Shown piece by piece: positions 1 through 64,000 of a stretch of DNA of 64,000 nt. The notes beneath the pieces are model-generated. The model did no database searches. It saw only the letters and a program-made list of their open reading frames with translations, and was not told where the DNA came from. The DNA is taken from NCBI RefSeq assembly GCF_030409875.1, contig NZ_JAUFQR010000001.1, positions 1,612,001-1,676,000 of the forward strand. The letters are read 5' to 3'. The position numbers and the translations under genes are program-made. How positions within the stretch are numbered: position 1 is the stretch's first letter; each line of letters begins with the position of its first letter. Origin of the DNA: Chryseobacterium tructae. GTDB lineage: Bacteria > Bacteroidota > Bacteroidia > Flavobacteriales > Weeksellaceae.

Positions 1-338
1 TTACAGATCATCGTAAAGACGAAACGATAATTAGAAAAGAGCAGAACCATGCAGTTGTAGCTCTCCTATATTTAAAAAATCGGGGATTGGAAAATATATT
101 TATTTGCCAATTATTGGGATTGACATTGGATGAGTTGCATGACGTTTATATTGAAGCAAAAAATAAAGGTTTGATTGGCATTGGTTATAAAGATATTACC
201 AATAAAGGATTGGAGCTTTTAAAAGGATTAAGAAATCTATCTAGAAAATTTAGTATAAGGGAAGAAACGGAAAAAAATTTTTTAATAAAAGAAGAAAATA
301 GTATATATATACCTTATACGTTCATGGGAATGAAATAA
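1..338 (+). CDS. C-terminal part of a winged-helix protein, probable retron effector (partial)
   Basis: The frame is open from base 3 of the window, so the start and most of the protein lie outside; about 111 residues are visible. The visible part reads as a winged helix-turn-helix: a helical segment (AVVALLYLKNRG), a recognition-like segment (LLGLTLDELHDVYIEAKNKG) and a wing ending in ITNKGLELL, as in MarR-like wings. The 3' end overlaps the left arm of the retron RNA, and the gene reads toward the reverse transcriptase. Retrons usually encode an effector beside the RNA and RT, and some effector families combine an enzymatic domain with a winged helix. I infer that this is the effector, but the catalytic part is not visible and the type cannot be named. 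Confidence 0.5.
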   Translation, partial: TDHRKDETIIRKEQNHAVVALLYLKNRGLENIFICQLLGLTLDELHDVYIEAKNKGLIGIGYKDITNKGLELLKGLRNLSRKFSIREETEKNFLIKEENSIYIPYTFMGMK

Positions 339-625
339 TTTGTTAGCATTTATCTGCAAAGATTTCTCAGTGCCTTGTATTGAGAGTTAATAAAGAGTCT
401 TTATGACAATCCTGATGATTGTATACTGTTTTATTGACAGTTGCAAAATCATATAGCAACCTATAGAAATAATAACTCCACTTTTGGAAAAAGATCATTT
501 TCGATCAATGCTAAAAGAAAATATAGGAGGAATAAAATTATCATGATTAGGAATTGTTGGTATTTTAAATAAAATTTTAACATTCAAGTGAAGTAGTAAC
601 AATGAATTCATTCCCAATTGAACGT
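318..625 (+). ncRNA. retron msr-msd RNA with a1/a2 inverted repeat
   Basis: This interval sits between a probable effector and a retron RT. Its ends form a long imperfect inverted repeat: 318-324 pairs with 619-625 (7 bp), 325-334 with 607-616 (10 bp) and 340-345 with 597-602 (6 bp). The left arm ends in TTA followed by GC, so the predicted branching guanosine is G346; the right arm begins with TAA. This is the same arrangement as a1-TTA-G and TAA-a2 in retron Ec86. Inside are candidate hairpins: TAAAG/CTTTA, ACAATC/GATTGT, GTTGC/GCAAC, and CCTATA (460-465)/TATAGG (522-527). The arms run into the 3' end of the upstream ORF and the first codons of the RT, which is unusual. The msr/msd boundary cannot be placed by eye. 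Confidence 0.7.
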
Positions 626-1753
626 TTTATTGCATTAGCAAAAGAAAAAGGACATTCTGAAGATTATATCGAGGCTTGCGTTGGATATGCTAAAAAACTA
701 ATGACAAATCAATATCCAGTTCTTTTTACGTTAGAACATTTAGCTATTGCAATGGGAGTTAAGTCTAGCTTTCTTCGGTGGCTTATTGGAGATTTAAAAA
801 CCCAAGATATAGTAACAAACCCAATATTTGAACTTAAACAAAAGAGATATCAATTATTTTCAATTAAGAAGAGAAGAGGAGGTAGGAGAGAAATAATGGC
901 TCCAGATAAAGATCTTAAATATATTCAAAAATGGATTACGTTTAATATCCTAGATAAATACCCATTAAAAGAGAGTTGTAAAGGTTTTAGACAGAATATA
1001 TCGATAAAAGACAATGCCTTAGTACATGAAGGTGCATCTAAAATCTTAAAAGTAGATCTTTTGAAATTTTATGATACTATTACAGAAGAGCGAGTATATG
1101 GTGTATTTAAAAATATGGGATATCAAGGTAACCTAGCTGTAAGTTTATCAAAATTATGTACTTATAAACATAGTTCTAAATATTGGAATAGCTTTAAATC
1201 CAAAGAAAAAGAAATTCTATCTTATTATATAAAAGAAATGCCTGCAATTTTACCCCAAGGATGTCCATCAAGTCCTATGCTTGCAAATATTATTGCCTCT
1301 AAAATGGATTTTAGATTTGAAGAGCTGGCAAAGAAAATGAATTTTTCCTATTCTAGATATGCAGATGATCTAACTTTTTCAATTAAAGAGAATGGAATTT
1401 TACCATCAGTCTCGTTTATAAATAAGATTATTACAGATGAAGGGTTTTATATGAACTCTGAAAAAGTGAAATACATGTTAAAAGGGCAAAAACAATATGT
1501 CACAGGACTCACTGTAACTAATGGAGTTCATACTTCAAAAAAATATAGAAAAAAAATAGCAAGACATATCCATTTTTGTCGAAAATTTGGTGTCGAAAGA
1601 CACCTCACTAAAGTTCGTGAAGATTTTTTAGGATACACAACATTGAATTTTCATGACTGGTTATATGGTCATATTTGTTTTATACATTCAATTGATAAAG
1701 AATATAGTGAACAATTATTAAAAGATTTTAATAAGATTAATTGGTTTATATAA
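602..1753 (+). CDS. retron-type reverse transcriptase
   Basis: A 383-residue RT that would reverse-transcribe the adjacent msr-msd RNA into msDNA linked to a branching guanosine. Retron-specific marks are present: the region X motif NAxxH as NALVH at residues 138-142, the catalytic YADD at 253-256, the PQGCPSSP block just before it, and the region Y motif VTG at 300-302. The length fits retron RTs (about 300-400 aa). No maturase or endonuclease domain follows, so a group II intron protein is unlikely. The ATG at 602 lies inside the a2 arm, and the next methionine (residue 34) would remove conserved N-terminal sequence. In phage defence the RT, msDNA and effector form an inactive complex that is released on infection; that role here is inferred. 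Confidence 0.9.
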   Translation: MNSFPIERFIALAKEKGHSEDYIEACVGYAKKLMTNQYPVLFTLEHLAIAMGVKSSFLRWLIGDLKTQDIVTNPIFELKQKRYQLFSIKKRRGGRREIMAPDKDLKYIQKWITFNILDKYPLKESCKGFRQNISIKDNALVHEGASKILKVDLLKFYDTITEERVYGVFKNMGYQGNLAVSLSKLCTYKHSSKYWNSFKSKEKEILSYYIKEMPAILPQGCPSSPMLANIIASKMDFRFEELAKKMNFSYSRYADDLTFSIKENGILPSVSFINKIITDEGFYMNSEKVKYMLKGQKQYVTGLTVTNGVHTSKKYRKKIARHIHFCRKFGVERHLTKVREDFLGYTTLNFHDWLYGHICFIHSIDKEYSEQLLKDFNKINWFI

Positions 1754-1830
1754 ATAAGTAGATAATCATCTAAATTAGCTAAATCCAAAAAAAATCCCGA
1801 TTTTTGCACTCCTTCATTAAACCCGAGTTC

Positions 1831-3963
1831 ATGAAATTATGTATTGCCGAAAAACCAAGTGTTGCCAGAGATATTGCCAAAGTATTAGGTGCTACCATGC
1901 CTAAACAAGGCTATATGGAGGGGAACGGCTATTGCGTAACATGGACGTTCGGACACCTTTGTACGCTTAAAGAACCTCACGACTACAGTCCACAGTTCAA
2001 ATCCTGGAATTTATTTTCATTACCCATTATTCCCAGCAGTTTTGGGATTAAGCTGATTCCCAATAAAGGGGTAGAAAATCAGTTTAAAGTCATTGAAAGG
2101 TTAGTAGAGGAATGTGATGAGGTCATTAACTGTGGGGATGCCGGGCAAGAAGGAGAATTGATCCAACGTTGGGTGTTGCAGAAAGCAAAATGTAACAAAC
2201 CTGTTCAGCGTTTATGGATCTCTTCATTGACGGAAGATGCGATCAAAGAAGGTTTTGCAAGTTTAAAGCCTGCAGAAGATTATAAAAATCTTTATCTGGC
2301 GGGTAATGCCAGAGCAATAGGCGATTGGCTGTTAGGAATCAATGCAACAAGGCTTTTTACTAAGAAATTTGGTGGAAATAAAGCCGTACTTTCTATTGGA
2401 AGGGTACAGACTCCTACATTAGCGATGCTGGTTCAACGTCAGAAAGAAATTGATGCCTTTACCACAGAGGAATATTGGGAACTGAAAACTAAATATCGTG
2501 AAGTAATTTTCAATGCGGCCATTGATCGTTTAAAAACATTAGAACGCGCAGAAAAAGGATTGGAATACCTTAAAGTAAATCCATTTGAAATCGTTTCTTT
2601 CGAAATTAAAGAAGGAAAAGAAAAGAATCCAAGACTTTTTGACTTGACAGGATTACAGGTAGAAGCCAATAAAAAATACGGATATTCAGCGGAAAGTACA
2701 TTGAACTATGTTCAGAGTCTTTATGAAAAGAAGCATGTCACCTATCCGCGTGTTGATACCACTTATTTATCAGATAGTTTATATCCGAAAATAGAAGGGA
2801 TTCTTAAAAAAATGTATCCTTACCAAGAGTTGATTGCTCCTTTACTGGAAGCTCCGATTCCAAAATCAAAAGCAGTATTTGATGATACAAAAGTAACCGA
2901 TCACCACGCGATTATTCCTACGGAAGTTCCTCCTTCTCAAAATCTGAGCAGAGAAGAGAAACTGATCTATGATCTGATTGCTAAGCGTTTTATTGCCGTT
3001 TTCTACCCTGAATGTAAAATTTCTAATACTTTGGTAGAAGGTAAAGTAGGAACTATTCCTTTCAAAACCAGCGGAAGACAAATTCTGGAACCGGGATGGA
3101 GAACGGTGTATGCCAAAGAGCCTAAAGAAGAATCTACAGACAAGGATAAGGAGAAGGAAAAAGAGGAAGAACAAACCATTCCTGAATTTATTGTTGGAGA
3201 AACCGGACCACATGATCCGATGATTCACCAAGGAAAAACCACGCCACCAAAACCTTATACGGAAGCAACCCTACTGAGAGCAATGGAAACTGCCGGAAAA
3301 CAGGTTGAAGATGAAGAACTGCGTGAAATGTTGAAAAACAACGGGATCGGAAGACCATCTACCCGTGCCAATATCATCGAAACACTGTTCAAAAGAAAGT
3401 ATATTGAAAAGAAGAGAAAAAACCTGATTGCGACTCAAACAGGAATTCAGCTTATCGATACCATTGAAGATGAACTTCTAAAAAGCCCTGAATTAACCGG
3501 AGAATGGGAATCCAAACTTCGTAAAATTGAAAAAGGAGAGTATGAAGCTAACCTTTTCAAAGAAGAATTGATTCAGATGGTTACAGAACTTACCGATAAA
3601 GTAGTGTACGGAAAAGGAAAGGTGATTACTCTGCAGGACGAAGAAAAAGAAGAAGTGAAAGAAAAGAAAAAAAGAGAGCCTGCGCAGAAAAAAGAACTTC
3701 AGTCTTGGGAAGAAACAAAGTGTCCGAAATGTAAGGAACATAACCTAATTAAAGGCAAAACAGCTGTAGGATGTTCTGATTTCAAAAATTGTGGTTTTAA
3801 AATTACCTTTGAAATATTTGGAAAAAAACTGTCTGATAAACAGCTTTTAGATCTTGTAATAAAAGGAAAAACTTCCAAGTTAAAAGGGTTCAATGCTCAT
3901 CCTGGAGGGTTGGCAGAAGGAGTACTTTCTTTAGCAGATGATTTCCAGGTACAGCTTGCTTAA
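1831..3963 (+). CDS. topB: DNA topoisomerase III
   Basis: A type IA topoisomerase of 710 residues that cuts and passes single strands to resolve recombination and replication intermediates. The N-terminal TOPRIM begins MKLCIAEKPSVARDIAKVLG and includes DAGQEGELIQR. The breakage-reunion domain has SIGRVQTPTLAML and the active-site tyrosine region TYPRVDTTYL, and IGRPSTRANII lies further on. A highly charged Lys/Glu linker and a C-terminal zinc ribbon (CPKC, then GCSDFKNCGF) close the protein. I chose ATG 1831 because the family starts exactly there; the frame is open upstream from a TTG at 1804. A one-mismatch -7 box (GATTTTTG, 1799-1806) precedes it. The gene is intact, unlike several others in the window. 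Confidence 0.93.
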   Translation: MKLCIAEKPSVARDIAKVLGATMPKQGYMEGNGYCVTWTFGHLCTLKEPHDYSPQFKSWNLFSLPIIPSSFGIKLIPNKGVENQFKVIERLVEECDEVINCGDAGQEGELIQRWVLQKAKCNKPVQRLWISSLTEDAIKEGFASLKPAEDYKNLYLAGNARAIGDWLLGINATRLFTKKFGGNKAVLSIGRVQTPTLAMLVQRQKEIDAFTTEEYWELKTKYREVIFNAAIDRLKTLERAEKGLEYLKVNPFEIVSFEIKEGKEKNPRLFDLTGLQVEANKKYGYSAESTLNYVQSLYEKKHVTYPRVDTTYLSDSLYPKIEGILKKMYPYQELIAPLLEAPIPKSKAVFDDTKVTDHHAIIPTEVPPSQNLSREEKLIYDLIAKRFIAVFYPECKISNTLVEGKVGTIPFKTSGRQILEPGWRTVYAKEPKEESTDKDKEKEKEEEQTIPEFIVGETGPHDPMIHQGKTTPPKPYTEATLLRAMETAGKQVEDEELREMLKNNGIGRPSTRANIIETLFKRKYIEKKRKNLIATQTGIQLIDTIEDELLKSPELTGEWESKLRKIEKGEYEANLFKEELIQMVTELTDKVVYGKGKVITLQDEEKEEVKEKKKREPAQKKELQSWEETKCPKCKEHNLIKGKTAVGCSDFKNCGFKITFEIFGKKLSDKQLLDLVIKGKTSKLKGFNAHPGGLAEGVLSLADDFQVQLA

Positions 3964-4360
3964 TAGCTCGATCATTAAAAGCATATTCTTTTAAAATTTA
4001 AAATTTTACATCATACAACATTCTCCAATAGCCCAATTGGAGATGTAATAATTCCTCTTTCTCGGAAATTCAAAAGTTTTCTGAATTTTTAAAGACGGGG
4101 CATCACCTCTTTAAGCCATTTATTTCCAGGTACTATTCCCCAAAAAACAAAATCTCCGGGAGAGCCGGAGATAAAAACACAAATGATGAAAAAAAATTAT
4201 TTCGAGCCCCAAAAATAGATGTATTATTATATACAATTATGATATAAAAGCGTAAAAAAATGATAATAAATTACACCCAAAAAGGTAACGGCAAATGAGA
4301 TTATATTTACATTTGATTGAAACTGAATGTCTTGCGGATATTGGGTTTCTGTAATAAAAA
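3964..4360. other. intergenic region with two hairpins
   Basis: No convincing gene here. An 8-bp stem (4022-4029 with 4036-4043) lies 60 bases after topB and may help terminate it, although no T-run follows directly. A stronger minus-strand hairpin lies at 4152-4172. A start-rich A-tract at about 4183 opens an ORF of only 11 codons on the plus strand, which I do not call as a gene. The rest is AT-rich spacer. Confidence 0.5.
4139..4172 (-). terminator. intrinsic terminator, minus strand
   Basis: A 7-bp stem, ATCTCCG/CGGAGAT (4152-4158 with 4166-4172), is followed on the minus strand by TTTTGTTTTTT. It lies about 190 bases beyond the stop of the AraC-type gene and is the likely end of its transcript. 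Confidence 0.55.
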
Positions 4361-5230
4361 CTATCTTTCTATAGACTTCCTGAATTGCGTTGGAGTCAGT
4401 CCTGTCTTTGACTTAAAAAATTTAGTAAAATTGGTAAGCTCTTTAAATCCTAAATTATAAGAAATCTCACTCACATTTAATTGATTATACATCAAATTTC
4501 TTTTAATTTCTAAAATCATCCTGTTAATTAACCACTGTTTTGGGGTTTCCTTTTCCACTTTAAGAAAAGCTTTTTGAAGTGTTCGAAGAGCTATCTTCAA
4601 TTCTTCACAATAGGAGTCTAGGCTTAGGTGTCTGTCTAAATTTTTGTTTACCAGTGATTTAAATCTGGCCACTAAAAGTTTATCTCCACAAAATTCCAGG
4701 TTGATTTTAGAATTTATGGATATCTCTTCCGCAATCAAAAGTATGTTAAACAAATAATTATTTAATATGGTGCTTTGTACCTCTCTATAAGGTCTGTTCA
4801 ATTCACTTTTTATGTAACCGAATAAAGCTAATACTTCTTCAAACCTGTCTCCTAAATTGAAATATCGTATATTCAAGGGATCATTAAACAAACTGGTTTC
4901 ACTATAAAATTGAGTTTGGGTACTGTTCTGACAAAGAAACTCCTCAGTGAAGATCATTATTCTGCTTTTATAATGAACAGGAGTATCAAATTGGCAGATT
5001 TGATTCGGGGAAACAAATAAAATATGTTTTTCCTTAATAGGTATTGTTTTAAAATCAATAGTAATTGTTCCTTCGCCTTCACAAAAAAGATGAATGCAGT
5101 TAAATAATATTTTATGCGGCTGGAAAAGTTGAGTAGGTCTAGTCGATAGAAGATCAGATATTCCTTTTGTTGTGATAAAATGAAGACTATTTTCACTATG
5201 CAGAAAAGGTTCAATTTTAAAATCTTCCAT
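4361..5230 (-). CDS. AraC-family transcriptional regulator
   Basis: A 289-residue regulator. The N-terminal half reads as a ligand-sensing cupin-like domain (beta-rich; HKILFNCIHLFCEGEGTITI, then IPIKEKHILFVSPNQICQFD). The C-terminal 100 residues form the double helix-turn-helix of AraC proteins: LDSYCEELKIALRTLQKAF, then VSEISYNLGFKELTNFTKFF and the signature ending GLTPTQFRKS. The inducer and targets cannot be told. No obvious partner gene lies next to it, since topB and a thioesterase flank it. The conserved C-terminal motif makes the family assignment firm. Confidence 0.92.
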   Translation of the reverse strand: MEDFKIEPFLHSENSLHFITTKGISDLLSTRPTQLFQPHKILFNCIHLFCEGEGTITIDFKTIPIKEKHILFVSPNQICQFDTPVHYKSRIMIFTEEFLCQNSTQTQFYSETSLFNDPLNIRYFNLGDRFEEVLALFGYIKSELNRPYREVQSTILNNYLFNILLIAEEISINSKINLEFCGDKLLVARFKSLVNKNLDRHLSLDSYCEELKIALRTLQKAFLKVEKETPKQWLINRMILEIKRNLMYNQLNVSEISYNLGFKELTNFTKFFKSKTGLTPTQFRKSIER

Positions 5231-5560
5231 AAAGTTATTTTTTTCAATTAAATATATGAAAACACTAAATTATTTTATTATAATCAGTGTTCATTTATGA
5301 AATTTTCAGACCAAAATGAGTGGGTATTGGTAATATGAGATATAATTTTAGAGCAGAATTCAATAAACAAAATAATCATTTGTTAGGAATGGGGTCAATA
5401 TTAAGATTTTGAAGACTTTTTCAAAATACATTCCGTGGAGAATACGGGATTCGAACCCGTGACCTTTTGACTGCCAGTCAAACGCGTCACTTTTTTTCCA
5501 TTTTATGGCTTCCTGAGATGAATAATTAATTTTTTAAATTTACAATTAAATTTGAAAACA
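5231..5560. other. intergenic region containing a tRNA remnant
   Basis: AT-rich spacer between the AraC gene and the thioesterase. The only clear content is the minus-strand tRNA 3' half at 5436-5482. No integrase or second copy of the tRNA end is visible nearby. Confidence 0.6.
5436..5482 (-). pseudogene. 3' half of a tRNA gene (anticodon GGC, Ala-like); 5' half absent
   Basis: Read on the minus strand, this has an anticodon arm TTTGA-CTGGCAG-TCAAA with anticodon GGC, then a variable loop, a T arm ACGGG-TTCGAAT-CCCGT and the acceptor strand ending TTCTCCA. The sequence upstream on the minus strand holds neither the matching acceptor strand (GGAGAA) nor a D stem pairing with the preceding CGCG, so the first 26 or so nucleotides are missing. 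Such 3' tRNA fragments are commonly left by integrative elements that recombine at tRNA 3' ends. The alanine identity rests on the anticodon only. Confidence 0.7.
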
Positions 5561-5982
5561 ATGACCCCAGAGAAAAAGAAACTCATGACAGACAGCTTCG
5601 GACGTTCAGAAACGCTGAAATTCTATAACGCAGAACTCCTGGAAGTAGAAACTGATTTTGTTTCTATTAAAATTCCCAAAATGGAAATGATGACCAGAAA
5701 AGCAGGCATGTTCAATGGGGCAATGATAGCTTCTCTTGTGGATGTTTCTGCAGGATATGCAGCGGTGAGCCATTATCCGGAAGATTGCTATGTGGTAACC
5801 GTTGAATTAAAGTAAACTATCTTCGCCCGGCGATGGGAGACGCTTTGGTATCAAAAGCTTATGTTATTAAAGGAGGCTCTAAAATCAGTGTGATCAGAGC
5901 AGAAATCTATGTTCAGAATGAAGGCTCTGAATCAGAAAGCCATGTAGCGACTTCATTGGTTACCATGATGAAAATAAAATAA
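5561..5982 (+). CDS. PaaI-family thioesterase (hotdog fold), one frameshift
   Basis: Hotdog-fold acyl-CoA thioesterase of 140 residues when repaired. The first segment holds the family core (KAGMFNGAMIASLVDVSAGYAAV), and the second continues with YLRPAMGDALVSKAYVIKGG after a -1 frameshift at about 5810. Restoring one A in an A-run (AAA to AAAA) joins them as VTVELKVNYLRPAMGD, the normal family sequence. ATG 5561 is preferred over the in-frame TTG at 5552. The substrate is unknown. The break is most likely a sequencing error, because it matches eleven others in the window. Confidence 0.8.
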
Positions 5983-6101
5983 GATGTTTTTTGAATTGTG
6001 TTTAGTAAAATCTTCCATGAATAAAGGATTTAAACTGTTTTTATTCACTAAAATGGAATGGCTTTTGCTCCACAATCCTATAAATATTAAAAAATAACGA
6101 A

Positions 6102-6446
6102 ATGAACTTAATTATCCGCTTGTTTGTCACTGCAATAGTGGCTTATCTTTTAACTAAAATTTTACCGGGAGTACATTTTGAAGGTTTTTCTTCAGCCATT
6201 ATCTTCGCCATTGTACTTGGGGTTTTAAACATATTTGTAAAGCCTGTTTTAAGTCTGTTTGGACTTCCGCTTACCATTCTAACGTTAGGATTCTTTGCCT
6301 TGGTCATTAATGCCGGAATTATCCTGATTGCTGATTACTTTATAGACAGTATGGTCGTAGATGGATTCTGGTGGGCATTTATTTTCAGTATTCTATTGTC
6401 AATTGTTACTTCACTGGCAAACTCGATGTTCTCAGATGGAGAATAA
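6102..6446 (+). CDS. phage holin family (YvlD-like) membrane protein
   Basis: A 114-residue protein with four hydrophobic helices (about residues 3-24, 28-48, 55-80 and 88-108), matching the Phage_holin_4_2/YvlD family by size and by the motif NIFVKPVLSLFGLPLTILTLG. Despite the family name, most members are chromosomal and have no proven holin role. It stands alone with its own terminator, so no prophage is implied. The function is unknown. Confidence 0.85.
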   Translation: MNLIIRLFVTAIVAYLLTKILPGVHFEGFSSAIIFAIVLGVLNIFVKPVLSLFGLPLTILTLGFFALVINAGIILIADYFIDSMVVDGFWWAFIFSILLSIVTSLANSMFSDGE

Positions 6447-6468
6447 TTCAATGGTAACCTATTTCAAA

Positions 6469-6500
6469 AATTCCGCTCAATTGAGCGGAATTTTTTATTT
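6469..6500. terminator. bidirectional intrinsic terminator
   Basis: A perfect 12-bp palindromic stem at 6469-6492 is followed by a T-run on the plus strand and an A/T-rich run on the other side. It lies between two convergent genes and should serve both. Confidence 0.8.
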
Positions 6501-7361
6501 TTTAATAAACTTTAAAAGAACTAAATTTCCCTGTTGGGTTTTTAATTTTATAAAATAATTTCCTGCAACAAGATGACTGATCGGAATTTCGCTTACAAAT
6601 TGATTCTTTGAAACTATTTTTCCACTGCTGTCTATAATCTCATATTCCTGAAAATGTTGATCTGTATTTACTTTTAAAATATCAGACACAGGATTTGGAT
6701 ATACTTTGATGAATACCTCTTTATTTTTCTGTACTGTTTCATGGCTTGACAATGATAAACATGATGGCGGGCTAGTAAGTACTCCGTCTGTAAAGTCATA
6801 ATACAAAGTGCTTCCCATCGGAATCAAATCGGTACTGATCGTTTGAGGAATGTTTTCAAAAAGAGAGCAGTTATTAAAACGTACATTGGCATTTTCAAAA
6901 TTCCGGGTTACTTTATACCATAAGTCACATGTTGCAGGCTGCATGGTGATACCCGGCCATAAGGTATCAATGATAAGTCCGTCAATTGTATTAGGGTTCA
7001 CCATATCAACCATAATACAGCTGCCACTTAGCCATTTGGAAGGCGTTTTAAAATAAATAACAGCGGAAGGAATGCTTCCTGTATAATATTTTTTGCTCAT
7101 TATGGCTGAGGTAACTCCCTGCCCATTGACAAGAAAGGCTTTGATTTCTTTATTCTGATCAATAGGAATCTGTATACTATTAATAGCTGAGCTTGAACTT
7201 AATGTAGGAGTGCTTCCATCAGTCGTATAATATATGGTTCCGCTTCCGGAAATTGTTGCCTGATAAGCATTATAATAATGAGTTGCCATCGGATTTATCG
7301 TGAGCTGTGAAAAAAAGAACGTCGATAAAAAGATGGAAGAGAAGAGTATAATTTTTTTCAT
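6495..7361 (-). CDS. T9SS-secreted protein with chitobiase-type C-terminal (CHB_HEX_C) repeat
   Basis: A 288-residue secreted protein. An N-terminal signal peptide (MKKIILFSSIFLSTFFFS) is followed by a segment like the chitobiase/beta-hexosaminidase C-terminal module (GTIYYTTDGSTPT...IKAFLVNGQGVTS). Then comes a carbohydrate-module-like region (YFKTPSKW, with two nearby cysteines, then YYDFTDG). The last 80 residues are a type A T9SS sorting domain: VYPNPVSDILKV, a GxYFIKL strand (NYFIKLKT) and a Lys-rich end. The protein should be exported by the Sec and type IX systems and anchored or released at the surface. No enzyme active site is visible, so a carbohydrate-binding role is possible. Confidence 0.8.
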   Translation of the reverse strand: MKKIILFSSIFLSTFFFSQLTINPMATHYYNAYQATISGSGTIYYTTDGSTPTLSSSSAINSIQIPIDQNKEIKAFLVNGQGVTSAIMSKKYYTGSIPSAVIYFKTPSKWLSGSCIMVDMVNPNTIDGLIIDTLWPGITMQPATCDLWYKVTRNFENANVRFNNCSLFENIPQTISTDLIPMGSTLYYDFTDGVLTSPPSCLSLSSHETVQKNKEVFIKVYPNPVSDILKVNTDQHFQEYEIIDSSGKIVSKNQFVSEIPISHLVAGNYFIKLKTQQGNLVLLKFIKK

Positions 7362-7480
7362 AAAATAGGTATTAGTTTGTTTTCTCTAAAATTAATGAAA
7401 ACTTATTAATAAATAAATCACTTACTTTAATTTTAGAAAACTTAAATGTTAATTTTTTCGGTAATTTTTATTTTAAATAC

Positions 7481-7488
7481 TAACTTTG
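7481..7488 (+). promoter_or_regulatory. TAnnTTTG -7 box for the S9 peptidase gene
   Basis: TAACTTTG matches the Bacteroidota -7 consensus about 75 bases upstream of the start codon at 7566. No clear -33 TTG is present at the usual distance. Confidence 0.5.
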
Positions 7489-7565
7489 GCAATCTTTGAA
7501 TTTAATGAAAGGGTTTAAGGAATCATGATGGTTCCTCATATCCGCTAAAAAATGAATATCAACAT

Positions 7566-9560
7566 ATGAAACTTAAGTACAGCCTGCTGGCTCTGGCAGC
7601 TCCGCTTTTAATGAATGCACAACAACTAATGACGCCTGAAATTCTTTGGACTTTGAAAAAAGTGGGAGTACAGGCAGTTTCACCGGATCAAGCATCCCTT
7701 ATTTATAAAGTAGGACAAGTAGATCTGAAAACAGAAAAGACAAAAAACGAGAATTACTTCTTGAATGTTCTTAATCATGAGGCTTCTAAAATCGATTTTG
7801 GTAAGAAAGCATTGATCCAATGGGATAAAAATGGGATCTATGCTCAGGAAGGAGACAAGATTTATCTTTCAAAAGATGCTGGAAAAACCTGGTCAGAATT
7901 CTATACTATTGGTGACGTTGACAATATCGTTATTTCTCCGGATGGGAAAAGAATTGCTTTCAGTAAGCAGGTTTTGGTAGAAAAACTAATGGGGAAAGAC
8001 AAATACAGTGATACTCCTAAAACTACGGCTCAGGTATATACCGATCTTAACCACAGACACTGGGATTACTTCAATGAAGGAAAATACAACCACGTATTTG
8101 TAGTCAATACTTCAGATAAAGTAGAGGCTGCTAAAGATCTTTTAGAAGGGAAAACATGGGATTCTCCTCAAAGACCTTTCGGTGGTGCTGAAGATTTTGT
8201 TTGGAGTCCCGATTCTGCCCAGCTTTTATATGTTACCAAGCCTAAAAGTGGTAAAGAGTACTCAACCAGTACCAATACTGATATCTTTGCTTATGATTTA
8301 GCTACAGGAGCTACGAAGAACCTTACAGAATCAAACAAAGGATATGATATCAATCCGAAATTCAGCCCTGATGGCAAATCTTTAATTTGGCAAAGTATGG
8401 CCAGAGATGGTTATGAGGCTGATAAAAATGATGTAAAAATCTTAGACTGGAAATCAGGGAAAACAACAAACCTTACAGCAGGTTGGGATGACAGCGTTTC
8501 CGGAGATGTACTTTGGGGTGCAGATTCAAAAACAATCTATTTTACCGCTGCATACAGAGGAACAAAACAGCTTTTCTCTCTAGATTCAAAATCGGCAAAA
8601 GTACAGCAAATCACAAAAGGGGATTTTGATGTAAATGAAATTTTTACAGATAACAAAACTTCACTTATAGTAGGTAGAACTGATGTAAACCATGCTACAG
8701 AACTATTCTCTGTAAACCTTAAAAACGGAGAAATGAAGCAGGTTACTGAAGCGAATAAAGATGCTTATGCTAAGTTAGCACAAGGGAAATCTGAACTTAA
8801 AATGGTGAAAACTTCGGATGGCAAAGAAATGGGCGTATGGTTCCATTATCCACCGAATTTTGATCCTAACAAAAAATATCCGACATTGGTATACTGCCAG
8901 GGTGGGCCACAGTCTGCATTAACACAATATTTCAGTGTAAGATGGAACTTTGCTCTAATGACAGCAAACGATTATATCGTAGTCGCTCCAAACAGAAGAG
9001 GAATGCCAGGTTGGGGAACAAAATGGAATGAAGACATTTCAAGAGATTGGGGTGGCCAGCCAATGAGAGATTACCTAGCCGCTACAGATTATGCTAAAAC
9101 ATTACCTTATGTAGATGGGGACAGAGTAGCAGCAGTAGGAGCAAGTTATGGTGGATACAGTGTATTTATGTTAGCGGGAATCCATGAAAACAGATTCAAA
9201 ACATTCATTGCCCATGATGGACTATTCGATATGAAATCATGGTATCTGACCACTGAAGAACTTTGGTTTGCAAACTGGGATCTTGGTTCTCCATGGGAAA
9301 AACCACAGCCAAAAGCTTATACAGAGTTTAACCCAAGCAACTTTGTAGAAAAATGGAACAAACCGATTATGATCGTTCAGGGTGGAATTGATTTCCGTGT
9401 ACCCTACGAGCAAGGGCAAGAAGCTTTCCAGGCAGCAAAATTAAGAGGATTAAAATCTAAATTGGTTTATTTCCCGAACGAAAACCACTGGGTACTTCAT
9501 CCACAAAACGGATTGGTATGGCAAAGAGAATTCTTTGACTGGTTAAAAGAAACATTGTAA
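7566..9560 (+). CDS. S9-family prolyl oligopeptidase-type peptidase
   Basis: A 664-residue secreted serine peptidase. It starts with a signal peptide (MKLKYSLLALAAPLLMNAQ). An N-terminal beta-propeller has WD-like repeats (SPDGKRIAFS, WSPDSAQLLYV, FSPDGKSLIW). A C-terminal alpha/beta hydrolase begins at about residue 420. The triad is Ser527 in GASYGGYS, Asp609 in GGIDFRVP and His641 in ENHWV. It should cleave peptides, often after proline or alanine, in the periplasm. It has its own promoter box and terminator and so is probably monocistronic. Confidence 0.92.
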   Translation: MKLKYSLLALAAPLLMNAQQLMTPEILWTLKKVGVQAVSPDQASLIYKVGQVDLKTEKTKNENYFLNVLNHEASKIDFGKKALIQWDKNGIYAQEGDKIYLSKDAGKTWSEFYTIGDVDNIVISPDGKRIAFSKQVLVEKLMGKDKYSDTPKTTAQVYTDLNHRHWDYFNEGKYNHVFVVNTSDKVEAAKDLLEGKTWDSPQRPFGGAEDFVWSPDSAQLLYVTKPKSGKEYSTSTNTDIFAYDLATGATKNLTESNKGYDINPKFSPDGKSLIWQSMARDGYEADKNDVKILDWKSGKTTNLTAGWDDSVSGDVLWGADSKTIYFTAAYRGTKQLFSLDSKSAKVQQITKGDFDVNEIFTDNKTSLIVGRTDVNHATELFSVNLKNGEMKQVTEANKDAYAKLAQGKSELKMVKTSDGKEMGVWFHYPPNFDPNKKYPTLVYCQGGPQSALTQYFSVRWNFALMTANDYIVVAPNRRGMPGWGTKWNEDISRDWGGQPMRDYLAATDYAKTLPYVDGDRVAAVGASYGGYSVFMLAGIHENRFKTFIAHDGLFDMKSWYLTTEELWFANWDLGSPWEKPQPKAYTEFNPSNFVEKWNKPIMIVQGGIDFRVPYEQGQEAFQAAKLRGLKSKLVYFPNENHWVLHPQNGLVWQREFFDWLKETL

Positions 9561-9585
9561 TATATCAATAGAAATATATCAATAG

Positions 9586-9611
9586 AAGCGGGCTTTAGCC
9601 CGCTTTTTTTA
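9586..9611 (+). terminator. intrinsic terminator after the S9 peptidase gene
   Basis: An 8-bp GC-rich stem (AAGCGGGC/GCCCGCTT) with a 4-nt loop is followed by seven Ts. Its core GGGCTTTAGCCC recurs elsewhere in the window. Confidence 0.85.
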
Positions 9612-9697
9612 TAATAGGAAGCACAATTTTAGCCAAACCCTAGGAACCCTATTTTTAAAATCTGCGTAATCAGTATAATCGAGAACTAAAAAACATC

Positions 9698-9760
9698 AAT
9701 AGGAGCGGGCTTTAGCCGTTCTGCTTATAATCATAAATTCCAATGGCTTTAGCCAAAACC
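9698..9760. repeat. degenerate GGCTTTAGCC palindromes
   Basis: Two further copies of the GGCTTTAGCC palindrome, at 9708-9717 and 9744-9755 (TGGCTTTAGCCA), lie in the spacer after the terminator at 9586. Another sits in the terminator at 21198. They look like a dispersed REP-type repeat, partly decayed. No gene is visible between 9561 and 9824. Confidence 0.5.
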
Positions 9761-9813
9761 TAAAGAAGCAGGAATATCAATCTTTTTCATCAGAAGAAAA
9801 TAATCAAAATGTA

Positions 9814-9821
9814 TATATTTG
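9814..9821 (+). promoter_or_regulatory. TATATTTG -7 box three bases before the start codon
   Basis: A perfect TAnnTTTG ends at 9821 and the start codon is at 9825. If used, the transcript would begin at or inside the start codon, giving a leaderless or nearly leaderless mRNA. Confidence 0.5.
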
Positions 9822-9824
9822 ATC

Positions 9825-10319
9825 ATGCAAAATCGTATTTCTTCATTCCAACCGCTCATCGATGACCAATCTGAAATTTTAATTCTGGGTTCTATTCCAG
9901 GAGTGAAATCTTTGGAAATGCAGGAATATTATGCCCATCCACAAAATAAATTCTGGAAGATCATCATGGAATTGCTGAATGAAGAATTTACCGAAGATTA
10001 TGCTAAAAGAATTGAAAGCCTAAAGAAACATCATATTGCTCTTTGGGATGTTATTGATTCTTGTGAAAGGAAAGGAAGTCTGGATTCTGAAATTAAAAAT
10101 GAGAAAGCTAATCAGATTGAAAAGCTGGTTGAGGAACATCCAAATATAAAAGCGATCTTTTGCAATGGCGGAAAGTCTTATAAGAATTTACAGAAGCTTC
10201 TAGGCAAAAACTATAGACTCCCAATTTTACTAATGCCTTCCACAAGCCCACTGCATACCATCTCCTTTGAAAGAAAATTCGAAGAATGGAAGAAGGTGTT
10301 GGAGTTTTTGAAGGTTTGA
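9825..10319 (+). CDS. hypoxanthine-DNA (deoxyinosine) glycosylase, uracil-DNA glycosylase superfamily
   Basis: A 164-residue base-excision repair enzyme that removes deaminated bases such as hypoxanthine from DNA. The family signature is clear: LILGSIPGVKSLEMQEYYAHPQNKFW at residues about 20-45, LWDVIDSCERKGSLD in the middle, FCNGGKSY, and the C-terminal LMPSTSP motif. These match the DNA-deoxyinosine glycosylase branch and not classical Ung. ATG 9825 is used; a TTG two codons upstream is also open. An 8-bp tandem repeat begins directly after the stop codon. Confidence 0.88.
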   Translation: MQNRISSFQPLIDDQSEILILGSIPGVKSLEMQEYYAHPQNKFWKIIMELLNEEFTEDYAKRIESLKKHHIALWDVIDSCERKGSLDSEIKNEKANQIEKLVEEHPNIKAIFCNGGKSYKNLQKLLGKNYRLPILLMPSTSPLHTISFERKFEEWKKVLEFLKV

Positions 10320-10363
10320 GAGTATTAGAGTATTAGAGTATTAGAGTATTAGAGTATTAGAGT
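10320..10363. repeat. tandem repeat, five copies of GAGTATTA
   Basis: Five perfect 8-bp units (10320-10359) plus a partial GAGT follow the glycosylase stop codon directly. Perfect short arrays of this kind often vary in copy number between strains. Confidence 0.9.
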
Positions 10364-10407
10364 GGGGTGGGATTGTAAGTTTTAATATCAATGAATTATA
10401 AAAGTAT

Positions 10408-10474
10408 AGATTCCTACGGAATGACAAATAGAGCGTTTAGACTATCCGCACACTTTGTCATTCCGTAGGAATCT
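10408..10474. repeat. 21-bp perfect inverted repeat between convergent genes
   Basis: The arms at 10408-10428 and 10454-10474 are perfect reverse complements with a 25-nt spacer. The element sits between two convergent genes and could act as a bidirectional terminator or be a dispersed palindromic repeat (core TTCCTACGGAATGACAAA). Confidence 0.85.
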
Positions 10475-10503
10475 CAATATTGTATTTTAATAAGAATAGA
10501 AAG

Positions 10504-11525
10504 TTAGTCGCCTAAATAAGCTCTCAATCCTTTCAGTAATTCTAGTTGATTTCTCGTTCTGTCCAGATTATGTTCAGGATATTGAATAGAATAATAGGTA
10601 CTTCCATTCAGATAATCGGTTAAAAAACGAACCTCTTGAATATAAATAGCGACTTGTGCTGCATAATCAAGGTGATCAGATTCTTCCGGGGTCAGTTTTT
10701 CCTTTAGATAGAAAAGAAATCCTTCTTTTACAACCTTATACATTTCAGGATTGAAATTGTTTTCCGCACTTCCGTCATCTTCATGGGTAGTATTGGTATA
10801 GGACTGAATCATCGTTCCAAAGTCATACAAAATCGTAGAGATCATCATCGTATCCAGATCAATTACCGCTAACGGATGGTGATTTTTATCAAAGAGTATA
10901 TTACTGATTTTTACATCAGCATGGATGAGTCTTTTGGGAATCTGATTGGTTTTCTCCATTTCTATCCATTGATCAGGTAAGGAAATAAGCTGGTTGGTGA
11001 TTTCTATTTCAGCCTTTGCATTTTCCTTTAAATGAGGAACTGCATTTTTCAGTGCCTTTTTATAATCTGCAATTCTTTTTTCAAAATTGAGGAAATTAGG
11101 AAGAGTATCTTCAATAGCGGGTAGCTTTTCAGTATTGACGATGCTAAGGAAATAACTGAAGGTTTTAGCTGCCTCAAAAGCCGTCTGTAAAGAGGGGGCG
11201 GTAAGAAAGGTAACGCTGTTTTCTACAAAGCTTAACATACGCCAAGGCTCACCATTTTCATCTTTTACCAGAAGTTTATTGGCAAGAGAGGGGATAGGCT
11301 CTATGATTTGAAAATGATAATTATTTGATATCAGAAGTTCATTAACCATTAAATGATTGTTGACAATAACCTCCGGCTGTCTGAAGACATGATGATTGAT
11401 CTTTTGAAGAATAAACTTTTTCTGCTGATCTAAATCTTCTAAAAGGTAAGTTGTATTAATCAGCCCATCAGTGATAGGAGACAGACTGTAATGATCTGTG
11501 TTGATAAACTGGGCGACAATATCAT

Positions 11526-11535
<10 letters not shown>
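10504..11535 (-). CDS. phosphotransferase-family sugar kinase, probable N-acetylhexosamine 1-kinase
   Basis: A 343-residue APH-fold kinase. The Brenner motif HADVKISN is at residues 205-212 and the metal-binding IDLD at 225-228. It is the last gene of a three-gene operon; its start overlaps the stop of the nucleotidyltransferase, and a GH109 alpha-N-acetylgalactosaminidase comes first. APH-fold sugar kinases such as bifidobacterial NahK phosphorylate GlcNAc or GalNAc at C1. From the operon I infer that this enzyme makes GalNAc-1-phosphate. The kinase family is certain, the substrate is inference. Confidence 0.8.
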
Positions 11536-13817
<2,282 letters not shown>

Positions 13818-14098
13818 TTATTTTTTTTCTAAATATATTAAAACTTTTACAAACAGCGATGGAGTGGGAGCTTGAGAGTTGTAGGGTTTGAGGGTTTGAG
13901 GGTTTTAGAGTCGGGGTTCGGATTTAAGAGTGTTACTCTTTTGATATGTGGAGATGAATACCGTAGAGCATTACCTATAATTTCTATAATGACCATTATT
14001 TCAATGGATGATTATTCCTCTCCTCCGGAGGGGTGGTAAAAATTCAAAGAATTTTTGCCGGGGTGGTTAATAAAAGATAAAATATAGCTGAAAAAGAA
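13818..14098. repeat. repeat-rich spacer: GGGTTTGA tandem units and a dispersed palindrome
   Basis: A short tandem array (GGGTTTGA at 13884-13899 plus a degenerate unit) is followed at 14016-14068 by a palindromic element. In that element, two GGGGTGGT motifs flank an AAAATTC/GAATTTT hairpin and a CTCCTCCGGAGG palindrome lies beside it. The layout is that of a dispersed flavobacterial intergenic repeat. No gene is visible. Confidence 0.6.
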
Positions 14099-15172
14099 TC
14101 ACTGCCCATAATAAGCCTTGATTACTCTTTCTCTCATTTTGTTTAAGTATTGGATGTTTTTTGTGTTGGATAAAATAATTAAAGAAAGCCCTTTATCAAC
14201 CAGATGTACCCAATTGGCGCTATGGCCATATCCTTCTCCCTGTCGTTCTGCAAATAGTGTATTCACATGACCAAATTTTTTAGAATATACCCAAAACCCT
14301 AGTGCTGTATCTTCAAGGTTTTTATCCGCCGTAAGCATTGTCTCTAATGTAGCCTTCTTAAATAGCTTATGGTTAAATATAGCCTGATCAAAAATAAGAA
14401 GATCTTTAGGAGTAGAATACATAGCTCCTGCAGAATAAAAATTATCAATATAGGTATTGGTAGGCATATGGAGAGTAAATGGATCTGATGAATCGGCTGC
14501 ATATCCTTCATCTATATTCTTGATGATATCATTGTGATGAAGAAACCCGGTGTTTTGCATATTAAGAGGAATTAATATTTGTTCTTTGAGAACTTCTTCA
14601 AAAGGTTTGTTGTATATTTTCTCAATAATCTTACCTAGCAGTATAAAATCTCCATTGTTATAGCTGAATTTTGTTCCGGGTTTATTGACTAATTTTTCAG
14701 AAAGAAAAGTCGTAATAAAATCATCAAGATTCCAGATCGTATTGTCATAAGCCTGATGAATAAGTTCTGGTGAGCTGATATCCTTATTTTCCCGGCCACT
14801 GCTATAGGTGAGAAGATTTCGTATTGTTGCTTTTGTTCCCGCTTCTCCCTTGTATTCGGGATAATAGGTAGAGATGGTAGCCTCCAAATTGATTTTTCCC
14901 TTTTCATAAAGCTGCATAATCAATACTGCCGTAAAGGTTTTGGTAAGCGAAAAGATATGAAACCTCGTTTCATCAGAAAAGCTGATGTTATAATGTCTAT
15001 TGGACAAACCATTATAAGTAAGTAATTCGGTCTTTCCATTCAAAGCCAGTAAAACAGAACCATTGAAATTATCCTTCTTTACGCAGGAATCAATCACTTG
15101 CTCAACTTTCTGCATTTGTGGATAGGCTAAATGAATGATGAGCAATAACAATCCTGAAAGTAGTTTTTTCAT
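14099..15172 (-). CDS. secreted serine hydrolase, beta-lactamase/DD-peptidase family
   Basis: A 357-residue class C beta-lactamase-like protein. It has a signal peptide (MKKLLSGLLLLIIHLAYPQ), the catalytic SxxK as SLTK at residues 75-78, and the YxN motif as YNN at 171-173. The C-terminal third has GYGHSANW, standing where the KTG-type third motif would be expected. Such proteins include esterases, D-amino-peptidases and penicillin-binding proteins, so the substrate cannot be told and antibiotic resistance should not be assumed. It lies 73 bases after the M61 peptidase gene on the same strand and may be cotranscribed. Confidence 0.87.
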   Translation of the reverse strand: MKKLLSGLLLLIIHLAYPQMQKVEQVIDSCVKKDNFNGSVLLALNGKTELLTYNGLSNRHYNISFSDETRFHIFSLTKTFTAVLIMQLYEKGKINLEATISTYYPEYKGEAGTKATIRNLLTYSSGRENKDISSPELIHQAYDNTIWNLDDFITTFLSEKLVNKPGTKFSYNNGDFILLGKIIEKIYNKPFEEVLKEQILIPLNMQNTGFLHHNDIIKNIDEGYAADSSDPFTLHMPTNTYIDNFYSAGAMYSTPKDLLIFDQAIFNHKLFKKATLETMLTADKNLEDTALGFWVYSKKFGHVNTLFAERQGEGYGHSANWVHLVDKGLSLIILSNTKNIQYLNKMRERVIKAYYGQ

Positions 15173-15245
15173 AACAATGGTTTTATAATAGGGTCAATAG
15201 ATGAAGGTACCTATAATACTGGATTCCTCTCTTACAATCTCAAGC

Positions 15246-16781
15246 TTATTGATTTATCCATGCCTTTCTTAAAGCAAGTTGTTTTGAATCGGGATTAGGT
15301 ATCAGACTTACTTTTCCCGTGTTTTCATCATAAACAAAACCTACTTTTGTAAGATATTCTTTCAAAGGAATAGGCTGGGTGCCTTCTATAAAATCCTTAA
15401 AAAATGTACGGATTTCCGGATAGGTCATTTTGGTAATTTCATCAAACAGATCATCATCATTGAAGTATTTACCCTCGCCATATTTTTTCATCAATTCTAG
15501 CATCAGATCCTGAGTTCCCATTTTTCCTCCTGAAAGTTCTCGTAATCTGATATCCAGACATAACCCGAGTAATGCTCCTTTTTGATAAAAATTCATATAC
15601 TGATCCTGTCTGGTCATTGCATTTTTACTGATTTCCGTGAAAGATAATTTATCATCGAATTCCTTCATCCCTTTTATCTTTTCCTCCAACGTTTTTTCAA
15701 AATCCTCCAAACTGATCATTTTTTGTTTTATTGGCATATGAATAGTTGCATATTCCGTCATACCCTCATATAACCACAGGTGTTTAGACATCACAGGATT
15801 CAGAAAGTCATAATGCTGAATTTCTCCTGAGTGAATGTTGAGAGGAGTCACGATATGAAAAAACTCATGGGAGGCCACTCTGTTTAAAGCATCAGGAAGA
15901 AAGTTCATGCTTCCGGAACGATAGAGGCAGACTGTAGAATGAGAATGCTCCAGCCCGTCTCCCAAATATCCACTTTCATTTGAAGATTCATAATAGATCA
16001 GGAAGGCATATTTATTGACAGGTAAAGTTCCTCCCAGGTACGCCTGTTGATTCTTCAAAATATTCTCTATTTCACGAGCTATTGTTTTCGAATAATGCCG
16101 CTCTTTACTGTTATAGAAAGATACAAGTACTTCAGTATGTCCTATTTTCAACCATGTTGTATCAGGAACGCAATATAAAACAGGAGAGTCTACCAATTGT
16201 CGGTAATCTTTAGCCCAAACCCTATCGGTGTTTTTATTTTTCTGTTGATAATTCAGAGCAGAAGAAGCATAAAAATCTTTATTTTTTGTAATGTTAATCT
16301 GATAAGGAATGTCCTTCATTTCTTCAAAATATCCTACCAGAGAATTATAATTGATCACAAAGACACTGTCCTTTTTAAACATGGTGCCTGGAGACTTGGC
16401 TTCTTGGGTATCCTTTTCCAAAGAATCCCATCCATCAGCAACCTGATAGGATATTTTTTTTACACGCTTTAAGTCGTGTACCATCCAGCTATTTTTATCC
16501 AGTCGTTCGGTATGTATTTTTTTTCCGTTTTTATCGGTCGCTGTAAAATTAGAAACGTATTGCCCAAAGTTCATGGCCTGATAAAATCCGGGAACCAGCT
16601 TGGGAATAATAAACTTTCCCTGGTTAAGATTATTTTTAGGCGGAGCAAAAGAAACCGAGACTTCATCATTGGATACATGAAGAAGGTCTATATGGTATTC
16701 GTAATTTCTCTTTGATTTTTGGGCAATAATTACATTAGGAAGTAGAACCAGTACAAAAAGTAACTTTATCAGGTTATTCAT
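15246..16781 (-). CDS. M61-family (glycyl aminopeptidase-like) metallopeptidase
   Basis: A 511-residue secreted zinc peptidase. A signal peptide (MNNLIKLLFVLVLLPNVIIAQ) is followed by an N-terminal beta domain. The zinc site is HEFFH at residues 305-309 and is followed by VTPLNIHSGEI; the third zinc ligand is probably the Glu in WLYEGMTEY. This matches M61 peptidases. The usual C-terminal PDZ domain is short or missing: the protein ends about 80 residues after the catalytic helical region. It is probably a periplasmic or surface aminopeptidase. Confidence 0.87.
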   Translation of the reverse strand: MNNLIKLLFVLVLLPNVIIAQKSKRNYEYHIDLLHVSNDEVSVSFAPPKNNLNQGKFIIPKLVPGFYQAMNFGQYVSNFTATDKNGKKIHTERLDKNSWMVHDLKRVKKISYQVADGWDSLEKDTQEAKSPGTMFKKDSVFVINYNSLVGYFEEMKDIPYQINITKNKDFYASSALNYQQKNKNTDRVWAKDYRQLVDSPVLYCVPDTTWLKIGHTEVLVSFYNSKERHYSKTIAREIENILKNQQAYLGGTLPVNKYAFLIYYESSNESGYLGDGLEHSHSTVCLYRSGSMNFLPDALNRVASHEFFHIVTPLNIHSGEIQHYDFLNPVMSKHLWLYEGMTEYATIHMPIKQKMISLEDFEKTLEEKIKGMKEFDDKLSFTEISKNAMTRQDQYMNFYQKGALLGLCLDIRLRELSGGKMGTQDLMLELMKKYGEGKYFNDDDLFDEITKMTYPEIRTFFKDFIEGTQPIPLKEYLTKVGFVYDENTGKVSLIPNPDSKQLALRKAWINQ

Positions 16782-16828
16782 CTGTCTTTTAGTTTTTATG
16801 AAAGTACAAAAATTGGCAAGGTTAAATC

Positions 16829-17521
16829 TTATTTTTCCATATAATATACCTCTTCATAAGGTTGGATCAATACCCAGCCGTGTCCTGAAAATTTCATCTG
16901 GAATTCTTCACCGCTCCCTCTTCCGATAAGACTTTTGAAAGATACATTAGTTTTCAGTTCAGGGCTGAGGTTTCCAGACCAGGCAACAGTAGCATTAGGA
17001 TCGGTAAAAACAGGTGTGTCAGGAGTTACCAATAAGGTTAAAGGATCACCATGAGTAGTAATGGCAATATGGCCGGTTCCGGAAAGCTTTACCTGAAAAA
17101 GACCACCGGACATCATGCCTGCAATACTTTTCAGCATTGTAATATCACTATTTACACTTTGTTCGTGAGCTAAAACGTCATTTCCATTCACACAAACCGA
17201 TTCATTATTCAAATAAAGGATGCGAACCTTTTTACCAGAGTCTGCAACATACAGTTTCCCTGTACCCTCAGCTTTCATCAGCTTGCTTCCTTCTCCACTG
17301 ATGGCTTTTTTCAGTAAGTTTCCAATTCCACCTGCCAGCATGCCCTGTCTTTCAAAGTTGATATTTCCTACGTAGCTTACCATACTTCCTTTTTTAGTCC
17401 AAACGGCTTGATTATTAAGGTTGATTTCTAAAAGGTGTTTGGTTTCCAATTCAAAATAATCCCTTTGTTGTGGATTCTCCTTAGTCTCATTGATAAATGC
17501 TTCAATTGAATATTTGCTCAT
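16829..17521 (-). CDS. AIM24 family protein
   Basis: A 230-residue soluble beta-rich protein of the AIM24/TIGR00266 type, recognised from Gly-rich strands such as GMLAGGIGNLLKKAISGEG, KLSGTGHIAITTHGDP and MKFSGHGWVLIQPYEE. It has no signal peptide or membrane segment. The bacterial function is unknown. It lies just upstream of the M61 gene on the same strand, 48 bases away, so cotranscription is possible. Confidence 0.82.
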   Translation of the reverse strand: MSKYSIEAFINETKENPQQRDYFELETKHLLEINLNNQAVWTKKGSMVSYVGNINFERQGMLAGGIGNLLKKAISGEGSKLMKAEGTGKLYVADSGKKVRILYLNNESVCVNGNDVLAHEQSVNSDITMLKSIAGMMSGGLFQVKLSGTGHIAITTHGDPLTLLVTPDTPVFTDPNATVAWSGNLSPELKTNVSFKSLIGRGSGEEFQMKFSGHGWVLIQPYEEVYYMEK

Positions 17522-17557
17522 AATTATAATTTTTTAACTGGTTGTTTTTATAGAGTG

Positions 17558-17671
17558 TTATTGCTTTAGTTTGTCGAAGTTATACTCCCTTTTGTTACTT
17601 TTAGGGTTCAGATCCATAAATTTTAAGTCTCGATCAGACAGGTTTTCCATCATGTTCTTCGCAGTTTTCAT
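17558..17671 (-). CDS. possible 37-residue small protein
   Basis: A minus-strand ORF with ATG at 17671 (or 17677, two codons earlier) and stop at 17558 encodes a charged peptide beginning MKTAKNMMENLSDRDLKFMD. It precedes the AIM24 gene on the same strand. It has no signal sequence, no hydrophobic helix and no recognised motif. The fully open frame and Lys/Asp-rich composition make it plausible, but the evidence is weak. Confidence 0.3.
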   Translation of the reverse strand: MKTAKNMMENLSDRDLKFMDLNPKSNKREYNFDKLKQ

Positions 17672-17910
17672 TATCATTTACATAATTATTTTCAATTTTT
17701 AAACGAATGCCAAACGATATAAACCCGTATTCTTCAATCCGTCCGATCCAGCTGAATGATTCAGTTGTGTATTTATTATGATTCGGACTATCAATGAATT
17801 ATATCTTGCTTGTAGATTCTATACTCAATCTCAATTTTCCAAAAATACTCTTTTTAACCTTTCAAATTTCCCATAAAATCACGGTTTTATATTTGATTGA
17901 AAAATAATAC

Positions 17911-17942
17911 TTGACAAAGGGGTGTTCAATGTCGTATATTTG
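17911..17942 (+). promoter_or_regulatory. Bacteroidota-type promoter for queA
   Basis: TTGACA at 17911-17916 and TATATTTG at 17935-17942 form a -33/-7 pair with 21 bases between the TTG and the -7 box. The start codon is 55 bases downstream of the -7 box. Confidence 0.7.
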
Positions 17943-17997
17943 CACTCCGAAAATTACACCTTGTAATTTCAATAATTTTTAAACCGTAATTTAAAAA

Positions 17998-19047
17998 ATG
18001 AAAACATCAGATTTTAATTTTGATCTTCCTGCGGAATTATTGGCAGAACACCCATCAGAGCACAGAGATGAAGCTAGATTAATGGTACTTGATAGAAAAA
18101 CAGAAACTATCCAGCACAAATTATTCAAAGATGTAGTAGATTATTTTGACGAGGACGATTTGTTTATCTTCAACAATACTAAAGTTTTCCCTGCACGTCT
18201 TTATGGAAACAAAGAGAAAACAGGTGCTAAAATTGAAGTTTTCCTTTTAAGAGAGCTTGATAAGGAAACAAGAGTTTGGGATGTTTTGGTAGATCCGGCA
18301 AGAAAAATCAGAATTGGTAACAAATTATTCTTCACTGAAGATGAGTCTTTGGTAGCTGAAGTTATCGATAACACGACTTCAAGAGGGAGAACATTAAGAT
18401 TCTTATTCGACGGTTCTTATGAAGAATTCAGATCGAAATTGAAGGAATTAGGAGAAACTCCACTTCCAAAATATATCAAAAGAGCAGTAGAGCCGGAAGA
18501 TGCAGAAAGATACCAAACAATCTACGCTAAAGTAGAAGGAGCGGTAGCAGCACCTACAGCAGGTCTTCACTTCTCTAAACACTTGATGAAGAGATTAGAG
18601 ATCAAAGGAATCAATTTTGCTGAAGTTACCCTTCACGTAGGATTAGGAACTTTCAACCCAATTGAGGTAGAAGATCTTTCTAAGCACAAAATGGAATCTG
18701 AAGAGATCATCATTGATGAGAAAAATGCTTTGATCATTAATAAAGCAGTAGAATCTCACAGAAGAGTTTGTGCAGTAGGAACAACTACCATGAGAGCATT
18801 GGAAACTTCTGTTTCTTCAAACAAAAAAATCTCTGCTTTCAACGGTTGGACAAACAAATTCATCTATCCACCTCACGATTTCGGAGTTGCTAACTCAATG
18901 ATCACAAACTTCCACACACCGAAGTCTACATTGATCATGATGATTGCTGCATTTGCAGGAAGAGATTTTATTATGCATGCTTATGAAGAAGCCGTAAAAG
19001 AAAAGTATAAATTCTATTCTTACGGTGACGCAATGTTAATTCTATAA
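17998..19047 (+). CDS. queA: S-adenosylmethionine:tRNA ribosyltransferase-isomerase
   Basis: A 349-residue cytosolic enzyme that transfers and isomerises the ribosyl part of SAM onto preQ1-modified tRNA, making epoxyqueuosine. Family blocks are complete: [20 protein letters not shown] at the start, [38 protein letters not shown] in the variant form [12 protein letters not shown], and the C-terminal [18 protein letters not shown]. It is followed by rlmN, another tRNA/rRNA modification gene, after 72 bases that contain a 10-bp inverted repeat (19066-19075 with 19092-19101). Confidence 0.96.
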
Positions 19048-19119
19048 AAAAAGATATTAGGGAATAGGTTGCAGGTAATTGTTATCTGCAACCTGCAACC
19101 TAAAATCTACAACTTTACA

Positions 19120-20152
19120 ATGAAAGATATCCGTACATTATCACTAGATCAGCTTAAAGAATACTTTGTTTCTTTAGGAGAAAAGCCGTTTCGTGCGAAG
19201 CAGGTCTATGACTGGTTATGGAGTAAAAACCTCCATTCGATCGATGAAATGACGAATCTTTCGAAACCACTTCGTGAAAGAATTTCCGAAGAATATACCA
19301 TTAATCCCGTATCCGTAGATCTTCTTCAAAAAAGTACTGACGGAACCATCAAAAATGGAGTGAAACTTCACGATGGATTATTGGTAGAATCTGTTCTTAT
19401 TCCAACAGAAACAAGAACAACAGCTTGTGTATCTTCACAGGTAGGCTGCTCATTGAATTGCGAATTCTGTGCTACTGCCAAACTCAAGAGAATGAGAAAT
19501 CTTGAAGTAGCAGAAATTGTAGACCAGGTTGCTCTGATTGACAGCCAAAGCAGAATGTATTTGACAGACCCCTTTCCAATATTGTATTCATGGGAATGGG
19601 AGAACCAATGATGAACTACAAAAATGTAGTAGAAGCCATCAGAAAGATCACTCAGCCGGAAGGATTAGGAATGTCACCAAGAAGAATTACTGTTTCTACT
19701 TCAGGAATTCCAAAAATGATCAAAATGCTTGCTGATGATGAATTGCGTGTGAAACTTGCATTGTCTCTTCACTCAGCGATTGAAGTAAAGCGTAATGAAA
19801 TTATGCCTTTCTCAGATAAATTCCCATTAACGGATATTATGGAGGCACTTCAGTACTGGTATCAGAAAACAGGTTCGGTAATTACTTTCGAATATTGTGT
19901 ATGGAAAGGAATTAATGATGGTGATGAAGATATCAAAGCTTTAATCAAATACTGTAAACAGGTTCCTTCTAAGGTAACCTTATTCAATACAACCCAATCG
20001 GGGACGGAAAATACGACCAATGTAACAAACAGGCTGAAGAAAACTATATCCGTCAGCTTGAAAATGCAGGTATTACAGTAATGGTGAGAAGAAGCCGTGG
20101 AGGTGATATTGATGCTGCTTGTGGTCAGTTAGCCAACAAAAATGCAGATTAA
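19120..20152 (+). CDS. rlmN: dual-specificity 23S rRNA (A2503)/tRNA (A37) C2-methyltransferase, two frameshifts
   Basis: A radical-SAM methyltransferase of 344 residues when repaired. The iron-sulfur motif CxxxCxxC is at C110, C114 and C117 (GCSLNCEFCATAK). IVFMGMGEPMMNY and the C-terminal VMVRRSRGGDIDAACGQL are also present. Two single-base losses break it: at about 19560 (TTTT to TTT) and at about 19976 (AAA to AA). Repairing both gives continuous family sequence (RMYFDRPLSNIVFMGMG and LIQYNPIGDGKYDQCNKQA). The start ATG 19120 gives the usual N-terminus. Sequencing error is the likely cause, because the gene is normally conserved. Confidence 0.9.
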
Positions 20153-20202
20153 AATTTCCTTAAAAAAAACTTAATTTCCCCTTAAAACATAGCTTAAAGC
20201 CC

Positions 20203-20210
20203 TACCTTTG
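20203..20210 (+). promoter_or_regulatory. TACCTTTG -7 box
   Basis: A TAnnTTTG box 18 bases upstream of ATG 20228. No clear TTG lies at the -33 distance. Confidence 0.5.
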
Positions 20211-20227
20211 CACAAAATTATTTTGTG

Positions 20228-21175
20228 ATGATGGAGTATTTTATGAGCGAGAACGGACTAGAAAATGTATATGCATGGTCGATTCCATTGCATGCTACAG
20301 TTATTTTAGCCGAAATGATTTATAGCCACGTGTCAGAGGCAAAGTTATACAGTGGAAAAGACCTTGCTACAAATGTTTATCTTGCTTTGATGAACTTTGG
20401 TCTTGACCTGATCATGAAGGCGTTTGCAATGGGGGTGATGTTTTTCTTTTACAGCCACAAACTTTTTTCATGGGATCTTAGCATTTGGTACTTAATAGCT
20501 TGTTTTATAATCACGGATTTTGCTTACTATGTCTTGCATTATGTGGATCATCGTTCCAGAGCTTTCTGGGCTGTTCATATTACGCACCATAGTTCAGAAT
20601 TTTTCAACCTTACGACGGGGTTCAGAAGCCCGGTTTTACAGCCGCTTTACAGATATTTATACTTCTCGCCATTAGCGTTCCTAGGATTCAATCCTTGGCA
20701 TATCATGGTAGCGTATGCTATAGGGCAGGTATATGGAACATGGGTACACACACAGACGGTAAAAAGTATGGGATTCTTAGAATATATATTGGTAACTCCT
20801 TCTCACCACCGTGTACATCATGCTTGTAATATTAAGTATCTGGATAAAAATATGGGAATGTGCCTTATTATCTGGGATAAGATATTCGGTACTTTCCAGA
20901 AAGAAGACCCGAATATTCCTGTAAAATATGGGATCTATCCAAAAATGCCGGACAACAGACCTGATACGGTACTCTTCTATGAATGGAGAAAAATCTGGAA
21001 AGATTTGAAACAGCCAGGATTAAAATTTACAGATAGAATCAACTATATTTTCAATTCACCGGGATGGCGACATGACGGAACCGGAAAAACGGTAAGACAA
21101 TACCAAAAAGAATACTTTGCAAAGCAGGCACAAAAAGAGCAGGGAAAGAATGAAAAACAGCAGAAAACTGCATAA
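20228..21175 (+). CDS. sterol desaturase / fatty acid hydroxylase family membrane protein
   Basis: A 315-residue membrane di-iron oxygenase-type protein. Histidine clusters typical of the family are HYVDHRSRAFWAVHITHHSS and TPSHHRVHHACN, set among four to five hydrophobic helices. The iron-binding histidines face the cytoplasm. Substrates in bacteria are lipids, but the specific one cannot be read here. ATG 20228 is used; GTG 20225 and ATG 20231 are adjacent alternatives. The Lys/Gln-rich tail (QKEYFAKQAQKEQGKNEKQQ) is likely disordered. Confidence 0.88.
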   Translation: MMEYFMSENGLENVYAWSIPLHATVILAEMIYSHVSEAKLYSGKDLATNVYLALMNFGLDLIMKAFAMGVMFFFYSHKLFSWDLSIWYLIACFIITDFAYYVLHYVDHRSRAFWAVHITHHSSEFFNLTTGFRSPVLQPLYRYLYFSPLAFLGFNPWHIMVAYAIGQVYGTWVHTQTVKSMGFLEYILVTPSHHRVHHACNIKYLDKNMGMCLIIWDKIFGTFQKEDPNIPVKYGIYPKMPDNRPDTVLFYEWRKIWKDLKQPGLKFTDRINYIFNSPGWRHDGTGKTVRQYQKEYFAKQAQKEQGKNEKQQKTA

Positions 21176-21197
21176 TGATCAATAAAAATCTATAAAT

Positions 21198-21230
21198 AAG
21201 GACGGGCTTTAGCTCGTCCTTCTGTTTTTT
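21198..21230 (+). terminator. intrinsic terminator with GGGCTTTAGCTC core
   Basis: A 10-bp stem (AAGGACGGGC with GCTCGTCCTT, one G-T pair) and loop TTTA are followed by TCTGTTTTTT. It shares the repeat core of the palindromes at 9586-9755. Confidence 0.8.
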
Positions 21231-21335
21231 GAAAATGAACGAAACTTTAATCACGCGCCACGTATCCCGTAATTCACAGCTCCCATATTCTAACCTACAC
21301 CAGCTCAGCAATCTCTCCATTTAAACTAAAAGTCC

Positions 21336-21343
21336 TATTTTTG
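21336..21343 (+). promoter_or_regulatory. TATTTTTG -7 box four bases before the start codon
   Basis: A perfect TAnnTTTG immediately upstream of ATG 21348, again suggesting a leaderless or very short-leader transcript. Confidence 0.45.
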
Positions 21344-21347
21344 CCCT

Positions 21348-22226
21348 ATGAAAAGAACACTTCTGCTATTGGCTTTTCTTGCCTTTCAAGCCGCATTTTC
21401 TCAACAAACAGATTTCCTGAAAATAAAAAAATACAGAGTCAGCCATCTGGATGACAAGATTCAGGAGACCTCCGGATTGAATTTCTTTAATGGAAAATTG
21501 TATACTTTCAATGATAGCGGAAATGCCCCTGAATTATTTGAAATCAATAAAACCTCAGGAGAAGTAGTTAAAACATTAAAAGTAAATGCTAAAAATACCG
21601 ATTGGGAAGCGCTAACGAGTGATGGCAGTAACTTCTATATTGGAGATTTCGGAAATAATGACGGAAGCCGAAGACATCTTACCATTTATAAAGTACCGTT
21701 TCAGGGAGACAGTCTGCAAAATAGCCAGGTAAGAGAGATTAAGTTTCACTATCCTGAACAAACGGATTATATATCGAACTATTACAAGACAGATTTTGAC
21801 GGAGAAGCAATGGTATATGCTCATGGGAAACTTCATCTTTTTACTAAAGAATGGGTGTCAAAATCGACAGTTCATTACGTTATAGATCCTGAAAAGACTG
21901 AAAAACAGGATGCTGTAAAAGCAGAAGTCTATAAAACTAATTTTATGGTGACGGATGCTGCTTACTTTGATAAAAAGCTTTATTTGGTCGGGTATAGCAA
22001 AAAAACAGAAGTATTTATGGATGTTTTTACAGAAACTGAACCTGGAATATTTTTTAAAGAAACCCCTAAGCATTATTATTTAGGAAGTGCTTTGTCAATA
22101 GGACAGGTTGAAGGAATTGCAGTGGATGAAACAGGAATGTCTATTTCAGCAGAAAAATTCAAATCTCCATTAGGAAAGACAAAGCCTTCACTTTATTTTA
22201 TTCCTAAAGACCAATTCAGGGATTAA
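21348..22226 (+). CDS. secreted beta-propeller-like protein of unknown function
   Basis: A 292-residue protein with a signal peptide (MKRTLLLLAFLAFQAAFSQ). The mature part repeats short beta motifs that resemble a propeller or NHL-type fold: TSGLNFFNGKLYTFNDSG, WEALTSDGSNFYIGDFGNN, AMVYAHGKLHLFTKEW and QVEGIAVDETGMSISAE. No catalytic motif is evident. Similar flavobacterial proteins are annotated as hypothetical. A hairpin terminator follows. Confidence 0.7.
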   Translation: MKRTLLLLAFLAFQAAFSQQTDFLKIKKYRVSHLDDKIQETSGLNFFNGKLYTFNDSGNAPELFEINKTSGEVVKTLKVNAKNTDWEALTSDGSNFYIGDFGNNDGSRRHLTIYKVPFQGDSLQNSQVREIKFHYPEQTDYISNYYKTDFDGEAMVYAHGKLHLFTKEWVSKSTVHYVIDPEKTEKQDAVKAEVYKTNFMVTDAAYFDKKLYLVGYSKKTEVFMDVFTETEPGIFFKETPKHYYLGSALSIGQVEGIAVDETGMSISAEKFKSPLGKTKPSLYFIPKDQFRD

Positions 22227-22227
22227 T

Positions 22228-22254
22228 TTTTCGCTTAAAATTGAGCGAAAAAAA
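22228..22254 (+). terminator. hairpin terminator
   Basis: An 8-bp stem, TTTTCGCT/AGCGAAAA, with an 8-nt loop and A/T flanks directly follows the stop codon at 22226. Confidence 0.55.
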
Positions 22255-22255
22255 T

Positions 22256-22263
22256 TATCTTTG
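22256..22263 (+). promoter_or_regulatory. TATCTTTG -7 box of the polyprenyl synthase gene
   Basis: A perfect TAnnTTTG 39 bases upstream of the GTG start at 22303. Confidence 0.6.
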
Positions 22264-22302
22264 TGAGAATTAATAATTTTATTCACCCAGCATTCGCAGA
22301 TT

Positions 22303-23280
22303 GTGGCAAATATCGTAGAAGAAATCAAGCAACCGATCAATGATGAAATGAAACTTTTTGAACAGAAGTTTTATGAGTCAATGCAGAGTAAAGTAGCTTT
22401 ATTGGATAAAGTAACCCGTTTTATTGTTACTACCAAAGGGAAGCAGATGCGCCCTATGTTTGTGTTTCTTTGTGCCAAGCTGGTAGGAAGTGTTACAGAG
22501 AAGACCTATCGTGGAGCTTCCATGATCGAATTGATTCATACAGCGACCTTGGTGCACGATGATGTGGTGGATGAAAGTTTTAAACGTCGTAATTTCTTTT
22601 CTATTAATGCATTATGGAAGAATAAGATCGCTGTTTTGGTAGGAGATTACTTATTATCAAAATCGGTATTATTATCTACAGACCATAAAGATTACGATTT
22701 ACTAGGTGTCATTTCAAGAACCATTCGTGAAATGTCTGAAGGAGAGCTTCTACAGTTGGAGAAGGCCAGAAAACTGGATATTACAGAAGATGTCTATTAT
22801 GAGATTATCCGTCAGAAAACAGCCACTTTAATTGCCGCCTGCTGCGAGATTGGAGTATTGTCTAACAATGCAGACGAAACTCTTGCCAAAAAAATGCAGG
22901 ACTTCGGTACTTTTACAGGAATGGCTTTCCAGATCAAAGATGACCTTTTCGATTATTTAAGCTCCAATGTAATTGGTAAGCCTGTAGGAATTGATATTAA
23001 AGAAAAGAAGATGACTCTTCCTTTAATACATACCCTGAAAGCAGCCAATGAAAAGGACCGAAAATACTATTTCGATACAATTAAGCGTTATAATAACAAT
23101 CCAAAACGCGTAAAAGAGCTGATAGAGTTTGTTAAAAATTCCGGGGGATTAGAATATGCTATCACCGTAATGAAAGATTTCCAGCAGAAGGCAAAAGATA
23201 TTCTAAATGAATTCCCGGAGTCTGAAGCAAGAAAATCTTTACATAGTATGCTGGATTATGTAATTGAGCGAAAATTTTAA
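22303..23280 (+). CDS. polyprenyl diphosphate synthase (trans-isoprenyl, IspB-like)
   Basis: A 325-residue prenyl elongating enzyme that condenses isopentenyl diphosphate onto an allylic primer, probably supplying the menaquinone side chain. It has the first aspartate-rich motif in LVHDDVVDE, GKQMRPMFVFLCAKLV before it, and the second motif in QIKDDLFDY. It starts with GTG at 22303; the next in-frame ATG (residue 12) would remove little, but the GTG fits the promoter distance. Chain length cannot be read reliably. Confidence 0.88.
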   Translation: MANIVEEIKQPINDEMKLFEQKFYESMQSKVALLDKVTRFIVTTKGKQMRPMFVFLCAKLVGSVTEKTYRGASMIELIHTATLVHDDVVDESFKRRNFFSINALWKNKIAVLVGDYLLSKSVLLSTDHKDYDLLGVISRTIREMSEGELLQLEKARKLDITEDVYYEIIRQKTATLIAACCEIGVLSNNADETLAKKMQDFGTFTGMAFQIKDDLFDYLSSNVIGKPVGIDIKEKKMTLPLIHTLKAANEKDRKYYFDTIKRYNNNPKRVKELIEFVKNSGGLEYAITVMKDFQQKAKDILNEFPESEARKSLHSMLDYVIERKF

Positions 23281-23281
23281 A

Positions 23282-23575
23282 TTAAATAATTTTTAGGGTT
23301 ACAATTATAACGGCTAGAACAATACAAAATAAAGCGATTAAAAATAAATAATCCGCAATACTCTCATAGGTGTATTCCCGCTGTTCTTTATTTGTTCTGA
23401 TAGCCAGAAATGAAAAGAAACAGCTGAACGCAAAAAGGATGCAGGCAAAACCCGCGAATTCGTCCAAATACGTATTCTGGCTGATCTTAGCGATTTTCAA
23501 TGAGGTAATAATAATCAAAGAAAATCCCAAAAGATTGCTGGATGCATTCAAAATATGGGGTGACTTTTTATCCAT
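23282..23575 (-). CDS. small membrane protein of unknown function
   Basis: A 97-residue protein with three hydrophobic helices (about residues 12-30, 40-60 and 75-96). A charged loop (RTNKEQREYTYES) lies between the second and third. It is convergent with the prenyl synthase gene, with one base between the stops. No family recognised. Confidence 0.6.
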   Translation of the reverse strand: MDKKSPHILNASSNLLGFSLIIITSLKIAKISQNTYLDEFAGFACILFAFSCFFSFLAIRTNKEQREYTYESIADYLFLIALFCIVLAVIIVTLKII

Positions 23576-23712
23576 CTTTTACAATTTTTTTCAAAATAAA
23601 GCACAATTTTTATTATTATCAAATTTTTAAAAAAGATTATTAAAAATTAAAATTAATTTAAAAAGTGTATATTAGCGGAATACTTGAAGAACAAAAACTT
23701 TTTTACTTAGCT

Positions 23713-26144
23713 ATGCAAACAACCTATATTGAAACACAGCAAATATCCTTCCAGGACTTTAAAAATCAAATACTTGATGATTATAGATTAGGAAGAGTTT
23801 CTCGTGAAATGTCTTATCTCGGAAGGAGAGAGGTACTTACCGGAAAAGCTAAATTTGGAATTTTTGGGGATGGAAAGGAACTTCCTCAGCTTGCCATGGC
23901 GAAGGTTTTCAGAAATGGAGACTTCCGTTCAGGGTATTATAGAGACCAAACTTTTGCATTGGCAATAAATGCTTTAACGGCAGAAAGTTTCTTTGCACAA
24001 ATGTATGCTGATACAAGTGTGGAAAGAGAGCCGGCTTCAGCAGGAAGACAAATGAACGGACACTTTGCTACAAGAAGCTTAAATGAAGATGGAAGCTGGA
24101 AAGATTTGACGGCGCAGAAAAATATTTCTTCCGATATTTCACCTACAGCAGGGCAGATGCCAAGATTATTAGGATTAGCTCAGGCTTCCACTATATATAA
24201 AAATGTAAAATTTGACGGTTCTGAGAAGTTTTCAAGAGAAGGAAATGAGATTGCTTTTGGAACGATTGGTGATGCTTCTACCGCAGAAGGTCACTTCTGG
24301 GAAACCTTGAATGCTGCATGTGCACTTCAGGTTCCTATGATCGTATCGATCTGGGATGACGGATATGGAATTTCTGTTCCTACTAAAAACCAGAGAGCAA
24401 AAGCTGATATCAGCGAAATGCTAAGTGGTTTCCAGAGAAAAGAAGGCGAGAACCAAGGTTGTGAAATCATTCAGGTGAAAGCTTGGGATTATGCAGCATT
24501 ATTAGAGGCTTATGCTAAAGCAGAACATTTTGCAAGAACAGAAAGTGTTCCTGTAGTAGTACACGTGGTAGATGTTACCCAGCCTCAAGGGCACTCTACA
24601 TCAGGATCTCACGAAAGATATAAAAATGAAGCACGTTTGGCTTGGGAAGCTGAGTTTGACGGATTAGTGAAATTCAAAGAGTGGATTCTGAACTATTCTA
24701 TCGAAATTGATGGAAAAGAAGAAGTAATTGCTACTGCTGAAGAATTGGAAGCGATTGACGAAGAAGCTAAAAAAACAGCTAAGACCGGACAAAAAACAGC
24801 TTGGGAAAACTATCAGACAGCGATCAAAGAATTGATCCAGTCTATTATTCCTTTAGTAGAAACCTTAAAGGTCAGAATGCTGATGTAGAAACTGCATTAA
24901 CTCACTTCAATAAATTGGTTTCAAAAGCGAAGAAAGATGTATTCCATTTAGCAAGAAAAGCTTTATTGGCGACAAGAGGTACCCATTCGGCAGAAAGAAG
25001 CCAATTGATGCAGAAATACCATGAAGTATTTGAAATCGAAAAAGACAACTATTCATCTCACTTATATTCTCAGTCTGAATGGAAAGCTGAAAATGTTCAG
25101 GAAATTAAGCCTGTTTACTCAGACAGTTCTGAAGATGTAGACGGAAGAGTAGTGATCAGAAATAACTTTGATAAAATCTTTGAAAAATATCCTGAAACCC
25201 TAATCTTTGGAGAAGATACCGGAAACATCGGTGACGTAAACCAGGGATTGGAAGGAATGCAGGAAAAATACGGAGCATTACGTATCGCTGATACGGGAAT
25301 CCGTGAAGCTACGATTTTAGGACAAGGAATTGGAATGGCGATGAGAGGGTTGAGACCTATCGCTGAAATTCAGTACTTAGACTATGTTCTTTACTGCTTA
25401 CAAGGAATGAGTGATGATCTGGCAACAGTACATTACAGAACGAAAGGAGGTCAGAAAGCTCCGTTGATCATCAGAACAAGAGGTCACAGATTGGAAGGAA
25501 TCTGGCATTCAGGTTCTCCAATGGCAGGTATTCTTAACCTTTCAAAAGGGATCTTAGTATTGGTACCAAGAAACCTTACGAAAGCAGCTGGATTCTATAA
25601 TACAATGCTTCAGGCTGACGAACCTGCGATCATCGTTGAATGTCTGAACGGATACAGATTAAAAGAGAAACAACCTGATAACTTAGGTGAATTCACAGTT
25701 CCTGTAGGTAAAATTGAAGTAACAAAAGAAGGAAAAGACGTTACTTTGGTCACTTATGGTTCTACATGGAGAATTGTAACAGAAGCTGCTAATGAACTAG
25801 AAAAACTAGGAATTTCTGCAGAAGTAATCGATATCCAATCGTTAATTCCTTTCGATTTATCTCACGAAATTGCTGAAAGTGTTAAGAAAACGAATAGATT
25901 AGTAGTAATCGACGAAGATGTAGAAGGGGGAACAACAGGATTCATCCTACAACAGATCTTAGAAAAGCAAAAAGCTTTCAGATACTTAGACTCAGATCCA
26001 TTAACAATTTCTGCTAACGATCACAGACCAGCGTATGCTAGTGATGGTGACTATTTCAGTAAGCCGTCTACAGACGATATGGTAGAAAAGATCTACGCTA
26101 TGTTTAATGAAACCAATCCTCAGAAATATCCGGCGATATTCTAA
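23713..26144 (+). CDS. fused alpha/beta E1 component of a 2-oxoacid dehydrogenase, one frameshift
   Basis: A TPP-dependent decarboxylase of about 810 residues in which the alpha and beta chains are one protein. The alpha half holds the TPP site (GDASTAEGHFWETLNAA, then SIWDDGYGISVPT). The beta half starts near EDTGNIGDVNQGLEGM and includes IADTGIREATILGQGIG and the C-terminal transketolase domain (GKIEVTKEGKDVTLVTYGS). A -1 frameshift at about 24868 interrupts it; one A restored (TTAAAGG to TTAAAAGG) gives VETLKGQNADVETALTHF. ATG 23713 is preferred over upstream non-ATG codons. Branched-chain oxoacid is the likelier substrate. The matching lpd lies at 54474; no E2 gene is in the window. Confidence 0.87.
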
Positions 26145-26165
26145 TTAGGGTTCTAGATAAATTTT

Positions 26166-26193
26166 AAACCGCTTCCTTTGGGAGCGGTTTTTT
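26166..26193 (+). terminator. intrinsic terminator after the E1 gene
   Basis: An 8-bp stem, AAACCGCT/AGCGGTTT, with a 9-nt loop is followed by T-rich sequence. Confidence 0.8.
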
Positions 26194-26228
26194 ACTTTAT
26201 ATTTGTTTGAATAACTCAATCATAAACT

Positions 26229-26569
26229 ATGAAACTCAGATTTTTATATTTAATAGTAATAGTTATAAGTTGTAAAGAGAATAAAAAGGAAGTTTTATTG
26301 GCTGATAGAGAAGCTCCTTTAGGTTGGATTTCATTGAAAATGTATGATGATAAAAGCTTTGAATTTATTTCTCAAGGGATGATGCGGGATAAAGATATTT
26401 ACAAAGGAAGTTACAAACTAAAGAATGATACCCTTTATTTAAATACAGAGATTCAATTCCAAAAGCAGGCTCAAAAGCTGTTATAGATAAAGATTTTGTA
26501 AGTTACATCAATGGTAGCTATCCTGAAAGTGTTCAAATAAAACTTAACAAATTATCAATGAATAAATGA
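26229..26569 (+). CDS. small lipoprotein, one frameshift
   Basis: About 113 residues when repaired. The signal MKLRFLYLIVIVISC ends in a lipobox cysteine at residue 15, followed by KENKKEV, so it should be a lipid-anchored periplasmic protein. The first frame stops at 26486. A frame one base away continues (YRDSIPKAGSKAVIDKDFVS) to a stop at 26567-26569. Restoring one T near 26439 (TTT to TTTT) joins them as LYFKYRDSIPKAGS. The body looks like a short beta domain. Function unknown. Confidence 0.62.
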
Positions 26570-26594
26570 AATGGACAATATCGATTTTTGTTAG

Positions 26595-26825
26595 TTAATC
26601 CTCTTCAACCAAAGTAATTCGCAATTTATTCAAAGTACTCATCAAAATTATACTTGCAGTCAATTCTACAAACTCCCTTTCTGTAAAATGCTGTAACAAT
26701 TTTTCCTTGATTTGATATCCTGTTCAATGCCAAAATTAAGAAGTTCTTTAGCGTGATAGCTATAGCAGTAGGTACAGCCATTGATTTGAGACAGGTGAAG
26801 TTCTGCCAGTGCAATCCGTTTATTA
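26595..26825 (-). pseudogene. deleted copy of the AhpD-like gene
   Basis: The DNA closely matches the intact gene at 27775-28191, including the 3' end and the CxxC region (now CAYCYSYH-like in a shifted frame). It lacks about 120 bp in the middle, the join being CCTTGATTT|GATATCC, and its N-terminal coding part is also lost. It lies upstream of the GLPGLI gene, so two copies of the same gene flank that gene in the same orientation. A duplication followed by decay of one copy is the simplest history. Confidence 0.75.
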
Positions 26826-26881
26826 TGTTTTGCTTTTGTAATTGTAAAAATATGTGCATTTTTATAGTGAAAACGCTATCC

Positions 26882-27733
26882 ATGAATTACACTAAAAAAC
26901 TATTTCAATTATCACTCTTATTTTTAAGTATTTTATTCTATTCTCAATCAGGCAAAAAAGAGGTTTTGCATGAGAATTTTACCTATCAACTAAAAGCTAA
27001 ACTCAATACACAGACCGCTGATTATGTACACGAAGAATTTTTCTCATTGCATGTAGGTGAAAATCGTGCTTTTTTTGCCAGTACCCAATCTCTTAAAAAA
27101 GATACAGTGATGGCAAACTCTATTGTATCTACCCAAAACCCTGATGGAAGTATAGTCATGGGTTTCAAAACCGGTACATCATTACCAAAAACAAGATTTT
27201 CATACACCATTATACAAACCAATGAAAAGGTACAGTACTTTCAACAGGTTGGAATGTCGGTGCTTACTTATAAAGAGCCTGTAATAGGGAATTGGAAGCT
27301 TATGGATGAATCAAAAGTCATCAATACAATGAACTGCAAAAAAGCAACAGTTACCTACAAGGGAAGAAACTGGATTGCCTGGTATTCAACCGAAATCCCA
27401 CTGCCTTATGGCCCTTATAAATTCAGTGGATTGCCAGGATTAATCATCAAATTATCAGATGAAAAAGATGAGTATGACTTTGAACTTGTAAAATCAGTAC
27501 CCACTTCTGAATTGGTGGGAAAATTCATTAATATAAAGAAAAGCCGATATACTGAAGCTATTGAAACCACCCAACCGAAGTTTCAACAGACCCTAAAAGC
27601 CAATGATGCCAATATAGCAGCTGCACTGGCAAGTTCCGGTACGACCATCTTAGGAGGTCAGGAAAAGATCAATCAAAGGCAGAAAGAATTGGATTTGATG
27701 AGAAAATATTTAAACCCGATAGAGCTGGAATAA
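26882..27733 (+). CDS. GLPGLI family secreted protein
   Basis: A 283-residue protein with a signal peptide (MNYTKKLFQLSLLFLSILFYSQ) and the eponymous motif in YKFSGLPGLIIKLSDE at about residues 180-195. An adjacent conserved block reads NCKKATVTYKGRNWIAWYSTEIP. GLPGLI proteins are abundant in Flavobacteriia, their function is not established, and they are often next to TonB receptors. None is adjacent here. ATG 26882 is chosen because the signal peptide begins there; the open frame extends upstream through pseudogene sequence. Confidence 0.87.
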   Translation: MNYTKKLFQLSLLFLSILFYSQSGKKEVLHENFTYQLKAKLNTQTADYVHEEFFSLHVGENRAFFASTQSLKKDTVMANSIVSTQNPDGSIVMGFKTGTSLPKTRFSYTIIQTNEKVQYFQQVGMSVLTYKEPVIGNWKLMDESKVINTMNCKKATVTYKGRNWIAWYSTEIPLPYGPYKFSGLPGLIIKLSDEKDEYDFELVKSVPTSELVGKFINIKKSRYTEAIETTQPKFQQTLKANDANIAAALASSGTTILGGQEKINQRQKELDLMRKYLNPIELE

Positions 27734-27736
27734 ATT

Positions 27737-27773
27737 ATTAGATAGGCTGCCTGATACAGGCAGCCTATCTAAT
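27737..27773. terminator. bidirectional terminator, 17-bp perfect stem
   Basis: The arms 27737-27753 and 27757-27773 are perfect reverse complements with a 3-nt loop, between convergent stop codons. This is the strongest hairpin in the window. Confidence 0.85.
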
Positions 27774-27774
27774 A

Positions 27775-28191
27775 TTAATCCTGTTCAGCTAAATGAATTC
27801 GCAGTTTATTCAAAGTACTCATCAAAGTTATACTTGCAGTTAATTCTACAAACTCTCTTTCTGTAAAATGCTGTAGTAATTTTTCCTTGATTTCCTGAGA
27901 ATCATTATTGTTGTAAGTTACGGCTTCTGTCCAGCTCAAAACAAGCTTCTGCTTTACATCAAAAACCTGGGTATGTCTCCAGCCTGGTAATCGGTTAATG
28001 ATATCCTGTTCAATGCCAAAATTAAGCAGTTCTTTAGCATGATAGCTACAGCAGTAGGCACAACCGTTGATTTGAGACACGCGCAGTTCAGCCAGTGCAA
28101 TCAGTTTTTCATCGATCCCGGATTTTCTGATACTGGAATGGGCTTTATACAGATGGCCAATGGTTTCTTTTGCAATTTCTTTGTAATTCAT
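27775..28191 (-). CDS. carboxymuconolactone decarboxylase / AhpD-like protein
   Basis: A 138-residue all-helical protein of the AhpD-like superfamily. The redox motif is CAYCCSYH (CxxC followed by a histidine three residues on), preceded by ELRVSQINGC, typical of the peroxidase-linked members. It would act as a cytosolic thiol-dependent antioxidant or alkylhydroperoxidase-type enzyme. A decayed copy lies at 26595-26825. It is convergent with the GLPGLI gene across a shared terminator. Confidence 0.87.
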   Translation of the reverse strand: MNYKEIAKETIGHLYKAHSSIRKSGIDEKLIALAELRVSQINGCAYCCSYHAKELLNFGIEQDIINRLPGWRHTQVFDVKQKLVLSWTEAVTYNNNDSQEIKEKLLQHFTEREFVELTASITLMSTLNKLRIHLAEQD

Positions 28192-28308
28192 AACGAAAAT
28201 CTTTTCTGCAAATTTGGGTCAGAAACAGTTGTAAAACGATATACTTACTTTTTTGTGCTATACTAACCTTTTTGAAAGTAGGTGATGAAAATACAGAACA
28301 GGAATTTG

Positions 28309-28316
28309 TATATTTG
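28309..28316 (+). promoter_or_regulatory. TATATTTG -7 box
   Basis: A perfect TAnnTTTG 25 bases before ATG 28341. It lies inside the in-frame extension upstream of that codon and so decides the start. Confidence 0.6.
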
Positions 28317-28340
28317 AAGCAGGGAACATCAGTAAATACC

Positions 28341-29078
28341 ATGAAAATTACCAAATTAGTTATTCTTTTCAATTATAAAAAGATCCTGCTGGGAATAGGG
28401 GTGTCACTTTTTCTTTTTATACTGTCATTTCAGCTTGATTCAGCCGTTTTTACTGTATTGTTGAGGGTATTGGGTATTCTTATTATTTTGAATATCATTG
28501 CGTCTCTTTTGGCCTCTTATATCCTTTACGACACTTCTGATCTTTATGAACTGAATGATTTAAAAGAAGATATAGATTGGAGTAAAACAGAAAATGCAGT
28601 TGTTATTCATGCAAGCTTTGATCCTTTGTCACAGCGATTAGAAGCAAAATATCCTCATTTGAACTTAACAGTCTGTGATATTTACGGAAACCGACATGAG
28701 CACGAAAGTGGTATTGAAGTATCCAAAAAGATGTTTCCTCCCAACCCGAAAGAAATCAAAATATCTCCTGATAAGCTGCCTTTTGAAGATGGATCGCAGG
28801 ATGTGATTCTTGCGGTGACAGCCCTTCACGAAATTTTAGATCATGAAAAAAGAGTTTTGTTTTTTAAAGAGGCTAAAAGGATTTTAAAGAAAGGGGGGAT
28901 AATTATTATTTCAGAACAGTTCAGAGATACCACCAATTTTATTTTCTTTAATATCGGAGCATTCCATTTTTTAAGCTGGAAACAATGGAAAAGCTCTATT
29001 GCTCCCTCCAGATTGAAAATAACCGGTAATAAAAAAATAACTCCTTTTGCGAATATGCTTATTGTACAGAAAGACTAA
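28341..29078 (+). CDS. membrane-anchored class I SAM-dependent methyltransferase
   Basis: A 245-residue protein. Two N-terminal hydrophobic helices (about residues 7-27 and 32-60) anchor a cytosolic methyltransferase domain. A conventional GxGxG loop is not visible: the first strand reads NAVVIHASFDPLSQRL. LPFEDGSQDVILAVTALHEILDHEKR fits motif IV and LKKGGIIIISEQFRD the later strand. The degenerate motif I makes SAM binding less certain. The start at 28341 follows the promoter box; upstream in-frame codons are probably untranslated. Confidence 0.65.
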   Translation: MKITKLVILFNYKKILLGIGVSLFLFILSFQLDSAVFTVLLRVLGILIILNIIASLLASYILYDTSDLYELNDLKEDIDWSKTENAVVIHASFDPLSQRLEAKYPHLNLTVCDIYGNRHEHESGIEVSKKMFPPNPKEIKISPDKLPFEDGSQDVILAVTALHEILDHEKRVLFFKEAKRILKKGGIIIISEQFRDTTNFIFFNIGAFHFLSWKQWKSSIAPSRLKITGNKKITPFANMLIVQKD

Positions 29079-29124
29079 ATGAAGTTTAAATGAATAGAAA
29101 ATACATTTTAAAAACAGAAAGCAT

Positions 29125-30147
29125 ATGAAGACAATACCTTGGGATGAAGAAGAGTACATTTATGATATGATAGAGGTGGATGAAATGTTTATTTTACTTG
29201 TAAATTTATACCATCATAAAACTTATAGAATTGTCATTACAGATTTTAAAGGATACAGAAAAAGTATTGAGCTGGACGACAGGGAGAATATTACAACAAT
29301 TAATTCTACCAAATTTTTTCAAAAACTGAAAGATGGCAGAATCTTCATCAATTCATTGAGTACAGACACTATCAATTTTTTGAATGCTGAAAATATTAAA
29401 GCGGTTTTTCCTCCGGATATGTTCCGCCTCTATATAGAGCGCAGGAATGAGGGAAAAAAACTGAAATATGAAGATAATGCTCTGAGACATTATCTGATCG
29501 ACACTCTTTGGGTATATGGTGACAGTCTTCTGTCTTTTCAAAGTAAATGGCAGCGTAAGAAAATAGGCGAAAATACTTTTATAGGAGATAACCACCTGAA
29601 AATAGTTCTTCACTCTCATATAGGTGAAAGCATTAAAGAGATTCCCTTGCAGGATATTTCAGAAAATATTAATATATCCTATTTTCACACCTATATGTCT
29701 TGTGAAAATATATTTGTGGGGAAAATAGAGAACCAGCTTTTTGTCATCGATGCAGACAAAGGAAGTATTACCAAATATCTTTTAAAAAACAACCGATATA
29801 ATATTCAGGACATCAATGCTTTGGGAGAGATTATACTGAGTTCCGGAAAGCACTTAATGATTCTGAAATCTACAGAGAGCGGAATAGATATTCTATTGAA
29901 TACAGAATATAAAGGCTTTATAAAATTTGCACGCTTTAATCACTCAAATGATCTGGTGATCTTTTCATCAAGGAAAATCAGTAGCTTCAAAAGAGGGAAT
30001 CTGCAGCCTCTTAAGGATTTAGATACCCATAAAATTTATATTCATAAAACCCTTTTAATGAATGATGGAAGAATGCTGATGTATTATACAATTTATAATA
30101 AACACCAGAAAAAAAACAATATAAAGATTAAGATCATTGAAATATAA
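29125..30147 (+). CDS. conserved hypothetical protein, beta-rich
   Basis: A 340-residue cytosolic protein without a signal peptide. It is rich in alternating hydrophobic and charged strands (FILLVNLYHHKTYRIVITDF, NIFVGKIENQLFVIDADKGS, SGIDILLNTEYKGFIKFA), suggesting a beta-propeller. No enzyme motif is seen. It starts 46 bases after the methyltransferase stop on the same strand and may share its transcript. Function unknown. Confidence 0.6.
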   Translation: MKTIPWDEEEYIYDMIEVDEMFILLVNLYHHKTYRIVITDFKGYRKSIELDDRENITTINSTKFFQKLKDGRIFINSLSTDTINFLNAENIKAVFPPDMFRLYIERRNEGKKLKYEDNALRHYLIDTLWVYGDSLLSFQSKWQRKKIGENTFIGDNHLKIVLHSHIGESIKEIPLQDISENINISYFHTYMSCENIFVGKIENQLFVIDADKGSITKYLLKNNRYNIQDINALGEIILSSGKHLMILKSTESGIDILLNTEYKGFIKFARFNHSNDLVIFSSRKISSFKRGNLQPLKDLDTHKIYIHKTLLMNDGRMLMYYTIYNKHQKKNNIKIKIIEI

Positions 30148-30155
30148 CTATCCGC

Positions 30156-30539
30156 TTAAATTTCAACAGCTTTTTTCTTTTCCTTAATCAATTCGATGCA
30201 ATCTTCCGAATAGGTTCCCTTCACCTGATATTTCGCTTCCCATTCTTCCAGAAGATATAAAATAGGCAACAGTGCTAATCCTTTTTCCGTTAACGAATAT
30301 TCTACTCTTGGTGGCAGCTCTTTAAACTCTTCGCGGATGACCAAACCATCAGTTTCCATTTCACGAAGCTGATCGGTCAATACCTTTCTGGAGATCACAT
30401 TAATGCGTACAGCAAGTTCTCCAAAACGTAGTCTTCGGTCTTTAATGACCAATACAATAATCGGTTTCCATTTGCTTCCTAAGGCGGCCATTGCTTTGCC
30501 TAAAGGACAGCTGTACTGCATTAATTCATTCTTTTTCAT
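30156..30539 (-). CDS. HxlR-family winged-helix regulator
   Basis: A 127-residue regulator with the HxlR signature YSCPLGKAMAALGSKWKPIIVLVI, then RFGELAVRINVISRKVLTDQLREME and the wing PPRVEYSLTEKG. Cys10 is in the position used as a redox or electrophile sensor by YodB and related regulators. It is transcribed away from an old-yellow-enzyme gene, a common target of such regulators. Control of that gene and of itself through the intervening GTTAC sites is inferred. Confidence 0.9.
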   Translation of the reverse strand: MKKNELMQYSCPLGKAMAALGSKWKPIIVLVIKDRRLRFGELAVRINVISRKVLTDQLREMETDGLVIREEFKELPPRVEYSLTEKGLALLPILYLLEEWEAKYQVKGTYSEDCIELIKEKKKAVEI

Positions 30540-30541
30540 AC

Positions 30542-30638
30542 GTTACTTTAATGTTACTAATGTAAGTTACTGCGAAGTTACCACTATTTTTTTAATAAAA
30601 GATACAAAAACGAACTATTATTAGTTACTTTGTGTAAC
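30542..30638. promoter_or_regulatory. candidate operator: phased GTTAC repeats and a GTTAC/GTAAC palindrome
   Basis: GTTAC occurs at 30542, 30553, 30566 and 30577, spaced 11, 13 and 11 bp, so roughly on one helix face, right in front of the HxlR gene. A fifth copy at 30624-30628 pairs with GTAAC at 30634-30638, in front of the old-yellow-enzyme gene. The arrangement suggests regulator binding in the divergent promoter. Confidence 0.5.
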
Positions 30639-30661
30639 AATTATAAAATGTTATTTTAAAT

Positions 30662-31723
30662 ATGAGCACATCATCATTATTTAAACCGTTTCAATATAAA
30701 AATTTACAGTTAAAAAATAGAATTGTAATGGCACCTATGACCAGAGCACAATCTGACAATGGAGTTCCTACACAAAAAATAGCTGACTATTATGGAAGAA
30801 GAGCTGCTTCAGAAGTAGGGTTGATTCTTTCAGAGGGAACTGTTATCAACAGACCGGGTTCTAAAAATCTTCCTAATATTCCGGATTTTTACGGAACCGA
30901 AGCTTTAAATGGTTGGAAAAACGTTATTGATACCGTACACCAGAATGGAGGTAAAATGGGGCCTCAGATTTGGCATGTTGGAGATACGAGAATGTCTGAG
31001 GAATATCCATTATTGCCTATGGAGAAAGCATCAACGATGACTATTGAAGATATTCAGGATACAATTGCACAGTTTGCAGCTTCTGCAAAGTCAGCGAAAG
31101 ATCTTGGTTTTGATTGTCTTGAAATTCATGGAGCACATGGCTATCTGATTGATCAGTTTTTCTGGGAAGTATCTAATACAAGAACGGATGAATATGGCGG
31201 AAAAACCTTAAAGGAAAGAAGCCGATTTGCTGTTGAGGTTGTAAAGGCAATCAGAGCAGCAGTAGGAGAGGACTTTACGATCATTATTCGTCTTTCTCAG
31301 TGGAAGCAACAGGACTATAAAACTAAATTAGCCTTTACACCAACTGAAATGGAAGACTGGTTGTTGCCATTAAAAGAAGCTGGAGTAGATATTTTCCATT
31401 GCTCACAGCGCCGTTTTTGGGAACCGGAATTTGAAGGTTCGAATTTGAACTTTGCAGGATGGGCTAAGAAAATTACGGGACAGCCAACAATTACTGTAGG
31501 TTCTGTAGGATTGAACGGAGATTTCCTGAATGCATTTGCAGGGCAAGGAACAGAAAAAACAGACCTTACGGAATTGATTAAAAGATTGGATAATGAAGAA
31601 TTCGATCTTGTAGCCGTAGGACGAGCTATTTTACAGGATTACCAATGGGTACAAAAGATTAAAGAAGGCGATACAGCATCTCTTTTGGACTTTTCAGCAG
31701 AAAGTATGAGCGTATTATTTTAA
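30662..31723 (+). CDS. old yellow enzyme family NADH:flavin oxidoreductase
   Basis: A 353-residue FMN-dependent ene-reductase. The TIM barrel shows LKNRIVMAPMTRAQSDNGVPTQ at the start, GPQIWHVGDTR, and the characteristic GFDCLEIHGAHGYLIDQFF followed by SNTRTDEYGG. Reduction of activated C=C bonds in electrophiles or quinones using NAD(P)H is the expected reaction. It is divergent from an HxlR regulator with possible operator sites between them. Confidence 0.9.
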   Translation: MSTSSLFKPFQYKNLQLKNRIVMAPMTRAQSDNGVPTQKIADYYGRRAASEVGLILSEGTVINRPGSKNLPNIPDFYGTEALNGWKNVIDTVHQNGGKMGPQIWHVGDTRMSEEYPLLPMEKASTMTIEDIQDTIAQFAASAKSAKDLGFDCLEIHGAHGYLIDQFFWEVSNTRTDEYGGKTLKERSRFAVEVVKAIRAAVGEDFTIIIRLSQWKQQDYKTKLAFTPTEMEDWLLPLKEAGVDIFHCSQRRFWEPEFEGSNLNFAGWAKKITGQPTITVGSVGLNGDFLNAFAGQGTEKTDLTELIKRLDNEEFDLVAVGRAILQDYQWVQKIKEGDTASLLDFSAESMSVLF

Positions 31724-31869
31724 TATGGGTAGTGAATAGCTAATGAGCTTCGCAGTTAATTTTTTACAGCATAGTTTATTCACTTGCGAAGTAAAATGGG
31801 TAATTCATTATTCATATTAATCATCATAATTCACTTTATTTTATATTTAATTTTCACCTATTTATTAAA

Positions 31870-31906
31870 GAAACCCGCTTTCAGAATTTCTGAAGGCGGG
31901 TTTTTG
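31870..31906. terminator. terminator downstream of the GG-leader peptide cluster
   Basis: Outer arms AAACCCGC and GCGGGTTT enclose an inner TTCAGAATTTCTGAA palindrome. Plus-strand T-runs follow, and T-rich sequence is also present in the minus direction. It lies just beyond the last peptide stop at 31913. Confidence 0.65.
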
Positions 31907-31912
31907 TTTTTA

Positions 31913-32068
31913 TTAGCAGGCGTATTCGTTTGCTACACAATTCCAGTAGGATGGTTGTCCATTTTCTGCTTTATAACGACAAGGTCTTGCTCCGGGTTCG
32001 CAGACAGGAGCATTTCCACCATTGACTTTCTTTAATTCTGGTTTTGATAACTTCTTTAAATTTTTCAT
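31913..32068 (-). CDS. GG-leader four-cysteine peptide precursor 1
   Basis: A 51-residue precursor. The leader MKNLKKLSKPELKKVNGG ends in the double glycine recognised by C39-type peptidase-exporters. The 33-residue core begins NAPVCEPG and holds four cysteines spaced C-x6-C-x13-C-x6-C, ending in the last Cys. It matches the annotation style of Chryseobacterium bacteriocin-like proteins. A TACTTTTG box on the minus strand (32130-32137) may give it its own promoter. No exporter, immunity or modification gene is adjacent. It is one of three paralogues in a row; precursor 2 lies upstream. Confidence 0.82.
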   Translation of the reverse strand: MKNLKKLSKPELKKVNGGNAPVCEPGARPCRYKAENGQPSYWNCVANEYAC

Positions 32069-32194
32069 GTTTTAGTAATGAGTATAGGTTGTAAATATTA
32101 TATTTTTTCAACATCCGGATGCTACTAAACAAAAGTAGGTTGTAGTTTTCTTTATGTTTAAAGTAAGCTGCTTTCCGGAGATTTAAAATTAGTT

Positions 32195-32356
32195 TTAAAA
32201 TCTGCATCCATATCCTACCGGTACACAAACCCAGTAGGCAGGGTAACCATCTTGAGCGGGAATACGACATGCCATCTCTCCGCTTTCACACATAGGAGCA
32301 GCTCCACCAATAATTTTCTTTAGTTCTGATTTTACAATTTTTTTTAAATTTTTCAT
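32195..32356 (-). CDS. GG-leader four-cysteine peptide precursor 2
   Basis: A 53-residue precursor. The leader MKNLKKIVKSELKKIIGG is followed by a 35-residue core beginning AAPMCESG. The core has the same cysteine spacing (C-x6-C-x13-C-x6-C) plus a two-residue Arg-Phe tail. The core sequence differs widely from the other two while leader and cysteines are kept, a pattern typical of secreted peptide families. It lies 44 bases downstream of precursor 3 and is probably on its transcript. Confidence 0.82.
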   Translation of the reverse strand: MKNLKKIVKSELKKIIGGAAPMCESGEMACRIPAQDGYPAYWVCVPVGYGCRF

Positions 32357-32400
32357 AGGTAATAATTTGTAGGTTGATATTAATTTATACTTTCAATAGA

Positions 32401-32556
32401 TTAAGGGCAATCCATAGTTTCAGGAATACATCTCCATCTTTGAGATCCATCCTTACCAGGATAATAGCATGCCTGACTTCCTGTTGGACATTCTGGGGCA
32501 TTTCCACCATTGATTTTCTTTAGATCTGATTTTGCTAATTTTTTTAGGTTTTTCAT
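32401..32556 (-). CDS. GG-leader four-cysteine peptide precursor 3
   Basis: A 51-residue precursor, first in transcription order. The leader MKNLKKLAKSDLKKINGG is followed by a core beginning NAPECPTG with cysteines spaced C-x6-C-x12-C-x6-C. A perfect Bacteroidota promoter (TTG, 19 bases, TACATTTG) lies 24 bases upstream. Two disulfides in an exported peptide are likely but not shown. The activity, whether antibacterial, signalling or otherwise, is unknown. Confidence 0.83.
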   Translation of the reverse strand: MKNLKKLAKSDLKKINGGNAPECPTGSQACYYPGKDGSQRWRCIPETMDCP

Positions 32557-32580
32557 GTTTTGGTGATTTGTTTAGTGTTA

Positions 32581-32610
32581 CAAATGTAATATTTTTTATT
32601 AATCTCGCAA
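32581..32610 (-). promoter_or_regulatory. promoter of the GG-leader peptide cluster
   Basis: On the minus strand TTG (32610-32608) is separated by exactly 19 bases from TACATTTG (32588-32581), an ideal -33/-7 pair. The first peptide start codon is at 32556. Confidence 0.75.
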
Positions 32611-32713
32611 TCTTTTAATGAAAATGATGGGATTAAGTTAAAGTGATGAGTGGGAGGGGTTTTTTCCGTTTCTTTGTGAATCTATAATCTACAAAATAAA
32701 GAATCTAAATAAT

Positions 32714-33178
32714 ATGTCAGGTAAATATCTATTCCTTGTAATATCATTATCCTTTTTCTCCTGTAAAAAAGAAAATAAACAAACAGAATCCCATATTACG
32801 GATAAAAATGTTCCAGAACACCAAAAAGAAAAATTTCCTACTGACACCCCAAAAATAAAGGCAGATACAGTCATTACAACACCAACAATATTACTGTTAA
32901 GCCCTGATGAAAAAGAGATAGAAGAAATTAAAAAGAAGCAAGGGGAAGATAACTTTTATACCATTGCTGATGATGCTAATTATTATTCGGCAGAGATATA
33001 TGAAGCAGCTCCCAAAGTTGTTTATTCTCATCATAAAATCATTCACTTTCCAAAAGAAAATGATGTTTTTGATAAAAATAAATCTGAAAATAAATGGTTG
33101 ATTATTGATTATAAAATAGGAGCTAAACCTAAAATATACACTTTAGTAGATTATTATCTTCACCTGACTCAAAAATAA
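32714..33178 (+). CDS. lipoprotein of unknown function
   Basis: A 154-residue protein with a lipoprotein signal MSGKYLFLVISLSFFSC (Cys17), followed by KKENKQTESH. A low-complexity Lys/Glu/Thr segment of about 50 residues leads to a C-terminal domain (YYSAEIYEAAPKVVYSHHKI, then LIIDYKIGAKPKIYTLVDYYLHL). It is divergent from the peptide cluster. No family recognised. Confidence 0.72.
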   Translation: MSGKYLFLVISLSFFSCKKENKQTESHITDKNVPEHQKEKFPTDTPKIKADTVITTPTILLLSPDEKEIEEIKKKQGEDNFYTIADDANYYSAEIYEAAPKVVYSHHKIIHFPKENDVFDKNKSENKWLIIDYKIGAKPKIYTLVDYYLHLTQK

Positions 33179-33198
33179 TCTTCAGATGCATAAAAATA

Positions 33199-33232
33199 AA
33201 CGCGCTACCATAATACTGGTAGCGCGTTTTTA
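33199..33232. terminator. bidirectional terminator
   Basis: A perfect 12-bp stem (33199-33210 with 33217-33228), 6-nt loop, then TTTTT on the plus strand. It lies between convergent genes. Confidence 0.85.
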
Positions 33233-33282
33233 ACAGATTTAAATATCTAAAACTGTCACATCAAAATGACAGAAGTGATTTC

Positions 33283-34485
33283 TTATAAACCAATATTTTT
33301 AGTTGGTTTCAATTGCTTTAGAATATTCTTTGGAATAGCATTTTTGTGAACCAAAATTGCCGTCGACTTATATTCAACATAAGGTCTTGTTACGTAAAGG
33401 TATCCTGCGAAGTCATTGGTTACTCCCCAAGAGTTTTTCACCATATAATATTCTTTACCGGTCTGATCTTTTGCCAATCCTACGATGTGCATACCATGGT
33501 CATCCGTTGTAGAAAGATTGTTAAGTGCTTTCTGACGCATATCCTCAGTAATTGTTTTATCCTTTTTAGGTTCTGTAAACAAAGTTTGTTTGTTCTCTGC
33601 ATTGATTTGATCTAACTCCATATCAGGAACATAAGCTACCCCGTTTTTATAAGAGAAATAAGGCTCAGAAACGTCAGTTGCCCAACCTACAGAATATCCT
33701 TTTGTTACTGCATTATCAATGATTGCTGTAAGATCTTTCATAGGGACATTCCAATCTGAATCGTGGCTCCAGTTATCAGGAATTGGAACTACAAATTTTT
33801 GGTAGTAAGCGTAATCTTTGTAAGAAGATAATTCTACATAATCCTCAGCATCAATTCCTACTACTTCTTTAGCAAAAGTTTTAGGTGTGTAATTTTTCCC
33901 TTCGTAAGTGAAGTTGGCAGGTACTTTTCCTAGATATTCATCAAGAATAGCATCTACAGAATCCATCCAATTATCTGTAAGCTTCCCTTTAGAAGAAGCT
34001 TGAACAAGACTGTCAAGAACCGGCTTTAATTTCCCTTGCATTTCCTTGAAGTTATTGGTGGTCTGTCCAGCTTTCAATCCTGAATACACATCCTGAGGAA
34101 CTGCACCGTACTTTTTGTACATGTTGATTACATCGTGAAGTTCTCCACCGTCACCCCAGCTGATTGCTCCGTTATTTAAAACATATAACTTCGCTTTATC
34201 ATGATAAGAGTTTCTGGCTGTAAAGATTTCAGCAAGATCTACAGGTTTTTTGCCCATTCTCTGCATTTCAGATTCAAGGAAAGAGTTTCCTGAGTAGCTC
34301 CAGCAAGTTCCTGATGAACCCTGATTCTTTACAGAAGTAGCTCCAACGTCTTTTAACGTTGTGAACTGAAAATTAGCATTTTGTGAGTGGTTGTTTTTTA
34401 ACTTATTGATTAAGTCATCTTGGGCAAACATCATACTTCCTGCAGACAAAACAAAAAGTAATGATGCAATTTTCGCATTTTTCAT
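33283..34485 (-). CDS. secreted C1-family (bleomycin hydrolase/aminopeptidase C type) cysteine peptidase
   Basis: A 400-residue papain-fold peptidase. It has a signal peptide (MKNAKIASLLFVLSAGSMMFA) and the catalytic Cys in KNQGSSGTCWSYSGNSFLESE. The His is in TTDDHGMHIVG and the Asn in YMVKNSWGV. The insertion pattern (DNWSHDSDWNVPMKDL) is that of the C1B/PepC branch. I use ATG 34485, where the signal peptide begins; the open frame runs 54 codons further upstream through AT-rich sequence. It would trim peptides in the periplasm. Confidence 0.9.
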   Translation of the reverse strand: MKNAKIASLLFVLSAGSMMFAQDDLINKLKNNHSQNANFQFTTLKDVGATSVKNQGSSGTCWSYSGNSFLESEMQRMGKKPVDLAEIFTARNSYHDKAKLYVLNNGAISWGDGGELHDVINMYKKYGAVPQDVYSGLKAGQTTNNFKEMQGKLKPVLDSLVQASSKGKLTDNWMDSVDAILDEYLGKVPANFTYEGKNYTPKTFAKEVVGIDAEDYVELSSYKDYAYYQKFVVPIPDNWSHDSDWNVPMKDLTAIIDNAVTKGYSVGWATDVSEPYFSYKNGVAYVPDMELDQINAENKQTLFTEPKKDKTITEDMRQKALNNLSTTDDHGMHIVGLAKDQTGKEYYMVKNSWGVTNDFAGYLYVTRPYVEYKSTAILVHKNAIPKNILKQLKPTKNIGL

Positions 34486-34681
34486 TACTGTAAAAAGATT
34501 ATTTGTATTAATAGTCGTTAATAATAGAGATTTGTTACAAGGGGAAAAGTTAAATTTGAAATTAAAAAAATATGGTAGAGATAAATCGTTGTTTACCAAA
34601 TTCATCTTTACCTCAAAAAAGTTGATCATGTTTCCAACCCCAACCAAAGTTCCTGCATCTATACTAATATAACTCCTGACT

Positions 34682-35200
34682 ATGGAACGAGAATTATTAT
34701 TGGAATGCCAGCGTAGCGACCGTAATGCACAGCGGAAAGTCTACGAGAAAATGGCGGGTAGACTGTACTCAGTCTGCAAGCGCTATTTGAAAAACGATGA
34801 AGATATAGAAGAAGTATTGGCCGATACATTCTATAAAATTTTCACGAAAATTAGCCAACTTCAGAATCCCGAAACTTTTGAAGCCTGGGCGAAAAAAATT
34901 GCAGTGAATGAATGTCTTCAGAAATTAAGAAATGATAAAGCTTTGTTTATTTCTCTGGAAGAAAATAGGGTAGAATACTCCGAAGAATCATCAGAACATA
35001 TTTCTTTTGAAAAAGATATTCTGAGTTTGTTAAACTTTCTTCCTGAAGGCTGCAGAGCTATTTTTAATCTTTTTGCGATTGAAGGATATCCGCATAAGGA
35101 AATAGCTTCTATGCTTTCTATTAGCGAGGGAACCTCGAAATCTCAACTCAATTTTGCACGGAAAAAACTTCAGGAACTTTTGGTGAATCAAAACATTTAA
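34682..35200 (+). CDS. ECF-type RNA polymerase sigma factor
   Basis: A 172-residue sigma-70 family factor with region 2 (YSVCKRYLKNDEDIEEVLADTFYKIF) and region 4 (LPEGCRAIFNLFAIEGYPHKEIASML, then SEGTSKSQLNFARKKLQ). Its stop is 12 bases before the next gene, whose N-terminus has the soluble-stalk-plus-membrane-helix layout of Bacteroidota anti-sigma-like partners. It probably directs expression of the five-gene locus that follows. Confidence 0.9.
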   Translation: MERELLLECQRSDRNAQRKVYEKMAGRLYSVCKRYLKNDEDIEEVLADTFYKIFTKISQLQNPETFEAWAKKIAVNECLQKLRNDKALFISLEENRVEYSEESSEHISFEKDILSLLNFLPEGCRAIFNLFAIEGYPHKEIASMLSISEGTSKSQLNFARKKLQELLVNQNI

Positions 35201-35212
35201 ACTTTTACTACA

Positions 35213-37728
35213 ATGGAAAATAATCATATAGATCAACAATTCAATGAAGCTTCCAAGCTTTCAGAAGAACCAACGGTTTTTCCTGGTTTTGAAAAAGTTT
35301 GGACAAAGGTGGAAGAGAAGCTAGATCAGAAAAAAGAAAAAAAGAGAATCATTCCTGTTTGGTTACCTTATGGTATTGCTGCAAGTCTGGTGATTGGTAT
35401 GGGAGCTTTATATTTCATGGATAAAAAAGGTACATCAGAACCTTTGAAACCTTTAATTACAGAGAATACAACTCTAAGGGTTCCGGTGAACAAAACGGAT
35501 ATTGCGAAAATAGACAGTACGATAAAGAATAATATCAAAAAAGAAAAAAATACTGTTAAACCGATAGAAAAACTGGCAGCCAATGCAACACCTGAACCTG
35601 CCAAGTCTTCTGTGGGACTTTCTACTCCGCCTTCAACTTTACCAGTTCTGGTACCTTCTAATCAGGTGTCTCAAAGAGTAATTGGTGAATATCAATCAGA
35701 GAAAGAGATAAACGACGATATATTTAGTAATAGAAAAGCAGAGTTTAAAACCGATGAATATTTTATTAAAAAGAAAGATCACAGTGAGTCCACTAAGGGA
35801 ATTGATCAAGTTGTTGTTACAGCATTAGGTATTAAAAAAAATCAAAAATCAATATCTGCTTCGAATTCAATTACAAGTACACCTTTGAATAACCTGCCAC
35901 AATCCACTGTTTATTCTTCATTGCAGGGGACTGTTCAAGGGATTCAAATCACGGCTTCCGGAAGTGGATCGGTAAGTAATCAGGGGAATAGTATAATAAA
36001 TGACAATAGTCTGGGATATCTTAATGAGAATAAGATCATGATCAGAGGAGTAGCGTCTGTAAAAGCAGAGAATAAAGCATTATATGTTATTAATGGAGTA
36101 GTGGTAGGAGAGGAAGTATTCAGAAATGTAGATCCGAATAAAATTGAAAGCATAAATGTTTTAAAAGAAAGTTCCGCTACAACAATGTATGGAAGCAGAG
36201 CCGCCAATGGAGTGATTGTGGTGACCACTAAAAACCTTTCAGGAAAGGAAAAAAGAAAATTAAAGAGACTTCAGAAAGAAATCAACAAACAAAAACAGAT
36301 TTCACCGGTTACTCATCCTGATGAAAGCTATGATGCCTTTGTTGAAAATCCTTTTGAGCTGACCCGCAGCCAGCCTTTATCCACCTTTTCCATAGATGTT
36401 GATAATGCCTCTTATTCCAACATAAGAAGGATGATCAATAATGGGCAGACAGTCGATAAAAATGCAGTAAGAATCGAAGAAATGGTTAACTATTTTAAAT
36501 ATGATTATCCCCAGCCTAAAAACGGAGAACCTTTTTCAATAAATACCGAATATAACAACTCTCCATGGAATCCGAAGCACAAATTGCTTAGAATAGGACT
36601 TCAGGGAAAAAATATACCGATGGATAAGTTGCCTGCATCAAACCTCGTTTTTCTTATTGATGTTTCAGGTTCAATGGATGCTGAAAATAAATTGCCATTA
36701 TTGAAATCTTCTTTTAAAGTTCTGCTAAATCAGCTGAGACCTAAAGATAAAGTCGGAATTGTAGTATATGCAGGTAGTGCAGGAATGGTCTTACCTCCTA
36801 CATCGGCAGGAGAAAAAGATAAAATTATTGAGGCGCTGGATCATCTTCAGGCAGGAGGAAGTACAGCAGGAGGGCAAGGAATTGAACTGGCTTATAAACT
36901 GGCACAGGAAAACTTTATGAAAGGCGGCAACAACCGTGTTATTATTGCAACAGACGGGGACTTCAATGTAGGAATATCTTCAACTTCGGATCTTAAAACA
37001 TTGATTGAAGACAAAAGGAAATCCGGAGTTTTCCTGACCTGTTTAGGTTTCGGAATGGGTAATTATAAAGACAATACCCTGGAAACTCTTGCAGATAAAG
37101 GAAATGGAAATTATGCCTATATTGATAATATGCAGGAAGCCAATAAATTTCTAGGGAAAGAATTTGCAGGAAGCATGTATGCCATAGCCAAAGATGTGAA
37201 AATCCAGATTGAATTTAATCCCGAATATGTAAAATCATACCGTCTGATCGGTTATGAGAATAGGAAACTTAAGAATGAGGACTTTGTGAATGATAAAATA
37301 GATGCTGGGAACTGGGAAGCGGGCATACTGTTACAGCTTTATACGAGGTGATTCCTACAGATATAAAATCAGACTTTATTCCCAAAGAAAGCGATTTGAA
37401 ATATACTCAGAATACCTCTTCGAAAGAATTTGGAGATGAACTGGCGACCATCAAATTCAGATATAAAAAGCCTGACGGAGATACCAGCAGTGAAATCAGT
37501 CAGATTGTTAAAAATGCTGACAACAGCATATCTTCTGCCAGTTCGGATTTTAAATTTGCCTCGTCAGTAGCATGGTTTGGTTTAGTAGTAAGAAAGTCCG
37601 CGCTGATTACCCAAAAAGACCTTTCTGATATTGAAAAACTGGCCAAACAGGGTAAAAGTAAAGATGAAGAAGGCTATCGTTCAGAGTTTATAAGATTGAT
37701 AGAAAGTTATAAAACCATTCAAAAATAA
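35213..37728 (+). CDS. anti-sigma-like/SusC-plug/von Willebrand A fusion protein, one frameshift
   Basis: An 838-residue protein when repaired. Residues 1-45 are a charged stalk (FEKVWTKVEEKLDQKKEKKR) as in proteins paired with ECF sigma factors, and 48-69 form one membrane helix. Residues about 196-342 are a SusC-type TonB plug: SSLQGTVQGIQITASGSGS, NKIMIRGVASVKAENKALYV, and the ending VLKESSATTMYGSRAANGVI. A YfbK-like von Willebrand region follows ([20 protein letters not shown]), with a MIDAS-type DVSGSMDAE near residue 480 and a conserved C-terminal domain. A -1 frameshift at about 37308 (GGGG to GGG) is repaired by comparison with the paralogue at 45280. Confidence 0.83.
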
Positions 37729-37785
37729 TTTGTAAAAAGAAATTTCCCCGGAAATTTCTTTTTCTTTATTTTAGTATCTATTACC

Positions 37786-40563
37786 ATGAAGATGAGAAAA
37801 AATTATTTACTGCTGCTGTTGCCGCTTACTGTTACGGTATTGAAGGCACAGGATTCAAACCTATATTATTCGGGAAAGTTCCTGAATCTCAAAAATAAAC
37901 CACAGAATTTCTTAAAAGTCTATAATAAAAACAGTGGCGTCTATGAGTTAACAGATGCCGAAGGGACTGCAGTCATTGCAGCCAAGCCCTATGATACTTT
38001 AGTATGGAATCAAGGAAAGAACACCAGGGTTGTTGTATCTTATCAGTTAAAGGAACTTAAAAATATTTTAGAAAATCAGGTAGAGAAAAAATCTGTGCAG
38101 AAGATTTACAGTAAGGCTTATGATAGTCTGATGTCAAGAAAGAATGGAGAAAAATTTAGTATTGATAACGCACCAACCATTCTAAACAATGATTCTGATA
38201 AATATTTTAGCCGTGTAAGAAAACTGAAACAGAAAACAGACAGTACTTATATTCTGAAGGAGCAAAAAACATGGACATTCTTATTGAATGGAGGCTTTAC
38301 CTCTTCTGTTGAGGTGAGAGATCATAATGCTCTTCCCATAACGCAAAGTAAATATGTACAAGGAAGATCTGATGGTGGAAATCTTAGGTGGAACGGGCCT
38401 GCTACCAATGAGATGTTTAGCTTTGGGCCAGATATTTCTACATTAGCTTTTGACGGACTTTCCTATCAGTATGATCACAACGGCAGATTGGTTCCGTTAA
38501 CGGATGGTCTTAAACAGGCAAAAGCTTATCGTAATAACCTGTTTAAAACGATGGTTGGATATAACAATCAGCTTAGTATTAATACGGTTATAAAGCAAGA
38601 ATACAAAGAAAGGTTTCGTTTATCGCTGGATTTGAAGCAACAAAAAAATCAACTTTATTTTATTGATCAGTTTAATCTAAACAACTCCATTAAAACAAAA
38701 CTGAAAATGGATCTGGGCGGTTATATGCTGAAGTTTTCATTCAATTATGAAGATAATAAAGCTACCAATACCAACAGAGTTGGACTTTTCAATAGAGCCT
38801 ATCAAAATTCCCTATTGACTCCCATTTCATTTTCGAATGCTCAACAGACCTTTTTGGATAATGGAGGTCAACGAAGCTACAGCCAGTATGCTGATAATCC
38901 TGCATTTCTTTTTGTACAGGATAAAAAGTATCGTTATCAAAACCGTCAAAGACAATTCGGTCTCAATGTTGATAAAACTTTTGGTAATTTTAAATTAAAC
39001 ATTATTCAGTCCTACGAAAGTAATTTTCTTTGGAACCAGGATCAATATCAGCCGTCTGCTTATGGATTCAGCAACGGGATCATCAATGAAAGAGAACAAA
39101 ATAATAGGCTGTACCATTCCAATATACAGGGAAAGTATGAACTGGGTAACTATAATTTTAAAAATATTTTCAGCCTTAATTTTATTCTAAATGATATAAA
39201 AACTGATGTTTACAATAGTTTGATTAATCAAAGACAAATCTATCAAAGAACCTCTCAGGATTATGTTTTTAATTATAATATGGGTATAAAATCTAATGAT
39301 TTTGAGGCGGATGTTAATCTTGGAAACACCTTTTATATCTCCAATACATCGGATAAAAATGCTTATTGGCTTCCCAAAGCCACGGGTTACCTTCTTTTTA
39401 AGGATATTTTTGACTGGAATAAGTTTGATTTTAAAGTCACAGGAGGGTATAGCCAGTTGAGTTCAGAACCTGAGATAACAAGATCATATGCCTCTTATGC
39501 TACCACTTTATTGAAGGCTGAAAACTATTACAGATATTTTCCCGTGCGGGAGGTTGAAAGCTTTAAAGGCCTGTCCAATATCAATACAAAAGAATGGAAA
39601 ATAGGCGGGAAGATAAATTATGGATATAACATTAGTCTTGAAGGTGAATATTTTAACAGGAAAAGTGAGAACGATATTTTTCCTGTATTTGAAAACAATC
39701 AGTTGAGGTTAAGAAATAGTGCCGATCATACGTATAGTGGGTATGAATTTAACTTTGCATATGAAAGGCTCTATCTGGCCTATAATTTTTTTACTACCAA
39801 TAAAATTTCATTTTTCAAATATAAAGATATTGTAGATCGTGTGGTACCAGGGTATAACAACAGTGCTGTTGCTGGATTTCAGGATGTTTATAAAACTTTG
39901 ACGGAAGGGCAGGTTCTAGGAGCAGTAATGGGAAGCTATTTTGAAAGGAATGCCGATGGACAGTTGATTATTGATGATTCAGGTTTTCCTAAAAAAGCTA
40001 ATGGTATGAAGATTATTGCTGATCCAACTCCGGATTTTGTCATGAAATTCAATCATAACTTAACCTATAAAAGATGGACTCTGGATATCAATTGGGAATG
40101 GAAAAAAGGCGGCCAGATCTGGAATGGAACTCAGGCTGTTTTAGATTATTACGGACGTTCCTATGACTCAGGAGAAGAACGAAATATTAAAAATTATGTT
40201 TTTCAAGGAGTATTGGCTAATGGTAATAGCAATCAGACTCCAGTCGATTTTTATAATCCCAATCAAAACGTTCATGAAAACAGATGGTCAAGATATGGAT
40301 ATCTCGGCGTGGCAGAAAACTATGTTCAAAAGGCAGATCATATAAGGATTAATAATATTTCTCTATCCACGAATTTTCCTTTGAATAATAGCCAGCGATC
40401 TATAAGCATTACTTTGTATGTAGACAATATCATGCTTTGGCAGGCGAATAAAGGAGTAGATCCCAATCAGAGTTTTTATGATACAGACAATGGAAAAGGA
40501 CTGGACTTCTTTAATCTCCCGTCTTTTAAAGCATTTGGCTGCATTGTTTCATTCAAATTTTAA
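37786..40563 (+). CDS. SusC/TonB-receptor-like outer-membrane barrel without a visible plug
   Basis: A 925-residue outer-membrane protein with a signal peptide (MRKNYLLLLLPLTVTVLKAQ). A short regulatory-like beta domain comes first (residues about 25-85), then a linker (YSKAYDSLMSRKNGEKFS). Next are alternating aromatic barrel strands to the C-terminus, ending SFKAFGCIVSFKF. The end resembles SusC proteins (NPNQNVHENRWSRYG, then KADHIRINNISLSTNFPL). I find no VLQGKVAGV-like or GSRAANGVI-like plug motif in its N-terminal part. Both motifs occur in the genes on either side. The cargo is unknown. Confidence 0.8.
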   Translation: MKMRKNYLLLLLPLTVTVLKAQDSNLYYSGKFLNLKNKPQNFLKVYNKNSGVYELTDAEGTAVIAAKPYDTLVWNQGKNTRVVVSYQLKELKNILENQVEKKSVQKIYSKAYDSLMSRKNGEKFSIDNAPTILNNDSDKYFSRVRKLKQKTDSTYILKEQKTWTFLLNGGFTSSVEVRDHNALPITQSKYVQGRSDGGNLRWNGPATNEMFSFGPDISTLAFDGLSYQYDHNGRLVPLTDGLKQAKAYRNNLFKTMVGYNNQLSINTVIKQEYKERFRLSLDLKQQKNQLYFIDQFNLNNSIKTKLKMDLGGYMLKFSFNYEDNKATNTNRVGLFNRAYQNSLLTPISFSNAQQTFLDNGGQRSYSQYADNPAFLFVQDKKYRYQNRQRQFGLNVDKTFGNFKLNIIQSYESNFLWNQDQYQPSAYGFSNGIINEREQNNRLYHSNIQGKYELGNYNFKNIFSLNFILNDIKTDVYNSLINQRQIYQRTSQDYVFNYNMGIKSNDFEADVNLGNTFYISNTSDKNAYWLPKATGYLLFKDIFDWNKFDFKVTGGYSQLSSEPEITRSYASYATTLLKAENYYRYFPVREVESFKGLSNINTKEWKIGGKINYGYNISLEGEYFNRKSENDIFPVFENNQLRLRNSADHTYSGYEFNFAYERLYLAYNFFTTNKISFFKYKDIVDRVVPGYNNSAVAGFQDVYKTLTEGQVLGAVMGSYFERNADGQLIIDDSGFPKKANGMKIIADPTPDFVMKFNHNLTYKRWTLDINWEWKKGGQIWNGTQAVLDYYGRSYDSGEERNIKNYVFQGVLANGNSNQTPVDFYNPNQNVHENRWSRYGYLGVAENYVQKADHIRINNISLSTNFPLNNSQRSISITLYVDNIMLWQANKGVDPNQSFYDTDNGKGLDFFNLPSFKAFGCIVSFKF

Positions 40564-40566
40564 CCC

Positions 40567-43500
40567 ATGAATTTCAAATTTACATCATATATCATAGTAC
40601 TGAGTCTATTACTTTCAACCATATGCCTGAAGGCTCAGCATTTATTTCAGGATTTTGAAAAAGAAAAAACCTACATCCAGACCAACCATGTTTTTTATAA
40701 ACCTGGAGAAGAAATGTACTTTAAAATATACGTAGTACAAGGAAAAAATAATCTTCCGGCAGAAGATAGTAAAGCGGTTAATTTTGAAATGATTGATCCC
40801 GCAGGAAGTGTTTTGAGAAAATCAAAATATGAGATAAATAATGGATATGCTGAAGGGTATTTCTCCTTTGATCATGATATGAAAGGAGGTATTTATAAAA
40901 TTAGAGCCTATACCAATTGGATGCAAAATGAAGAAGGAAAAAATGCTTTTGAAAAAGAAATTACTTTGCAGAAAGTAGTATCTCCCAGGGTTTTGATGAA
41001 GCTTGATTTTCCCAAGAAAGGATATGGCCCTGGTGATGAGGTAATCGCAGACTTTTCAATGAGAAGTCTTAGTAATCTGCCAATCCCTTTTTATGAAGCC
41101 GATTATGTGGTGACCCATAATGGAGACGTGGTTACAGAAGGCAAGCTCATTACAGATAAAGAAGGAAAAAAACGATTGCAATTCAAACTTCCTAAGGTAT
41201 TGAAATCCTCTGATGCTCTTTTGAATATCAAAGTTAATTTTGATGGATTTACAGAATCTATCGCAAAAAATATTCCTATTGTACTGAACAATCTGGATGT
41301 GAAATTCTTGCCGGAAGGAGGAACTCTTATTAATGGAATAGAGCAAAATATAGCTTTTAAAATACTGGATGAATTTGAAAAACCTGTGGATGCCGTTTTA
41401 GGAATTTATAATCAGAATCATGAAAAAATATCTCAGATTTCCACATATAATTTCGGAATGGGCAGCTTTCTATTGACACCCAAAACAGGAGAAACGTATT
41501 ACGCAAAAGTAATAAAGCCTGAAAATATAAGCCAGATCTATCAAATTCCTGTAGCTAAAACCGAAGGTTTGATTCTGAATATCAAAAAAGAAAACGGAAC
41601 GCTTTTATTTAAAACAGTTTCTACACAGGACAAGAATATTGTTTTAAAAGGATTTTTCCGTGAAAAAGAAATGTATAGCAAAGAAATATCTTTGAAAAAA
41701 GGGGGCAACTTATTTGAATTAGCGGAGAAAGATTTCCCTGTGGGAGTTTGCCGATTTACGGTGTTTGAAAATAATACTCCTTTCGCAGAACGTATTGTTT
41801 TTACCAATAAAGATCAGCAGATGAATATAAAGGTAAAGCCAGTAAAAGAGTATTACCAACCAAGAGAAAAGGTGATTCTTGATATTGAAACCACAGACAA
41901 AAACAATAAACCTATCCCTGCAAATATGGCCATTAGTGTGGTAGATGATAAGCTTTGGACGTATGCAGACGATAAACAAAATCATATCATTTCATGGCTC
42001 CTGATGGATTCTGAATTAAAAGGAAAGATTGAAAAACCTCAGTTTTATTTCGATAAAAAAGAAGAAAAAGCAGATAAAAGTCTGGATCTGGTCATGTTAA
42101 CTAACGGATACAGGTATTTTGAGCCTATTCCGGAGATTATTAAAACAGGTAAGTACAAATATTTGCCTGAAAAGAAAGGAACTGTATATGGAGTCGTAGA
42201 AGACGAGAATAAAAAGCCCGTAAAAGCAAATGTTTTTCTTGTAGAAACTAATAATGGTCATATTCTTGAGCAAACGACTACGGAAAACGGTCAATTTTAT
42301 TTTTCAGGAATGAAATACAGTGACTCTTATAAGCTTATCGCTAAATCATTGAAACCTTGGTATAAAGTGAACATCAGAATTTTGTCATATACACTTGAGA
42401 TTAATCCACTTGTCAAGCAAAAGTTAGCCAATATAGATGCAGAAGAGATTATAAAAGAGGCTGAAATTAAAGAGAAAACAAAAGAGATGGTAAAACTGTC
42501 TGCCACCCCTTCTATAAGAAATAAAGATACAATCTCCTCTTCTGGTCAACATATTGAAGAAGTTGTTTTTGTAGGATATGGATCTGCACAGAAGAAGAAC
42601 CTTACTTCCTCAGTAAGTATTACGGGAAATTCTGAAATTAAAGATTCCAATTTTGAATCAGTATTACAGGGAAAAGTCGCTGGGCTGGTTATTACTCCTG
42701 CAGGAGAAAGGCAGAAAGGAAATGTGGTGATCAGAGGCGCTGCATCAATACCTAATAAAAGCCCATTATTTGTGGTAGACGGAGTTCCCGTAGAAAACTT
42801 TAATGCTACGATTAATCCCAACGATATTAATAGCATTACCGTACTGAAGGATGCTGCAGCAACGGCTATTTACGGAAGCAGAGCCGCCAATGGAGTCGTT
42901 ATTATTAATTCTTTTTTTAATAACACATCACAGAATAAACTTGATATTACTCCTTCATCTTATTTTGCTGTTATGACAATTCCTAAGGATGCTCTTACCC
43001 ATTATTTGGAAAGTAAGAAATTTGCTTATCCAGTATATAAAACAACCAATACTTCCTATAGGTTTGACTATAGAGATGCTCTGTATTGGAATCCTGTAGT
43101 AGAAACCGATAAAAACGGAAAGGCAAAAGTTGAATTTTATAATTCTGATGCCAATTCCACATTCAGAGTGATGACAGAAGGAATCTCCGCATCCGGACTT
43201 ATAGGAAGAGATGAAACCACGTATGCAGCGCAAAGCCTGATCTCCATTGATGCTAAGATTCCACAGTATCTGACAAGAACAGATGAGATGCTTATTCCTG
43301 TGGTGATTAAAAACAATTCAAAGGAGATCAGAAAAATGACGATGGATGTTATTGTTCCCAATCATGTAAAACTGAAATCATCAGACAGCCTGATTACTTT
43401 AAAGCCTCTTGAGGCAGGAAGACTATTTGTTAGAATTCAAACCGATGAAGTGGTAGATTCAAATATTCAGTTCATTATAAGATCCGGAGATTTCAGGGAA

Positions 43501-45073
43501 ACGATGATCCTTCCGTTTAAGGTTGAAGAGAAGGGATTTCCACATCAGTTTCAGTAATAGATAATAAGACAAGAGAAATTCAGGTTACTATTCCGGAGTA
43601 TATCAATGGAAGCTTGTATTCATCATACTATGTCTTTGAAAATGCGGCAATGAAAATGTTTGAAGATCTTGAAAAGTTGAAAAAGGAACCTCACGGATGT
43701 TTTGAACAATTATCCGCCACAGTTTATCCTAATATTTTTATTCTGGATTATCTGAAGCTGAACAAAAAGATTGATAATTCTACAGAAAGCCTTGTGGTTA
43801 GAAACCTTAAAAAAGGCTTTCAGAAGATGATGAGTTATAAAAATGAAGATGGTGGAGTAGGATACTTTAACAGCACTGAATCAGATGTCTCTCTTTCTGC
43901 ATTTGCCTTACTGGAATTTACAGATTTAAAGAAACATATAGTGGTAGATCCAAAGTTGATCCAGGGCTTGTCTTCTTTTATTTTGTCAAAGAAAAGTGGA
44001 AACGGGCTTTTCGAAGTGCGAAAGGATTACGAATCTAAAACAGGAGTTTATTCCGAATATTACTGGGCAAGAAATATGTATGTTCTTTATGCATTGTCGC
44101 AGCTAGGTTTTACAAATGAAATTGAAGATTCTTACCAAATAATGCTAAAAAGAGCCTTGTTGAAAAAAGATTCTTATCAGCTGGCTTTATTAGCTAATGC
44201 TTCGGCTAATCTAGGAAAACAGGCAGAATATGATAATGTAATGTTTGCTCTAAATAAGCAGTTTGATGATCAGAAATTTAAGACTGAAACTACCTTTACC
44301 GGATCCGGAGGAAATTCTGCAACTGCAGAAATACTTTCGCTATATATGATGGCACTTCAGAAAGATGAAAGACTCAATCAGCAGACTATCGCAAAAGTAG
44401 CAGATCAACTTCTGAGTAGTAATGGGTACTATGGCTTTGGCTCTACCCAGGCAACGGGTCTGTCTTTGCAGGCATTATCTCAGTTCTTTATAAAAAATGA
44501 AAAATTGTATAAAACGGATAGACCAGCCATTACAATAAATAATGCTTCAGTATCATCCGGTATAAGCATTTCATCAGCTTACAAACAGGAAATAACAAGA
44601 TCAATATGAGTTATCCTTCAGAAACAGGACTTCTTTATAAATTAGAATACCAATATTATACTTTGCAAGCTCCTGCAAGTTCTGATATCCCTTTAATAAT
44701 GAATACAACATTAAAGTCTGAAAATTCTAAAGTAGGAGAAGCCAACCGAATGACAGTCACCATTAAAAATAAAATAAATAATCAATTACCGATGACTATT
44801 GCAAAAATTGGGATTCCTGCAGGATTGACGCTGCAAAATGCTTTATTGAAAGATTTAATAGATAAAAAACAGATTTCTTTTTATGAGATTTTTGATAATT
44901 ATCTGGTGCTGTATTGGGAACATTTTGATGCTGAAGAAACAAAAACCATCAATCTTGATCTGAAAGTAGAGTTTGCAGGATCTTATACTGGAAAATCAAG
45001 TAATGCTTATCTTTATTATATGCCCGAAGCTAAATACTGGAACCAAGGTGTAAAAACTGAAATTCAACCATAG
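40567..45073 (+). CDS. alpha-2-macroglobulin-like protein with inserted SusC-type plug, two frameshifts
   Basis: About 1,502 residues when repaired. Signal peptide, then MG2-type domains (EEMYFKIYVVQGKNNLP; GGIYKIRAYTNW), then a carboxypeptidase-regulatory-like domain near 540-610 (GTVYGVVEDENKKPVKANVF). A SusC-type plug spans about 659-783 (VLQGKVAGLVITPAGERQKG, then VLKDAAATAIYGSRAANGVV). An A2M domain (YWNPVVETDKNGKAKVEFYN) precedes the thioester-type motif HGCFEQ, Cys1045 to Gln1048. Frameshifts at about 43550 (TTTT to TTT) and 44584 (AAAA to AAA) split it. Bacterial A2Ms trap peptidases covalently. It starts four bases after the barrel gene, so they are cotranscribed. Confidence 0.83.
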
Positions 45074-45097
45074 AAAGGAGAAGAAAGATGAAAGCAA

Positions 45098-45206
45098 GAG
45101 GCTGGAAGTTATGAAGGTCATAAAAATAACTGTTATCATTTTGTAAAGTAATTTTTATGAGATCCAGTGGTGGTCAACCTATAATTAACTTCCTTCTTCC
45201 AGCCTC
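45098..45206. repeat. long-span imperfect inverted repeat
   Basis: GAGGCTGGAAG (45098-45108) has its exact reverse complement at 45196-45206, with partly complementary flanks (GAAGTTATGAAGGTC against the Thr-coding-free stretch ending GACCTTTT). The layout suggests a small dispersed palindromic element between the A2M and vWA genes. It may also separate their transcripts. Confidence 0.5.
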
Positions 45207-45279
45207 CAACTTCCGACCTTTTAATCTTTCAATTCCATTTGAATAAATTTTAATAATTTCCCTCCGAAATTTATAACGC

Positions 45280-47196
45280 ATGAAAAAAACTATTATCACG
45301 ATGTTAGGGCTTGTCTTATTGGTAAGCTGTAAAACTCAACAAACTTCAGAGTCATCAAAAGAAAACAAAACATACAGTATCAGAAAAGATAAAGATCAGG
45401 ATGGTATTCCAAATAAAGAAGATCAATGTCCGGAAGTGGCTGGCCCCATAGAGAATAATGGCTGTCCATGGCCTGAAACAGACGGAGATGGTGTGATTGA
45501 TAAAGACGATGCCTGTCCTACAGTAGCGGGACCCCCTGAAAATAAAGGCTGTCCATGGCCTGATACCGATGGTGATGGAGTACTGGACAAAGATGATGCT
45601 TGCCCTACAGTTCCGGGATTGCCAGAGTATAATGGATGTCCCAAACCCAAATCGTATGTTGCAATGGAAGTCTCATCTTATGAGAGGCCATACATTACTC
45701 CCGGAAAGATCTATAATACCCGGGTTGGGGTAAATAAAGAAAGCAAAAAGGGCACTAAAAAGATTCAAAAAGCTATTGATTATAATAGTGAAGAGTATAC
45801 TGCATTGGTTGAAAATCCGTTTGAGTTAACCAAAAAACAACCCTTATCCACTTTTTCTATCGATGTAGATAATGCATCCTATTCTAATATCAGAAGAATG
45901 ATTAATTATGGACGTAAAGTAGATAAAGATGCCGTAAGAGTAGAAGAAATGCTCAATTATTTTAAATACAATTATCCACAGCCTGAAAAAAATCAACCCT
46001 TCTCTATTAATACAGAATATGGAGATGCTCCATGGAATCCAAAACACAAATTACTTAAGATCGGATTGCAGGGGAAAAATATTCCGATGGATAAGGCGCC
46101 AGCTTCCAATATTGTTTTCCTGATCGATGTTTCAGGATCTATGAATGCCGAAAATAAATTACCATTATTAATATCTTCTCTTAAAATTTTATTAAGTCAG
46201 CTACGTTCTCAGGATAAAGTAGGAATCGTTGTATATGCAGGGAATGCAGGTATTGTCCTGCCATCAACTTCTGCAGGTGAAAAAGCCAAAATTATTAAAG
46301 CTTTAGATGATCTGCAGGCAGGGGGAAGTACGGCCGGTGGAGAAGGAATTGAGTTAGCCTATAAAGTAGCACAGGAAAACTTTATAAAAGGAGGAAATAA
46401 TAGAGTAGTGCTGGCGACAGATGGAGATTTTAACGTAGGAGTATCTTCTACAGGAGGTCTTGAGACATTAATTGAACAAAAAAGAAAAAGTGGAATTTTC
46501 CTTACCTGTCTGGGATATGGAATGGGAAATTATAAAGACAATAAAATGGAAACCCTGGCAGATAAAGGCAATGGAAACTATGCTTATATCGATAATTTGC
46601 AGGAAGCCAATAAATTTCTAGGACGTGAATTTGCAGGAAGCATATACACTATAGCCAAAGATGTAAAGATTCAGATTGAATTTAATCCGGAATTCGTGCA
46701 ATCTTATCGCTTAATCGGATATGAAAACAGAAAGCTGAGAAATGAGGACTTTATCGATGATAAAATAGATGCTGGAGAACTGGGAAGCGGACATACAGTT
46801 ACTGCTTTATACGAGATAATTCCGGCAGATGTACAATCTGAGTTTCTTCCTAAAGATACAAAGCTGAAATATTCATCCTCTTCCAGTACAAAAAACTTTG
46901 GGAAGGAGCTGGCAACAATTAAATTCCGTTATAAGAAGCCAAATGAAGAGATTAGTAAAGAAATAACGGAAGTGATTAAAAAAGAACCCTTACCAGAATC
47001 AAAAGTGAGCCCGGATTTCAAATTTGCTTCTTCTGTAGCATGGTTTGGACTTATTTTAAGAGACTCTAAATTTATAAGAAATAAAGATTTGAAAAAAATC
47101 GAGAATTTGGCAAATGATGGAAAAAGTACAGATACAGAAGGATATAGAGCAGAATTTATAAGACTTGTTGAAAGTTATAAAGCAATCAATCCATAG
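45280..47196 (+). CDS. von Willebrand A lipoprotein with thrombospondin type 3-like repeats
   Basis: A 638-residue lipoprotein: signal [17 protein letters not shown] with lipobox Cys17. Residues about 35-120 hold three Asp-rich calcium-type repeats ([19 protein letters not shown]) spaced by CPWP motifs. The rest is a YfbK-like von Willebrand protein with [14 protein letters not shown] near residue 280 and the same C-terminal domain as the plug-carrying paralogue at 35213. It lacks the plug and the cytosolic stalk. It is intact here and so served to locate the frameshift in the paralogue. It is likely exposed on the outer membrane, where it could bind a protein or metal ligand. Confidence 0.88.
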
Positions 47197-47233
47197 GATC
47201 TTTGTGCTGGATATTTGTATCCATTAACCTCTT

Positions 47234-47268
47234 AAAGCCGTTTCATATATTTGAAGCGGCTTTTTATT
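47234..47268 (+). terminator. intrinsic terminator after the vWA lipoprotein gene
   Basis: A 12-bp stem with one G-T pair (47234-47245 with 47252-47263) and a 6-nt loop, followed by TTTTATTTC. Confidence 0.8.
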
Positions 47269-47350
47269 TCTTGTATTAGGATGCTTTTTAAATTAATAAA
47301 ATATTGTAAAACAGTTACTTGTTTGATGGTAAGATAATTTGTTATTTTAT

Positions 47351-47392
47351 TTTCAAAAATTATTGAAAATTAAAAAAATATAATTACATTTG
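47351..47392 (+). promoter_or_regulatory. promoter with overlapping palindromic operator
   Basis: The palindrome TTTCAA-AAATTA-TTGAAA (47351-47368, then AT) contains the TTG of an ideal -33/-7 pair; TACATTTG lies at 47385-47392 after 19 bases. An identical 20-nt copy lies at 47963. A protein bound here would cover the -33 element of the regulator gene. Confidence 0.65.
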
Positions 47393-47418
47393 TATCAGAA
47401 ATTTAAAGTACAAACAAA

Positions 47419-47922
47419 ATGCAACTTTCAGAAGCTAAAGAAAAATACATTCAGACCTGGGGAACCTTTGCTACCAATTGGGGAATAAACCGTACGATGG
47501 CACAAGTACATGCATTGCTTTTAGTGAGTGGTAAACCATTATCTACCGATGAGGTGATGGAACAACTTGAAATTTCAAGAGGAAATGCCAATATGAATCT
47601 CCGTGCTTTAATTGATTGGGGAATTGTAAGAAAAGAATTTATAAAAGGAGATCGTAAAGAATACTTTGTTGCAGAAAAAGATGTTTGGTACCTTTTCAAA
47701 CAAATTACCAAAGAGCGTAGAAAAAGAGAAATTGAGCCGGTCATTTCTTTTCTGGAAGAATTAAGAAACATAGAGGATAATGATTCAGAAGAAGCTAAAG
47801 AATTTATCAAGCTAATGGATGATTTCAGTTCTGTAACCGGAAAGATCAACAATATTATGGATCTGGCGATAAAGAGTGATGATCACTGGCTGGTAGGAAA
47901 GATTACCAACCTGTTGAAGTAG
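47419..47922 (+). CDS. GbsR/MarR-family transcriptional regulator
   Basis: A 167-residue regulator with the GbsR-type winged helix: MAQVHALLLVSGKPLSTDEVMEQLEISRGNANMNLRALIDWGIVRKEF, then the wing GDRKEYFVAEKDVW. A helical C-terminal half is probably the dimer region. Its gene starts just after a palindrome that covers its promoter and is repeated before the following six-gene group. It is therefore the probable regulator of both itself and that group; the ligand is unknown. Confidence 0.88.
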   Translation: MQLSEAKEKYIQTWGTFATNWGINRTMAQVHALLLVSGKPLSTDEVMEQLEISRGNANMNLRALIDWGIVRKEFIKGDRKEYFVAEKDVWYLFKQITKERRKREIEPVISFLEELRNIEDNDSEEAKEFIKLMDDFSSVTGKINNIMDLAIKSDDHWLVGKITNLLK

Positions 47923-47962
47923 AATGAAAAGGGATGAAGATCCTTTTTTATTTCATTGAAAC

Positions 47963-47982
47963 TTTCAAAAATTATTGAAAAT
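47963..47982 (+). promoter_or_regulatory. second identical copy of the regulator palindrome
   Basis: The same 20 bases as 47351-47370, located after the regulator gene and about 190 bases before the next ORF. A near-consensus -7 box (CATATTTG, 48013-48020) follows 30 bases later. The site would therefore lie upstream of the -33 region instead of over it. Confidence 0.6.
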
Positions 47983-48170
47983 ATAATATTTTTAAAATGT
48001 TCAATATTGATTCATATTTGTTATTCCTGAAAGGCCGCAAACATGCATTGAATAAAGCAAACCAGATTACCAATGAAAACACTAATCTTTAAGATCTGGA
48101 TGTACATTACCTTCCGATCAAAACGCAAACGAACCAGAGGTGATTTTCTTAACCTTTAAAATTAAAAACG

Positions 48171-48584
48171 ATGAAAAAATTTGTAAAATATGATTATTAT
48201 GCTCAGTTGTCCTTTAGCGTAATAGCTGTTATTGCTACAATTTGGGGATTTCGAGCCTGGGGATTTATGGCTTTTTATTTCATTATTGGGATCCCTCAAT
48301 TGATAAGTTTCCTGGTAAGGTTATTTATGAAGACAAAAAAATCAATACTGTATATTATTTATGGAATTACAATATTACCTGTTTGGCTTTCAATGCTATT
48401 TATTATTGTATTTCAAGGTAATAATAATGTGACAAATTTCTTCGGATTTATTTTAATCCTTGCTCTTATTTATAGCCCAATTATGGCTCTTTTGTATATT
48501 CATGAAACATATAGCCTGTATACAAAAATTAAAATGGCAGCCAATCAAAATGCTCAAAAACCAGATTCTGGCCTTTTAGATTAA
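48171..48584 (+). CDS. small four-helix membrane protein, paralogue A
   Basis: A 137-residue protein with four hydrophobic helices and the motif KFVKYDYYAQL at the start, then YFIIGIPQLISFLVRLF and YSPIMALLYIHETYSLY. A paralogue follows at 48634, and both are preceded by the same leader (CGAACCAGAGGYGATTTTCTTA at 48130 and 48592), so the duplication included the 5' region. Function unknown. It is first in the operator-controlled group. Confidence 0.75.
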   Translation: MKKFVKYDYYAQLSFSVIAVIATIWGFRAWGFMAFYFIIGIPQLISFLVRLFMKTKKSILYIIYGITILPVWLSMLFIIVFQGNNNVTNFFGFILILALIYSPIMALLYIHETYSLYTKIKMAANQNAQKPDSGLLD

Positions 48585-48633
48585 AGAATAAACGAACCAG
48601 AGGCGATTTTCTTACTCTTTACAATAAAACAAG

Positions 48634-48996
48634 ATGGAAAAGTTTATAAAATATGATTATTACGCTCAGCTATTCTTTTTAATTCTGGGGCCTCAGGCTT
48701 TTATTATAGGAGGCTTTTCGGGATTAATCTTATTCTATTTTATCGTAGGAATTCCACAACTGATAAGTTATTTGATTCGATTATTCCTTAGTATTAAAAA
48801 AACGCCTTTTTATTATGCTTATGGTATTCTTATTATACCCGTCTGGATTTCAATAATACTGGTTGTTATTTTCAAAATGGGGAATGCTGTTACAGAAATA
48901 CCATCAGTGATTGTGATGATGGCTTTTTTTTACAGTCCGCTCCTTGCCATATTTTATGTTGATGAATGCCGTCATCTTTATAAATCTTTAAAATAA
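48634..48996 (+). CDS. small four-helix membrane protein, paralogue B
   Basis: A 120-residue paralogue of the preceding gene: KFIKYDYYAQLFF, YFIVGIPQLISYLIRLF and YSPLLAIFYVDECRHLY align with it. It has four predicted membrane helices. It ends five bases before the DCC1-type gene, indicating cotranscription. Function unknown. Confidence 0.75.
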   Translation: MEKFIKYDYYAQLFFLILGPQAFIIGGFSGLILFYFIVGIPQLISYLIRLFLSIKKTPFYYAYGILIIPVWISIILVVIFKMGNAVTEIPSVIVMMAFFYSPLLAIFYVDECRHLYKSLK

Positions 48997-49001
48997 ATGT
49001 C

Positions 49002-49814
49002 ATGAAAACACTTAAAAACCACACCCTGATCTATGACAATGAATGTCCCATGTGTGCTGTTTATTCCAAAGGGTTTACAACATTTGGAATGCTGGATGAA
49101 AACGGAAGAGAAGCCTTTACGGAAATATCAGTCAGAAATAAAAATCTAATAGATTACAACCGGGCAAAAAATGAAATAGCACTGGTAGATCACGAAAATA
49201 ATCAAGTAACATATGGCTTAGATAGCCTGCTGTTAATTATCGGAAATTCATTTCCTTTATTAGAACGAATAGCCAGAATACAACCTTTATATTGGTTCTT
49301 CAAAAAGCTATATTCCTTTATTTCCTATAACCGCAAGCAGATTATTCCATCCCGGACAATAAACCATGATGCTTCTTGTCTACCGAACTTTAATCTTAAA
49401 TACAGAATAGCTTATATCGTTTTCGTAGCAGTATTTTCAGCGTATGTTTTAAGTATTTATTCAGGAAAGCTGGGAGTGAGCTTAACACCCAATTTTTTTA
49501 GAGAATTAACGGTTTGCTTAGGGCAGATTCTTTGGCAAACGCTATTTTTAAAAAACTATTTAAAAGATAAAACTTGGGATTACCTGGGAAATATGATGAC
49601 CGTTTCACTAATAGGAACATTGTTTTTAATTCCTGTTTTATGGATCAATTTAGCTCCGGCTTTCTATCTCATCTATTTCGGATTCGTAGTACTTATTATG
49701 TTTCTTGAACATTTGAGAAGATGCAAAATCTTAAGTCTGAATTATCTTCCTACTATTTCATGGATGCTGTTCAGATTAACAGCTCTGGCGATCATCATTT
49801 ATAAAACCTTTTAA
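49002..49814 (+). CDS. DCC1-like thiol-disulfide oxidoreductase family membrane protein
   Basis: A 270-residue protein. The N-terminal DUF393/DCC1 domain has the redox motif in LIYDNECPMCAVYSKGF (CPMC, residues about 15-18) and continues to RIARIQPLYWFFKKLYSF. Four or more hydrophobic helices make up the C-terminal half (residues about 140-270). Members are thought to act as thioredoxin-like proteins, but substrates are unknown. It lies within the operator-controlled group. Confidence 0.82.
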   Translation: MKTLKNHTLIYDNECPMCAVYSKGFTTFGMLDENGREAFTEISVRNKNLIDYNRAKNEIALVDHENNQVTYGLDSLLLIIGNSFPLLERIARIQPLYWFFKKLYSFISYNRKQIIPSRTINHDASCLPNFNLKYRIAYIVFVAVFSAYVLSIYSGKLGVSLTPNFFRELTVCLGQILWQTLFLKNYLKDKTWDYLGNMMTVSLIGTLFLIPVLWINLAPAFYLIYFGFVVLIMFLEHLRRCKILSLNYLPTISWMLFRLTALAIIIYKTF

Positions 49815-49836
49815 AAATTAAAAATCCAACCTTTAT

Positions 49837-50295
49837 ATGTCCAGAATTTATTTAAAAACCCTGATCAATGCTGATATTCAAATCGTCTTTGATTTAGCAA
49901 GAAATATAGATTTACATCAGCAGTCAACCTCACGAACTCACGAAAAAGCAATTGCAGGGCGTACATCCGGATTGATTGAGGAACATGAAACCGTAACCTG
50001 GAGAGCAAAACATCTGGGAGTATATCAAACCCTTACCACAAAAATTATCAGCATGAAAAAGCCTGATCAATTTACAGACAAAATGCAGAAAGGAGCCTTC
50101 AAATCATTGCATCATCAACATATTTTTAAAAGAGTAGGAGGTAAAACACTCATGATAGATGTTTTTGATTTTGAATCTCCATTAGGAATAATAGGGAAAA
50201 TATTCAATACACTATACCTCAAGAGTTATCTCACAAAATTCCTTTTGGAAAGAAATCAATTAATAAAAACCGTCGCAGAATCAACAAACGTATAA
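49837..50295 (+). CDS. SRPBCC (START-like) family protein
   Basis: A 152-residue helix-grip protein. The start IYLKTLINADIQIVFDLARNIDLHQQST is typical of polyketide-cyclase/SRPBCC ligand-binding domains, and a long C-terminal helix (KSYLTKFLLERNQLIKTVAE) closes the fold. Such domains bind hydrophobic ligands. Its neighbours, a DUF2071 protein and a TIGR01777 epimerase-like protein, often occur with SRPBCC proteins. Confidence 0.82.
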   Translation: MSRIYLKTLINADIQIVFDLARNIDLHQQSTSRTHEKAIAGRTSGLIEEHETVTWRAKHLGVYQTLTTKIISMKKPDQFTDKMQKGAFKSLHHQHIFKRVGGKTLMIDVFDFESPLGIIGKIFNTLYLKSYLTKFLLERNQLIKTVAESTNV

Positions 50296-50439
50296 TCACA
50301 ATCAAGATCCCAATGACAACAACCGACTAGCTACGATGTGGCGATTTAACCCAGGATGGAATAAAATTCTATCAATACCCCACGACCCCAACAATTTATA
50401 CCCAATATTCATCAATTTTAACCCATAAAAAAACACAGC

Positions 50440-51147
50440 ATGAATTTTTTAAAGGCAGAATGGCGAAAATTAGCCATTATCAATTACGAAATCAATCCGG
50501 AAATAGTATTAAAATATCTACCGGAAGGGACAGAGCTCGATTTTTATAAAGACAAATGCTACGTAAGTTTAGTTGGCTTTATGTTTTTAAATACAAAATT
50601 ATTAGGGTTGCCTATTCCTTTCCATCGTGATTTTGAAGAAGTGAATCTTAGATTTTATGTAAAGAAGAATGAAAATGGAGTAGGGAAGCGAGGAGTGGTT
50701 TTTATTAAGGAAATTGTTCCCAAGCCTGCTTTAAGCTTTGTGGCAAATTCTGTGTATAAAGAAAATTACCATACTTTACCGATGAAAAACCTAATTCGTC
50801 ATAAAGAAGACGAGTTGTTAATCCAATATTCATGGAAAGACAAAAGCTGGCATTCCATTCAAATTACAGCAGAAAGTAAGGCACAACCTATGAAAGCAGA
50901 TTCTGAATTTGAATTCATTACAGAACATTATTATGGCTTTACCAAAACAGAAAATAAAACCTCAGAATATGAAGTATGCCACCCCAAATGGGAATGGTAT
51001 CAGATAAAAGACTATCAATTGGAAATCGATTTTCAAAAGGTCTATGGAAAAGATTTTGGATTTCTTAATCATCAGGAACCTATATCCGTAATGCTGGCTG
51101 AAGGCTCGGAAATAGAAGTGAAAACTAAAAAAATATCATTTAAATAA
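50440..51147 (+). CDS. DUF2071 (YqjF-like) family protein
   Basis: A 235-residue cytosolic protein with the DUF2071 start: WRKLAIINYEINPEIVLKYLPEGTELDFY, then KCYVSLVGFMFLNTKLLGLPIPFHRDFEEVNLRFYV. Function is unestablished. The fold is related to acetoacetate decarboxylase-like proteins. It lies between SRPBCC and TIGR01777 genes in the same orientation. Confidence 0.82.
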   Translation: MNFLKAEWRKLAIINYEINPEIVLKYLPEGTELDFYKDKCYVSLVGFMFLNTKLLGLPIPFHRDFEEVNLRFYVKKNENGVGKRGVVFIKEIVPKPALSFVANSVYKENYHTLPMKNLIRHKEDELLIQYSWKDKSWHSIQITAESKAQPMKADSEFEFITEHYYGFTKTENKTSEYEVCHPKWEWYQIKDYQLEIDFQKVYGKDFGFLNHQEPISVMLAEGSEIEVKTKKISFK

Positions 51148-51213
51148 TACATACACCATAATCTGCATTCCGAACCCCAAATCCCCAATCTATTACCCAT
51201 AAAACCCACAAAA

Positions 51214-52113
51214 ATGAAAATAATTATCGCTGCCGGAACCGGATTTCTCGGCCAAAACTTAGAAAAATATTTTACAGAAAAAGGAGATCAGGTTTATATT
51301 CTGACTCGTAGCCCTCAACGTAACAATGAAATCTTTTGGGACGCTAAAACCATTGGTGAGTGGAAAAATATTCTTGAACAGGCAGATGTTCTGATTAATC
51401 TTACAGGAAAATCAGTTGATTGTCGTTACAATGAAAAGAACAAAACAGAAATTTACGCATCAAGAATTGACAGTACAAAAGTCTTGCAGAAAGCTGTTGA
51501 TGGTTGTGCTATTCGGCCGAAAATATGGTTGAATGCAAGTTCTGCTACTATATATGTGCATTCTGAAAAGCATTTGAATACAGAAGAAAACGGAATTATT
51601 GGCGATGATTTTTCAATGAATATTTGCAAAAGCTGGGAAAAAGAGTTTTTTAAAACAAAAGAAGAAGGAATAAGAAAAGTGGCACTTCGTACTTCTATTG
51701 TATTAGGAAACAATGGCGGAGCATTTCCCAAATTGAAAATGATTACAAAACTAGGATTGGGCGGAAAACAAGGAAGAGGAAATCAAATGGTAAGCTGGAT
51801 TCATATCGATGATTTTTGCAGAGCCATAGAATGGATCATTCAGAATGATAGCATAGAAGGTGTCATCAATATAACTGCTCCGGCTCCAATATCCAATGAT
51901 GCTATGATGAGCAAATTTAGAAAACAATTCAAGTCTCCATTGGGATTAAATGCACCTGTCTGGCAACTAGAGATTGCTTCTATCTTTATGAAAACAGAAA
52001 CTGAACTATTATTGAAAAGCCGTAACGTATATCCGGAAAAACTAATGAAAGAAGGATTTAATTTTTCTTATCCAACCTTTGATGAGGCTATTTTTAAACT
52101 GTTAAAAGGATAA
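51214..52113 (+). CDS. TIGR01777 family NAD-dependent epimerase-like protein
   Basis: A 299-residue extended SDR protein. It begins with a Rossmann loop KIIIAAGTGFLGQNLEKYF, where the usual GGTGFLG reads AGTGFLG. It has NLTGKSVDCRYNEKNK, the active region ASSATIYVHSEKHLNTEEN, and the C-terminal DUF1731 domain (LGLNAPVWQLEIASIFMKTE). The reaction is unknown. It is last in the operator-controlled group. Confidence 0.87.
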   Translation: MKIIIAAGTGFLGQNLEKYFTEKGDQVYILTRSPQRNNEIFWDAKTIGEWKNILEQADVLINLTGKSVDCRYNEKNKTEIYASRIDSTKVLQKAVDGCAIRPKIWLNASSATIYVHSEKHLNTEENGIIGDDFSMNICKSWEKEFFKTKEEGIRKVALRTSIVLGNNGGAFPKLKMITKLGLGGKQGRGNQMVSWIHIDDFCRAIEWIIQNDSIEGVINITAPAPISNDAMMSKFRKQFKSPLGLNAPVWQLEIASIFMKTETELLLKSRNVYPEKLMKEGFNFSYPTFDEAIFKLLKG

Positions 52114-52126
52114 ATCAATTTGATGT

Positions 52127-52507
52127 TTACACCAGCCTACAAGGTACTTCCAAATCCTCGGTAAGATAATAGCTGCAACATAAACGATGGTAACCATCAG
52201 CAATGATAAGCTCATGTTGTCCTCTTACCAGCAGAATAGGAGAGAGTTTTTTATTCTTTTCTACCTTTTTCAGGTTTTCCTTAACGTGAATATTGGTTTC
52301 CGGAAGTAGAGCAAGCTTGCTGGCACGAAGAATATCCTTAGATTTTTTGGTAATTGTTTTTGCTCCTTTTAACTTTTCAACAATCTTTTGTGCTTCATCA
52401 GGAGTAAAGAGAAGCTCCAGATAGTCTAACGCTGCAGGAAAATCATGATCCTCAGGTTCTTTCATCCAGAGGTTATCCTTGGTCAATGTATTTTTTTTCA
52501 TAGACAT
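52127..52507 (-). CDS. ParB/sulfiredoxin-fold-like small protein
   Basis: A 126-residue protein. The C-terminal part LSPILLVRGQHELIIADGYHRLCC has the ParB N-domain-like DGYHRL motif. The N-terminal helical part (DNLWMKEPEDHDFPAALDYL) is shared by a widespread stand-alone family. No DNA-binding helix-turn-helix follows, so it is not a plasmid partition ParB. Function unknown. A second DGHH-type protein is at 58319. Confidence 0.72.
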   Translation of the reverse strand: MSMKKNTLTKDNLWMKEPEDHDFPAALDYLELLFTPDEAQKIVEKLKGAKTITKKSKDILRASKLALLPETNIHVKENLKKVEKNKKLSPILLVRGQHELIIADGYHRLCCSYYLTEDLEVPCRLV

Positions 52508-52596
52508 TTTGAACAGTGATTAAATGATAAATAAAGGTATAAAAAATACTTTATAACCAATGGCATAAAAAAGTCTGTTCAAAAGGAAAAGTAATT

Positions 52597-52645
52597 CAAA
52601 ATACAAACTCCCTCAATATGATCATTGAAGGAGTTTGTATTTTGG
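52597..52645. terminator. 21-bp near-perfect hairpin
   Basis: The arms 52597-52617 and 52625-52645 pair with one mismatch around a short loop. It lies just beyond the stop of the minus-strand gene at 52688 and is its probable terminator. Confidence 0.65.
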
Positions 52646-52687
52646 TAGATAATCTGAAGATTTTACAAGATTGTCTTTACTATATTT

Positions 52688-53578
52688 TTAATATTTTCTA
52701 GCAAGCAATACGTTCAAAAGGAATGTCCCTGCCCAGTTACTGCTATTACCAGCATTGATTCCCATAAAATCTACACGCGCAACCGATACAGTAAGTCTGG
52801 TTTTACCACCCACATTCGCAAGACTTACAAAGGAAGATGTAAATACATCAGGATAACTTGAATTATTTCCTGCTGTAAGAATAGGATACATATTACTTAC
52901 ATTGAATGGAGCCCCTTGATATTCATAAACAAGAGTCATCCTACTACTGTTGGTATAACCTGTAGTATCATTAGTTCTACCAAATGCACTACTGAAAGAT
53001 GTTTTGCTGATGATCCACCAAGCATCAGCACCTGTTCCTGTATCAAAAGATGCATTGGTATGGTTCGTCCAGTCTGCAATTGGTGCACTTGATCCACTGT
53101 GAGGAGGTATTGTAAGCTGGGATCCATAAATCTCCACATTACTAGGCTTAGGAAGAACAGTGAAAGATAAATCCCATGTTCCGCCTGTAGTATTTCCGTT
53201 GTTCACCACTTCAGCATACGCTCCTATAGGAATAACAAAAGAAGCAACAGGCGTATTATCTATTCGAAGGGTGTTGCCGCTTGAAGCTTGGAGTGTAATG
53301 GAAGAAGAAGAAATATTCTTGATTTTATAGATCCTTCCAGTGTAGCTTGTCGTTCCGGTTCCAATCACCGGAAGAGTAAACGTTGCATTACCCGTTCCAT
53401 TATAAGTAATGTAATGGTCGTTAGCCAAAATACTATAGGTGGTTGTTGCTACTTCTTTGTAACCAGCTCTTAAAGAACCATTGATAGCTAAGGTACTATT
53501 GGGAGTTGAGGTGTTAATACCAACTTGTGCATTTAAGATCGTAGCTCCAAATAGAAAAATTGAAATGTATTTTTTCAT
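52688..53578 (-). CDS. secreted surface protein with VGINTxxP motif
   Basis: A 296-residue protein with a signal peptide (MKKYISIFLFGATILNAQ) and then VGINTSTPNSTLAINGSLRA, a start shared by many flavobacterial surface and tail-fibre-like proteins. The body is Ser/Thr/Asn-rich with beta-strand periodicity (GRIYKIKNISSSSITLQASS). No sorting domain or enzyme motif is evident at the C-terminus (FLLNVLLARKY). It is probably an exported structural or adhesin-like protein. Confidence 0.75.
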   Translation of the reverse strand: MKKYISIFLFGATILNAQVGINTSTPNSTLAINGSLRAGYKEVATTTYSILANDHYITYNGTGNATFTLPVIGTGTTSYTGRIYKIKNISSSSITLQASSGNTLRIDNTPVASFVIPIGAYAEVVNNGNTTGGTWDLSFTVLPKPSNVEIYGSQLTIPPHSGSSAPIADWTNHTNASFDTGTGADAWWIISKTSFSSAFGRTNDTTGYTNSSRMTLVYEYQGAPFNVSNMYPILTAGNNSSYPDVFTSSFVSLANVGGKTRLTVSVARVDFMGINAGNSSNWAGTFLLNVLLARKY

Positions 53579-53982
53579 ATTTATTTTTTTAATGTTTTAG
53601 CAAAAATATAGAAAAATACTATTTGAAATCATTTTAATTGACAAATTTTAATATTATTTAATATAAATCCCTTTTGTGTGATATTTTGATTTTACGAAAA
53701 CTCTTTTGTTTGGTATTGTAAGTGTCAGATAATATAGTGTTTGTGGTTTTTTATAAAGTGAAGGCATAGTTGATTATAATTGTAGAGTATTGTTTGATTT
53801 TTTATTAATGACAAAATAATATTGTTATATTTAGATTAATTATAATTTGAGGCTTGGTAGTAATGGGAATTGATAGGATACTGTGTTTTGCAAAATATGT
53901 TGGTATGATATATGCACATAGAAAAATATAAACCTGAATGAATGTAATCAATGATTGAATTCATTCCAAAAATATAAACATT
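53579..53982. other. AT-rich intergenic region
   Basis: No gene, hairpin or clear promoter consensus could be supported in this 404-base stretch. It separates two divergent genes and presumably holds both promoters. Confidence 0.5.
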
Positions 53983-54246
53983 ATGAAAAAGTTAATGATT
54001 TCAACCCTGTTATTATTTGGTTTATCGATGAGTGTTTTTGGACAAAAACATCCGCCGGTTCCGCCGCATCCATCAAAAAATGAACTGGTCAATCTTAAGA
54101 AGCAGGAATTGGATAGAAAATACAATACAGAAAAGAAACTGATTCTGAATCATCCGCTTGCAACTAAACAGATGAAAAGAGATCAGATGAAAGCTTTAAA
54201 TAAGAGATATCAGACTGAAAAACGATTGCTTAAAGAAATGAAATAA
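53983..54246 (+). CDS. small secreted basic protein
   Basis: An 87-residue protein with a signal peptide (MKKLMISTLLLFGLSMSVFG). A Pro/His-rich stretch (KHPPVPPHPSKNE) follows, and then two related Lys-rich helical segments (LDRKYNTEKKLILNHP and LNKRYQTEKRLLKEMK). It is strongly basic and likely helical. Function unknown. It stands alone upstream of lpd. Confidence 0.7.
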   Translation: MKKLMISTLLLFGLSMSVFGQKHPPVPPHPSKNELVNLKKQELDRKYNTEKKLILNHPLATKQMKRDQMKALNKRYQTEKRLLKEMK

Positions 54247-54473
54247 TACAGATTTCTTGCACTTATTAAAATTTGAAAAGCAAAATTTCATGAAGGGAAT
54301 TTTGCGAAGTTTGTGGTTTGAGATAATTTTTGTTGAAAGAGAATGCTTTTTGTGTTCTCTTTTATTGTATAAAATTGAATGAAAATAGCTTATTGATGGA
54401 TTTTAAGATCAATTGGTGGAAACGTGAAACATCCAATATTTTTCCTTAAATTCGCATAAAAATTTTTAAAGTA

Positions 54474-55860
54474 ATGAATTACGATATTATTGTCATTGGA
54501 AGTGGTCCTGGTGGATATGTTACTGCGATCAGAGCAGCACAATTGGGTTTCAAAACCGCAATTATCGAGAAAGAAAACTTAGGAGGAATTTGCCTTAACT
54601 GGGGATGTATTCCAACCAAAGCTTTATTGAAATCGGCTCAGGTTTTTCATTATATCAACCATGCTGAAGATTATGGATTAAATAAAGTGGAAGCAAGCTT
54701 CGAATTCCCGAATGTAATTCAGAGAAGCCGTGGTGTTGCCAGCAAAATGAGCAAAGGAATCGAATTCTTGATGAAAAAGAACAAGATTGACGTAATTCTT
54801 GGTACTGCAAAAGTACAGAAAGGTAAAAAAGTTTCTGTTACAGATAAAGACGGTAAAGTAACTGAATATTCAGCAAACAACATTATCATCGCAACAGGAG
54901 CTCGTTCAAGAGAGTTACCAAACTTACCACAGGATGGTAAAAAAGTAATCGGTTACAGACAGGCATTATCTCTTCCTGAGCAGCCAAAATCTATGATTGT
55001 TGTAGGTTCTGGAGCTATCGGGGTAGAATTTGCCGATTTCTATAATACAATGGGAACAAAGGTAACTGTTGTAGAATTTATGCCAAACATCGTTCCTGTA
55101 GAAGATGAGGAAATCTCTAAGCACTTAGAGAAATCTTTGAAGAAGACAGGAATTGAAATTATGACAAATGCTTCTGTGGAAAGCGTTGATACAACAGGAG
55201 AAGGAGTAAAAGCTACCGTTAAAACAGCTAACGGAACCATCACTTTAGAAGCTGATATCTTATTATCTGCGGTAGGTATTGCTGCAAACATCGAAAACAT
55301 CGGTCTAGAAGAAGTAGGTATCCAGACAGATAAAGGAAGAGTATTAGTAAACGAATGGTATGAAACTTCAGTACCTGGTTACTATGCAATCGGAGATATC
55401 ATCCCAACTCAGGCATTGGCTCACGTAGCATCTGCTGAGGGAATCACTTGTGTAGAGAAATCAAAGGAATGCACGTTGAGAAGATCGACTATGGCAATAT
55501 CCCTGGATGTACTTACTGTCACCCTGAAGTAGCTTCTGTAGGTCTTACTGAAAAGCAGGCTAAAGAAAAAGGATACGAAATCAAAGTGGGTAAATTCCCT
55601 CTTTCTGCAAGTGGTAAAGCTACTGCTAACGGAAATACAGACGGATTTATCAAAGTAATCTTTGATGCTAAATATGGTGAGTGGTTAGGATGCCACATGA
55701 TTGGTGAAGGAGTAACGGATATGGTTGCTGAAGCAGTAGTAGCCAGAAACTGGAAACTACAGGTCACGAGATTATCAAATCTATCCACCCGCACCCAACT
55801 GTTTCTGAAGCGATCATGGAAGCCGCAGCGGCAGCTTACGGAGAAGTGATTCACATCTAA
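54474..55860 (+). CDS. lpd: dihydrolipoyl dehydrogenase (E3), two frameshifts
   Basis: A 462-residue flavoprotein when repaired; it reoxidises lipoamide for 2-oxoacid dehydrogenase complexes. It has the FAD loop VIGSGPGGYVTAIRAAQLGF, the redox disulfide GGICLNWGCIPTKALL and the NAD loop VVGSGAIGVEFADFY. The dimer domain has CTYCHPEVASVGLTEKQAKE and the end HPHPTVSEAIMEA. Single-base losses at about 55459 and 55748 (both AAAA to AAA) break the frame; repair gives CVEKIKGMHVEKIDYGN and VVARKLETTGHEIIK. Two breaks in such an important gene argue for sequencing error. It could serve the fused E1 at 23713. Confidence 0.93.
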
Positions 55861-55882
55861 TCAATTATTTTTTATTATATTT

Positions 55883-55910
55883 AAAGCTCAGATTTTTCTG
55901 AGCTTTTTTA
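55883..55910 (+). terminator. intrinsic terminator after lpd
   Basis: A 10-bp stem, AAAGCTCAGA/TCTGAGCTTT, with a 4-nt loop and T-rich end. The same stem recurs at 56606-56632. Confidence 0.8.
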
Positions 55911-55920
55911 ATAACTATCC

Positions 55921-56517
55921 ATGAAAAAAATATTTTTTTTATTAGGGATCTTTTGTTTTACGCTCCTTTTTTCTCAAGAAAAAGAAAATAAAAGATATTT
56001 TCCTGCAGAATATGTTTTGAAGACCTCTGGAGATACCTTAAAAGCGAAAGTGAGAAATACCGGTCTTTATACCAATACAAAATACTCATTTGCTACCATT
56101 TTATTTAAAATGAAAATGATGGATGAAAAAGGAGCTACCAATTGGGTTTTCATTAATGAAGTAAGGTATATTAAAATTTTAGATGAAAATCAGAATAAAC
56201 ATGAATATTTTGCTTCAACAGATAAATTTCATAAGGAGAAAGGATTGGTTGAAGTCCTTTATGAAGGGAAAAATATAAATTGGTATAAAGCTTTTAATAA
56301 TTCAATTCTCACACCTAAAGTTCAATTTATCAAATACCTGGTAGATAAAGATAAAAATATCCTTTATGAATATAAAGAAGATCCTTTTGATGACTTTAGA
56401 CAGAGTTTAAAAAAGCTATTCAAAAATGACTCAGATTTTACAGAAAAACTCAAACAGGCCAAATCAGAGAAAGAATGTATTCAACTTTTACAATTATGGG
56501 ATGCAAAATTTGGTTAG
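55921..56517 (+). CDS. secreted protein of unknown function
   Basis: A 198-residue protein with a signal peptide (MKKIFFLLGIFCFTLLFSQ). A beta-rich domain (YFPAEYVLKTSGDTLKAKVRN, then VFINEVRYIKILDENQNKHEYF) is followed by a charged helical tail (KKLFKNDSDFTEKLKQAKSE). It resembles other uncharacterised Flavobacteriia exported proteins. It starts 60 bases after lpd, beyond a terminator, so it is probably separate. Confidence 0.68.
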   Translation: MKKIFFLLGIFCFTLLFSQEKENKRYFPAEYVLKTSGDTLKAKVRNTGLYTNTKYSFATILFKMKMMDEKGATNWVFINEVRYIKILDENQNKHEYFASTDKFHKEKGLVEVLYEGKNINWYKAFNNSILTPKVQFIKYLVDKDKNILYEYKEDPFDDFRQSLKKLFKNDSDFTEKLKQAKSEKECIQLLQLWDAKFG

Positions 56518-56878
56518 ATCAGTACAGTATAAAAGTTCAGAGAGATCTGAGATTATTAAACCTAACAGGTTTCCGAAACCTGTTAGGTTTTTATTTCCTA
56601 ACAACAAAAGCTCAGATTTTTCTGAGCTTTTCTAATCACAAAAAGCAGGAGAAAATATTATTTTATTTTCAATGAATCCAAGTAATAAAAAAACTACTGA
56701 ATTTCTTCATTTAGTGTATAGTGATCTTTTGGAAATGATATTTTGCTAACTTTAAATTCAGCATTAAATGCTCTGTTGAACTTAAAAATATTCAACCAGT
56801 GATCCTCCTTTCTGTTAAAATAATCATATTTATAAAAATTAAACTAATTATATCAAGCACTTTCCTTACATTTATTCA
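56518..56878. other. intergenic region with two strong hairpins
   Basis: A 15-bp perfect stem around CCG (56558-56572 with 56576-56590) is followed by TTTTTA and is a strong terminator. A second hairpin at 56606-56632 repeats the lpd terminator stem. Downstream to 56878 the sequence is AT-rich with no supported gene. Confidence 0.7.
56558..56595 (+). terminator. 15-bp stem terminator
   Basis: Perfect arms (core CCTAACAGGTTT) with a 3-nt loop and a T-run directly after, downstream of the gene ending at 56517. Confidence 0.85.
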
Positions 56879-57678
56879 ATGAATTTTGAGAAAGTAGGAC
56901 TTGTTTTGTCAGGGGGCGGTACCAAAGGAATCGCTCATGCAGGGGTATTGAAATTCTTAAAGGAAAAAAATATAGAAATAGACATTCTTTCCTGCTGTAG
57001 CGCAGGGTCTATTGTGGGATGCCTTCACGCAGTAGGAAAGACTCCTGAAGAAATTTTGGAATTTTTCAATTCCGTCTATTTTTTTAACTGGAAACATTTT
57101 GCATTCAATCAGCCAGGGTTGGTTTCCTCTATTATTTTCAGGAACTATCTTAAGCCTATTTTTCATGATATGAAACTGGAAGACCTTGATATTGACGTGA
57201 AAATTGTAGCGACAGAATTGGTAGGAGGTACTCAAAAAATTTTTGATAAAGATTTTGAAATTGTAGATGCTATCATTGCTTCCTGTTCTATTCCCGGAAT
57301 TACTACACCCTATATCATCGGGGATGAAATGTATTGTGATGGTGGAGTACTGAACAACTTCCCGGCAGATATCATCAGAGACGATTGTGATAAACTTATC
57401 GGAGTATTTGTTTCTCCACCCAATGATGCTAAGATCAAGGATTTAAATTCCATTAAAGCCATTGTTCCCGTTCATATGATCTTCTCTCTTATAGAATAGA
57501 AAAGGTGAAATTCGATTACTGTGATTGGTTTATTTCCTCTCAAAAACTATCTACTTATGGTACTTTTGAACGTGGAAAAGAACGTTTGGAGCAGATTTTT
57601 GAGATAGGCTATACAGCAGCCAAAGAAAGCTATGATGGCAGTCGTTTTCTTACAGAACTAAAACAAGCCGGAACATAA
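56879..57678 (+). CDS. patatin-like phospholipase, one frameshift, altered nucleophile elbow
   Basis: A 266-residue lipid acyl hydrolase when repaired. The oxyanion loop LSGGGTKGIAHAGVL is at the start and the nucleophile is in ILSCCSAGSIVGCLHA. The dyad aspartate is in MYCDGGVLNNFP. The usual GxSxG elbow reads CCSAG, its first glycine replaced by Cys. A -1 frameshift at about 57490 (TTT to TT) ends the first frame early; repair gives IFSLYRIEKVKFDYCDWF and an open frame to 57678. A cytosolic location is likely because no signal peptide is present. Confidence 0.84.
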
Positions 57679-57688
57679 AAAGCAGAAT

Positions 57689-57801
57689 ACCGGAAGAGGG
57701 GAGTTGGATTACCTAAAAGCTAATTTCTGTCTAAATAGAATTGAGATAATAAGTTGCATGGAAATGAATATTGTAAACATTTCCAACTGCTCTCTTCCGG
57801 T
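57689..57801. repeat. 113-bp element bounded by 20-bp imperfect inverted repeats
   Basis: The arms at 57689-57708 and 57782-57801 are reverse complements with two mismatches, enclosing a 73-bp AT-rich core without an ORF. The form is that of a small dispersed palindromic or MITE-like element between convergent genes. Confidence 0.6.
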
Positions 57802-57830
57802 TTCCTGCCGGAACTTAGCTTATGCTTATA

Positions 57831-58265
57831 TTACTTTTTAACGACTTGTGCGTCCTGACGTACAATTTCCTGATCATTGGAATCATATACTACTAGAGTA
57901 TAAGGAGCTTTCTTTGCAGAATCGGTCAGATAGTTTCTCCAAACCTGATAGCTATGGCCGTCATTATTAAAATTGAAATAATAATTACCACCCGTACCAT
58001 CAGGAATAAGTTCCCCATCGCTGATAATCATACTAGGTTTAGCTGTGATGTTGGCATTGGCGTTCCATGATTGATACAGATATTTTCCATTAGGTTGTTT
58101 ATCAATTCTGATCTTAAATTTTTTAGTTTTAATGATCACGGTTTTAGGAACCTTTTGGAAAGTGGAAGAAACTATATTGTTTTGGGGTAAATCCGGAGTT
58201 TCTTTAGCATAAACAAAAGAGATTTGAGCCAGGGAGAAAACTCCCAATAAGAAGTACTTAATCAT
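57831..58265 (-). CDS. secreted protein of unknown function
   Basis: A 144-residue protein with a signal peptide (MIKYFLLGVFSLAQISFVYA). A compact beta domain includes VIIKTKKFKIRIDKQPNGKYLYQSW, GGNYYFNFNNDGHSYQVWRNY and the C-terminal APYTLVVYDSNDQEIVRQD. Similar uncharacterised proteins occur in Chryseobacterium. No enzymatic motif. Confidence 0.7.
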   Translation of the reverse strand: MIKYFLLGVFSLAQISFVYAKETPDLPQNNIVSSTFQKVPKTVIIKTKKFKIRIDKQPNGKYLYQSWNANANITAKPSMIISDGELIPDGTGGNYYFNFNNDGHSYQVWRNYLTDSAKKAPYTLVVYDSNDQEIVRQDAQVVKK

Positions 58266-58318
58266 ATTATAATGGTTATTGGTTAGCTCTCAAGCTCCAT
58301 CAAATATGAAGCCATTGT

Positions 58319-59362
58319 TTATATTAGAATAGTTTCCCGAATCCAGTTGTTCAGTTCATAACGATGCTTAATGATTTTTGAAAACCATGCATAGTCTTTG
58401 TATTGTTCCGCATAATTCCTGGAAAAGGTCATGATGTTTTTTTTATAACTAAAAAGGCCTACATTACAATTAGTCCTTAATACTTCAAGACGCTTATTCA
58501 GCCATATTTTATCTTGAGGAGAACCGGATTGGTGATGCCTGATGAGAATATTGATAATTCCTGTATCAATTCTATCTGTTGATTTGAGAATCCTGTCGAG
58601 TTCTGCCGTAAGTATTTCATCGTCTATATATACAATTTCAGGAATATTTTCATCGTCATTCTGAAATAAATGTTCGAACTCTTTATCACTAAGTATAGGG
58701 CGGGAGGCATGTATTACTTCCTGTGCAGATTCATAGCTGCTGTTCTGTTTATAGATAAATATGGCAGGAATATCCATTTTCAGGCGGTTATAAGCTTCAA
58801 TTTTATGATGACCGTCTATAATGAAAGAAGTACTCATTTCAGGATCTGCATGATAAAGGCTGGAAAATACTAATGCTTTAGGTTGGTCTCCCTTCCTGAT
58901 ACGGTCTATGTAATAAATTACTCTTTCTTCATCCATACTGTTGATTTCCAGAGTAAGGATGTAATTGAAATCTTTGAAAGGAAAAAAACCGCCAGAAAAA
59001 AGCCTGTCAAAAAGTAATGGTTCTTTACTTGTTGGAGATGGTCTATGTATATGGAAATCAGAATCTTTAAAATGCATTGTGCCTGGAAATACTTGATAAC
59101 TTCCGTTTTCAAAAAGCTGAAGAAAATCCTGTATACCATGCATTATTTCTTCTTCTGTTCCCTCAATAAGAGCATGATTAAGCTGATCAGCCATGTTAAT
59201 CTGTTCCTCTTTTGAGAGTTCTGAGACTGCATAGTATTCGCCAACACTGCCTCTGCAGTCCGGCCAGTTAACAGCAATTGGGCGGCGTATAACCAGGCAA
59301 CTGGCAAAACCATCAAATAAAAGTTTAATGATTCCTTTTCCGTGAGTAACAGAAATTTCCAT
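58319..59362 (-). CDS. protein with ParB/sulfiredoxin-like DGHHK motif
   Basis: A 347-residue cytosolic protein. The middle part has a ParB-N-like arrangement: IDRIRKGDQPKALVFSSLYH followed by SFIIDGHHKIEAYNRLKMDIP. The N-terminal third includes a cysteine-containing start (FASCLVIRRPIAVNWPDCRGS), and the C-terminal third is helical. The DGHHK motif is typical of ParB-like and related nucleotide-binding proteins, but no DNA-binding helix-turn-helix is seen. It lies six bases after the GldA-like gene, so the two are probably cotranscribed. Confidence 0.62.
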   Translation of the reverse strand: MEISVTHGKGIIKLLFDGFASCLVIRRPIAVNWPDCRGSVGEYYAVSELSKEEQINMADQLNHALIEGTEEEIMHGIQDFLQLFENGSYQVFPGTMHFKDSDFHIHRPSPTSKEPLLFDRLFSGGFFPFKDFNYILTLEINSMDEERVIYYIDRIRKGDQPKALVFSSLYHADPEMSTSFIIDGHHKIEAYNRLKMDIPAIFIYKQNSSYESAQEVIHASRPILSDKEFEHLFQNDDENIPEIVYIDDEILTAELDRILKSTDRIDTGIINILIRHHQSGSPQDKIWLNKRLEVLRTNCNVGLFSYKKNIMTFSRNYAEQYKDYAWFSKIIKHRYELNNWIRETILI

Positions 59363-59368
59363 TATGAG

Positions 59369-60070
59369 CTATGAAACTGACGTATAGTTGGCGAAAGCCT
59401 CCTCCAGACTGTTAAATTTCCCTTTAAACTCATCAATAGGGCAATCCTGAAGAATATTTCCTTTATGAATAAGAATAACCCTTGTACAAAGCGCTTCTAC
59501 CTCCTGCATGATATGCGTGGAAAGTAGAACTGTTTTCTGTTGTCCGATTTCTTTAATTACATTTCTGATTTCCAGAATCTGGTTAGGGTCTAATCCATTG
59601 GTGGGTTCATCAAGAATTAATAAATCCGGTTGGTGGATAATTGCCTGTGCTAATCCTACCCGTTGTTTATATCCTTTGGATAGCTGGCCTATCTTTTTTG
59701 ATTTTTCCGGGGTAATACCTACCAATTCAATTACTTCATCTACTTTAGATTCAGAAATTTTATGGATATTGGCTACGAACTGCAGATATTCCTTTACATA
59801 CATTTCCAGGTAAAGTGGATTGTTTTCTGGCAGAAAGCCTATTTTTTTCTTGCTTTCGATCTCATGTGTGGAAATATTGAATCCATTAAAAATAATTTCA
59901 CCTTCATCAATTTTCAAGGCTCCTACAATAGATTTCATCAAGGTAGATTTTCCGGCACCATTGGGACCTAAAAGACCGATGATTTCATTTTTATCAATAG
60001 AAATATTGATATTGTTTAGGGCAGTTTGTTCACCAAATTTCTTGGTCAAATTGTTTATCTGAAGCGGCAT
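59369..60070 (-). CDS. GldA-like ABC transporter ATP-binding protein
   Basis: A 233-residue ATPase with Walker A GPNGAGKST near residue 35, signature LSKGYKQRVGLAQA, Walker B LLILDEPTNGLDPNQ and H-loop LLSTHIMQE. The segment IGFLPENNPLYLEMYVKEYL closely resembles gliding-motility GldA. It is shorter than typical GldA (about 300 aa), missing much of the C-terminal part. No permease gene is adjacent, so the partner is unknown. A role in gliding is inferred from similarity only. Confidence 0.8.
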   Translation of the reverse strand: MPLQINNLTKKFGEQTALNNINISIDKNEIIGLLGPNGAGKSTLMKSIVGALKIDEGEIIFNGFNISTHEIESKKKIGFLPENNPLYLEMYVKEYLQFVANIHKISESKVDEVIELVGITPEKSKKIGQLSKGYKQRVGLAQAIIHQPDLLILDEPTNGLDPNQILEIRNVIKEIGQQKTVLLSTHIMQEVEALCTRVILIHKGNILQDCPIDEFKGKFNSLEEAFANYTSVS

Positions 60071-60098
60071 AATTTTTAATGTCTTTCTGCAAAAATAA

Positions 60099-60129
60099 AA
60101 TAAAAAAACTCATTCGATGGAATGAGTTT
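60099..60129 (-). terminator. terminator, minus strand
   Basis: A 9-bp stem, AAACTCATT/AATGAGTTT, is followed on the minus strand by seven Ts. It ends the transcript of the gene at 60151. Confidence 0.75.
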
Positions 60130-60150
60130 CGCAATATTTATAAATAATAA

Positions 60151-60711
60151 TTATTTTTTTGCTTTTTTCTTCGATCCGGAAGCAGAATTATTACCAGGTG
60201 CTGTACTTGCTCCTCCTTTTTTATTGCCTTCTGGATTGACAGCGGAAGCTTTATCATACATGGCGTATTTACCATTTGTTCTTCCGAATACTTTATCAAC
60301 CTGTTTTTGAGTTAAAAACTGTGATTTACCCACATACTTTCTATTTTTATTGATGTATTGGATAAATTGTACAGTAGGCTGACCATAGTTTTTCTCATAG
60401 TGGAGTTCGATAATATCATTAGGAAGCTCCAATACAATATTTTCTTCGGGAGCGGAAATAAAACCGTCCATAATGAGTTTATAAAGCCCTGAAACGTCTC
60501 CGTTCAGATTTTGAAATGAAAAAGCTCGGATTGTATTCAGGTTGCTGGTGTTCAGATCCTGATAATTGACTGTATACTTGTCTTCTTTTTTATATAAACC
60601 AACAGAGTTGTCTTTACCGATTTCCACCAAACTTTCATTTTTCAACACTTTAATCTGAGAGAAAACCGAAATACCGAACATACATGTAATAAGTAGAATT
60701 ATTTTTCTCAT
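60151..60711 (-). CDS. secreted protein of unknown function with Lys/Ser-rich tail
   Basis: A 186-residue protein with a signal peptide (MRKIILLITCMFGISVFSQ). The body has beta strands (VEIGKDNSVGLYKKEDKYTVNY) and a helical stretch (KYVGKSQFLTQKQVDKVFGR). The last 30 residues are low complexity (GNNSASGSKKKAKK). Function unknown. It is transcribed alone and terminated by the hairpin at 60099. Confidence 0.68.
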   Translation of the reverse strand: MRKIILLITCMFGISVFSQIKVLKNESLVEIGKDNSVGLYKKEDKYTVNYQDLNTSNLNTIRAFSFQNLNGDVSGLYKLIMDGFISAPEENIVLELPNDIIELHYEKNYGQPTVQFIQYINKNRKYVGKSQFLTQKQVDKVFGRTNGKYAMYDKASAVNPEGNKKGGASTAPGNNSASGSKKKAKK

Positions 60712-61092
60712 GGAATGAATTTTAATGTTTTATAAATTGGTGCACATAAATTTACAAATAAAACGGCTAAAAAGCAATTTTATTCCTTCTGACAAAAGTA
60801 ATACTTTTTTTTAACATCTATAAGAAATGGCTAGATAGGGAAAGGTTTTTATTGGTGCTTTTAATTGATTTAAAATCAGTTGTTTAATTCGTTTTTATTG
60901 AAAATATTTCTACTTCCATTGATTATATATTCAACGCATAGGAATGATGTAATATATTGAAAAACAGATGCAAAATAACTAATATGAAAAAATGACCTTC
61001 AAAAAAAGTAAATAAATGTTAAAATGATAATTTGGAAGATGGAAATTGAGAATAATACATAATAAATCCATTCATAAGGTGTTAATAAACAG
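60712..61092. other. AT-rich intergenic region
   Basis: Very AT-rich spacer between two minus-strand units; it probably holds the promoter for 60711. No supported gene or strong hairpin was found. Confidence 0.5.
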
Positions 61093-61788
61093 TTATAATA
61101 GTTTATTTTTTGAGAACAGAGATATGAAATTTTCAAATTCTTGCCTGTAACTTCTTCCCACGGGAATCTGATGAGTTCCTAAATGAATCTCATGATTGTT
61201 GAAAGCTGTTACAAAGGATGTATTGATGATAAAGGATCTGTGGATTCTTATAAAACCTTTTGAGGTAAGAAGCAGTTCCAGGTCTGTGATCTTACTTTTT
61301 GAAATGAAGTCTTTGTTGTCAGATAAAGTTATTTTGATGTCATTTCCTTGGCTTTCCATGTAAATGATGTCTGAAAGAGGTAGTTTTCGATGCATTCCCT
61401 CGATTTTAAGAATGATAAAATCATCTTTTGAATCTGTGACATTCCTTAATATCCGTTCTACAGATTTGAAAAAGCGGTCAAAGGTGATGGGTTTCAGAAG
61501 ATAATCTACAGCTTCAAGTTCAAATCCTTCAACGGCAAACTCTCTGTAAGCGGTCGTGAAAATAGTCTTAGGTTTTTGAGAAAGTGATTTCAAAAAATCG
61601 ATTCCACTGAAATGAGGCATCTGAATATCAAGAAACATCAGGTCTATGGGCTGATTTTGAAGGAGTTTGTAGGCTTCAAGAGCATTTTCTGCCTTCCCGA
61701 TCAATTTTAAATGATCGATTTTGGAAATATGATTTTCCAGCAATGCTGCAGCTAAAGGTTCGTCATCTACAATGATACAGTTAATCAT
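61093..61788 (-). CDS. LytTR-family response regulator
   Basis: A 231-residue regulator. The receiver domain has acidic DDE at residues 8-10, phosphoacceptor Asp54 in LMFLDIQMPHFSG, and KPITFDRF. The C-terminal LytTR DNA-binding domain follows (KIEGMHRKLPLSDIIYMESQ, then GFIRIHRSFIINTSFVTAF). Its start overlaps the end of the upstream sensor kinase by 8 bp, so the two are one operon. Confidence 0.94.
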   Translation of the reverse strand: MINCIIVDDEPLAAALLENHISKIDHLKLIGKAENALEAYKLLQNQPIDLMFLDIQMPHFSGIDFLKSLSQKPKTIFTTAYREFAVEGFELEAVDYLLKPITFDRFFKSVERILRNVTDSKDDFIILKIEGMHRKLPLSDIIYMESQGNDIKITLSDNKDFISKSKITDLELLLTSKGFIRIHRSFIINTSFVTAFNNHEIHLGTHQIPVGRSYRQEFENFISLFSKNKLL

Positions 61789-62851
61789 ATTGTGAAGGAG
61801 TCGTTATTTCAACATTAAAAATATTGTTTTTCCGGGAAATAAGGAAGGTGAAATTTCCTTGATAATGATGCTCCAGCTGTTGTCTGATATTCTGAAGCCC
61901 AATTCCTGTTTCATGATGAACGACAGGAGTGATGAAGGTATTTTCAATTTTGAAAACAGAGCTTTTTTCATTGGATTCTAGTTCTATCTTTATTTCTGTT
62001 GGGCCAGAATTTTTCCCCGCACCATGTTTAAAGGCATTTTCCACTAAGGTAAGATAGAGGAGTGGTGGAATGAAATTGGAAGATTTTAATGCGGTTTTCT
62101 TGGTTATTTTTAATCTTTCATCAGAATAACGAAGGCTTTCTAAGGCAATATAATTATCAATAATACTAAGTTCATCTGCCACAGAAACCCATTTTTTTTG
62201 CCCTTTGTACAGAATATAGTCCAGAATATCTGAAAGCTGACTGATGGATTGGGAGGTTTTATCGGAATTACTAATGGAAAGAGAATAGATATTATTCAGA
62301 GTATTGAACAAGAAATGGGGATTAAGCTGTGCTTTAAGGGATTTCAGTTCCAGTTCGGTTTTTTCCTTTTGCAGTCTTATGCTATTTTCTTTTTCATTTT
62401 TATAGCGCATAAAAAACATCATTGAGATAAAGATAAAAGCTCCGCTGATCATTGGGAATGTATAATGGAACAAAAGATACTGGATGTCTGTGAAAATGCT
62501 GATCAGGCTATCTTTTGTTTCATGGGTGAAAAAAGGTTCTGCAATGTGAACAATAAAGATCCTGTTGACTACCGAAATACAATACAAGCTTAGAATAAGA
62601 TAGATTGAAAACTCAACATACTTTTTTCGGTCAAAAAAATATCGAATCAGGAAATAGTAGATAAAATTAGCGCCCAAAATCTGAAAAATCCAGTGGCAGA
62701 AATTATAAATCACAGACTGATTAAACATCTCACCACTATAGTCTCCATAAGTTTTGACGGTTCCAAACAAAAATAAAGCGATCCAGAAAAACAGCTGGAA
62801 GTATAGATTTTGTCGATTATAAGTGAAAGGTTTGATTGTCATTATTATCAA
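61781..62851 (-). CDS. LytS/YehU-type sensor histidine kinase
   Basis: A 356-residue membrane kinase with four hydrophobic helices in the first 150 residues. A coiled region (MRYKNEKENSIRLQKEKTEL) is followed by the histidine box LKAQLNPHFLFNTLNNIYSLS. The ATPase domain has LVENAFKHGAGKN (N-box) and TGIGLQNIRQQL (G-box). It phosphorylates the adjacent LytTR regulator. The signal sensed is unknown. MIIM or MTIKPF four residues later are both possible starts. Confidence 0.93.
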   Translation of the reverse strand: MIIMTIKPFTYNRQNLYFQLFFWIALFLFGTVKTYGDYSGEMFNQSVIYNFCHWIFQILGANFIYYFLIRYFFDRKKYVEFSIYLILSLYCISVVNRIFIVHIAEPFFTHETKDSLISIFTDIQYLLFHYTFPMISGAFIFISMMFFMRYKNEKENSIRLQKEKTELELKSLKAQLNPHFLFNTLNNIYSLSISNSDKTSQSISQLSDILDYILYKGQKKWVSVADELSIIDNYIALESLRYSDERLKITKKTALKSSNFIPPLLYLTLVENAFKHGAGKNSGPTEIKIELESNEKSSVFKIENTFITPVVHHETGIGLQNIRQQLEHHYQGNFTFLISRKNNIFNVEITTPSQYD

Positions 62852-63027
62852 AAATATAAAAACTTAGGATAAAGCTGGCAGAATTGATGTGAAATCCGAT
62901 ACAATGAGGGTAGATAACGTCATTGAAATTGTAAACAACATGTTTTGTCATTGGGATCTGAATTTCTGTTTTCTGCATTACTTGTTTAAATGAAGTCTTG
63001 TTTTTATCAAAATTTGTATAAAAAAAT

Positions 63028-64000
63028 ATGACAACAGAGCGTTCGGAAAGGCTTTATGGATTAGATCATTTGAGATCATTAGCTATTATACTGGTTTTAT
63101 TGTTCCACTACCGGGCATTTCAACATCCGGAGTGGATTGAAATAATGGGGAAATTTGGCTGGACAGGAGTTGATCTTTTCTTTGTGCTAAGCGGTTTTTT
63201 GATTTCAGGCCAATTGTTTAAGGAAATGCAAACTAAAAGAACAATACGTTTGAAGACATTTTATATCAAACGTTTCTTTCGGATCATTCCTGCCTATTTC
63301 TTTACACTTTTTCTGTATTTTACAGTACCTTTTTTCAGAGAACGGGAAGCTTTACCACCGTTATGGAAATTCATAACCTTTACGCAAAATTATGGTTTAA
63401 ATGTGATTGATCAGGGTACATTTTCTCACGCATGGTCATTGTGTATTGAAGAACAATTTTACCTTATTCTCCCTTTGTTTCTTTTGTTGATACTGCCTTC
63501 TAAATTATTTAAATATTTACCCGGTCTGATGGTACTATTCATTGTGTTTTCAATCACCATGAGGCTGATAATATGGAATACATCTATTGTCGGAATGGAA
63601 ACTAATTCTCTGGAATTCTGGCGTACATGGTATATGACAATATATTACCCCACTCATACAAGATTGGATGGCCTTGTAATGGGTGTTTTAATCAGCTATT
63701 GTATGCAATATTCTTCTGGTTTTAAAAGAAAGGTTCATCAGAATGGGAACGGCCTTTTTCTGGTAGGCATAGTGTTATTGGGCATTACTTTTTGGATTTG
63801 TAATGAACAGGCTTCGGAAATGGCTTCTGTATGGGGATTTACATTGGTAGCAATAAGTTATGGCTGTATTCTGATGTCTGCAATTTCTACATCTTCATTC
63901 CTTTCAAAATGGAAATCTTATATTACGGCTGAACTGGCGGCTTTATCTTATGCCGTTTATCTTTCTCACAAGGGAGTAATCCACATGATTCAGACCCTTT
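63028..64000 (+). CDS. acyltransferase family (acyltransferase 3) membrane protein, partial
   Basis: The frame is open to the window edge, so the C-terminus is missing; about 324 residues are visible. It begins MTTERSERLYGLDHLRSLAI and shows the family blocks VLLFHYRAF, GVDLFFVLSGFLISGQLF, IKRFFRIIPAYF and WSLCIEEQFYLILPLF, among many membrane helices. Such proteins transfer acyl groups to sugars of lipopolysaccharide or other glycans. The substrate cannot be told. Confidence 0.88.
   Translation, partial: MTTERSERLYGLDHLRSLAIILVLLFHYRAFQHPEWIEIMGKFGWTGVDLFFVLSGFLISGQLFKEMQTKRTIRLKTFYIKRFFRIIPAYFFTLFLYFTVPFFREREALPPLWKFITFTQNYGLNVIDQGTFSHAWSLCIEEQFYLILPLFLLLILPSKLFKYLPGLMVLFIVFSITMRLIIWNTSIVGMETNSLEFWRTWYMTIYYPTHTRLDGLVMGVLISYCMQYSSGFKRKVHQNGNGLFLVGIVLLGITFWICNEQASEMASVWGFTLVAISYGCILMSAISTSSFLSKWKSYITAELAALSYAVYLSHKGVIHMIQTL

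What the first reader, a model, noticed from the sequence alone, without database searches (positions are those of the whole stretch)
34682..47196. Sigma factor / vWA / plug-less barrel / alpha-2-macroglobulin locus with relocated SusC plugs
Five genes in one direction. A SusC-type barrel (37786) shows no plug motif, while the gene before it (vWA fusion) and the gene after it (alpha-2-macroglobulin) each carry an internal plug ending in an almost identical YGSRAANGV motif. A possible reading is that the plug is supplied in trans by two surface proteins, tying barrel gating to an adhesion module and a peptidase trap. This could be a surface defence or capture system.
Basis: partly seen in the sequence, partly recalled or inferred. 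Interest (0 to 1): 0.88.

Follow-up and report, generated by a model that had tools for sequence, protein, structure and literature searches.

The report
Protease trap carrying a pore's plug
A bacterial outer-membrane pore of the SusC type lacks the plug that normally closes it, while the gene next door, for a protease-trapping protein, carries a complete plug; if the two fit together, a nutrient-style gate and a protease trap have become one two-part machine.

Summary
Gene 37786-40560 is a SusC-family barrel without a plug: Pfam Plug matches 0 of 38 orthologues, against 15 of 15 ordinary SusC-type relatives. The next gene, an alpha-2-macroglobulin (A2M) with a thioester motif, carries a whole plug (30 of 30 scanned). 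On a SusC profile, barrel and A2M cover complementary parts. Searched separately in 395 genomes of the order, the barrel family and the A2M fall in the same 26 genomes, adjacent in all 26. The plug stretch of A2M tracks barrel divergence more than most of A2M does; a replicate was weaker. Best reading: a split TonB-dependent receptor whose plug sits in a periplasmic protease trap. No complex could be modelled, so docking is inferred.

The second plug is different. The gene before the barrel looks like a transmembrane anti-sigma factor beside an ECF sigma gene. Its vWA part is variable, the pair occurs without barrel and A2M in 15 of 32 same-genus genomes, and its plug shows no co-divergence with the barrel. 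The shared YGSRAANGV motif is the common SusC signature (19 matches over cut-off in this genome). 'Adhesion module' and 'defence' are unsupported.

The parts
34682..35197 (+). ECF sigma factor
   Evidence: Pfam Sigma70_r2 and r4_2; best NCBIfam TIGR02985 below its cut-off
35213..37348 (+). likely transmembrane anti-sigma factor: about 45 conserved N-terminal residues, TM-like stretch about 48-68, linker, SusC-type Plug (aa 211-334), YfbK-type vWA; frame broken near the end
   Evidence: anti-sigma role inferred from position, conserved N-terminus and TM-like stretch (by eye)
37348..37725 (+). remainder of the same gene (YfbK_C) in another frame
   Evidence: Pfam YfbK_C positions 62-183; unbroken copy P0241 exists
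37786..40560 (+). plug-less SusC-family barrel: signal-peptide-like start, CarboxypepD-like sandwich (27-82), about 80-aa linker, 22 predicted barrel strands from residue 163
40567..43554 (+). A2M first piece: signal-peptide-like start, MG2, CarboxypepD_reg (539-594), Plug (676-777) between two low-confidence linkers, A2M domain (839-926)
43614..44606 (+). A2M second piece: thioester domain with GCFEQ
   Evidence: Pfam TED_complement E 1.5e-22; GCxEQ in 30 of 30 relatives
44606..45070 (+). A2M third piece: receptor-binding / MG10 domain
   Evidence: Pfam A2M_recep
45280..47193 (+). neighbouring TSP3-repeat + YfbK-type vWA gene without plug; lipoprotein-like start by eye; not part of the core
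   Evidence: variable position or absence in relatives

Best explanation
A split TonB-dependent receptor of the SusC family. One gene makes the outer-membrane barrel with its N-terminal CarboxypepD-like domain but no plug. The next gene makes an alpha-2-macroglobulin, a thioester protease trap, that carries a whole SusC plug between two flexible linkers near where the bait region lies. After export the plug would enter the barrel from the periplasm, closing the pore and holding the trap under the outer membrane; E. [quoted passage not shown] Cleavage near the plug by a protease entering the envelope would both spring the trap and change the pore. The upstream ECF sigma and transmembrane anti-sigma, with a plug of its own, probably control expression in the genus. 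Shown: domain content, missing plug, adjacency, co-occurrence, co-divergence. Inferred: docking, topology, TonB use, the bait role and regulation.
For: Plug in 0 of 38 barrels (Pfam; SusC-plug HMM) and in 15 of 15 ordinary relatives. On a SusC profile built from those 15 (1,025 positions) 38 of 38 barrels cover none of the plug positions 100-245, while 30 of 30 A2Ms cover at least 70% of them; in L051 and L061 the barrel matches about 2-87 and 254-1023 and the A2M 75-251. NCBI's SusC model gives the same split. The barrel model has 22 strands from residue 163 and aligns to known receptors from their first barrel strand. Plug, TED, MG2 and A2M domains in 30 of 30 A2Ms. Barrel family and A2M in the same 26 of 395 genomes, adjacent in all 26; 38 pairs in 38 genomes overall. 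Barrel divergence tracks the plug windows of A2M: partial r up to 0.79 against -0.38 to 0.49 in windows outside residues 536-835; replicate of 33 pairs: 0.50, 0.51, 0.41, 0.25 over the plug.
Against: No complex could be predicted and no experiment exists. Models are middling (pLDDT 65.7 and 62.3; the A2M plug lower), and residues 1-163 of the barrel were barely tested by fold comparison. In the replicate a thioester-domain window (1135-1234) also reaches 0.51. TED-less MG proteins carry plug domains (Pfam 24-59 bits over most of the model) with no SusC barrel found beside them, so a plug can sit in such proteins for other reasons. The gene-2 plug covers the same SusC positions. Within the genus the plug is the most divergent of six A2M segments measured. 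The barrel's own 80-aa linker could block the pore.
Confidence: 0.6

Rival explanations
1. Orphan plug as a general handle: the A2M plug binds TonB or other SusC proteins, or is just a domain picked up by periplasmic proteins, while the plug-less barrel is closed by its own N-terminal domain, linker and loops.
For: Plug domains occur in TED-less MG proteins without a SusC barrel nearby, in the anti-sigma gene where barrel and A2M are absent (14 of 15 by BLAST), in a secreted 134-aa plug-only protein and in a small ORF with two partial plugs (L051). A few linker residues are invariant across lineages.
Against: Co-occurrence and adjacency of A2M-plug with the plug-less barrel; complementary profile coverage; co-divergence.
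Confidence: 0.25
2. [quoted passage not shown]
For: In the same-genus loci both plug genes flank the barrel, sometimes with the second vWA gene between; Plug in 33 of 35 gene-2 proteins; Dma proteins join an anti-sigma domain, TM helix and tether to an outer-membrane barrel (PMC13088901, introduction and passages read).
Against: Sigma and gene 2 persist without barrel/A2M in 15 of 32 same-genus genomes; no co-divergence of gene-2 plug and barrel (partial r -0.09); in the five other-family loci barrel and A2M stand without this sigma/gene-2 pair next to them.
Confidence: 0.12
3. Barrel is a decaying or mis-assembled SusC gene and the plug fusion is incidental.
For: Frame breaks in this assembly; one relative has the barrel interrupted by a transposase ORF, one has lost most of both genes.
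Against: Long open frames of 38 orthologues in two families with invariant residues; relatives of the broken genes are unbroken.
Confidence: 0.03

Closest known systems
SusC/RagA family TonB-dependent receptors (e.g. BT2261-2264 SusC, BT1763, RagA)
   Same: 22-strand barrel, CarboxypepD-like N-terminal domain; best structural matches
   Different: no plug in the polypeptide; no SusD among nine neighbouring proteins scanned in five other-family loci
Bacterial alpha-2-macroglobulins (E. coli ECAM/YfhM)
   Same: MG domains, thioester domain with CXEQ, receptor-binding-type C-terminus; Foldseek finds A2M/C3/C5/ECAM
   Different: SusC plug and CarboxypepD domain between bait-region domain and A2M domain; no lipobox in 30 of 30; [quoted passage not shown]
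   Same: N-terminal anti-sigma segment, TM helix, long tether; Dma1 and Dma2 have a cognate ECF sigma (PMC13088901)
   Different: ends in a plug (with or without vWA), not in a barrel; the barrel is a separate gene
FecA/FpvA/FoxA cell-surface signalling (TonB-dependent transducer + anti-sigma + ECF sigma)
   Same: ECF sigma, membrane anti-sigma and TonB-receptor parts together (PMC11637429, abstract and outline)
   Different: the signalling receptor there keeps its own plug (passages of PMC11658791); here a plug domain sits in the anti-sigma gene and another in A2M

Membership tests
SusC/RagA TonB-dependent receptor (gene 37786) | 22-strand outer-membrane barrel | tested here: met
SusC/RagA TonB-dependent receptor (gene 37786) | plug domain in the same chain | tested here: not met
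   Pfam Plug 0 of 38 orthologues; profile coverage of plug positions 0 in 38 of 38; control 15 of 15
SusC/RagA TonB-dependent receptor (gene 37786) | adjacent SusD-type lipoprotein | tested here: inconclusive
   none among nine neighbouring proteins of five other-family loci; the other loci were not scanned for it
SusC/RagA TonB-dependent receptor (gene 37786) | TonB-dependent transport | not testable with these tools
   a TonB-box-like EEVV-GYG stretch lies before the plug in A2M; that this is a TonB box is recalled
Alpha-2-macroglobulin (gene 40567) | MG domains, A2M domain and thioester domain with CXEQ | tested here: met
   MG2, A2M, TED in 30 of 30 relatives; GCxEQ in 30 of 30; window pieces
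Alpha-2-macroglobulin (gene 40567) | bait-region cleavage and covalent protease trapping | not testable with these tools
   A2M_BRD matched in 18 of 30; function untested
Dual membrane-spanning anti-sigma (gene 35213) | C-terminal barrel in the same chain | tested here: not met
   Plug, and vWA or nothing after it; none of 35 covers half of the SusC barrel positions
ECF anti-sigma factor (gene 35213) | sigma-binding N-terminal domain plus TM beside an ECF sigma | tested here: inconclusive
   next to sigma in the 34 loci read for it, conserved N-terminus and TM-like stretch; no family model matched the N-terminus; binding untested
Known anti-phage defence system | match to a PADLOC model | tested here: not met
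   no match for plug gene, barrel, A2M or second vWA gene; one weak sigma hit to a CARF model, E 0.003

The most novel reading that the evidence does not exclude
A two-part outer-membrane gate in which the pore's plug is a domain of a thioester protease trap: a protease that cuts the plug's tether opens or alters the pore and springs the trap in one event, and a second, anti-sigma-borne plug reads whether the pore is occupied and switches an ECF sigma factor.
Probability: 0.12. Interest if true: 0.93.

Novelty: new variant of a known kind. Interest (0 to 1): 0.76.

Why it matters
In every TonB-dependent receptor that I know of (recalled), plug and barrel are one chain, and whether the plug leaves the barrel during transport is a long debate. 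A natural receptor whose plug is part of a separate, large protein would make that question directly testable, would give a second way to anchor an A2M in a bacterial envelope, and suggests a function for plug domains in other non-barrel proteins of the Bacteroidota.

Tried and rejected
Two plugs serving the barrel: not supported for the vWA gene. Motif identity as evidence: rejected, it is a family signature. Adhesion module: rejected, the vWA part is a variable add-on. Pseudogene or assembly artefact: rejected for the barrel. TED-less MG proteins as further cases: no ORF of 150 aa or more in L052-L058 other than the MG proteins matched the barrel or SusC profiles (L056 is a short contig). 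A claim that only the A2Ms of this locus have a whole plug was weakened: of seven TED-less MG proteins, one matched my SusC-plug profile whole (L054), five only in its last third, one not at all, but Pfam matched most of its Plug model in the five scanned, and 33 of 35 gene-2 proteins also cover the plug part. Two extra barrel hits (G143, G664) are ordinary SusC proteins with plugs, one beside a SusD.

Limits of counts. Searches scored at most two first-look candidates per genome. The 16 ordinary SusC proteins were picked by me from the hits; one was left out because its frame ran off the fetched piece. One search scanned 30 A2Ms (29 of the 38 pair loci plus one with an interrupted barrel); eight were left out by the size limit, and the window's own was scanned in pieces. 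The co-divergence test used 23 same-genus loci and dropped the six of other genera. Its replicate used 33 pairs matched by me through equal contig length among the 120 + 120 listed proteins, without pairs already used; some may be the same species. Rate artefact: equally fast A2M windows (285-434) show no positive partial correlation in the first set, but in the replicate 335-434 gives 0.23 and 1135-1234 gives 0.51.

Papers. Searches that found nothing on a plug in A2M or a plug-less SusC: no hits; nothing on it in the listings; PMC12939704 was searched for it (passages). The library lacks most subscription journals. A FhuA plug-in-trans precedent is recalled; it was looked for (listings) and in PMC11658791 (passages) and not found.
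Full report
Observation. The region holds five genes on one strand. The third, 37786-40560, matches no Pfam family even at E<=1; it matches the NCBI SusC profile TIGR04056 over positions 273-981. The second and fourth genes carry Pfam Plug domains. Two genes are frame-broken in this assembly, but unbroken relatives exist. Named relatives are Chryseobacterium.

The barrel has no plug. The AlphaFold2 model (40-row alignment, pLDDT 65.7, pTM 0.59) gives a small sandwich (27-82), a weakly predicted linker, and 22 barrel strands from residue 163 (counted by me from the listed elements, leaving out short pieces at 693-745). VIA-align matches start at model residue 162-168 in the 50 rows shown, at chain residue 134 in BtuB, 158 in FhuA, 221 in FecA and about 209 in BT1763 (that these are the first barrel strands is recalled). 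The N-terminal 163 residues were barely tested there, so the missing plug rests on sequence profiles. Pfam Plug: 0 of 38 orthologous barrels against 15 of 15 ordinary SusC-type relatives scanned the same way. A SusC-plug profile built from those 15 finds none in the 38 barrels.

The plug is in the A2M. Of 30 A2M proteins from the loci, 30 match Plug, TED, MG2 and A2M, 30 have GCxEQ, none has a lipobox-like pattern in the first 80 residues, and 29 span the SusC-plug profile end to end. The plug lies between two long stretches that are low-confidence in the model (635-688 and, mostly, 785-846) and only 10-26% identical between lineages, while the plug is 38-55% identical to the reference. It comes after the bait-region-domain match and before the A2M domain, i.e. 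near the bait position; that the linkers serve as bait is inference. Complementarity: on a whole-SusC profile of 1,025 positions built from the 15 ordinary proteins, 38 of 38 barrels cover none of positions 100-245 (28 of 38 cover at least half of 258-1022), while 30 of 30 A2Ms cover at least 70% of 100-245 and none covers half of the barrel part. In L051 the barrel matches 2-87 and 258-1022 and its neighbour A2M 80-251; in L061 8-86 and 254-1023, and 75-251. On TIGR04056 the barrel P0362 matches 208-981, A2M P0122 72-304 (its end runs past the plug and may be an over-extension) and the gene-2 protein 73-205. Gene 2 thus also fits the gap (33 of 35); the next two points separate the two candidates.

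Travel. In 59 genomes of relatives, the window's own included, the barrel is found whole in 15 same-genus genomes and G037, interrupted in G003, and as a fragment in G001. A2M is found in the same genomes, with a contig-edge piece in G021 and a fragment in G001. In 395 genomes of the order, A2M and barrel were searched separately: 26 genomes with A2M, 28 with a barrel-family hit. The two extra ones are ordinary SusC proteins with plugs. The remaining 26 are the same genomes: 20 of the genus and six outside it (G640, G037, G280, G654, G714, G730); in G714 the barrel match is partial (310-792) in an 806-aa ORF. In all 26 the genes are adjacent, barrel first. Over all loci read there are 38 pairs in 38 genomes (the window's A2M frame-broken). 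In 392 genomes of the phylum the whole A2M with plug was seen in four, all in this order (G000, G002, G037, G280); an A2M with TED but no plug (G188) has no SusC-type barrel among its neighbours.

Co-divergence. With 23 same-genus pairs, distances among barrels were compared with distances among 100-residue windows of A2M after regressing out the rest of A2M. Partial r peaks in the plug (0.79 for 685-784, 0.76 for 735-834, 0.63 for 635-734, also 0.61 for 535-634) and is -0.38 to 0.49 in windows outside 536-835. By segments, plug and CarboxypepD each give 0.685, reached by 0 of 500 permutations; A2M domain 0.18, TED -0.17, MG10 0.14. The gene-2 plug gives -0.09. In 33 other pairs the windows over the plug give 0.50, 0.51, 0.41 and 0.25, but one thioester-domain window also gives 0.51. 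Pairs are not independent, so this is support, not proof.

Gene 2. In 35 orthologues Plug is found in 33, VWA in 29, YfbK_C in 14 and a T9SS sorting tail in 15; six are only 328-378 aa. The constant part is the N-terminal segment and TM-like stretch. Sigma (E<=1e-40) and gene 2 occur in 32 of 36 same-genus genomes. In 15 of these 32 there is no barrel or A2M at the site (16 have A2M there, and G001 has remnants); in the 15, the papain-like peptidase gene flanks in 14 and the HTH gene was recognised in 13. So barrel + A2M is a two-gene cassette at a sigma/anti-sigma site in the genus. In the five other-family loci it stands without this pair next to it, although two of them have another ECF-type sigma gene divergently upstream (L050 by Pfam; L063 by similarity). 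This argues against gene 2 as the barrel's obligatory plug.

Mechanism and standing. The most economical reading is a split SusC receptor with its plug in a protease trap. Shown: anatomy, missing plug, co-occurrence, adjacency, co-divergence. Inferred: docking, outer-membrane tethering, bait role, TonB coupling, regulation. [quoted passage not shown] replacing that anchor by a pore plug would put the trap at the point of entry. The closest regulatory relatives are the Dma anti-sigma factors (PMC13088901, abstract, introduction and passages) and FoxA-type signalling (PMC11637429, abstract and outline). [quoted passage not shown]

Noticed in passing
L034-L049, L060, L064-L080 (gene after sigma); window 35213-37725: The C-terminal module of the anti-sigma/plug gene is swapped between close relatives: YfbK-type vWA, a different vWA with a T9SS sorting tail, or nothing. 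A T9SS tail on a protein with an N-terminal TM-like stretch is odd.
   Followed up: partly
L112:2039-3958 (genome G037): Second sigma + anti-sigma-like pair followed by a 134-aa protein with a signal-peptide-like start that is little more than a partial SusC plug.
   Followed up: partly
L051:4123-4593: Small ORF just upstream of the plug-less barrel that matches the last part of a SusC plug twice.
   Followed up: no
window 37.3 kb, 43.55 kb, 44.6 kb: Frame breaks in the vWA and A2M genes, probably assembly errors; a 99%-identical unbroken vWA protein exists on a contig of near-identical length.
   Followed up: partly
L048:8666-9550; L049:7729-8267: One relative has the barrel interrupted by an IS4/5-type transposase; another has a deletion joining the barrel start to the A2M end, i.e. 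both genes lost together.
   Followed up: yes
A2M plug, window 42592-42897: Within the genus the plug is the most divergent of six A2M segments measured (mean distance 0.47), yet 38-55% identical between lineages; exchange with other SusC plugs is possible.
   Followed up: no
window 33283-34647 (- strand): A papain-like C1 peptidase gene flanks the sigma gene divergently in most same-genus loci, with or without the A2M trap.
   Followed up: no
L061:5170-6297: In another family's locus a separate vWA gene lies just upstream of the plug-less barrel.
   Followed up: no
L053-L058: TED-less MG2 proteins of about 807-904 aa with a plug or part of one occur in other families of the phylum with no SusC barrel found next to them; what their plug binds is open.
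   Followed up: partly
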